This document shows, in pieces, positions 1 to 37,118 of a stretch of 37,118 nucleotides of DNA; position 1 is the first letter of the stretch, and each line of letters begins with the position of its first letter. Below the pieces are notes generated by a model. It ran no database searches, had not been told where the DNA came from, and saw nothing but the letters and a program-made list of their open reading frames with translations. The position numbers and the translations under genes were made by a program. The stretch is taken from positions 1-37,118 of the forward strand of contig RSEH01000355.1 in the NCBI GenBank assembly GCA_006503475.1, read 5' to 3'. Source of the DNA: Stentor roeselii. Lineage: Eukaryota > Ciliophora > Heterotrichea > Heterotrichida > Stentoridae.

Positions 1-33
1 TGCAAGTCTCCGGCTTTTGGGGCGAAAGGTTGA
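1..33 (+). other. possible 3' end of a gene cut by the window edge
   Basis: The first 33 bases are GC-richer than what follows and read in frame 1 as a short peptide ending in TGA at 31-33, just before the minisatellite. The other two forward frames also stay open for a similar distance, so the frame cannot be fixed. It may be the tail of a plus-strand gene lying to the left; this is weak inference. Confidence 0.2.
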
Positions 34-50
34 AGTTTAATTAGTAGAGT

Positions 51-362
51 TTTGAAGTAGTTAGATATGATGAAGATGATAGAATTGAGGGTATTTGAAG
101 GATTGAGAAAGATTTGAAGTAGTTAGATATGCTGGAGATTATAGAAATTGAGGTATTTGAAGGATCGAGAAAGATTTGAAGTAGTTAGAAGGCTGGAAGA
201 TTTAGAATTGAGGTATTTGAAGGATTGAGAAAGATTTGAAGTAGTTAGAATTTTGGAAGATGATAGAATTGAAAGTATTTGAAGGGTATTGATGAGGCTT
301 TGAAGTAGTTAGAATGTTGGAAGATGAGGATGAAAAGTATTTGAAGAAAATTGAGAAATTTT
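51..362. repeat. 62-bp minisatellite, five units
   Basis: Five imperfect tandem units each begin with TTTGAAGTAGTTAGA, at 51, 113, 175, 235 and 299. Each continues through a GGAAGAT-like stretch, AGAATTGA and GTATTTGAAG to a GATTGAGAAA-like end. Spacings are 62, 62, 60 and 64 bp. These are not multiples of three and the units carry stops, so it is not coding. The last unit decays near 362. From there to the gene at 634 I see only AT-rich sequence. Confidence 0.85.
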
Positions 363-633
363 AAATAGTGAGGGGATTATGTAAACCTTAGTGAAAATCA
401 TGGAAATCCATACGAAAACCAAATTCAGCATTATTAAATCCAAGAAAATTAAAAGAGATTAATGGAAAACCCCGCAACAACTAAACTCACACTATAAAAA
501 TCAAATAAAATTAATACATATTAAACTCTTACTTCCATAAAGCCAGAATAATTCCCATTCCTATAAATCCCAATCCTTTCACCAAGAAAATCCCAACTTT
601 AAAAATATGATGGAATCACATGGTTTCTAATAA

Positions 634-1566
634 ATGGAAGCAAGTTACCAAAAACTCAGCACAGGAGGTAGCAACATGTGGCTTTTTAACAGCGTAATAT
701 CTTGCGTGATCCTTGCAACAGGCTCTTTCCTTATAGGTTTAAACGGTCTAGACCCTTACCTAGGAAAGTTAATGGTATCACTTGGTAGTCTAATCACAGG
801 ACTTCTCTGCGTTATTTACTCATCTTTATTTCAAAAGCCTTGTCTTTCATTCAAATTAGAACCAGGTTTTTTCCCATCGATTCTCTCAGGAAGTTTTGTA
901 CACTTCGGCAGCTTTTCCTTGGTCATTGGTTTCAAATATGACCCGGAAAACAATGGAATCATTTCTATCATGGTAATCGGCTCAGCTATCATCGGAGCTG
1001 GGCTGTCCTTTTTAATCTACAACGAAAAACTAGAGGCTTTCGACATCCTGGGCATGGGCATCTCCATCTCAGGTCTGGTCGTGATCGGTATCTACTCAAA
1101 CGGCGAGTCACAAAATTCCTCGATCGGCTTCACCTGCGGTTTATGTGCGATGGGCTTCTTCGCCCTTCGAAGCCTGGCATCTCGAAAAGCTGAAAGATCA
1201 GGAATCGACTTATTCAAGTCTTCCGTGATTTCAGTTTTTAGTGAAGCTTTTACTGGATTTTTGAATATCGCGATTATTTGCTTTTTTGTTGATATTTTTC
1301 AAGATGCTCATCAGGTATGGATTAGTTTGATTGGAGGGGTTTTTTTTGCGATTGGCTCTGTTACTTTGAGTTTAGCGATTATGGCTGGCAAAATGGGACC
1401 TGCTGTTGTTATTGCTAATTGCTTGGGAGTACTTCAGATGGGTATGGATTATGTTTTTAGGGGGATTACACCTGATGGTGGGAAAATGGTTGGAGGGTTT
1501 ATTGCACTTTTTGGAGTCATGGTTTTGCTGTTGTGGAAAGATGTTCTAGGTAAGGGGAATAAGTAA
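634..1566 (+). CDS. EamA/DMT-type transporter, paralog 1
   Basis: A 310-residue integral membrane protein with about ten hydrophobic segments, the usual size and shape of drug/metabolite transporter superfamily members (EamA, SLC35-like). The middle of the protein has a GIISIMVIGSAII helix followed by a YNEKL motif, which resembles the conserved glutamate-lysine turn between helices in EamA half-repeats. A short soluble N-terminus (MEASYQKL) precedes the first helix and matches the start of the paralog at 3133-4068, which supports this ATG. It ends in TAA. Two related genes follow on the opposite strand, so the cluster arose by local duplication with inversion. Substrate and membrane cannot be told from sequence. 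The superfamily call is fairly secure; a nucleotide-sugar or SLC35F-like role is only a possibility. Confidence 0.85.
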   Translation: MEASYQKLSTGGSNMWLFNSVISCVILATGSFLIGLNGLDPYLGKLMVSLGSLITGLLCVIYSSLFQKPCLSFKLEPGFFPSILSGSFVHFGSFSLVIGFKYDPENNGIISIMVIGSAIIGAGLSFLIYNEKLEAFDILGMGISISGLVVIGIYSNGESQNSSIGFTCGLCAMGFFALRSLASRKAERSGIDLFKSSVISVFSEAFTGFLNIAIICFFVDIFQDAHQVWISLIGGVFFAIGSVTLSLAIMAGKMGPAVVIANCLGVLQMGMDYVFRGITPDGGKMVGGFIALFGVMVLLLWKDVLGKGNK

Positions 1567-1708
1567 TTATTATGGAGTAGGAAAGGGTTTTATTAGAATT
1601 TTAAGCCTTTTGTTTAATTCTTATTAAGGATATGATTTTTAAGATTATTTGAATAAGAATCTTATTGAAACTAAATAAAGATTTAAACATTATTAGAAGA
1701 TTGTTCTG

Positions 1709-1950
1709 CAAATTTATTCAAGTAAAAATTATTTCTTTTAAATTCAGCTTAAGAAAAAAAAATCTTTCAGCATCTTAATAAAATAATTCAGTAAATTTAT
1801 TAAAGTAAAAATTATTCTCTCTAAAATCACTAAAGAAAAAAAATCTTTCAGCATCTCACTAAACTAATTCAGTAAACTTATTGAAGTAAAAATTACCCTC
1901 TCTAAAATCACCTCAAGAAAAATAAAACCTTTCGGCATCTCAATAATTTA
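1709..1950. repeat. three tandem copies of a ~80-bp AT-rich unit
   Basis: Units begin with an AAATTTATT- or AAACTTATT-like word at about 1709, 1791 and 1872. Each continues AAGTAAAAATTA, an AAATCAC-like patch and an A-rich run to CTTTCAGCATCT (CTTTCGGCATCT in the last). Unit lengths are about 82, 81 and 79 bp. The array fills most of the space between the stops of paralog 1 (+) and paralog 2 (-), and its last unit reaches the TGA of paralog 2. It is therefore the shared 3' region of two convergent genes. No coding frame runs through it. Confidence 0.8.
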
Positions 1951-1951
1951 T

Positions 1952-2881
1952 TCATCCTTTCACCCTTCCAACCACATCTTTCCACAACATCAAAATCGAA
2001 ACTCCTAAAATCGTAACCGCAGCTCCAACAAGTTTCCCACGAACAGGAACAATGCCTCTAAAAAAGTACTCTAAAACCATCTGCAAAATTCCAGAACAAT
2101 TAGTAATCAAAAGAGCAGGTCCAATTTTTCCCGTCATAATCGCGAAGATCACAAAAAAGCTTCCAATTCCAATAAAAATCCCTCCAACCAAAGAAGTCCA
2201 TCCCTGCCCAGTCCCTTGAAAAACATCGAAAAACATGCAAAGAATTCCGACATTTAAAAATCCTGCTAAAGCCTCACTAAAGACTGAAAAAATTGCAGAC
2301 TTCATCAAAGCGATTCCTTGTCTCTGGGCTTTTCGAGTAGTAAGACTTCGAATTGCATAAAAAACCAAAGCGGCCAATCCGAAGCCGAAGCCAAGAAAAG
2401 ATTCAAAAGAGTTGATTTTTGAGTAGATCCCGATTAAGACCAGGCCTGAAGCGCAGAGGACCATTCCTAAAACATCGAAAACTGCGAGTTTTTCATTGAA
2501 AATAAAGTAAGCAAGGACTGAACTCATGATTGAGGCGCCGATTACCATTATTGAAATGATCCCCGTGTTTTCAGGGTCGAAGTGATAACCAAGGATCAGT
2601 GAAAAGTTGCCTAAATGGTTCAGGGTCCCCGTTAGAACTGAGGTTAATAAACCTGCCTCGTATTTTAGATCTGGAAAATGACCTTCGAATAATAAGGAAT
2701 ATGTCAAGCAGAGAAGACCTGCGGTGAAGTAACCTGATGAGACTTGAAACTTTGAAAGAATTGGGCTTTGAGTGTGTAGACCTAGGGAAAAACCTCCCAA
2801 GCCGAAAAATATCATTGCTAGTAAAGAGTACAGAAGCCAGAAGTTTCTTTTAGGACTTAGCTGGTGATAATTTAAAGTCAT
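1952..2881 (-). CDS. EamA/DMT-type transporter, paralog 2
   Basis: A 309-residue homologue of the genes at 634-1566 and 3133-4068. It has the same ten-helix hydrophobicity and the same landmarks: FDPENTGIISIMVIGASIM, FNEKLAVFDVLGM, a basic RKAQRQGI loop, and an ITGKIGP-like helix (MTGKIGPALLITN) before the last pair of helices. The start (MTLNYHQLSPKRNFW) is collinear with the other two paralogs. It ends in TGA, one of the observations that make TGA a true stop here. It is tandem with paralog 3 on the same strand, 251 bp away, and convergent with paralog 1. Substrate unknown. Confidence 0.85.
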   Translation of the reverse strand: MTLNYHQLSPKRNFWLLYSLLAMIFFGLGGFSLGLHTQSPILSKFQVSSGYFTAGLLCLTYSLLFEGHFPDLKYEAGLLTSVLTGTLNHLGNFSLILGYHFDPENTGIISIMVIGASIMSSVLAYFIFNEKLAVFDVLGMVLCASGLVLIGIYSKINSFESFLGFGFGLAALVFYAIRSLTTRKAQRQGIALMKSAIFSVFSEALAGFLNVGILCMFFDVFQGTGQGWTSLVGGIFIGIGSFFVIFAIMTGKIGPALLITNCSGILQMVLEYFFRGIVPVRGKLVGAAVTILGVSILMLWKDVVGRVKG

Positions 2882-3132
2882 TTTAGAACTTTTATTAGAA
2901 TTCTGCTTGGATTGAGAAAATTTTAGAACTTGAATGATTACAGAAATTAGAAAATATTCTTTTTGAATTTGATTAAGCTTTGAGAAATCATAGTAAAAGA
3001 TATTGAAAATAAAGATCTTAAATATACAAATTTTTAATATTAATCATTCCACCTTCATCTTTCTTCCTAACCAAAAAAACTAATAAAAACTGTTCAGCCC
3101 TCAATCAAGTCCCATCCCGAACTACTTAATAA

Positions 3133-4068
3133 CTAATCATTACTTTTACCTACTAACTCATTCCACAATAACAAAATCGCAACTCCAACAATAGTAATAA
3201 CCCCTCCAACCAGCTGTCCAAGGCCAGGAACAACACCCTTAATAAAGTAATCTAAAGCCATCTGATAAATTCCCATCGAATTCGCAATCATAATCGAAGG
3301 TCCAATTTTCCCAGCCATGACAGCAAAAGTGACAAAAATAGTAGCAATCCCAAACAACACCCCGGCAATCAAAGTGATCCAAAACTGACTCGTATCTCCA
3401 AAAATATCAACAAAAAACCACATGATCCCAATGTTCAAAAATCCTGAAATTCCTTCAAAAAACAAGCAAATGACGACTGACTTAAACATCTCGATTCCAT
3501 TTCTTTCAGCTTTTCTTGCGAATAGGTTTTTAATGGAAAAGAAAATCATTGCATTGATTCCACAGATGAATCCGATAAAAGGGTTTCCAGTTAAACCTTG
3601 GCTTGAAGAACTGATTCCGATTATCACGAGGCCTATCGCGCAGACACTCATTCCGAAGATCTGAGATATTTTTAGCTTTTCGTTGAAGATTAGGTAAGAT
3701 AATGATGATGCTATTATCGCTGAACCTAGAGTTATTATTGAAATTATTCCTGAATGTTGAGGGTCGTAGTGGTAACCAAGGAACATTGAAAAATTTGCCA
3801 AGTGGTAAAATATTCCACTCATTACTGAGGGGATGAAACCTGGCTCGATTTTTAGATTCAGAGATGGAGATTTAAAGGTCAGAGAGTAGAATACGCAGAG
3901 AAATCCTGAGATGAGATAACCTGCTGACACTAATAGTTTGCCGAAATAGGGATTTAAACTGTTTAGTCCTATGAGGAATGCCCCAACTCCTGAAATGATA
4001 GCACATATCAAGGAGTTGATGAGCCATTGATTACTTTGGGAGTCAATATTCTTATAGCTCGATTCCAT
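3133..4068 (-). CDS. EamA/DMT-type transporter, paralog 3
   Basis: The third member of the cluster, 311 residues with about ten transmembrane segments. It carries YDPQHSGIISIITLGSAII, FNEKLKISQIFGM, the basic loop RKAERNGIEMFKS, and a C-terminal GKIGPSIMIANSMGI helix. The N-terminus MESSYKNIDSQSNQW aligns with that of paralog 1, so these two look like the closest pair. It ends in TAG. With the TAA of paralog 1 and the TGA of paralog 2, this one family uses all three standard stops. The 2882-3132 gap upstream of paralog 2 holds nothing I can identify. Confidence 0.85.
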   Translation of the reverse strand: MESSYKNIDSQSNQWLINSLICAIISGVGAFLIGLNSLNPYFGKLLVSAGYLISGFLCVFYSLTFKSPSLNLKIEPGFIPSVMSGIFYHLANFSMFLGYHYDPQHSGIISIITLGSAIIASSLSYLIFNEKLKISQIFGMSVCAIGLVIIGISSSSQGLTGNPFIGFICGINAMIFFSIKNLFARKAERNGIEMFKSVVICLFFEGISGFLNIGIMWFFVDIFGDTSQFWITLIAGVLFGIATIFVTFAVMAGKIGPSIMIANSMGIYQMALDYFIKGVVPGLGQLVGGVITIVGVAILLLWNELVGKSND

Positions 4069-4492
4069 TTATTTAGATATTAACCATCTAATTATGGTAA
4101 ATTTTGTGTGGTCTTTTCAAATATTAGTTGAAATATGAAACTTGATAAATCATATAATTTTATTTTTTTAGATTTTTTATGCCTAGCTCACAGTAACACA
4201 ACGATTATCAAAACAAATGCACCTTGCTTCAACTTATGGATCTTTTTAATTTTAGAGACTTTCCAAGTTGGCTCAAGAAATACTTCAAAGTGAATACAAA
4301 AGATGTTATAGTGATATTTATAGTTGAATGTAAGTTGAGATGATCAACTATTTCGTTATATGAACCACAGGAAGAGTCTTGGATTAGCGAAGTTGAGTTA
4401 AATACTCAAGTGTCTTCATTTTACCTAAATATGGGTAAACCAATAACCTATTATAACCTATCCATTCTAATTTAGATATAAGCAGATAATGA
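4069..4492. other. intergenic, with one short open fragment
   Basis: This is AT-rich sequence between two minus-strand genes. The only coding-like stretch is a plus-strand ATG frame at 4236-4343 (35 codons, beginning MDLFNFRDFPSW, ending TGA). It could be a relic or chance. A 6-bp inverted repeat (AGTTGA/TCAACT) lies near 4332. No gene is supported. Confidence 0.3.
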
Positions 4493-5938
4493 TTATAGCT
4501 CTTTGTGGTTTCTACAAGTAGGCGTTCTGCTTAAGTTCACCTCAGGAGTAGTAGCTTTACTCTTAAACACACTTCTCCTCTTATTAAAAATCATAAGCGC
4601 CTTGCTTCTCATATCCTCCAACGTAATAGGAACCCTGACTTCATCTAACCCAGGCTCATCATACAAGTCCTTTTCATCAATAATATCCTTAACACTAACT
4701 CGATCCTCATTCCTCTTTTTCACCGGACTAGCATGCAAACTGAGTTCTTTTTTACACTGAAGTTCTTTAACCATAATCAAAAACCTAATAAACTCTTCAA
4801 CATTCCCTAAAAGTCCAGCACAAGTCTCAAAATTAATCATTTCCAGTCCTTTAGTTTCTACTTTTTCGCTATTCACAGGTTTGAAGTTTAAACTTTTAGT
4901 CTTCGACATGAGTTTTTTTAGCAAAGGAAGAATTTTTTGAAAGATTTGAGAATTTTTTTCAGTTTGTTCTTTTTCTGTCTTGATTTTTTTCTTGATTTTT
5001 TCGATTTTTTTTGAGTTTATTGATTTTATTTCTTGGATGCTTGCCTGGCCACTTTTCTTGTTTTTTTCTAAGATTTCGATTTTTTCTTGGTTTGTTTCGA
5101 AACTTTCTTGCAAAACGTCGATTTCAGCGGTTAAGGTGTTTAAGTAATAAAGGACTAAGCGGTTCTGCTCTTCTCCTTTTATGCAACTTGTTACTATGTC
5201 ACGAATGTCGTTGATTCCTGTTGTTAACATGATGTGATCAAAACCTGCTCGAAGACTATTGAGATGTTTCAAGTAGTGGTCGAGTTCTCGCTTTTTGTCA
5301 ACTGAACGTCTTTGGAAACCTCGAGCTCCGGATTTTAAAACACTTATTACTTCGATGCTCTGGGCTGCGTATTGCTTTTCTTGGTAGTTTATTTTACTGC
5401 CCATTCCTGTGTTTCTCAACATGCTAGTCAATGTTGAAATCCTTTCTCCAAACTGCGATCTCTGATTCGCGCTTTTTGCCCTTAAACTAAAAATCCTATA
5501 CTGCTGATCCATATCCTCAGCAGCAGTTTTATCAATTTCCTGACTCTGTTCATCAGCAGCTCTAGAAGTTTTATCAAGATTATCAGTAATCGCAAGAAGA
5601 GACTGTTTATGAGCACATTTGTCTAAACGGTAGTCGTTTATCTGATTTCTGAGTAGTTTATTTTTATGTTTTCCGTTGTTTAAAGAGCTAATTTCAAGTT
5701 CAAGTTTCTTTTCCTGCATTGCGATGCGAGTCTTTAACTCTTTGAGGCTTGACTGGTGAACTCTTGGTATTGAGCTGATTTCATATTGCAGTAGTTTTAT
5801 CTGCTCGTCTAAGTAAGTTGATTCTCGCTTCTCGAATTCAAGACTTTGGGTGATTAATTCTAGCTCTTTCTGAAGAAGGACAGGAAGTGAGTCTTTAAGT
5901 TGGTTGGAACTCTTGGAAAAAGTGCTGGATTTATCCAT
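4493..5938 (-). CDS. long coiled-coil protein, unknown function
   Basis: This 481-residue, highly charged protein has long helical stretches rich in E, K, Q and L with heptad spacing, especially over the N-terminal third and the middle (IEILEKNKKSGQASIQEIKS onward). There is no membrane segment or recognised catalytic motif. The ORF could start 32 codons upstream at 6034, but that leader is AT-rich and resembles the neighbouring untranslated sequence. The ATG at 5938 (MDKSSTFSKSSNQLKD) looks better. Ciliates have many such filament, basal-body and cortex proteins, so a cytoskeletal role is plausible but not shown. The C-terminus is basic with serine/threonine sites (RRSVFKSKATTPEVN). The stop is TAA. 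No family assigned. Confidence 0.75.
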   Translation of the reverse strand: MDKSSTFSKSSNQLKDSLPVLLQKELELITQSLEFEKRESTYLDEQIKLLQYEISSIPRVHQSSLKELKTRIAMQEKKLELEISSLNNGKHKNKLLRNQINDYRLDKCAHKQSLLAITDNLDKTSRAADEQSQEIDKTAAEDMDQQYRIFSLRAKSANQRSQFGERISTLTSMLRNTGMGSKINYQEKQYAAQSIEVISVLKSGARGFQRRSVDKKRELDHYLKHLNSLRAGFDHIMLTTGINDIRDIVTSCIKGEEQNRLVLYYLNTLTAEIDVLQESFETNQEKIEILEKNKKSGQASIQEIKSINSKKIEKIKKKIKTEKEQTEKNSQIFQKILPLLKKLMSKTKSLNFKPVNSEKVETKGLEMINFETCAGLLGNVEEFIRFLIMVKELQCKKELSLHASPVKKRNEDRVSVKDIIDEKDLYDEPGLDEVRVPITLEDMRSKALMIFNKRRSVFKSKATTPEVNLSRTPTCRNHKEL

Positions 5939-6157
5939 TTTATTCAAGTATTTGGATGAGAAGGTTAACTTGAATAGTTTAACTGATTGAATAAAACATG
6001 AGTATTCAATGAAGGACTCTACATGATTATTCAAAATCGTATTAAAAGGGTTTTAAATTAAGATTTATCGAAAAGTCTTATAAAGTGCATGAAAATCATC
6101 TTCTTCCAAAAATATTTAAAATCACGAATGCAAAGTCACTTATTATCTAATTATTTA

Positions 6158-8251
6158 CTACTTCTTGATATCAAACATCGACCCTCCAGTTTTTTCCGAG
6201 TTTTTAACATTCGCCAAGAACTGGGTGCTAAAAGGTGGAGAGTTTTTTTTCTTAGCAATCTCTTCCCAATCAATTCCATCAAAAAACGGGTGATTTTTAA
6301 CCTGATTCATTTTAATCCTTTCATCAGGGTTTCTCTTCATAACAGCAGTGATCAAGTCCTTAGCCTGTTGATTGAATCCATCAGGGAACTTAAGTGAATC
6401 ATTAGCAATGCGATGATAAAGCACATTGATATTTTCATTAAAAAAAGGTGGATCCCCAGTAAGCATTTCAAACAAATTCGCTCCAATGCAGTAGATATCT
6501 GCAGGTTTCCAAAGTCCAGACTGAGTCAATAATTCCGGAGGAAGATAAGCAGGGGACCCACAAAACGACATGGCAGGATTTTCTTCTGTCACGTTTTCCT
6601 TCGCAAGGCCGAAGTCAGCGAGTCTCAAATGTCCGAAGTTATCCAGAAGGATATTCTGCGGCTTCAAATCACGATAAACGATGTCAAGTGAATGAAGATG
6701 TTCAATCGCGAGGATGATCTCCGCAATGTAGAACTTCGCCTGGGGCACTGTCAGGTGGTGCACATATGACAACAACCGGGAAAAGTCCCCTAAAGAACAG
6801 AACTCAAGTACCATGAATAGATGAGTGTCTGACTGAAACGCCCAGTAAAGAGGCAGGATAAAAGCATGTCGAATAGATTTCAAGATTTTACATTCAGCGA
6901 TTGCGTATTTCAGTTGTTTTCTTGAACGTAAGGTACCTTTATTCAGACTCTTTAAAGCGAAGACCTCATCTGAGAACTTTTTCTTTACCTTGAAGACCTT
7001 TCCGAAGCTTCCACTGCCGACTTCTTCAAGAATCTCGAAGCTATGAAGATGAATTCCTTCTTCTTCTTGAACCGCTGGTTCCGGTGGTTTAATCGTCATT
7101 CTGCTAGGAGGAATGAAAGTCCTAAAGAAGCCGATAGCATCAAGTATCCTTTTCGTCCACTCTTCAGTCATATCCAAGAAGTTCGTGTAATACTTCAACT
7201 TCACCTCAGGTCCCGATACTAAAAAAAAGTGTTTCTCGACAACCGGCTCTGAAAGGACTTTAACTTCTTGAATCTTCGTGAAAGGAATCGAGTAGTCCGG
7301 GGACTCTTCATCAATATAAGCGACTCTTGACTTGTAATGATTAAAGTTCCCTGCTTGTGTGTCAAGGACAAGGTAAACTTGTTTGTCGTTTATCAGCCAA
7401 GTCGCTGTGAAGGACACTTCGCCGCTGAAGCCCAGAGGCCTTTCAATGGCCTCGTCTTTTTGAGAGTACTTCTGAAGAAGGTCTTGCCCGATGTACTTGG
7501 GGATCAGTTCAGCGATTTCTATTTTGCTTGATAATTCAAGAGCTGTTCGGCCTGTCGGGTCCTCGAGAAGTGGATTTGCTTTGTTTTCAAGAAGAAGTCT
7601 CACGATTTCTAAATGGCCACAAGTCGCGGCAAGGTGAAGACCTGTTCCTCGCTCGCTCGTCATTTTGTTCACATCGCAATGAGGGTGAGAAATGAGAAGA
7701 TGCACACATTCCAAATGACCTTGATAACAAGAAATCTGAAGAGGGGTCCAGTGGTCGTCAGTTATCACGTTGCAATCAGCGGAAAGCTCGAGAAGTTCCT
7801 TTAACACCCTGGAATGCCCGTTGTAAGAAGCGTAATGAATGCAGGACCATTTTCCGTTGAAAGGCGTGTTTATAATGGTTTTCAAGTCATCTACTTCTAA
7901 AGAGTTCTTTTTGCATTTCTCGTAGTCTTTTAAGGTCTGGTAAAAAGATTCTATGTTTGCTTCTTGACAAGCTTCTACCAACTTCGCCACCCATCTGGAA
8001 GGGTCAAAGTCTCGAGTTTCGCTTTTCAAAGGTTTTAATTGAATCACAGTGCTTGGTGTTATCGAGTATTGACTTATCGAGAATTGATCATTTAAAGTCA
8101 CTTTGTGAGTCGAAAGCTGAATTGAAAGCTTTTGCTGAAAAGGCTCCAGAGATGTGGAAGTGAATAGTTGTTCTTTTAGAGAATGCACTGATTGGCTTGG
8201 GTCTATTGTTACTTCGATGCGGGTGTTGTTGAAAAGAACAATGATTTGCAT
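6158..8251 (-). CDS. AGC-type kinase with ubiquitin-like, ankyrin and PH-like regions
   Basis: This 697-residue protein has an unusual domain order. Residues 1-75 have ubiquitin-like strand spacing (MQIIVLFNNTRIEVTIDP, then SVHSLKEQLF). Residues ~130-245 contain three or four ankyrin repeats (for example GTGLHLAATCGHLEIVRLLL). Residues ~275-375 look like a PH domain with a terminal tryptophan helix. Residues ~405-655 are a complete AGC kinase: glycine loop GSGSFGKV (412-419), lysine K434, YRDLKPQN with catalytic D528, DFG at D546, and an activation loop MSFCGSP whose S562 sits at the site PDK1 phosphorylates in this family. All catalytic residues are present. The C-tail is short and I see no hydrophobic motif. 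PH plus ankyrins suggests membrane- or scaffold-directed signalling (inference). It starts 20 bp downstream of the stop of the EML gene on the same strand and ends in TAA. Confidence 0.9.
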   Translation of the reverse strand: MQIIVLFNNTRIEVTIDPSQSVHSLKEQLFTSTSLEPFQQKLSIQLSTHKVTLNDQFSISQYSITPSTVIQLKPLKSETRDFDPSRWVAKLVEACQEANIESFYQTLKDYEKCKKNSLEVDDLKTIINTPFNGKWSCIHYASYNGHSRVLKELLELSADCNVITDDHWTPLQISCYQGHLECVHLLISHPHCDVNKMTSERGTGLHLAATCGHLEIVRLLLENKANPLLEDPTGRTALELSSKIEIAELIPKYIGQDLLQKYSQKDEAIERPLGFSGEVSFTATWLINDKQVYLVLDTQAGNFNHYKSRVAYIDEESPDYSIPFTKIQEVKVLSEPVVEKHFFLVSGPEVKLKYYTNFLDMTEEWTKRILDAIGFFRTFIPPSRMTIKPPEPAVQEEEGIHLHSFEILEEVGSGSFGKVFKVKKKFSDEVFALKSLNKGTLRSRKQLKYAIAECKILKSIRHAFILPLYWAFQSDTHLFMVLEFCSLGDFSRLLSYVHHLTVPQAKFYIAEIILAIEHLHSLDIVYRDLKPQNILLDNFGHLRLADFGLAKENVTEENPAMSFCGSPAYLPPELLTQSGLWKPADIYCIGANLFEMLTGDPPFFNENINVLYHRIANDSLKFPDGFNQQAKDLITAVMKRNPDERIKMNQVKNHPFFDGIDWEEIAKKKNSPPFSTQFLANVKNSEKTGGSMFDIKK

Positions 8252-8270
8252 TTATTGGATATTAAAGCTA

Positions 8271-11200
8271 TTAACTAGACTTAGGAGTCACTGTCCATTG
8301 GAAGACGCATTGGTCGTCGCCTCCTACTGTGATCAGTCTTGAATCGTCTTTGGAGAAACGAACGTTTGTCACGTGGGAACAGTGGCCTTTACCTGTCACA
8401 CCTTCTGACTTCTTGTCTAGGCAGGGGTAACGCAGAAGTCTTACTGTTCCGAAGTCGTCTGATGCCGCGATTAGCTGGTATTCGTTGTTTCCGAATGTCT
8501 TTTTACTTCTGTCTACTGCGTTTATGTCGGTACCGTCGGCGTATGGAGGATATACTCCTTGGACTGGCCAACCGATGACACAAGTCCAAGTATTCCATTC
8601 CTCATCTTTCAACAAAGTCGCTCCACCAGTAACTTGTTTTCCATTAGCTTCCCAGAACAAAATTTCATAAGCTCCACAATTACTATGTAAATAAGCAGAA
8701 TCAGTAGACCAGTCAAGATGCGTAATAAACGAGCTATGACCCTTACACACTCCGACTCGTTTAAAGTCACTAGTTTGATAAATATCAACAAAGTTATCAT
8801 GAGATCCAACCGCAAGTTTAGAGCCATCAGGAGAGAACTTTAAATCGGAGATTTCTTCTTTTCTATCCGAAATTAAATGGGCATTGGAAAAGTCCCTATT
8901 AAGGACCTCAACATGTCCATCCAAGAACCCGACAGCGACAAACTGATCACTCGAGGCCACACATCGAGCTCTCGAGGAATTCGAAGACCCTTCAACTTTT
9001 CCGAACTCTTTCAAATTCAACTGTTTTTTTTCATTTAAACTCCAAAGTCGAAGAGTGCCGTCATCCGAGCAGGTCAAGTACTCATTGTCACTTACGACAT
9101 GAAGTCCCCAAACTTCATTGGTCACTGCAGTTCCTCTGCAAGGAGCGTAATGTCCTCGAACTAAGTTCTTCACATCTCCAGTTTCAACAGTGACTTCAAA
9201 AATCTCAGAAGCGAAAGTCCCTAGAACTAACTTGGTCCTGTCCTCATTCAAACAAGCAGCTCGGACCTGGTGGTTCAAAGACTGATACTCAGCACTTTTC
9301 ACGTCAAAGCTCTTTACTTTCTCTAAAGCCGAGTTTAAAACATGAATAACTCCATCTTTCCCTCCAGTGACTAAAAACTGTTCACAAGCCCACAAAGAAT
9401 CAACAGCTCCTGAATGCAACTCAGCTACTTTCTTCGCTTCGCCGTCCACCCATCTCAGCACTGTTCCTGCAGAGGTGCCAGTAAGTAGTCCAAAGTTCTG
9501 ATCCACAGTCAAAGACAGTAAAATATTATCTTCTTTTCCAAAAGTGCCTCGATTTCCAACAAGTTTACTTCCTGAGAGTTTCCAAGATTTAAAGTGTTTT
9601 ATTCCAATAGTAACAAATTCTGTCTCTGAAATAAAATCCGCTGCAAGGATCTTTTCCCGGTCTCCCTTATTAGAGACTATTAAGGAGTTAGTTGCGAGGT
9701 TATAAAGTGCGAGGGTATGATCATCGTCCATTCCAACAGCGAGCAGTAGTTGTCCAGAAGGTGAGAAAGAAAGAGCCGCGATGCCTTTTTCAATGGGCGA
9801 TGCAAATTTGTGAAGTTGTGTCATGGAATTGGGTTCCCATACAAAGATACTCGGTCTTCTGCCGACTTCTCCTGTCGCTGCCAGGTCTCCAGCCCTGCTG
9901 ACTGCGAAGGCGGTGATGTCGTCGTTGTGCCCGACGTAGAAGCTCTGAGAAAGGTCTTCAGGGTTGAGGACGACGCCGAGTGCTGCCGCGTTGTAAGCGA
10001 TTCTGTCGTCCGGAAGGTACCTGATGTTGTTTCTGCAGTCTTTCGCTCTGTACCCGTGGACGAACTCCAGCTGAAGGTTCACTGCAGGAGGAAGATTCGC
10101 GTTTCTTGAAGGCTTTAAAAAGCCAGTTGGAGCCTTCATTGCACCTTCTGAGACGTTTTTAGTACTTTTTCCTTTTACTCGCTCTTCTTTCTTCGCGTTT
10201 TCTTTCTTTTGAGGCGCTTTGGACTCCTCAGCAGCGACAGTGCGGGTGTTGACGACTTTTACCTTTGGAAGAGTTGCTCTGGTGGCAGTTTCTCTTCTTT
10301 GAGCTTTTTTCTCATCGACTTTCTTGACTTCGACCCTTTCAACTTCAATAGAGACTTCTTCATCATGGGCGTCTTCTTGGATTTCCGTCTTCCAAACAAA
10401 AGCGCATTTATCGTCTCCTCCAATGCTGACGACGAACTGGTCATCATGAGTAAATTTTACTTTAGTGACATGTGCAGAGTGTCCAGAGTAGCTCTTGCTT
10501 GCCTGATGTTCAACAGCGACAGGCCACTTGAAAAGATTGAGTTTTCCGAAGTCATCTGCAGTGACTAGCAAATTCGCGTTTTTCGCTTTATTCACAGAGT
10601 TGATGTCACTTCCATCAGCGCATTCAGGCCAAATGTACTGAACACTCCAAGCGAAAGGACAAGTATGACTGAACCACTGAGCGTCTTTCATTGAACTAGA
10701 CGGCACGTTTTTCTTTTGGTCGACACTCACGAACTTCAGCTCGTAAGCCTCTGAATTCACAATCAAAGTCGACCCGTCCACTGACCAGTCCAAATGCGTG
10801 AGGGCTGAAGTGAGTCCTGCGTTAATTATGCAATGTTTGATTAGTTTTCCACTTTCAACTGCGAACACTTCTACTTTAGAAGCGCAGCCATGTGCCCCAA
10901 AGGCCAGTTTTGAACTGTCAGGAGAGAACTTCAGGTCTTCAATCCAGCAGTCCTTGCCTTTGAAAGAACTCGCGAGTTGATGTAAAAGGACCAATTCATT
11001 TGAAAACAGTGAAATCGAGGCATTTGTATTACCAGCGGCAATAAAAGCGCCGTTAGGCGCCCAGTCGACAGCTCTGAGGTCGACAGGCAAAATTCCAGTT
11101 GTTTTGACTTGTTTTCCACTGTTCAAGTCCCAAAGTCTAAGAGTTTTGTCGCCTCCACAAGTGACGAACTCGAGGCCACTGGGATGAACGGCAAGTCCCC

Positions 11201-14200
11201 AAAGTTCGCCGTCGGAGTGGCCTTGTTGCACGAGTCTTGTTTCTTGGTCGTTGATGACGAAGACCTCGCATCCTCGAGTCCCTGCCGCGATCTGCCCGTC
11301 TTTCACGTCCAATGCGCGCACCCCCGGGTTGGTTGAATGAAGAGTCAGGTCAAATGTTCGGAGTTTGGAGTAGTTTGAGTCTAGTTCGAAGATAAGTCCT
11401 TCGGAACCACCGGTGATTAAGTTGCTTTGGTTTAGAGATAAGGCCCATAACTGACCTGTGTGAACTGATATTGACTTTTGAAGAGCTTTCTGGTCCCATT
11501 GGAATAAGTTACCTGCGTGGGTACCTGTGTGGAACTTCCCGTTGAATACTATTCCTGACATTTGACCTTCGAATGGAGCTCCTCCTGTTATTCCACGGTT
11601 GCTGCTTACGTTTGTACCGCTTATTACGAAGAATTTCACGAACTTGGCACCGTATACTGCAAGCTCGTTGTTGCTTATGAAACTTGTTCCTAGGACTGAG
11701 TCTTTGTCTACTTTGCTGTTGCAGACCATTCGGCTGTTTGACCAGTCGTAAACAGCCAAGCTGTGGTCATCATCGTCGCCGATGGATAACAAAAGGCTAC
11801 CATTTGGAGAAAAGTCCAGATGGCGAATGGCTCTCCGGTGGAAACCTGAGAGACACGCCAAGTTCTGCATAGTTTCACTATCCCACACGAACAGATCAAT
11901 CTTCGTTGACTTTCCCACGTGAGCTGTTTGCCCTGTTGCTATGAACTTCTTGTTTGGGTGAAGTGATAAACTCACGACATCGTCGTCGTGCATTGTGAAA
12001 AATTCTTGAGAAAGGGAATCAATGTCTTGAACTATTGCGAGACCTGCTGCTGGGAACGCAAGTCGGTTGTTTGATGTGAATTTCAAGTTGTTGCGTGAAT
12101 CGTATCCTCGATAACCGTGAACTCGTGACAGGCTCAATCCAGACTCAGGAGCCTTGCTATGACCTTTAGGCAATACAACCTTCGGAGTACTAGCTTTCAT
12201 TTCGCCAAGCCAAGGTTTAACCGCCAAGAACTGATCCCCTTCTCCAACAGTTTCAAATTTGAACAAACTAGCTTCACTTTCAAGAGCTCCAAGTCCTTCA
12301 TGGTCAATATCAGGTTGTTCTTCTTCCTCAAAGAACTTCCACTGGAAGACACTTTTATCATTACCTCCAGTAGTGATCAAGTAATTATTGAAAAAAGCTG
12401 AATTAGTGACATGCGAAGAGTGTCCTCTATAAGTGCAACACCCAGCATTTTTGACAGGACAAGGAAATTTAAACAACTTGACCTGGCTGAAGTCGTCAGT
12501 CGTCGCCAAGACCCTTCCAGAGAGACTCCTTCGAACCGAGTTGATATCCGAGCCATCAGAACAAGGTGGCCATATGCCTTGAACAGGCCATCCAAGAGTG
12601 CAAGTCCAAGTATTCCAAGGTTCATCTCTATTGCCAGAAGCGCCTTTGGGGTCATGGAGTCCAGTATTCAAATTATGATAAAGTAGTTCATAGCTTAAAC
12701 TAGTCGACTGAAGCACTTCAGAGTTAACAGAAAAATCCAGATGTAAAATAGAAGCACTGTGACCTTTCAACTTGTACTTCAATGAAAAGCTCTCAGTTGA
12801 GTACACGATGATCAGTGAGTCGTGACCTCCACAAGCGAGCCATTTGCCATCAGGAGAGAATTTTACCTGAGAGACAGCTTTTTTTCTATCGTGTTTCGTG
12901 ACTTTCACAGTGAGAGTAGAACTGTCAATGATCTGCACTTTTCCGTTTTGAAGTCCAACAGCGAGATTGGAGCCGCAAGGCGAGTAAGAAATGGTTTCTC
13001 CAGGACTTTCTATTTTAACACTTCGAAGTTGTCGATGTGAGTCAAGGTCCCAGATGGCCAGCAGGTTGTCTTGTCCAAAAGTAGCGAATTCTCGACTGTT
13101 GGGACTTGAGGCCAGTCCCCAGAGCTCGTTATCAAAATGTCCTGACATCAGTCGTCGAGTTTCTCCCCCATTGACTAAAAATATCTCTCCTCCTCGAGAG
13201 CCGATAAGTAAACCTGCAGGGCCTTGAACGACACTTCTGACCTTCGGGTTCTGACTTTCCATATTTTTCAAGTTGACAGTTCTTAATGTTTCTAGATTTG
13301 AGTTCAACACTACAACGAATCCGTCGTTACCTCCAGAGACAATCCCTTCAGGACTACTTCCAAAGCAAGAAATCGAAGAACAGTGAACCTTGACAGCATC
13401 TTTTAAAATTCCTTCTTCCCAGCGGAAAATAGCTCCATTAAAAGCGCCAGTTAAAACCGTATTTCCCATAAACCCGATGCAAGACAAAGTCTGCAACTGT
13501 GTCAATTGACTCTTTCCCCAACCAGTTCCTTTTTTCACAACAAAGCCATTTCCCTTAATAGTAACAGTTGCAAAGACTTTCACCCCACAAAGTGCCAGTC
13601 GTTCATTACTTCCAGGGAAGAAGCGAACATCAAGAAAAGTATCTTTTCCAGCCTTTCCAGTAGCGACGAGGTACTGCATTGCTCCAGTTTTGCTTCCTGC
13701 GTTGTTCACATCATAAACGGCTAAAGTGTGGTCTTCGTCTGCAGCGAGTGCAACGATTCGGCTGCCGTCTGAGGAGAAGGCCAAGTTGCTGACTCCTCTT
13801 TTGATGATTCCTTTGAAGGTTCTAATTGGCTCCATTGAAATGCAGTCCCATACGTGGATCGATGGCGTTTTGCCCACCTCGCCGCTGACGGCCATTCGGC
13901 CGTCAGGAGAAACGTCGAAGGCGGTGATGTCGTCAGTGTGGGCTAAGAAGTGCTTTTGATGGTTTTCTAGACTTAATGATACACCCACTGCTGCTGTGTG
14001 GTAAACCACTTCTCCTGAAGCGTTGAAGCGAAGGTTGTTTCGCACGTCGTGGCAACGGTAACCGTGGATGTACTCTAGTTGAAGACTTGCGTCTGGAGGG
14101 TTGCTCTCGCCTGGCTTTGGCTGGTAGTGGCTTGGAACTGAGTTTTTTACGACACCTTCCCATGGCTTTACTGCTAAGAACTGGTCACCTTCTCCCACCT

Positions 14201-14912
14201 CTTCAATCAAAAACTGATCCTCAACACTTTCCACTCCATTCTTAACCCTTTCATGAACTTCAGATCGATCCCAAGCTTTATTAAAAGTTTCATTTTCAAA
14301 GTCAGAGTCCATTCCAGGGTCATCTTCAGGTCCAAAATTAGGTCTTTTGTCCTCAGCAGTGATAAGCTGAAGCCTTTCAAGAGTCTTGACAAGTTCAACA
14401 TCTCGAGTAACAAAGCTTTTCCATTCACTCAAAGAAATATTTTTATCTTTGTTGGTATCAATTTTTTCAAATAGTTTCTGACAATGCGCGACGAGGTCAT
14501 CAGTGCTGATGGGAGAAGAGTTCGTCATGTGGCTCAAAGCGTTGACAGCCGCTCGAGACATGATAACAAGTTCGTCAAAAGTAAGAGACTTTGAATGGTC
14601 GAAGTCGTAGAGGTCAAACAAGATCTGCGCCTTTGCCTTTAAAGAAGCCTCGCTGAGAAGGATCATCGCTGCGATGAACTCGAAGGCATCGATTTTGCCT
14701 CGCTTTGACACGTCGAATGTTTGGAAGATCAGGTCCAGCTGCTCGGGTTTTGCTCGGTATAAGAGTTTTACCTCGTCGCTTGACAGGCCTAAAGTGTCGC
14801 TCATGTGGTTGAAACGGTCTAAAAGACGAGAAACTAGCTCTCCTGATAAGGATAATGACTTGATTCCTGCACGTAATTCGCTTGACTCTGAGATTCCCAT
14901 ATTTATGGCCAT
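8271..14912 (-). CDS. EF-hand plus triple EML (HELP-WD40) microtubule-associated protein
   Basis: A 2213-residue uninterrupted frame. The N-terminus has EF-hands: a weak loop at 67-78 (Arg in position 5), and canonical loops at 103-114 and 152-163, which predict calcium binding. Three EML modules follow. Each starts with a HELP motif of the form HGYR..D.RNN, near residues 284, 932 and 1616, and continues into tandem WD40 propellers. Each carries the EML signature W-P/S-V-Q-x-I/V-W/Y-P..DG-S/T-DIN near 784, 1429 and 2117. Modules 1 and 2 are preceded by a shared VGEGDQFLAVKPW linker; module 3 instead follows a lysine/arginine-rich linker at about 1514-1600 that could bind microtubules. Human EML5 and EML6 have three modules but no EF-hands. 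A second ATG at 14898-14900 would give MGISESSEL, a possible N-myristoylation site. The 220-bp gap upstream shows nothing. Likely role: calcium-responsive microtubule organisation (inference). Confidence 0.93.
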   Translation of the reverse strand: MAINMGISESSELRAGIKSLSLSGELVSRLLDRFNHMSDTLGLSSDEVKLLYRAKPEQLDLIFQTFDVSKRGKIDAFEFIAAMILLSEASLKAKAQILFDLYDFDHSKSLTFDELVIMSRAAVNALSHMTNSSPISTDDLVAHCQKLFEKIDTNKDKNISLSEWKSFVTRDVELVKTLERLQLITAEDKRPNFGPEDDPGMDSDFENETFNKAWDRSEVHERVKNGVESVEDQFLIEEVGEGDQFLAVKPWEGVVKNSVPSHYQPKPGESNPPDASLQLEYIHGYRCHDVRNNLRFNASGEVVYHTAAVGVSLSLENHQKHFLAHTDDITAFDVSPDGRMAVSGEVGKTPSIHVWDCISMEPIRTFKGIIKRGVSNLAFSSDGSRIVALAADEDHTLAVYDVNNAGSKTGAMQYLVATGKAGKDTFLDVRFFPGSNERLALCGVKVFATVTIKGNGFVVKKGTGWGKSQLTQLQTLSCIGFMGNTVLTGAFNGAIFRWEEGILKDAVKVHCSSISCFGSSPEGIVSGGNDGFVVVLNSNLETLRTVNLKNMESQNPKVRSVVQGPAGLLIGSRGGEIFLVNGGETRRLMSGHFDNELWGLASSPNSREFATFGQDNLLAIWDLDSHRQLRSVKIESPGETISYSPCGSNLAVGLQNGKVQIIDSSTLTVKVTKHDRKKAVSQVKFSPDGKWLACGGHDSLIIVYSTESFSLKYKLKGHSASILHLDFSVNSEVLQSTSLSYELLYHNLNTGLHDPKGASGNRDEPWNTWTCTLGWPVQGIWPPCSDGSDINSVRRSLSGRVLATTDDFSQVKLFKFPCPVKNAGCCTYRGHSSHVTNSAFFNNYLITTGGNDKSVFQWKFFEEEEQPDIDHEGLGALESEASLFKFETVGEGDQFLAVKPWLGEMKASTPKVVLPKGHSKAPESGLSLSRVHGYRGYDSRNNLKFTSNNRLAFPAAGLAIVQDIDSLSQEFFTMHDDDVVSLSLHPNKKFIATGQTAHVGKSTKIDLFVWDSETMQNLACLSGFHRRAIRHLDFSPNGSLLLSIGDDDDHSLAVYDWSNSRMVCNSKVDKDSVLGTSFISNNELAVYGAKFVKFFVISGTNVSSNRGITGGAPFEGQMSGIVFNGKFHTGTHAGNLFQWDQKALQKSISVHTGQLWALSLNQSNLITGGSEGLIFELDSNYSKLRTFDLTLHSTNPGVRALDVKDGQIAAGTRGCEVFVINDQETRLVQQGHSDGELWGLAVHPSGLEFVTCGGDKTLRLWDLNSGKQVKTTGILPVDLRAVDWAPNGAFIAAGNTNASISLFSNELVLLHQLASSFKGKDCWIEDLKFSPDSSKLAFGAHGCASKVEVFAVESGKLIKHCIINAGLTSALTHLDWSVDGSTLIVNSEAYELKFVSVDQKKNVPSSSMKDAQWFSHTCPFAWSVQYIWPECADGSDINSVNKAKNANLLVTADDFGKLNLFKWPVAVEHQASKSYSGHSAHVTKVKFTHDDQFVVSIGGDDKCAFVWKTEIQEDAHDEEVSIEVERVEVKKVDEKKAQRRETATRATLPKVKVVNTRTVAAEESKAPQKKENAKKEERVKGKSTKNVSEGAMKAPTGFLKPSRNANLPPAVNLQLEFVHGYRAKDCRNNIRYLPDDRIAYNAAALGVVLNPEDLSQSFYVGHNDDITAFAVSRAGDLAATGEVGRRPSIFVWEPNSMTQLHKFASPIEKGIAALSFSPSGQLLLAVGMDDDHTLALYNLATNSLIVSNKGDREKILAADFISETEFVTIGIKHFKSWKLSGSKLVGNRGTFGKEDNILLSLTVDQNFGLLTGTSAGTVLRWVDGEAKKVAELHSGAVDSLWACEQFLVTGGKDGVIHVLNSALEKVKSFDVKSAEYQSLNHQVRAACLNEDRTKLVLGTFASEIFEVTVETGDVKNLVRGHYAPCRGTAVTNEVWGLHVVSDNEYLTCSDDGTLRLWSLNEKKQLNLKEFGKVEGSSNSSRARCVASSDQFVAVGFLDGHVEVLNRDFSNAHLISDRKEEISDLKFSPDGSKLAVGSHDNFVDIYQTSDFKRVGVCKGHSSFITHLDWSTDSAYLHSNCGAYEILFWEANGKQVTGGATLLKDEEWNTWTCVIGWPVQGVYPPYADGTDINAVDRSKKTFGNNEYQLIAASDDFGTVRLLRYPCLDKKSEGVTGKGHCSHVTNVRFSKDDSRLITVGGDDQCVFQWTVTPKSS

Positions 14913-15132
14913 TCAACAGGCATTGGGATTATATCGCCCTCGGCAATGAAGTGGATTTTGTATAATTGGAAGAAGGACTTATTGGGAGTAGGGAGTATTT
15001 AGAGATTTTCTTAGGGTGTTCTTGGAAAATGTTTGAAGAAATTGAGGAAAAAGTTTAAATAATCTGTAATTCGGACATTTTATGCTCTCTCCTTATAAAA
15101 CCCTATACATATTGACTTACACTATTATTACA

Positions 15133-16449
15133 TCATTTCTTCTTGATTTCAACTTTTTTCTTCAAGATGCGAAAACTTCTGATGTTGCTTAAAGAAACTT
15201 TTTCTTCATCTGAATCGCCGTAAAGCATCTTGGAAGTCATCACGAAGTTGTTTTTGAATTCATTTTCTGCTTATTTCTTACGATCGAATGAGTCAGAACT
15301 TGACTTTTTTGACTTTTCTCGAGTTTTTCGACTTACTTTATTTAAAAGTTGTGAAGTTTTCATAAAATCTCCTGTTAAATAGTCTTTTAAAAGTGTGGAA
15401 CTTTTACTCAAAGAACTGCTCGAGTTCCTTGGGTTGTCTATTGGAGTGCTTCCTCTTAAGTTCTGCTTTAGTCTGCTGATTCTTATCTTTGAGCTGGTGT
15501 TTCGAGTTGAAGTCAGTTTTTTAGAAGGGCTGAGTTTGTAAAGGAACTTGTTTTGAGACTTTTCTGATGAATTCCTGCCTTTTTCTGAACTTCTCTTTAG
15601 GCTTATTCTTCTGATTGATGGGACTATTGATTTTTTTTCTTCGGGTTTTAAAGATTTGAAGTGTTTCTTGTAGGAAGCGAATACGTGTTGGTATAGAGCT
15701 GATGAACTTGGAAGAAAACACCTGCAAAGACTAAGGGTCTTTTTGTACCAGTCTTTTGAGTGGCTTATTTGAGGGTTAGTCAGTCGTGTTTCAGTGGATA
15801 TAGTAAAATGACAAGCAATCAATGCAAAAACAATCAGTGAAATAAAATGATAAGAAAAAACATCTTTGATAGTTTTATCCCATTCATTAAAGTTAAATTC
15901 CTGAACAGTCATCACATTTCCCATATTAAATCCATAAATCCAATCCTGAGTAAGCAAGTATCCAGGAGGTTCATAGTTCTGACTCACAATTTTTTCCATA
16001 ATTTTCCTGATTTTCATAACTTTTTCATTTCCATCACTTTTATCTTTTTTCCCAGTCTTTTTCTGCAGTTTTAAAGCAATTTCCAGAATTTTTCTGCTAA
16101 GAGAAAGAGTAGATTTCAAGGCTTTTTGGCCATTCTTCAAAGCTAGTGAATGGTTTTTGATAAAAGAAAGAGCTGCTGAAAGTTGGAGAATTCTCAAGAT
16201 TTTATAGTGCTTTAACTGAATTAAAGAAGGGAGGTAATCATGGTTTTTCTTTTCTTGCTTCACGAGTTTCAAGGATTTTTCTATGTATTGAATGGTCTCT
16301 TCGTAGTTTTGTTGCCGCTGTGAAAAGAAAGATAAATTGTGAAGTTCTGAAAGGCGGTGAAGAAAGGAAGGAGCATTTGTATCAGCATCTTGAGTTTCAG
16401 TGCTCATAAATTTCGGAGTTGGATTAGTTTTGTTTTTTCCAACAATCAT
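15133..16449 (-). CDS. TPR-like helical protein with a basic tail; one 15-nt intron
   Basis: Coding exons are 16449-15282 and 15266-15133 (433 residues). Unspliced, the frame stops at 392 codons on a TAA that lies inside a 15-nt GT...AG sequence. Removing it joins GAT C|AA and adds about 43 residues, ending in a lysine-rich tail and TGA at 15133-15135. The N-terminal ~120 residues look like tetratricopeptide helices (SFFSQRQQNYEETIQYIEKS; NHSLALKNGQKALKSTLSLS). The centre is a further helical region with conserved-looking cysteines and aromatics. The C-terminal third is basic and serine-rich, probably disordered. TPR folds usually mediate protein contacts; no specific family is recognised. 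The neighbours are kinase and cytoskeletal genes on the same strand. Confidence 0.8.
15267..15281 (-). other. 15-nt spliceosomal intron
   Basis: On the minus strand the bases read GTAAGAAATAAGCAG, beginning GTAAG and ending CAG, with A at position 10. It contains the in-frame TAA that would otherwise end the TPR-like protein. Removing it keeps the frame (15 is a multiple of three) and opens an acidic then lysine-rich C-terminus. Confidence 0.8.
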
Positions 16450-16600
16450 ATTTTATTTAAACCCTTGTCAAGCGCAGTACAAGTCGACCTTCCAAGAGTT
16501 TCATGAACTTTTCCCAAAGTTTAAAAAGTTTTAACAATTCAAAGATTGAAGAAAGATTCAATAAAAACTTTCCAACAATAACAACTCATGATTAAGTAAT

Positions 16601-18205
16601 TTAAGTACAATTATCTTCACCTCCAATCCCCTCAGCTTCAAAATCTAAACTTCTGACTCTTTTCGTTTTAACCCCAGCTAAAATCCAATTATCACAAGCA
16701 GCTTCTTTCGGAGTAATGCGTTTTTCAGGGTCCCATTCAAGACACTTTTGAATTAGCTGCAATAAATCCTCATCAATTCCCTGCAAGACCTCTCTGATAT
16801 TTTTACTTGCAGGGACTCGAGTCTTTCCTCGAGAATTTACAAAATTTTTCGGTTTTCCTGCCTCATCAAAGAAAATTTCAGACCTTGTTGATTTTTCAAG
16901 GACTTCTTTAGGAACAGGTCCTAAAATTTCCATGATACACAAAAGTTGTTCAGTTTCGCTTTCTCCAGGAAATAAAGGGTATCCAGTGAAGAGTTCAGCA
17001 AGAATGCACCCGAAGCTCCACACGTCAATCGCTGTTGTGTAGGGAATTCCGAGGATTATCTCAGGAGCGCGATAAAATCGGCTTTGAATGTAAGTGTAAA
17101 GTCGCTTGTCTCCATAGCAGGAAGATCCGAAATCGATTACTTTTATTGAAGTTCTGCTTCGATGCTTTAATAAAATGTTTTCTGGCTTCAAGTCACAGTG
17201 GATTATGTCTAAGTTGTCGAGCATTGTCAAAGCCTGCAAAATTTGAACTGCAAACTTGTGGATCAGTGACGGGGAAAGACCTTTGAATTTTATGGACTTT
17301 AGGTATTCGTAGAGGTTTATACTGAGGAGTTCGAAGGTTATGCAGACATGCTTGCGGAAGAGGAAGTCTTCAGATAAGTGAATGACACATGAGGAGTTTT
17401 TAGGGTCTTTTGATTTTAAGTACTTTAGAACATCGATCTCGACAACTGCCTGTCGATGAAAGCGACTTTTATTCCTGATGATTTTCAAGGCGACTTTCTC
17501 TTTATTTTTGTGGTCCATGACTCTGAGGACCTGCCCAAAGCTGCCCTGTCCAAGTATCTTAAGAATTTCATACCGAAAGGCAATATGATCTCCAACAACA
17601 ACTTTATAATCCCCTCTTTCATCGTCATACCCGTAGTTAGCAGAGTTGAGATTATTCTTCACTTTTTTCGATCCAAGTCCAATATAATAAACTTCTCCAT
17701 ACCCAAGTATCTCGCTTTGCTCATAATTCGACAGGGCACTTGCAAAGGTCTTCAAAACAGAAGAAGCCGAAGCAGGAAGCTTTAAAGTTTTCCACAGTTC
17801 AATAAGTTCATCTTGATGCTCGTTGGCTCGACAAGAGTAACTCTGAAGGATCTGCTCAGTTGAAATGCCTGAGCCCAACAGTTTGATCCTCGGCTGGTCC
17901 TGATTCAAGATTAGTGACTGGTTCAAGTCGTTTCCGCCCATTGTTTTCGGCCTTGCTGTGGAAGCTGAGTTTCTCGTTTTTGGGGATATCAAGGAACTGA
18001 TCCCTACCATCGGGGTCACTTTCGGATGCACCAGTTTTAGGTTCATTCTTGGCTTTTTGCTTTGCACTGGAAGGGCTGGAATGTCGCTCAGGTTTTGACG
18101 GTGAGTTGATCTCTTGCTTGATGAAGGCTTCTGGATTACTCGTCGGATTCGAGGCGATGGGTTGTTTTTACCTATTTCGAGAGGATGCTTTTGAAGTCTT
18201 AACAT
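16601..18205 (-). CDS. DYRK-family protein kinase
   Basis: A 534-residue dual-specificity tyrosine-regulated kinase of the CMGC group. An N-terminal basic, serine-rich region is followed by a DYRK-homology-box-like segment around 166-182 (ILGYGEVYYIGLGSKK), then the kinase domain at ~212-512: glycine loop GQGSFGQV (219-226), lysine K241, HCDLKPEN with catalytic D338, DFG at D358 followed by SSC, activation loop YTYIQSR (370-376) with the Y-x-Y autophosphorylation site at Y372, and APE at 380-382. HCD instead of HRD and DFGSSC are typical of DYRK/HIPK kinases, and the homology box favours the class II (DYRK2-like) side. DYRKs autophosphorylate the loop tyrosine and then act on serine/threonine. 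All catalytic residues are intact. It stops with TAA; the 150-bp gap to the TPR-like gene is empty. Confidence 0.93.
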   Translation of the reverse strand: MLRLQKHPLEIGKNNPSPRIRRVIQKPSSSKRSTHRQNLSDIPALPVQSKKPRMNLKLVHPKVTPMVGISSLISPKTRNSASTARPKTMGGNDLNQSLILNQDQPRIKLLGSGISTEQILQSYSCRANEHQDELIELWKTLKLPASASSVLKTFASALSNYEQSEILGYGEVYYIGLGSKKVKNNLNSANYGYDDERGDYKVVVGDHIAFRYEILKILGQGSFGQVLRVMDHKNKEKVALKIIRNKSRFHRQAVVEIDVLKYLKSKDPKNSSCVIHLSEDFLFRKHVCITFELLSINLYEYLKSIKFKGLSPSLIHKFAVQILQALTMLDNLDIIHCDLKPENILLKHRSRTSIKVIDFGSSCYGDKRLYTYIQSRFYRAPEIILGIPYTTAIDVWSFGCILAELFTGYPLFPGESETEQLLCIMEILGPVPKEVLEKSTRSEIFFDEAGKPKNFVNSRGKTRVPASKNIREVLQGIDEDLLQLIQKCLEWDPEKRITPKEAACDNWILAGVKTKRVRSLDFEAEGIGGEDNCT

Positions 18206-18860
18206 ATTTAAATTCGGGTTTGGGTAAAGATGAAATTGGTCAAGGTTCAGAGAAGAGCAGGTTTTGGAATGATTAAGAGGTTTTATGTTTAGAGGTTTGG
18301 AGATGAATGATAATTTTTTATTTGGATTGGATTAGTTTTTATTTTAAGTTGTTTGAGTGATGAATGCGACTTTTTCGAGGATTGTAAATTCATCTAAGGC
18401 TTTAGGATTCAAGAATATCATTATGAGTTAATTTTTGGAATAATTTAACCAAACAACTGAAAAATCTTGGTTTATTCATTCATATAACTATACTTCTTCG
18501 AGACTTCAAGATCAGTTCTCAACTAGAAAGTAGCATATCATAAAACACCAATTGCTTTAGCATATAAAGCTTTCAAATCGATTTTCTCTAAAATTGGAAA
18601 AAAGTGAAAGCAACAGAGAAAGTTAACATTTTATTATCAAAAAAATATGGAAAGATATTTTAAATATGTGTTCTAATATATCATGAAATTCAGTGTTACA
18701 CATCTAACAAAAATCATTGTAAAACAATGGCCATAGAAAATTCCAACATTTCCTCAAGATATCGAAAATTTTTTTGTCCAAGTTTCTATTTTTTCATCTA
18801 ACGCATAAAAAAATGGAAAATTAAGGCTTCGAAAATCCTAAATCCTATTCTCTTATAATA
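18206..18860. other. 655-bp divergent intergenic region
   Basis: AT-rich sequence between the start of the DYRK gene (-) and the small basic gene (+). It must hold both upstream control regions. I see no RNA gene, repeat or coding frame in it. Confidence 0.4.
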
Positions 18861-19181
18861 ATGAAATTAAGAGGCACTTTCATTGAGGGATCAACAAAAA
18901 CGATTGTGAAAGCGAGTCCTGTGCAGATTTTACTATTTCGAAAGAAATATCTTAAATCATTATCGCCTGGAAGACTCATAAGTCCAATAGCTAGTCCAAT
19001 CAGCAGCCCTGCGAATATCAGGCTGAACCTTCCCACTTTTGTATTAAAAAGCCCTGCAAAAAAGCGGCTCACTCACGGGCGAATTTCTGATAAAGTCAGC
19101 ATCAAAGCGAAGTTTTTAGCTGACAAATATATTTATGAGAGGCTTGAAAACAAGAACAGGGTTAAACTTAATTCATTATAA
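18861..19181 (+). CDS. small basic SP-rich protein
   Basis: A 106-residue basic protein (many K and R) with repeated Ser-Pro motifs in the centre (SPGRLISPIASPISSPANIR) and no membrane helix. Codon choice is mixed and GC-richer than the flanking intergenic DNA, which favours a real gene over chance. Ser-Pro sites next to basic residues are typical targets of CMGC kinases such as the DYRK encoded next door, but a link is only inference. It ends in TAA just 2 nt before the ATG of the reductase gene. An opposing frame at 18845-19072 begins with GTG after a stop and was discarded. Function unknown. Confidence 0.55.
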   Translation: MKLRGTFIEGSTKTIVKASPVQILLFRKKYLKSLSPGRLISPIASPISSPANIRLNLPTFVLKSPAKKRLTHGRISDKVSIKAKFLADKYIYERLENKNRVKLNSL

Positions 19182-19183
19182 TA

Positions 19184-20623
19184 ATGCTTTCTTTGTTTTG
19201 TGATAAAAGCCATCCAGTGTCTTTAGGATTCGCTGAGATGGTCTTTCATCACTTGAAAAGTTTGCAAGTTATGATGAAAATACAGGATTTTAGTGAGAAG
19301 ATCAGCTTTAGCAGTTTTTCTATTTTAATATTTTCAGAATCAACCCTTCCCTTAAAGTTCTGGGGAAACTACGGAGTTTTTCAAGAGAATATCTCAATAA
19401 ATTCATCAACCCTTTCATCAAATTTCAATAGTTACCCAAAGTTCCTCCTAACTTTTTCAGACTTTACATCAAGCCCCGATGATTTCATAAAAATCTTAAA
19501 GCCTCTTGTCCCAAAGATATCAAATTACAAACAATTCAGAATTTCAAGTGACCCAGTTCTTCAAAGCAAGCCGATACGACCATTATCTTTAAATCTTCTG
19601 AAGTCATCAACACTATTGAACGAAGAAGACTATTCAGTGCAGACACTTGAGTTCCTCACTGAAGACCCTTACGAAGTAGGAGCGAATTTGAGTCTTTACC
19701 CTGAGAACTCAGAATCTTTAGTCGAAGAGCTGATGTTTTTTCAGCAATACGAAGACTGGACCCTTAGCATTGAAGAAAACTCTGAACTTTCAGAAGCTGT
19801 CTCGTTAAAGCATGTCTTAAAAACCAGGTGTGACTTAAAAGGACTTATTCGGAAGCCAGTTTTAAAAACACTCAGTTTTTACTCAAGAGACTCGGAATCA
19901 TTGGAAATTTTGAAACTTTTAACAAGTTTAAAGGGAAAAGAGAAGTTTTTAAAGGAAATTCAAGAGAAATGTTTGAATCTTGTTGATATTTTAAAGACTT
20001 TCAATATCTCAGTGCCTCCTGGTGACTTGATTCAAGTGCTGGACCAGCTGAAACCTCGAGTTTATTCAGTCACTTCAGCATTTCCTTCAAATATCGAGGT
20101 GGCTGTTCAGGTGATGAGAACAGGAAAACATATCGGCTGTTTCTCTGAATTCGCTTTAAATGCTTTTCCAGGAAAGCAAGTATTCGGAGAAATAAAAAAA
20201 AGCGTTTTCGAGCTGGTTTTCGACATGCCCTTGATTTTAATAGCAAACGGATGTGGAATCGCTCCATTCAGAGGAATCTTGACAGAAGTAAATCGAAACC
20301 GTGAAAGGTTTCCAAAAGTTTTACTTTTCGCTGGTTTTCGAACAGCAGATCACTTTTTATACAAGCAAGACTTCGAGGAGCTATTTTCACAGAACCCTTC
20401 AATCATCCCATTAATCTGCTATTCTAGAACAAATGAAAAAAAACACGTTCAAAGCCTTCTAACTGAAAACAGCTCACTTGTCCTCGAGTGCCTTTCCGGT
20501 CTTACTTTCATTTGTGGAGGAACTCAGATGGGCAAGTCAGTTAAAGAGCTTCTAAAATCTCTAATAGAAAAAAATTCCCTTGTTTGGGAAGAGTCAAGAA
20601 TAAAGATTGAAACCTGGGGTTAA
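19184..20623 (+). CDS. diflavin reductase-like FAD/NADPH oxidoreductase, degenerate FMN domain
   Basis: A 479-residue protein resembling the NADPH-cytochrome P450 reductase/NDOR1 (Tah18) family, which passes electrons from NADPH through FAD and FMN to an acceptor. The C-terminal half is a ferredoxin-reductase module: the FAD motif PRVYSVTS near residue 291, a second FAD-side segment (MRTGKHIGCFSEF), the nucleotide-binding GCGIAPFRG near 355-363, ICGGTQMGKSV near the end, and a C-terminal tryptophan (IKIETWG), which stacks on the flavin in this family. The N-terminal ~85 residues fold like a flavodoxin start, but the phosphate loop expected as T-x-T-G is replaced by DKSHPVS and no G-x-G-D loop is visible. 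FMN binding may therefore be lost. Family members are usually ~600 residues. It converges on the CHCH gene with a 5-bp gap. Confidence 0.8.
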   Translation: MLSLFCDKSHPVSLGFAEMVFHHLKSLQVMMKIQDFSEKISFSSFSILIFSESTLPLKFWGNYGVFQENISINSSTLSSNFNSYPKFLLTFSDFTSSPDDFIKILKPLVPKISNYKQFRISSDPVLQSKPIRPLSLNLLKSSTLLNEEDYSVQTLEFLTEDPYEVGANLSLYPENSESLVEELMFFQQYEDWTLSIEENSELSEAVSLKHVLKTRCDLKGLIRKPVLKTLSFYSRDSESLEILKLLTSLKGKEKFLKEIQEKCLNLVDILKTFNISVPPGDLIQVLDQLKPRVYSVTSAFPSNIEVAVQVMRTGKHIGCFSEFALNAFPGKQVFGEIKKSVFELVFDMPLILIANGCGIAPFRGILTEVNRNRERFPKVLLFAGFRTADHFLYKQDFEELFSQNPSIIPLICYSRTNEKKHVQSLLTENSSLVLECLSGLTFICGGTQMGKSVKELLKSLIEKNSLVWEESRIKIETWG

Positions 20624-20628
20624 CTAGT

Positions 20629-20874
20629 TTAATTGAATTTTCTTTGACATTCTTCTAACAAATCCATGTAAATCTGGCAGTTGCGGATGTTCGAGCTCGA
20701 CAGGTCCAGACACCTGGCAAAGTCCTGAGACTCCTTCGAACATGGGCTGCTTATGACCTGCGCAGGCGGGGGGGGCGGGTGCCCAGAGCCGAAAAGTCCT
20801 CGAATCAAGGTATGTCCCAGACTGACGCCGACAAAAGTAGCTCCAAAGAGCATGACATAGTACCCGACAGACAT
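20629..20874 (-). CDS. twin CX9C (CHCH) mitochondrial protein, CHCHD2/10-like
   Basis: An 81-residue protein with a glycine-rich hydrophobic N-terminal helix (MLFGATFVGVSLGHTLIRG), a polyproline spacer, and a perfect twin CX9C motif: C-SKESQDFAR-C and C-QIYMDLLEE-C. This is the coiled-coil-helix-coiled-coil-helix fold oxidised by the Mia40 pathway in the mitochondrial intermembrane space. Hydrophobic glycine helix plus C-terminal CHCH is the layout of CHCHD2/CHCHD10/Mix17, though those are usually ~140-150 residues. The polyproline is encoded by the most GC-rich patch of the window. Its stop lies 5 bp from that of the reductase gene and its ATG 5 bp from the ATG of the divergent secreted-protein gene. 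Confidence 0.85.
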   Translation of the reverse strand: MSVGYYVMLFGATFVGVSLGHTLIRGLFGSGHPPPPPAQVISSPCSKESQDFARCLDLSSSNIRNCQIYMDLLEECQRKFN

Positions 20875-20879
20875 TTATA
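20875..20879. promoter_or_regulatory. 5-bp space between two divergent start codons
   Basis: Only TTATA separates the ATG of the CHCH gene (20872-20874, minus) from the ATG of the secreted protein (20880-20882, plus). Both starts are well supported: the twin-CX9C protein has its hydrophobic helix directly after its Met, and the other has a signal peptide directly after its Met. Each 5' leader and promoter must therefore overlap the neighbour's coding sequence. Confidence 0.6.
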
Positions 20880-21989
20880 ATGACCTGGATAATTTTTTTA
20901 GTTTGTTTTGCCTTCGCAAGTCAAGTGAAAACCACTCAGTTCCTCCAAGCAGACACTTCCAAGCAGACCCTCGCAGAAGGTCTTGAAGCTTTCGAGAGGT
21001 CTTTTTCGTCCTTTTCTAAAAACTTGGACTCTTCTCTATCGAAGATCTTTGCAGAACTGTCATCGTTGAACTTGCTGAACTCAGACATGGCAGTCTCCGT
21101 GATAAACTCGGACCTGAGCACTTTGGAGCACAAGGAATTTGAAATATCTCAGCAAATTAAAAAAATCTCGAAGATTTTATCAGAAAACGATAAATGCTCA
21201 ATCGAATCCACTTGTCTTGACTGTGGATCTGTTCAAGGTTGCGTCTGGTGCGAGTCGTCTTCACTTTGCATGAAAGGCGACAGCGACGGGCCTTTGTCCC
21301 CTTGTTCCAAATTTTACTATAAAAACTGCCCGAAAGAGTCATGTTCTCGTTACTTGACTTGCACGACGTGCATTCCAGACCCTTCTTGTGCCTGGTGCTC
21401 TTCTCTGTTATCCTGCATTTCTTTTTCAGTTTCAAAGCCCTCTGCCTGCCCAGACCTCGACTTTTTTTTCACTTCAGCAACTGGGAAAAACAATTGTCCC
21501 GCTTCTGATAATTCGAGTCCTGTTCAAGAGTTTCTCCCTTCAGGCAACTTCGACTTGCTGCAGGAAAACCTCGAAAGACTTTACAAGGAATACGCCGGCT
21601 GCCAGGCCTTGATTGAGCTGCTTGAACAGGCGAAGGAAGAAATTACTGAAGAGTACCTGAAAACCACTGAAGACTCTCTGCATTCCACTGCTTTCGACCC
21701 GAGTATTCAAGGACTTGCGGAAACTGTTAAGAGTCAACAGGAAGAAGAAGTGAACAAAGAAGACCAGGAGCAGCTGGACTACGCTGAAGACTACGCCCAG
21801 GAAATCATTGACTCGGCGAACCAGCAGATTGATCAGAACACGGAGAAAACAACTGACGAGGTCAAAGATGGAGGACTGGAGGTGAGGGAAGAGATCAAAA
21901 ATGCTGAAAGTCAACTGGCTCAGCCCATGTCGTCTATTGAAAACTCCATCAATGAAATCAACGATGTTTTGAAAAGCAATAAACAGTAG
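20880..21989 (+). CDS. secreted cysteine-rich protein with an acidic coiled-coil tail
   Basis: A 369-residue protein. Residues 1-~16 form a signal peptide (MTWIIFLVCFAFASQ). A helical region follows, then a cysteine-rich zone at about 96-200 with two plexin/PSI-like repeats. In each, a C-x2-C spacing leads to a C-x-W-C motif (CLDCGSVQGCVWC; CTTCIPDPSCAWC). The C-terminal ~150 residues are very acidic and glutamine-rich with coiled-coil character (QEEEVNKEDQEQLDYAEDYA). There is no transmembrane anchor, so it should be exported or held in the secretory system. PSI-type repeats are common in ciliate surface and extrusome-associated proteins; this supports location, not function. It converges on the membrane protein gene 41 bp downstream. 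Confidence 0.8.
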   Translation: MTWIIFLVCFAFASQVKTTQFLQADTSKQTLAEGLEAFERSFSSFSKNLDSSLSKIFAELSSLNLLNSDMAVSVINSDLSTLEHKEFEISQQIKKISKILSENDKCSIESTCLDCGSVQGCVWCESSSLCMKGDSDGPLSPCSKFYYKNCPKESCSRYLTCTTCIPDPSCAWCSSLLSCISFSVSKPSACPDLDFFFTSATGKNNCPASDNSSPVQEFLPSGNFDLLQENLERLYKEYAGCQALIELLEQAKEEITEEYLKTTEDSLHSTAFDPSIQGLAETVKSQQEEEVNKEDQEQLDYAEDYAQEIIDSANQQIDQNTEKTTDEVKDGGLEVREEIKNAESQLAQPMSSIENSINEINDVLKSNKQ

Positions 21990-22030
21990 GGGTTTAGAGT
22001 TATTTAAATTTTAAGGAGTTTAAGTGAAAG

Positions 22031-22609
22031 CTAGTTGTTGAATCCTAGACCGACGCTGCTGTGAGTGTCCATTCGAAGAAGGTCTGGTCTGGCTTCTGGG
22101 ATGTATGTCGGACTTGCCACCACTGACTGAGGAAGATGCACGCTCGGCACGATGCCGATTTTCCTGAATGAATAATAAGCGAAAGGTCTGGTCAGCAGGA
22201 TTAAACCTATTAAAGATACTGTGATAATTTCTAAAATTAGGCCTAATCGAGTAAGGAAAAACATGCTGATTATTATCAGAGTAAGCTCTGGGATGCAAAT
22301 GACGATCATCAGGATTTCGAGCCAGACCTTTTTTAGTGAGGACAGAGAAGATATGCCATTCATGTAAATTCGAATGAAACAATCAACGAGAAGTAAGAAG
22401 TTCAGAAATAAGTCTAGGCAGAAGGTCCATACTGGGTATTCTTCTATTGTGAAGAATATGCAGGTTGAAATCAAGTCGATCACACACAAAATTATCATAA
22501 ACAGGTAAAAGAATTGCATCTTTCTTGACGTGTATATTCTGAAAAAGGCATCTTTAGTCACTGAGTATTTCATGGAAGTTGAAATAAAAGGAACTCCTTG
22601 TTTTTCCAT
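22031..22609 (-). CDS. four-pass membrane protein, voltage-sensor-like topology
   Basis: A 192-residue protein with a short cytosolic start, four hydrophobic segments between about residues 33 and 145, and a polar tail. The second and third segments (LFLNFLLLVDCFIRIYMNG, then VWLEILMIVICIPELT) resemble S2 and S3 of an ion-channel voltage sensor in spacing and in the acidic and basic residues within the membrane. The fourth segment lacks the regular arginine every third position of a true S4, so a working voltage sensor is doubtful. No pore loop is present. It could be a divergent voltage-sensor-domain protein or an unrelated tetraspan. It is divergent from the WDR4-like gene across a 183-bp gap that shows nothing else. 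Confidence 0.7.
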   Translation of the reverse strand: MEKQGVPFISTSMKYSVTKDAFFRIYTSRKMQFFYLFMIILCVIDLISTCIFFTIEEYPVWTFCLDLFLNFLLLVDCFIRIYMNGISSLSSLKKVWLEILMIVICIPELTLIIISMFFLTRLGLILEIITVSLIGLILLTRPFAYYSFRKIGIVPSVHLPQSVVASPTYIPEARPDLLRMDTHSSVGLGFNN

Positions 22610-22792
22610 AATGATTATTGTTTAGGCCTTCATTAAGTTAATCGAAAATGGTTTCAAGGGTCAGTTTTTTATTATTATTCCATTTCTTTACCTAAACATC
22701 TTCAGGTCTCAGTAATTCCAAAATTTTTCAATCCCTTCTCACCACCTTATCAACTTACATATTCCCTAAGTATCCTTCAATAATCCATTGAA

Positions 22793-23599
22793 ATGGCTCT
22801 AAAGTCTTCAATCCTCCGATACCCTGAAATCGCGAGTTTCAGTCAGTCCTCAATCACGCTTCAAAGGCACCTCGAGTCATTTTCCTGGAGTCCTTCAAGC
22901 GAAGAGATCACAAGTCTCGGGTACTTCAAAGACTTTTGGATAAGTGCTTCAAGCGACAAATCATTGAAATTCTTTCGAGTCAACTGGGAGACGAAGACCT
23001 CTTCGGAGGCCTTCGAAATAAAACACAAAAAAAAGATTTCAAACATCTGCAGCAACTCTTGTTTTCTGTTCTTTGCAGACAAGACAGGAGAAGTCTGGCG
23101 AGTGAAAATGGATTCAGTGTCTTCAGGAGTCAGTGAAAATCTTTCGAGCTGTGACTTGTTTGTCGGACATCAGGCTTCCATCGAGCTTTTGTGGTGCGAT
23201 GATGAGCATTTGGTGAGTGTTGACCAAGAGTATAAGATAAAAGTGACGAGGATTAGGGAATTCGGGGTTATTGAAAACATTTTATTGGGACATACCTGCA
23301 AAATAACGGCTTCTGTTAAGGCTGGGGGTAGGATTATTAGCTGTGATGAGCAGGGTAACTTGATTTTCTGGGCATCTCCTAATGTTTACTCTGGAGTCAG
23401 ACTGAATGAACCCGTTAGTTTGCACTTGTGGGGTGAAAAACTCTTGGGAATATCGAATACTTGCACTTATCTCGTTGATTTGGAATGTCAGCAGGTTATT
23501 CCGATTAATCCAGCTCCTGTTTTATTGGACTATCCTAAAAGTTTCGTCTTGAAAGACTCGCAGTTCCAAGAAATAACTTTAAAATTTGAGTTAGACTAG
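22793..23599 (+). CDS. WDR4/Trm82-like WD40 protein (tRNA m7G46 methyltransferase subunit)
   Basis: A 268-residue beta-propeller protein. The stretch FFADKTGEVWRV, then FVGHQASIELL, then LVSVDQEYKIKVTRI and NILLGHTCKITA follows the order of WDR4/Trm82 landmarks: a DK-x-G-D strand, a LGH motif, a DRDEKIRVSR-like strand and a second LGH. In known systems this subunit supports Trm8/METTL1, which makes 7-methylguanosine at tRNA position 46. The protein is short (yeast and human forms exceed 400 residues) and the DRDEKIR motif is partly degenerate (DQEYKIK). The assignment is therefore likely but not certain; a general WD40 protein is the alternative. Its TAG stop lies inside the end of the convergent deformylase gene, a 9-bp coding overlap. 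Confidence 0.65.
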   Translation: MALKSSILRYPEIASFSQSSITLQRHLESFSWSPSSEEITSLGYFKDFWISASSDKSLKFFRVNWETKTSSEAFEIKHKKKISNICSNSCFLFFADKTGEVWRVKMDSVSSGVSENLSSCDLFVGHQASIELLWCDDEHLVSVDQEYKIKVTRIREFGVIENILLGHTCKITASVKAGGRIISCDEQGNLIFWASPNVYSGVRLNEPVSLHLWGEKLLGISNTCTYLVDLECQQVIPINPAPVLLDYPKSFVLKDSQFQEITLKFELD

Positions 23600-24382
23600 C
23601 TTATTGTAATCTTGTTCAAGTGTTGTAATGACAACATCCCTGAACTCTTGTTCAAACTCCTCATCAACAATAACTCTTTCAATGAACTGCTTATCCTTCT
23701 TATTGACATTATCTCCAATAGTCGAGCTTTTACTCTGAGCGAGTTTTTCAACCTGCTCAACAACTTCAGCCAATCTATCCTTATACTCTTCAAGTGCCTT
23801 GATCAAAGCAGGGGTTTTTGATTGAACGTTAGAATGGATCCTGCCATAAGAGACCGAGAAGCTAGTCATCAGAAATCCTGAAAGATGGTCGGCTTCATGT
23901 TGGAAGACCCTTGCAGGGAAGTCATGAAGTTCTTCTATTTCGTACTCGCCTTCGATGTTCAAATACTGCACTGATATTGACCTGCTTCTTTCAACTTGAG
24001 CGAACAGGTAAGGCAGAGACCCACATTCTTCGAACCCTTGAGTCACTTCGTCGCTTGCGTCGAGTATCACGGGGTTGATGTAAACTTTGTAGTCTGAACC
24101 TGAATACCCTGACCACTTGTCTGGGATTAGTTTGGAGTGCATCAAGAAAAAGGAAGACTTCAGAATTGATTGATTTGATGATAAAGATGCTAGCCCAGCA
24201 TTTTCTATTGTTTTTAGAAGTGATGGGATCTCGTATTGATGCATTGTTTTTGTTATTGTTGTGTGAGGAATCGTTCCACATTCTAGAAGGTTTACTTTGT
24301 GAAGACCGTATATTGTTATGGGAAGGATCTGCACTGGCTTTATCTTGTTTAGCACTTGTGAGAGCTTCTTCAGGTGAGCCAT
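23591..24382 (-). CDS. peptide deformylase-like protein, probably organellar
   Basis: A 263-residue protein. Peptide deformylases remove the N-formyl group from new proteins in bacteria and organelles, using a metal held by one Cys and two His. Motif III is perfect (QHEADHLSG near residue 161, with both His ligands and the catalytic Glu). Motif II keeps the metal Cys but reads EECGS where EGCLS is usual (near 117). Motif I (normally G-x-G-x-A-A-x-Q) is degraded to NAGLASLSS near 61 and seems to lack the oxyanion glutamine. The first ~25 residues are basic and hydrophobic and could be a mitochondrial presequence. A ~90-residue helical tail follows the domain. Metal binding looks kept, but activity may be reduced or altered. 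It overlaps the WDR4-like gene by 9 bp at the 3' ends. Confidence 0.85.
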   Translation of the reverse strand: MAHLKKLSQVLNKIKPVQILPITIYGLHKVNLLECGTIPHTTITKTMHQYEIPSLLKTIENAGLASLSSNQSILKSSFFLMHSKLIPDKWSGYSGSDYKVYINPVILDASDEVTQGFEECGSLPYLFAQVERSRSISVQYLNIEGEYEIEELHDFPARVFQHEADHLSGFLMTSFSVSYGRIHSNVQSKTPALIKALEEYKDRLAEVVEQVEKLAQSKSSTIGDNVNKKDKQFIERVIVDEEFEQEFRDVVITTLEQDYNKLV

Positions 24383-24757
24383 TATTTAGAAGGTTTAGAT
24401 TAGAAAATGAATAGTTAAGTAAGTTCTTGAGAATGATCAATTTTATTTACTTTTATGTTGCACTCATGAATATAGTCTAAACTTTAATATTACTTGAAGA
24501 AGAAAGTATTTAAAACAATTAAAGAACTTTAATCAGATTAAAATTTTATTCTAAGATAATCTTTTGATTAGTATCTGTTAATTTAGATAATTTTATCAAT
24601 ATTAACTAATTCCTGATTCACAATTTCAAGTTAAAAATATTTTATCATTTACAAAAGTCACATAAAACTATCACAAAAGCATTAAGGTACAAAAAACAAT
24701 GTAATGAGATAGCTTTATCATATGTCCCTGATAGCCTAAATAATCTATGCTCTTCTA
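24383..24757. other. 375-bp intergenic region
   Basis: AT-rich sequence upstream of the deformylase gene (-) and downstream of the amine oxidase gene (-). I see no RNA gene, repeat or supported reading frame. Confidence 0.4.
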
Positions 24758-26245
24758 TTAAAACCAAAAGACCAGAGGCAAAACCACTGCCAGGGATTCC
24801 CCATAAGAATCACTACTACTTTCCTCCTCACTATACCGATCTTGAAACCCTTGCTGTTTATACTTATCTCCTAAAACAGCGAAGTTTGCAGCATCAACCC
24901 CTGATATATAAGCTCCATGTACCGTTCCAATCATATCACAAAAAGTAGCTTCGCCAGCAAAGAAAACAATCTGACTAATCGACTCAGCATAAATGTCACA
25001 GTCGCCAGGCGAAGCCCCAGCTTTAAGAAAAGAATAAGATCCTCGGGCAAAAGGATCTTGACTCCAGTTGCTTCTGGCATACCTGACATAATCCGGTGCA
25101 TCAGGGTACCATTGCCTTATGACTTGCATCGCACTACTGAGTACCTCTTCATCAGTCATATTGCTATAAAGTCTCGCCACTTCTCCCACATTGAACATCA
25201 CGATCAAAGGTCTATCGAGATACTTATTCACATTCAATGTCTGTACAAAGACTCCTGGAGTGTCAGAGACGTAGTTTATCCAGTCGATTTTTTCATCATT
25301 TTTCCAGAAGGCTTCACTGAACTCAAGCCACACCTTGTCCATCAGTCCGAAGCCAAGCCTCTGAATAGCTGCGGTTTTGGAAGATGGAAGAGCAGGAGTG
25401 AAGATGATGGAGCCAGACTGAAGGACTCCTAGAGGAACTGTTACGATCACCTTGTCAGCCTCATACAAGCTCCCATCTTTTGTCTTAACTGTGACGAAGC
25501 CTTTGCTGTAGTCAATGTCAGTTACGATTTTTTCGTATAGAATTTCGAGGTTTTGTGAAAGTACATTGATAATCTGAGAATATCCCTTGGGAAAGATGTG
25601 CTCAGCACCGTTAAACTGCTCGTTATCATCGAAGTACCTCGCTGACAACTGGTCAATATCAGCGGCGTAGTCCTGAGAATAAAGATAGTTCATTGTGAAG
25701 TCGTACAACAAGTCATCGTCAGTTGTAGAGCCGTGGTTGAACCCTTTCATCAAATCTTCAAGAGAATCTGTCTTGCTGGCCGAGTCTTGTTCTTCGTCCA
25801 CCCAGTCTTCGATCTCATCTGACAAGTTGTAGACTTTTTCAGGGTTGAGTTTACTTGAAGGACTTTTGTACCAATAAAAACTCTCCAAGGCGTCGTCTTC
25901 GTCTTTCCATGTGGCGACAGTCGTGATTTTGCTTACTTTCGCTATTGTTCGAATCGGGTTTTCAATGTTCTTCCATCGCTTTAAAGACCCTGCACCTGGA
26001 CCCATTCCGTGAATCCAGGAAGCCCCTATGTCCACTGTGTTGCTTCCGAGGGAAATTGAGTTGATTCGCCCTCCTTTGCGGGTTTGTGCTTCTAACACTT
26101 TCACTTTGCAGCCCTTGTAGAGAAGCTCTTGGGCTGCTCCTAATCCTGAGACCCCTGCTCCTATCACTAGTACTTCCAAGTCGCAGCTGCTGTAAACTTC
26201 GAATGTAAGAAGGAGAAGTAGTAAGAAGTGAGTTGCTCTTTGCAT
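24758..26245 (-). CDS. secreted, probably GPI-anchored FAD amine/polyamine oxidase
   Basis: A 495-residue flavin monoamine/polyamine oxidase, which oxidises amines with release of hydrogen peroxide. An N-terminal signal peptide (LLLLLLTF core, residues 1-~19) is followed by the FAD dinucleotide fold VIGAGVSGLGAAQELL, the GGRI motif, and GASWIHG, a conserved active-site segment of polyamine oxidases. The C-terminal FAD motif FFAGEATFCDMIGTVHGAY is complete. After the enzyme core comes a serine/acid-rich stretch, then a short hydrophobic end (LAVVLPLVFWF) right at the stop. This is the layout of a GPI-anchor signal, so the enzyme is probably on the cell surface or in a secretory compartment. 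The exact amine is unknown. It ends in TAA. Confidence 0.92.
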   Translation of the reverse strand: MQRATHFLLLLLLTFEVYSSCDLEVLVIGAGVSGLGAAQELLYKGCKVKVLEAQTRKGGRINSISLGSNTVDIGASWIHGMGPGAGSLKRWKNIENPIRTIAKVSKITTVATWKDEDDALESFYWYKSPSSKLNPEKVYNLSDEIEDWVDEEQDSASKTDSLEDLMKGFNHGSTTDDDLLYDFTMNYLYSQDYAADIDQLSARYFDDNEQFNGAEHIFPKGYSQIINVLSQNLEILYEKIVTDIDYSKGFVTVKTKDGSLYEADKVIVTVPLGVLQSGSIIFTPALPSSKTAAIQRLGFGLMDKVWLEFSEAFWKNDEKIDWINYVSDTPGVFVQTLNVNKYLDRPLIVMFNVGEVARLYSNMTDEEVLSSAMQVIRQWYPDAPDYVRYARSNWSQDPFARGSYSFLKAGASPGDCDIYAESISQIVFFAGEATFCDMIGTVHGAYISGVDAANFAVLGDKYKQQGFQDRYSEEESSSDSYGESLAVVLPLVFWF

Positions 26246-26672
26246 TTTTATGTTCGGAGGAAGAAAAAATTAATGAGTTTAGCTTAATCGATAGTTCTAA
26301 AGATATAAGTGTTTGGGATTGAAAGAAGTTTTCTTTTTAAGTATAGTTTTTGAGGTTAAAATCAGATAAACATTAGGAAATTGATTTGGTATTGTTTATT
26401 GTTAAAAGAAAATTGCCATATCGAACTACAGAAATAATTTGATAGGATAAGGTGAATTCAACATTATTTTAGAGATTGCTTTACAAGAAGCGATTGAATG
26501 ATTGATTTATTGAGCTATTTGTATTTAAATAAGCTTGTGAAACTTTGAAGTTTTTTACTTTATCCTAACCCAATCTCTATTGTTACCAATAAAAATCATT
26601 CCAAGAATTAAATATCGGAAAAGAAACTTAATAATTATAATGATTTAAACTGATCCTTAAATAATTAAATTT
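26246..26672. other. 427-bp intergenic region
   Basis: AT-rich sequence between two minus-strand genes. Nothing recognisable on either strand. Confidence 0.4.
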
Positions 26673-27437
26673 CTAATCACTTGTCAACTGGACATCAAAT
26701 CTATTGATATATTCCAGGCTTTCTAAATAGCCCAAGTTTCCTTTATTTTCAAAAGCTTCTATTACCCCAGGTTGATTTTCATTTTCTCCTTTAATTTCAC
26801 CTTCAAGCCCATTCCCACACAATCCTGCAAAATTTTGACAATTCCCATCCAAAACAGTTGAATCCTGTTCATCATTCCCAGGTTCATCAAATATTTTCCA
26901 ATGAATAATTTTTCTCCTGCAGCATCCAATTTTGACAGCTTTCACAAATTTCCGAAACAAGGTAAAAACAATGAAACTGCAGGAACAAAGAACCATGAAA
27001 AAGAACAGCTTCACAAATATCGAGACCTTTGGGTTGGGTACAGAGATCCACAACAAGAAAACCATCAAAACCGTAAAGTTAGTAAAAATGCAGAAGACAA
27101 AAGGGATGATTATCAGACTGAGTATCTTTGATTTAAGCCTAATGCAGGAAGGTACTAATTTTGACTTCAGTTCCATTTTCAGAGGAGTTTTGCAGATATC
27201 GCACTTGTAATTCAGGGGGTCAAATAATCTTAACGTAATCCACTTTTTCAGGCATTCCTCATGGATGAACTTGATTGAACCTGTGCATTTGCAGGCGGAG
27301 ATTAGATGGCTTGAAGAGTCTTCGGATTCGAAGCAGATTCGACATTGTTTTTGAGAAATTCCGAGGTCTGAGAAGTAGCTTGAAGATTCTGGAGAAACTA
27401 TTCCTAATTCCTTAACACGATCATTAAATGGCTGCAT
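26673..27437 (-). CDS. RING-CH (MARCH-type) membrane E3 ubiquitin ligase
   Basis: A 254-residue protein starting MQPFNDRVKELG. A start 14 codons upstream (27479) is possible, but that leader is AT-rich like the flanking DNA. A C4HC3 RING-CH domain occupies about residues 32-82: C-x2-C, x13, C-x-C, x7, H-x2-C, x16, C-x2-C, with the typical FIHEECLKKWI core. All eight zinc ligands are present. Two transmembrane helices follow (LSLIIIPFVFCIFTNFTVLM and KLFFFMVLCSCSFIVFTLF), then a polar tail. MARCH ligases are membrane-bound and direct ubiquitination and trafficking of membrane proteins; targets cannot be inferred. It lies at the edge of the gene-poor right part of the window. Confidence 0.9.
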   Translation of the reverse strand: MQPFNDRVKELGIVSPESSSYFSDLGISQKQCRICFESEDSSSHLISACKCTGSIKFIHEECLKKWITLRLFDPLNYKCDICKTPLKMELKSKLVPSCIRLKSKILSLIIIPFVFCIFTNFTVLMVFLLWISVPNPKVSIFVKLFFFMVLCSCSFIVFTLFRKFVKAVKIGCCRRKIIHWKIFDEPGNDEQDSTVLDGNCQNFAGLCGNGLEGEIKGENENQPGVIEAFENKGNLGYLESLEYINRFDVQLTSD

Positions 27438-28837
27438 TTTACAAGAATATAAAAGATAATAAGATGATAATAGGAGCATAAATGTTATATAGTAATATTT
27501 TAAGATTATGTTGCTTTCAAGAAAAATTCATCAAATTTTTAAGATATTAGAACATTTATTTTTGAAATAATTTACGAAGGATTTTGAAATTAATTTTGTT
27601 TATAAGATTAAATATTAATTTTCAGACGATGTTAATGGATTTGATACTTTAATTGTTCGCAAATGTTCAGAAAGATTTTTACGTAATTTTGATGAAGGAA
27701 TAATTATAAATCTAATACTTCAATAAACATAAAATTTTTTAAATTTTAAATGGGCGCTCAAATAATCTATGACTCATCAAAAATTTTATTCAATGAACTT
27801 TATATTTGATTTATTAATTGCTTTAGCAGATTTTGATAAAACACAACAATATAAATTTGTTTGAGATTAGTTTCAGAGATTTTTTTATATAGATTTACTC
27901 ATAAAAAATTTACAAGCTACTCTTAATATTTAGCAAGTGCTTATCTAAATATAAATTTTATATATTTGCAGAGATTGGAAGTTGATTTAAAACTTTTGAT
28001 TTAATGATTCTATATCAATAATTAATTTTACATTTATTAATTGATTAAAATATCAGAGCTTTCATGAAAAAATTATATTGAAATCTTTGAATATTTTTAT
28101 ATAGAGTTATAAATAAAAATCTAATATTTCTTACACAAAAAGTTCTTTCTTTAACTTTATGATTTGTTGAGCATATATCAAGCTTTCATCAATAACTAGA
28201 GATAGGTGAGAAAAAATACCCATTATGATTTTATCAACAATTTTTCTCAATTTTCAAGTATTTACTCTCATTGATTAACTATATTAAATTAAAAATTTAG
28301 TTAAATTTGAGTATTTGACTTGGTATTTGACTTGAAGGTTTGAAGATTCAATGATTTCTGATAAAAAACTTATCCATATACTTAAACCTTCTATTTTAAA
28401 AAAATATAGACAATACTTTAAGTATAAATATTGAAATTCCTGTTCTTTAATCTTCTTCAAATCAATAAACAGAAAAATGAACTATTATATTTCCAATTTT
28501 TACCAATTAGAATTGATAATTATTTTCTAACAATGAAATTGTTTGTTTTGAAGGTGATTTGCCAGATTTTCTATAATTTGGGAAGTTTATCAGGACTAAT
28601 CTTCAGAATACGGACAGTTCAACTCCAATGAAGTAGTATTGACCTGGTTAAATCCTACTTCAGATGCCTTCAGCATCATTTCAACAGATGGAGGAGTGTG
28701 AATTTATAAAAATAAGTTAATCCTAGTGTCTTATTGCCTTTAATCATTCTTACATCATTTATTATGTTTAGTATTCTTCTCGACCAGTTTAAAGGCTCAT
28801 CTATTCTCGATATCAAACTAAACTATCTTATCTAAAT
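27438..28837. other. 1.4-kb AT-rich gene-poor region
   Basis: Very AT-rich sequence with stops in all frames over most of its length. The only open stretch near 28431-28631 begins with TTG, not ATG. The only coding-like signal is the possible relic listed at 28534-28718. Confidence 0.5.
28534..28718 (+). pseudogene. possible decayed coding fragment
   Basis: Two short, coding-like frames lie next to each other on the plus strand: EIVCFEGDLPDFL, stop, FGKFIRTNLQ, then after a frame change EVVLTWLNPTSDAFSII through STDGGV, stop, IYKNK. The second resembles a WD40 strand. Stops and the frame change mean it is not translatable as it stands. This is weak evidence from composition and pattern only. 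Confidence 0.25.
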
Positions 28838-30112
28838 CTAAATTTTCCCTTGGCCAATAATATTCAAACTTAAATCTTGAAAATCAAACATGAATATTTT
28901 ATAATCATGATCTATGAAAAAAGCTTTATTATTTCTTTTCACGGGTACACAACTATTCTTATCAAATGAAATATTCTTGCCTGAGTAAGTATTCCAGCCC
29001 TTTAGTTTATTTTTATTACAATAGTAAACTATTTGGCACAAGATATAAATTTTCTTTTTATGTTTCAATAAAATATTAAAATGGTTGATTTCAAAGCCTG
29101 GGTCAAGATCTTGATACGAATTTAATTTAGGGTTATATGACTGAAAAAATCCATTAGATCCAGTGATTAATATTTTAGAATTTAATTTTATTGTGCTGGT
29201 ATCTGACTGGACACTTGGCAGAGGAGCTATTTCAGTCCATTTTCTATCTTTCAAATCAAAGTAATCAGAGGAATTCAAGAATTTATCAGTCCATCCACCG
29301 AAAATGTATATTCTATCAAAAAACAAAATAGGTCTAGCACTATGTCTTTCTCTCCCATTGGCTAGATGTGTGATAGAAAAAGTAAATAAATTAATGAAAA
29401 TTGCCGATGACATAGTTTCTTTACGGGTCCCACCGTAACAGAATAAATTTCCATCATTTAAATAATAGATGCAGGCCTTTTTCCCAATTGGTAAAATATC
29501 CAATATCTCCTTCTTTGAAAACTCATAGTTTTTAGTGTTGAACTTTATTAAATATTTTGTATGATCGATAAAGTAAAATAATAAAGTGTCGTTTCTTGGT
29601 TCAAAGAACTGCTCTTTATTGATTTTTAGTGAATTAAGGAGATTTTCTGCTTTTTTTTGTATTTGATCGAAATCAATAGTTTTAAAATGCTCTTTTTGGC
29701 ATAGATGAAGCATTTCTAAATTGAAGTAATTTTCATTAGAGCTCTTCCTTGATGAAATTGAAATGTTTATTTGATTACAAAAAAGAGATTCTTTCAGCAT
29801 TCTTCTGTTATCTTTTATGATTTCATCTAATTTCCTCACGCACTGAATGATCAAGTTATTGAATTCATCGAAGATTTTTAATATTCCACCCCTTAATTCC
29901 TTGAATTTATTAATCGATTCGATCAATTTTCCAATTATCGAGTCTCTCATACTTGAATGTATGTTCTTTATGCTAGAGAAAAACTTGTGCCGCTTTTCGA
30001 CAGGTTTACTCAAGTGATCAGCTATGTGAAAAGTGCAGCAGAGCTCTATTTCTGTGGAGCATGTACAGTACAGGGTAGGAATAATTTTGCATCCCTTTTG
30101 AAAACACTTCAT
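28838..30112 (-). CDS. B-box-like zinc motif plus Kelch-repeat protein
   Basis: A 424-residue protein. The first ~35 residues hold a cysteine/histidine cluster with B-box-like spacing (CFQKGC, CTCSTEIELCC, FHIADH). A helical coiled region runs over ~45-180, then a Kelch-like beta-propeller over ~185-420, with repeats recognisable as DGNLFCYGG, DRIYIFGGW and SKILITGSNG, followed by W-T-E/x strands. The layout is that of TRIM-like or Kelch adaptor proteins without a RING finger. Such proteins recruit partners; catalysis is not expected. The gene is more AT-rich than those on the left, in line with its surroundings. It ends in TAA and is isolated by more than 1 kb on each side. Confidence 0.8.
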   Translation of the reverse strand: MKCFQKGCKIIPTLYCTCSTEIELCCTFHIADHLSKPVEKRHKFFSSIKNIHSSMRDSIIGKLIESINKFKELRGGILKIFDEFNNLIIQCVRKLDEIIKDNRRMLKESLFCNQINISISSRKSSNENYFNLEMLHLCQKEHFKTIDFDQIQKKAENLLNSLKINKEQFFEPRNDTLLFYFIDHTKYLIKFNTKNYEFSKKEILDILPIGKKACIYYLNDGNLFCYGGTRKETMSSAIFINLFTFSITHLANGRERHSARPILFFDRIYIFGGWTDKFLNSSDYFDLKDRKWTEIAPLPSVQSDTSTIKLNSKILITGSNGFFQSYNPKLNSYQDLDPGFEINHFNILLKHKKKIYILCQIVYYCNKNKLKGWNTYSGKNISFDKNSCVPVKRNNKAFFIDHDYKIFMFDFQDLSLNIIGQGKI

Positions 30113-31740
30113 CTTTATAAAGGGGGGTGATGAAAATTGTTTAATAAGTCATATATTTTCAATAGAATTTTTATTTAATCTGCTTTAATAATATGTAAGA
30201 ATTCAACTATAGATAATATACAATGTAGATCAAAGATAGTATAGTGTATTTCAAACATAATTCACTTTCGTAATTTATCCCAAAACAATTTTTGATAAAT
30301 TTAAAAGACTAGATGTTCTAATAATGACTAACTTAGATACAATTAAATAGCTCTAATTAAGTCATTAAATTGTTTAAATGCCTCCAATCTTGTGGATTTA
30401 ACTTAAGGGTATTTATAAGTAGTGTTCCAAGTCAAATAATTATGCTCTTTTCTATTTATTGATGTTGTATTCAAGATTTCCACTATCATATTAATTATAA
30501 TCAAATGTAGCAACATGATGTAATAATTAACCTAGAGAATAATCCTACACTTTTCTTTACCCGATAAAGTCTTTAGAATTTTTCCTCTGGAGAAATTTAA
30601 ATTAAGATACTTTAAGTTTCAAACTAAAACCAGCGCGCTCCATATCATTAATAAACTCATAATCAAACAAATCAAATAAAAATATTATCAAATTATTATT
30701 AATACAAAAATATTAGGTTTATCTTTTCTATATTTTCTTTCTTTTAATTGATCACGGTACAAAATAAATAGAAGTTTTACACTTAATATTAATTAAAGAA
30801 TCTCATAAGCAATGATTTTTCTTGTACTTTTTAGTTCATTTTCAAAAATATTTTCATTTTTCAATAATAAGAAACCACAAGAGCTTTTTATCATCACTAA
30901 CTATAAACTAAAGATAGGATTGAAAATATGTGTCCAAACATTCTCAATTTTTTATTTCTCTAAATAAAAGAGAAACACTTCCATAAGACTGTCAGACAAC
31001 CAAAATTTTGATATTAAAGAAAAGACAATAATTCTGGTAAAATCATATTAATATATAAGCATATGAATCAAACTTGCTACAAATTTCAAATTCCAATATT
31101 TTCGCTCTTATAAAGTCCAGCTAAAAGTTCTTCGCTCAGTGAGAACTGTAGAAAGTCTACTGAATAATAATTTTATCGAGCTCTAATTTTCCTTTATGAC
31201 CTGATGTAGAAATGCTTACCTTCAGGGTGACAAAGATTGCATAAAAATTTTTTTTTATCAATCAAAATGATCTACAAACTTCTTTATTCAAGTTCCAACT
31301 CTGATCGGTTTCCCAAACATCCTTTAATGAAAAATTTTCTTCAGGGTGAATTCGAGAACTCTATCAAGTAAAATATAAAATTAAAGTTCTTCCTTTAAAT
31401 CAAATAATAAACAATGATTAAATAAAAGTTTGCGGTTGCTATAAAATTTATATCAAGGGAAACAAGAAATATTTGATATCAATAAGATTAGTTGAATCCT
31501 GAAAAGACTTTGGTTAATTGTGGTCCAATAATCAAGCATTTCAAAGAAACCCTTGCAAAATATTTTCGAATTGAAGAGATTGTTATCTTTGAATTACATT
31601 TAATAATGATTCTTTAATAATCATCTCTTGTTGGTTTGTTCAAAGTTACGAATTAATATCTTGACCATTTGTTCCTTAAACCAAGAAGATCCTATGTGGT
31701 GTGAAAAAAAACCATAATGAAAAACAAGGGACTTGTTTTA
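30113..31740. other. 1.6-kb AT-rich region with doubtful relics
   Basis: No complete gene. Two minus-strand stretches look slightly protein-like. One ends in TAA at 30602-30604, with the C-terminal sequence FINDMERAGFSLKLKVS. The other, between about 31190 and 31390, includes CNLCHPEGKHFYIRS flanked by stops, loosely like a zinc-binding B-box start. Neither is long enough to call. They may be remnants of lost genes. Confidence 0.35.
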
Positions 31741-32760
31741 TTGAATACAATCCAAGTTTGTTTTTAAGTCCCAGATTATCACAGTGCTGTTCTTAGAATG
31801 TAAAGTTAATAGTTTTTCATAAGGTGAGAATGAAAGACATTGAGCTGGATCTTATTCACTTTAAGGAAAACTTTTCGGTCATTTGACTTTTGACCATATA
31901 ATTAAAAAATTAACAATTAATACGAAATATCTGCCTTTTTATAATAAACAAAAGAATTTCGATGATCAGACTATTCGTCAAGGCGAAGGTAGTTTTTGTA
32001 ACCCTAGAACTTCAACAATTTCATCAATTAATTCTAAAATTAAGAATTGTTACTGGGTCAAAAGAATCAAAAACTTAAGGGTTTAATGAGTTTTCACTAC
32101 GCTTCCTTCATTAATACTTGGGTTCCATAAAGATATTCTTGAATTGGCTAAAAAAATTGGAATCTAGTCCTAATTAGAAGTAAAAGAGAGCTACGTAATC
32201 ATACCTGATGATTTTGAAAAGCTTTTTCGCAAAACAAAAATAATAAAAAGAACTGTACGATGTTGTGGCAAGAAAAGCAATATCTGAAGAGATTCATAAA
32301 GATTACATCAAATTATTTACGTGTTTGATGCTGAATTCAACTTTTTTTTTAAATTTAGAAGTTTGATGATTTTTTTCGCTGAAATACATACTCCGTTTGA
32401 GTTAAAATCAAGCATTAATAGGATTAAAATACTTAATCTAATTCATAAATTCAGTGTTTTTTCTGCATCTTCCACACTGTTATCGTATTTTTTTTCCAAT
32501 CCTGTTGCCAAGAACTTGGAGTAAGGTGAATAATCCATGCAAGTAATATTGATCGTTATTTACTGTAAATTCCTACCATATAGCTTAAATTCGCACAATT
32601 TGAGGGTTTCTTTCGATCCTATCTCTATATACTTACTGTTTGAAGACGCTGCAATTGAAATGATTGTAAGAAGATAATAAATTGTAGTAATTCTTTATCT
32701 TGATGACAGATTCCAAATAGTTAAATAGATATTCCTAATATCTGCTATATACCTTAAGCA
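31741..32760 (-). pseudogene. decayed WD40-repeat gene
   Basis: Minus-strand translation gives successive WD40 repeats in order, broken by stops and frame changes. From the upstream end: LTIWNL; IISIAASSNSKYIEIGS then LKLCEFKLYG; ITCMDYSPYSKFLATG, which shifts frame by one base near an A-run into NTITVWKMQ; LDFNSNGVCISAKKIIKLLN; and, at 31741-31852, DPAQCLSFSPYEKLLTL then TVIIWDL. At least two in-frame TAA codons interrupt the first part. The strand periodicity and WD-type ends are clear, the lesions are several, and no start is visible. Plus-strand frames at 31883-32086 and 32321-32524 are shadows of this relic. Confidence 0.65.
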
Positions 32761-33252
32761 AGACAAAAGGATGCGTAGAAAACTTTACCATCGTTTTACT
32801 TTATGTCTTTGGCCATGATTTACACTTGCTTCTTGTGTTTATCTGCTTATCTTTGAATATAGACCGGAGTCCTCAGCTATAAATGTCTCTCTTTGGTCTC
32901 TTGCGATTTTTGATTATGGATTTGGATTTTTAGTTAATTTTCTTTTGGATGAGAATAACTCATTTTTATTAGATTAATTATGTAAGAGCGAAGAATAAAA
33001 TTAAGACAATTAAGAGAGATTATTTTAGATTAAAATCCATAATTATAAAAATAAAAATTTCAAATAGAAAAATATAGTTCCAAATACTTAAATTTTTGAA
33101 AATTTTGAAGTTAGAATGAAATTTCTCGATCACAAAGAACAAAGATATCCTACTATTTAAAGTTATATCTTCAATCAAAACTAATAATAAATAATTGAAT
33201 TTCTTAATTTAAACCTTCTATTTAGAATGAAATATTCTAAATCTTTAAAATA
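32761..33252. other. ~490-bp intergenic region
   Basis: AT-rich sequence between the WD40 relic (-) and the MFS gene (+). It may include the lost 5' part of the WD40 gene, but I cannot read repeats beyond about 32760. No other feature is seen. Confidence 0.35.
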
Positions 33253-34539
33253 ATGGATTCATCTTCTATGTTTCTTCATCTCTTAGGCGGGTCATTATTA
33301 AGCTGCGTAATTTATTTGTAGGTTTCTTCCAATTCCTACAACCTCGGGATGTTAATTCCTTACTTTGTGTCTTTTTACTATCAAACTGATAAATCAGTGA
33401 GTTCCTCATCATTCATGATGATCATGGGTTTAACTGGGATTTCTGAAACTCTAGGAAACCTTTTAATCTCCCAGTGTTTGAAATATCTTTCCCCACATAG
33501 AGTAATCACCATATTTGGATCTATCAGTTCACTTATGCTATTTTTTTCATACTTAATTGAATCACCTCAATTGTTTTGCTGGGTTTATGGCATCGCTGTA
33601 GGATTTCAAGCAGCAGGATTGTTTTTGCCAACTGTATATATCCTTTGGAATCGTTATCCTGACAAAAAAGGTTTTATTCTTGGTTTCTGTTTAGCCTTTT
33701 TTAATTTGGGAATCATTCCCTTTGGTTATCTCTTCACAATAACCGCTAACCCGCTTGATTTGGCAGGTTTTAAAATCACTCAAAACAGTGAAGAAGTGAT
33801 TTTTGATGAGCGAGTTACTTCAAGAATTCCTTGGACAATCCAGCTGACTTCTCTTTCATACCTTGCAGCTACCTTCATCGGTGTTGCCTTTCTTCCTTCG
33901 ATAATGATTGAAAAAGTAAAAGAAAATGAAGTGGTTTGCCTTGATTACAAAGATATTCTCAAGAACTTAAAATTTTGGAACATTTTCCTAATGATGACTT
34001 TTGGGTTATCAGCAAGTCTTTATATTCACAACCTTTATAAAGTCATCGGATTGATGTCTATTGAGTCGGATCATTTGAATTCTTTTATAGGGATGGGCTA
34101 CTGTGTTTCAAATGGAATTGCCAATTTTTTCTTCGGATATCTTTTGAATACTTATGATTGGAAAAAAATTATGGTGGTGAATTATTTGATATTGATGCTT
34201 TTGATGGGGACTTTGTGGTTTACTCTTGAGAGTGCTTTGCTTTATGCTGCTTGGGTATTCTTATCAGGACTTTTTGGAGGCTCGATTTATACCAGTGTCG
34301 TACTATTGTCTGAAATTGAATTTCCTAAAGATCATCGAGTTCTTTCTTGCGTGTGTCTTTCGCTGATTTTGGTTTATTTCAGCCCTTATTGGTTGGAAAC
34401 TTTTGTGACTCCTGCGTTTGGGTACTTTTATACTTTTATCTTTATTTGTGTGATGTATGGAGTTACTATTGTGCAAGTGATAATTCATCCAAGAACTATT
34501 AAAAAAGATACTGAACTTAGATTACTGGATAAGAATTAG
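33253..34539 (+). CDS. major facilitator superfamily transporter; one 15-nt intron
   Basis: Exons are 33253-33306 and 33322-34539 (423 residues). The unspliced frame from 33349 would lack the first helix. The upstream ATG at 33253 reads in frame to an in-frame TAG that sits inside a 15-nt intron. Removing it rebuilds a first helix of the type LLGGSLLSCVSSNSYNLG then MLIPY, as in oxalate/formate- and monocarboxylate-type MFS carriers. About twelve transmembrane segments follow in two halves separated by a charged loop (KVKENEVVCLDYKDILKNLK). Helix 4-5 loop features (WNRYPDKKGFILG) match the MFS pattern in which RxPxKRG-like residues precede helix 5. Substrate unknown; a carboxylate carrier is a guess. 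It ends in TAG. Confidence 0.88.
33307..33321 (+). other. 15-nt spliceosomal intron
   Basis: The bases are GTAATTTATTTGTAG, GTAA at the 5' end and TAG at the 3' end. The in-frame stop of the unspliced MFS frame is its last three bases. Removal preserves frame and completes the first transmembrane helix. It has T rather than A at position 10. Confidence 0.85.
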
Positions 34540-35171
34540 TATAGATTAGATTAGATTAGATTACATAATTATAGGAAAGGCTGTTGAATAAAAAATATAA
34601 TTACTGTATAGTAATCTTAAATCTTACACTATTAAGATTTTTGTAACTATTAAAATGATAAATTTAATCCAGGTTTATATAGAGATTTTTTATTTAAAAT
34701 ATAATTTATTTATGGATGTTGAATGAGGTATATTCAAGAATAGTGAGTTCGGCTATAAATTTCATATAAGGGTTTAACTTTTTATACTAATATTTGCAAA
34801 TTGTAATTAGTATCCTTATGATGGCGTCTCTCTAAGAATTCTAAAGCTAAATAAATGTTGGTATTATAATTTGATCTGAGCATTAAAGGGTGAGATCAGT
34901 TAAAGATAATTTGTATATACAACCAAAGAAATAATCAATCATTCTTACAGAATTTACAACAGAGATGAATAAAACTTTATATTTAACCACAAGATAATAA
35001 CCACAACTAAGAATATTTATTCTATCTTAACTGTGTTAAATGCTTCTGCAATTAGTTTATAATTTTCTAAGATTGATTTTCTCCTCTAAATATAAGGAAT
35101 CAAGAATCATTAAATTGATTATTTAAACAGGAATAAAGTAGAAGAAAGTTCTGTGAAATATTTAAGATATG
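34540..35171. other. 632-bp AT-rich intergenic region with a short TTAGA repeat
   Basis: Immediately after the MFS stop, 34542-34562 is a run of about four TAGAT pentamers. The rest is AT-rich, with no frame or RNA gene I can support. It separates the convergent ends of the MFS gene and the micro-intron array gene. Confidence 0.5.
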
Positions 35172-35796
35172 CTAGTTTCTAAGATGGTAGCACATATACT
35201 GACACTCCGGGTAGCGGACTAGCCACTCTCTTGTTTCAATTTTTTCGGGATGCCAGGTGCGGAATATACACTGCTTTGATTCCAGTTCCCAAATGTCCAC
35301 TAAGTTGCTGATACTGTCTTCTATATCCATTACCTATGTGTTGGTTACATTCTTTGATGTAGGTTACCATCTTCTTTGTCGATTACAGCCTTATGTAATA
35401 GTTACGGCCTTTGATGTAAGTCACCTACTTCAATGTAGATTACAGCCTTAGATGAGAATTACCAACTTGATTAAAACTTACGATCTTCTTTTTGTGTTAC
35501 CTCCTTCATTATAGGTCACTTTCTTCTTTATATATTACGCCCTTTGTTGAAGATTACAATCTTTTTCGATGATTACCTGTTTAATGATTACAGAAAAAAC
35601 AATATTTTTCATCATTGGTAAATAAAAGCCCTTTATGAACTTTTCGTAATGATTGCTCTGTCCAGTCATATGCCCACCAGTATTCTTGAGACATACCCCA
35701 GAAGTATTCGAATTTTTCTTTTTCATTTAGGGATTTAAGTTCTGCATAAGGATACCCTTTAAATATTTTCGTTTCCGTTTCTGTTTCCACTTCCAT
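35172..35796 (-). CDS. small Trp-rich protein split by a tandem micro-intron array
   Basis: The first exon, 35796-35592, encodes 68 residues from MEVETETETK to NDEKYCFF, with many aromatics (EYFWGMSQEYWWAYDW). Read on, the frame stops within one unit. From 35591 to 35300 lie sixteen GT...AG units of 15 or 16 nt with thirteen 3-nt spacers. Joining first exon, spacers and last exon (35299-35172) gives an open frame of exactly 124 codons ending in TAG at 35172-35174. The spacers contribute YWQRDLGLGRYEY, and the last exon continues MDIWELESKQCIF and so on, again rich in W, Y, C and charged residues. The last exon is about 45% GC in AT-rich surroundings, which favours coding. Removing the whole block as one 292-nt intron also keeps the frame. 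No protein family recognised. The exon model is inference. Confidence 0.5.
35300..35591 (-). repeat. array of sixteen 15/16-nt GT-AG intron-like units, 19-nt period
   Basis: Unit limits on the plus strand, in transcript order: 35577-35591 (15 nt), then 16-nt units 35561-35576, 35542-35557, 35523-35538, 35504-35519, 35485-35500, 35466-35481, 35447-35462, 35428-35443, 35409-35424, 35390-35405, 35371-35386 and 35352-35367, then 35334-35348 (15), 35318-35333 (16) and 35300-35314 (15). Twelve units keep an exact 19-nt step. All begin GT and end AG. Thirteen begin GTAA, two GTGA and one GTAT. Position 4 is A in 15 of 16 and position 10 is A in 15 of 16. All 16-nt units end AAG; the 15-nt units end CAG or TAG. 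Other positions vary freely. Spacers in transcript order: ATT, GGC, AAA, GAG, ATC, TTG, GCT, TAG, GCC, GCT, ATG, AAT, ACA. Confidence 0.9.
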
Positions 35797-37118
35797 TTAT
35801 AAATGAATTCCGAGTTAAATGTAGATGATTATTATTTTATTGATTAAATTTTTACTTTTATTAATCTAAATTGATTCAATATGAATAATAATTCTTGATT
35901 TTCAAATTTTTATAATCTTAAAAGGCTATCGTTCATTAAAAGTTTTACAAGATTTTTGTCTGTATTAGGTCAGTTTTCTTATAGGTTTAGTTTGATGGCA
36001 TGATTAAGCAAGTTTTTATAGTATTTACACTAAACATCATTTTCATTCTATTCCTAATCGATTATCTGAATAAAAAATAATCCTAACAATCTTCATTTGT
36101 AATAAATAACAAATTTCTATTGGTTGCTTTAATTATTTTCGGGAATATTTTGGAGACCAATTATTAAAAAGTTAGACTTTTGAAACATTATAAAACGTCC
36201 AAAAAATTGTAGAAATTTTTTTATTATCTTTAGAGGAAAATTTGGAGATCAATTATATAAATGGTAGATTTGAAAAACATTATAAAAGTCCTAAAAATTG
36301 TAGAAATTACTTAATATATATAAGATTAACATGTGGAAAATTATTTACAATTGAGATCATTCATAAGATGCCAATCAATTACTGAACTGGGTTTCAAAGT
36401 TGATTGGATATTTTATTAAAATCATCTCATAAAAGTTTTCTGAAGTGATTTTATTTAAAATATTATGATATGTACAATGAAGACTTTATAGTATTATAGA
36501 AAATTATAGTTCAGTTAGCTAAACATCTATAAGGTCTTGCATGTATTTATACTCTTACCACCAGTGTCCAAATTTTCGGAATATATGGAAACAGAGAATG
36601 AAAGGAAATTGGAACTTTAGATCGGATGTTGAAAAAATCCACTTAGTGTCAGGGTAATTGAATGCTATGGAAGATTATTCAGGACAAAGCTTAAAGTGAG
36701 GTGACCAATAATAAATAGCAAGGTCACTAATTATTGATGATTTGAAATAATTATGCTCTAATGAATTATCTTGTATGAAAAGACTAAGTTTCGATCCATT
36801 TAATAAAACTTGGAAAAATAGATGAATAAATTTAAAAATATTGTAGTTAACTTAGCTGTATTAGATCATTAATATTTGGAGTAATGAATCAATAGAAGCA
36901 AAAAGGATTAATCTTATTGAACGAGTTGATAGAACCAAAGATGAATGAAAAAAAACATAATTATAAAGTGTTTAAAATTTAATATCTTTGAATCGTCACT
37001 TTTATCATCTAAATGCTACTAATTTGTAATCATAGTGAAAATTTTAGTCATTAAATAAGTCATATGTTCCAATATTAATCAATTGATTTGAATTAAAGTA
37101 GCAGTGCTAATCCAGCTT
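35797..37118. other. 1.3-kb AT-rich right end
   Basis: Very AT-rich sequence with no gene of normal size. It contains the ~93-bp duplication at 36142-36326 and one short ATG frame at 36541-36657 on the plus strand. That frame has 38 codons (MYLYSYHQCPNFRNIWKQRM, then a polar end, TAA) with tryptophans and an unusually coding-like composition. It could be a first exon or relic, but I find no 15- or 16-nt intron that extends it. No telomere repeat is present. Confidence 0.35.
36142..36326. repeat. imperfect tandem duplication of a ~93-bp unit
   Basis: Copy 1 (about 36142-36234) and copy 2 (about 36235-36326) share, in order, GGAATATTTTGGAGACCAA / GGAAAATTTGGAGATCAA, a GTTAGA/GGTAGA word, AAACATTATAAAA followed by a GTCC-like word, and AAAATTGTAGAAATT. 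No open frame runs through both. It may be a degraded local duplication. Confidence 0.75.

Follow-up and report, generated by a model that had tools for sequence, protein, structure and literature searches.

The locus considered here lies in a contig of 37,118 nt from Stentor roeselii (RSEH01000355.1, called the window below, at its full length). On its minus strand sixteen GT..AG units follow one another in tandem at positions 35300-35591, and the question is whether each of them is an intron of its own and, if so, what is made of the few nucleotides left between them. We consider it highly probable that in every array of this kind, in the window and in related genes, each unit is removed by splicing on its own, and that what is left codes for a hypervariable protein loop, 6-14 residues long. 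The parts of the window gene are given in Table 1.

The structure of the window array was analyzed first for what it shows by itself. Three units are 15 nt long and thirteen are 16 nt long; they are separated by 3 nt (13 cases) or by 0 nt (2 cases), and this re-listing agrees with the earlier note on this DNA. Removal of all 16 units gives a spliced product of 123 residues, the length of open frame that the note had announced. A at position 10 is found in 15 of the 16 units, as had been stated, but A at position 4, given there as constant, is likewise found in 15 of 16, since the last unit begins with GTAT. All thirteen units of 16 nt agree at positions 1, 2, 4, 14, 15 and 16 and at no other. 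The exons between the units were described in the note as single-codon exons. They do measure 3 nt, but exon 1 ends in phase 1 and they are therefore off the codon register, each consisting of two bases of one codon and one base of the next. The exon TAG at 35425-35427 thus plays no role as a stop. Exon 1 of the window is homologous to the exon 1 ends of the paralogues, and exon 2 consists of the second half of a WD40-like repeat followed by a C-terminal tail. As GT..AG borders and a length of 15-16 nt were also the search rule, the evidence lies in the length of the run and not in single units: 16 units in the window against a longest run of 4 in resampled family regions (first-order Markov, one for each of 97 regions). 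Neither strand of the window contains another chain of at least 4 units under the rule used (GT..AG units of 15-16 nt having A at position 10, position 11 being allowed in those of 16 nt, with gaps of at most 12).

Table 1. Parts of the window gene and an associated site (positions in the window)
Feature	Position	Strand	Remarks
Site of the ordinary exon 1 intron of the paralogues	35742..35756	-	GG in place of GT in the window, read in frame (KGYPYAE); alignment by eye
Exon 1	35592..35796	-	ATG at 35796-35794; 68 residues MEVETETETKIFKGYPYAEL...LLFTNDEKYCFF + T, first base of the next codon
Intron unit 1, 15 nt	35577..35591	-	tandem-unit parse
Intron unit 2, 16 nt	35561..35576	-	0-nt spacer after unit 1
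3-nt exon ATT	35558..35560	-	recurs at the same place in parsed paralogues
Intron unit 3, 16 nt	35542..35557	-	tandem-unit parse
3-nt exon GGC	35539..35541	-	tandem-unit parse
Intron unit 4, 16 nt	35523..35538	-	tandem-unit parse
3-nt exon AAA	35520..35522	-	tandem-unit parse
Intron unit 5, 16 nt	35504..35519	-	tandem-unit parse
3-nt exon GAG	35501..35503	-	tandem-unit parse
Intron unit 6, 16 nt	35485..35500	-	tandem-unit parse
3-nt exon ATC	35482..35484	-	tandem-unit parse
Intron unit 7, 16 nt	35466..35481	-	tandem-unit parse
3-nt exon TTG	35463..35465	-	tandem-unit parse
Intron unit 8, 16 nt	35447..35462	-	tandem-unit parse
3-nt exon GCT	35444..35446	-	tandem-unit parse
Intron unit 9, 16 nt	35428..35443	-	tandem-unit parse
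3-nt exon TAG	35425..35427	-	straddles two codons, not read as a stop
Intron unit 10, 16 nt	35409..35424	-	tandem-unit parse
3-nt exon GCC	35406..35408	-	tandem-unit parse
Intron unit 11, 16 nt	35390..35405	-	tandem-unit parse
3-nt exon GCT	35387..35389	-	tandem-unit parse
Intron unit 12, 16 nt	35371..35386	-	tandem-unit parse
3-nt exon ATG	35368..35370	-	tandem-unit parse
Intron unit 13, 16 nt	35352..35367	-	tandem-unit parse
3-nt exon AAT	35349..35351	-	tandem-unit parse
Intron unit 14, 15 nt	35334..35348	-	tandem-unit parse
Intron unit 15, 16 nt	35318..35333	-	0-nt spacer after unit 14
3-nt exon ACA	35315..35317	-	tandem-unit parse
Intron unit 16, 15 nt	35300..35314	-	tandem-unit parse
Exon 2	35172..35299	-	two bases ending the last loop codon, then DIWELESKQCIFRTWHPEKIETREWLVRYPECQYMCYHLRN; TAG stop at 35174-35172

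Tiny introns are the rule in heterotrichs. Introns of S. coeruleus and Blepharisma stoltei are reported to be almost all 15-16 nt long (PMC9505925; PMC9942806), and in S. coeruleus 92.8% of them measure 15 nt and 7.2% measure 16 nt (PMC9505925). The window units resemble them in length and in their GT..AG borders, and the 15-nt units also in the A at position 10. The same source gives one intron for most intron-bearing genes of S. coeruleus, and notes genes with more than 8 introns for which the splicing of all is uncertain (PMC9505925). The arrays described here differ from that picture in that up to 20 units stand in tandem, about half of them are 16 nt long, and the spacers are of 0 or 3 nt. 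The genetic code appears standard, as in Stentor (PMC9505925): the window contains 16 ORFs of at least 200 aa under standard stops. A reading of TAA and TAG as codons for Q was rejected, the stops in exon 1 of the paralogues falling inside an ordinary 15-nt GT..AG intron.

To which family the window gene belongs was examined in the same assembly (522 contigs, 44.4 Mb, the window being contig C293). A DNA search gave at least 44 matches; the C-terminal exon of a paralogue gave at least 96 (E up to 1), and an N-terminal query at least 130 (E up to 0.01; 150 of 171 candidates scored). All these counts are lower bounds, and a gene may account for several matches. The regions retained for analysis were 28 around DNA matches and 69 around C-terminal matches, i.e. 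97 regions covering 92 of the 96 C-terminal matches, the four left out being weak ones. Chains of at least 4 units were present in 74 of 96 regions, with 661 units in total and a longest chain of 20, as against 4 in resampled regions, when no rule on the A was applied. Paralogues thus carry arrays too, which bears on a check proposed in the earlier note, where homologues aligning to the outer exons alone would have favoured a single intron. The window copy is a divergent member of the family: the N-terminal query did not match it (150 candidates out of 171 being scored), nor does its exon 2 figure among the at least 96 C-terminal matches. Its kinship is based on a match to contig C221 at the DNA level (70% identity, query 16-595, E 6e-62) and on its exon 1 (E 4e-7). 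No intronless (retro) copy was recognised in 114 matches, several of which reach the loop region (12 loci viewed).

Two other observations concern the family as a whole. The longest chain, in L038 (G000:C244:8323-10436), contains 20 units with mostly alternating 0- and 3-nt spacers, so that single 3-nt exons lie between pairs of adjoining units (30-31 nt per pair). Many copies lie near contig ends, and a subtelomeric position was considered. It was not borne out in the 14 ends viewed, and assembly breaks are likely: some ends lie inside family genes, two pairs of ends are identical over 90 bases and a third pair differs by one. The contigs C506/C488, C82/C51 and C459/C521 end inside or beside family genes with an end sequence common to each pair. 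The family may break the assembly, in which case its copy number would be underestimated.

The lengths of the spacers provide the first argument for splicing of each unit. In the parse of the 97 regions the number of units was maximised and no preference was given to any spacer length; GT, AG and A at 10 (11 allowed in 16-nt units) were fixed, and these letters are therefore not evidence. Spacers divisible by 3 account for 489 of 495, about 9 spacers being counted twice because L089 and L096 overlap on the same array, which is not so in the 96-region parse. They are distributed as follows: 0 nt in 100 cases, 3 nt in 346, 6 nt in 35, 9 nt in 7, 12 nt in 1 and other lengths in 6. Unit lengths in the same parse are mixed (303 of 15 nt, 287 of 16 nt). 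Markov resamples parsed in this way gave 40% of spacers divisible by 3 (about 11 spacers per replicate). With the A rule dropped, the count is 573 of 587 spacers in 96 regions. Since the spacers are multiples of 3 while units of 15 and 16 nt are mixed, the frame is kept by the spacers and not by the units. In this parse without an A rule the A is at 10 in 314 of 366 15-nt units. In 16-nt units it is at 10 in 259 of 295 cases and at 11 in 26 of the rest, whereas the branch A of 16-nt introns is reported mostly at 11 in S. coeruleus (PMC9505925).

Of the 25 loci in which an exon 2 anchor is recognised, 23 pass from exon 1 into exon 2 in register once the units are spliced out, the exceptions being L011 and L026. 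Among the 3 loci without anchor, L010 and L015 read in frame, and in L029 the parse stops short of exon 2. Taken alone this joining test is not decisive, as removal of the whole array also keeps the frame between exon 1 and exon 2. We also discarded the idea that the unspliced array is translated directly in a rotating frame, since its length modulo 3 is distributed 10/9/6 over the 25 anchored loci. Two loci depart from the 15-16 nt rule in their first intron, which would measure 14 nt in L034 and 15+14 nt in L027.

The second argument comes from stop codons. When the 3-nt exons of 24 loci are joined and read in the frame set by exon 1, no stop is found in 233 codons; the other two frames contain 5 and 28 stops in 209 codons each, and in two kinds of shuffles about 15 stops are expected, none of 5000 falling below 5. 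These are 24 of 29 loci, L011 and L026 (out of frame) and L029, L030 and L036 (poorly parsed or decayed) being excluded. If TGA is not counted as a stop, the figures are 0 against 1 and 13. A second set was read back from exon 2 and gave 1 stop in 141 codons, located in L044, compared to 16 and 15 in 139 codons. It comprises the 15 loci out of 67 tried in which the parse reaches exon 2 with at least 5 units, the other 52 having been dropped; two of the 15, L088 and L091, are near-duplicates. This avoidance of stops in the predicted frame indicates that the 3-nt exons are very likely translated.

The third argument is provided by the predicted product. A WD40-like repeat is interrupted within its first strand by the end of exon 1 (..FSNDGKYCFF), and its second strand (VWNLETK..) opens exon 2; the joined domain reads ..ELLFSNDGKYCFF-Y-loop-x-VWNLETK..RYPEC.Y..WGY (17 sequences). 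In profile comparison, the joined halves appear to resemble a WD40 repeat. When the spliced domain was compared by hhalign to 17 WD40 repeats from this genome, the result was a probability of 95.4, an E of 1.7e-8 (single comparison) and a score of 41.7, against a maximum of 13.3 in 40 column-shuffled controls and 10.8 for the N-terminal alignment; the choice of the 17 repeats was not independent, these being taken from large ORFs weakly matched by the joined query (E 0.003-0.18). The distance from GK to VWN is 11-19 residues in the 24 spliced loci when the 3-nt exons are kept, and 12 residues in the WD40 repeats of the same genome. By formula, it falls to 6 if the array is removed whole. The spacing is thus WD40-like solely with the 3-nt exons kept, which indicates that splicing would restore a WD40-like repeat split between exons 1 and 2. 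No Pfam match above cut-offs was obtained with 4 spliced proteins, 11 N-termini and 17 C-terminal domains. A profile search of the PDB gave 4 matches, all sub-threshold (E 0.09 to 1.2): two RACK1, the platelet-activating factor acetylhydrolase IB subunit beta, which we take to be LIS1, a WD40 protein, and an acyl-CoA binding protein. Each of the 24 gene models presents one repeat-like stretch by eye, and not the several repeats of a propeller. With moderate confidence, the loop would correspond to the b-c turn of the WD40-like repeat and to a recognition surface. The b-c turn is on the binding face of WD40 propellers. Elsewhere in the genome, L106-L111 are parts of ORFs of great length (1229-2102 aa) in which WD40 repeats are nearly identical to one another; they may represent a further family in rapid evolution.

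Taken together, spacer lengths, stops and fold strongly support unit-by-unit splicing as the predicted fate of the arrays, and the earlier suggestion that splicing is the simplest reading gains from the paralogues what one copy could not give. The array might otherwise be removed as one intron of about 290 nt, the GT..AG units being a non-coding internal satellite. The product would be in frame too, as the spacers sum to a multiple of 3. But a satellite has no reason to hold its spacers at multiples of 3 while its units vary between 15 and 16 nt, nor to avoid stops in exactly one frame, nor would it account for a WD40-like spacing that depends on the 3-nt exons. In L030, a decayed copy, the array is in pieces and several GT have become AT or CT and several AG have become AA (by eye); GT and AG are thus lost where the copy decays, and the intact splice signals of other copies are probably maintained. 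The size reported for heterotrich introns, 15-16 nt (PMC9505925; PMC9942806), also speaks against one large intron, and we regard this explanation as very unlikely. Still harder to believe is that the units are IES-like elements removed from germline DNA, of which the contig would be a piece. Ciliates do remove DNA elements, many of them within genes (PMC9942806), but the units carry the GT, A10 and AG signals and the length of heterotrich introns, and chains of at least 4 units persist in the assembly in those 74 of 96 regions. Somewhat less improbable, though we do not favour it, is variable splicing, in which donors and acceptors of different units would be joined, 3-nt exons skipped and many loop isoforms produced from each gene. 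Any joining between units would be in frame, given spacers that are multiples of 3; skipping of an exon, on the other hand, needs introns of at least 33 nt, compared to the 15-16 nt reported for Stentor (PMC9505925). At the 0-nt spacers, the two neighbouring units (30-31 nt) may be removed together.

The role of the loop is a separate matter, and here two readings that both accept the splicing have to be weighed. The loop measures 6-14 residues in 24 loci, the first constant Y and the last residue included. In 99 units of the closer paralogues, the heterozygosity of the three spacer positions is 0.72, 0.59 and 0.75 (maximum 0.75), compared to 0-0.51 at intron positions. These units come from a parse with a weight matrix built on the units themselves, which favours alike introns and is blind to the spacer letters. 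Gene conversion of the introns could also explain this contrast between exons and introns. It is a serious, though not the leading, possibility that splicing proceeds as described but yields a neutral linker, with 3-nt exons free to drift and introns kept alike solely by splicing or gene conversion. The weight matrix fits this reading, and so do the recent duplicates, which retain their 3-nt exons (L081 and L082 have the same ones, L088 and L091 differ by one base) and in which rapid hypermutation is not apparent. Of the 28 pairs compared in exon 2, 27 have a pS above the pN. Of 185 loop residues 47 are aromatic, against 10.8% in a random-junction background. If the first variable position is not counted, the composition departs only mildly from random, with 26 aromatics in 161 residues (p 0.04) and a low share of aliphatics plus Pro (22 of 161, p 0.004). 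Against a neutral linker, intron interiors can change, and have changed in older family members, and yet units of identical interior in different loci have the same 3-nt exon in 7.0% of 456 pairs only (chance 2.5%; 155 core units, 28 loci). The loop is moreover placed between two conserved strands, and one pair, L009/L024, the sole one with pN above pS, has an exon 2 pN of 0.34 against a pS of 0.09. In the loop itself pN/pS was computable in 2 of 28 pairs, those of equal length, as loop lengths mostly differ (4 codons, pS 0.18 and pN 0.60; 9 codons, pS 1.20 and pN 0.61). Diversifying selection is possible on these figures, but the support for it is weak.

The other reading, put forward tentatively and as less likely than not, is that about 100 recognition-type proteins are diversified one amino acid at a time, the near-identical mini-introns serving as frame-neutral recombination sites at which unequal exchange, inside one gene or from gene to gene, would lengthen, shorten and reshuffle a CDR3-like loop with the frame intact. 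For the proteins we infer a recognition role. Growth of the arrays by duplication of an intron with 3 nt had been suggested in the earlier note. It is in keeping with the neighbouring units of identical interior, which share their 3-nt exon in 4 of 12 pairs; this sharing, higher than between loci, fits tandem duplication of intron plus 3 nt. Tandem runs of the same exon are also seen (CTA three times in L019, TTG three times in L055).

A mechanism can be proposed for the unit-by-unit splicing and for the evolution of the loop. The spliceosome of Stentor roeselii, handling 15-16-nt introns like those of Stentor and Blepharisma, would remove every unit, and we hold this step with high confidence. 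Intron length, being strict, could serve as a ruler by which every GT finds the AG that belongs to it, including where another GT follows after 0 or 3 nt. The array would then be read without ambiguity and the 3-nt exons joined into the loop. With intron plus 3 nt as the repeat unit, duplication, loss or exchange between similar introns would change the loop by whole residues and in frame, and the intron would become a frame-neutral spacer for a loop diversifying residue by residue.

The upstream part of the genes was analyzed in 11 aligned N-termini. Eight Cys/His positions are invariant, with the spacing C-x4-C-x7-C-x2-C-x6-C-x2-H-x3-H-x5-H in the first sequence of the 11, and a coiled-coil-like stretch follows by eye. 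From its spacing the Cys/His module is read as B-box-like. TRIM (RBCC) proteins are composed of a RING finger, a B-box and a coiled coil; among the 11 N-termini neither RING nor B-box was found above the Pfam cut-off (best B-box match E 0.91), and the family is accordingly not classed with the TRIM (RBCC) type. The window copy starts later, and no N-terminal module is seen in it. An ordinary 15-nt intron interrupts exon 1 in 16 of 24 gene models, 15 of them with A at 10. In L032 this intron is also without one splice signal and read in frame (KGYAYVK), and the exon 1 intron seems to have become coding sequence both there and in the window. Some copies carry upstream lesions: a frame break in L015, a TAG in L017 and a TGA in L024. 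The Cys/His-rich module is also present, with other C-termini, in long ORFs of L113 (C237), L114 (C48) and L115 (C390); in L114 the C-terminus contains zinc-finger-like repeats by eye.

Several known systems share part of this organization. The MEG genes of Schistosoma likewise form a variable family with very short exons, 10-20 in number and mostly of a length divisible by three (PMC10526429). They differ by introns of 0.1-5 kb, exons mostly of 15 bp and secreted proteins, and the available part of the source describes no repeated intron-plus-3-nt unit (PMC10526429). The short exons considered here lie between units of 15-16 nt, and not between long introns. In the fungal HNWD proteins (HET-E, HET-D, HET-R), WD repeats are hypervariable and shuffled, with diversifying selection at four surface positions that lie on the face used for interaction (PMC4986451). 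The shuffling concerns whole WD repeats in those proteins, whereas in the present family single loop residues would be exchanged through 3-nt exons. The Pfam scans of spliced proteins, N-termini and C-terminal domains described above showed no NACHT or HET domain, and the family is not classed as an NLR of HNWD type. Exons of 1 nt in Arabidopsis and of 3 nt in Drosophila homothorax can be spliced; as far as they are described in these sources, they are isolated cases and not arrays (PMC4674806, PMC7392893). In the intron gain by tandem duplication reported previously, a duplicated stretch gives rise to a new intron (PMC4974935), whereas here an existing intron with its adjacent 3 nt would be duplicated, many times. 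Among the matches listed in the open-licence literature on tiny exons or introns and on hypervariable families, none mentions such a tandem array in its title or the opening of its abstract.

Exons of 1-3 nt are known singly, whereas the present family as a whole would rely on many of them placed one after another. If true, this shows what a spliceosome with a strict length rule is capable of, and offers a natural system in which exons of zero and three nucleotides are testable. Introns would also take on a useful function, preserving the frame as spacers in a gene that diversifies. Such a layout could let the loop gain, lose or swap single amino acids with the gene intact. The genes are candidates for a recognition receptor family in a ciliate, for self/non-self or defence. 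They may easily be missed or broken by automatic annotation.

Other features of the window contig were noted. On the minus strand at 28838-30148, an ORF of 436 aa begins with a Cys/His-rich segment followed by kelch-like repeats (by eye), and is a possible distant cousin in layout. A cluster of three related multi-pass membrane ORFs of 310-363 aa, transporter-like by eye, occupies 634-4068. Near that other end of the contig, tandem repeats are found at 51-327 (period of about 62/122 bp) and at 1710-1946 (81 bp).
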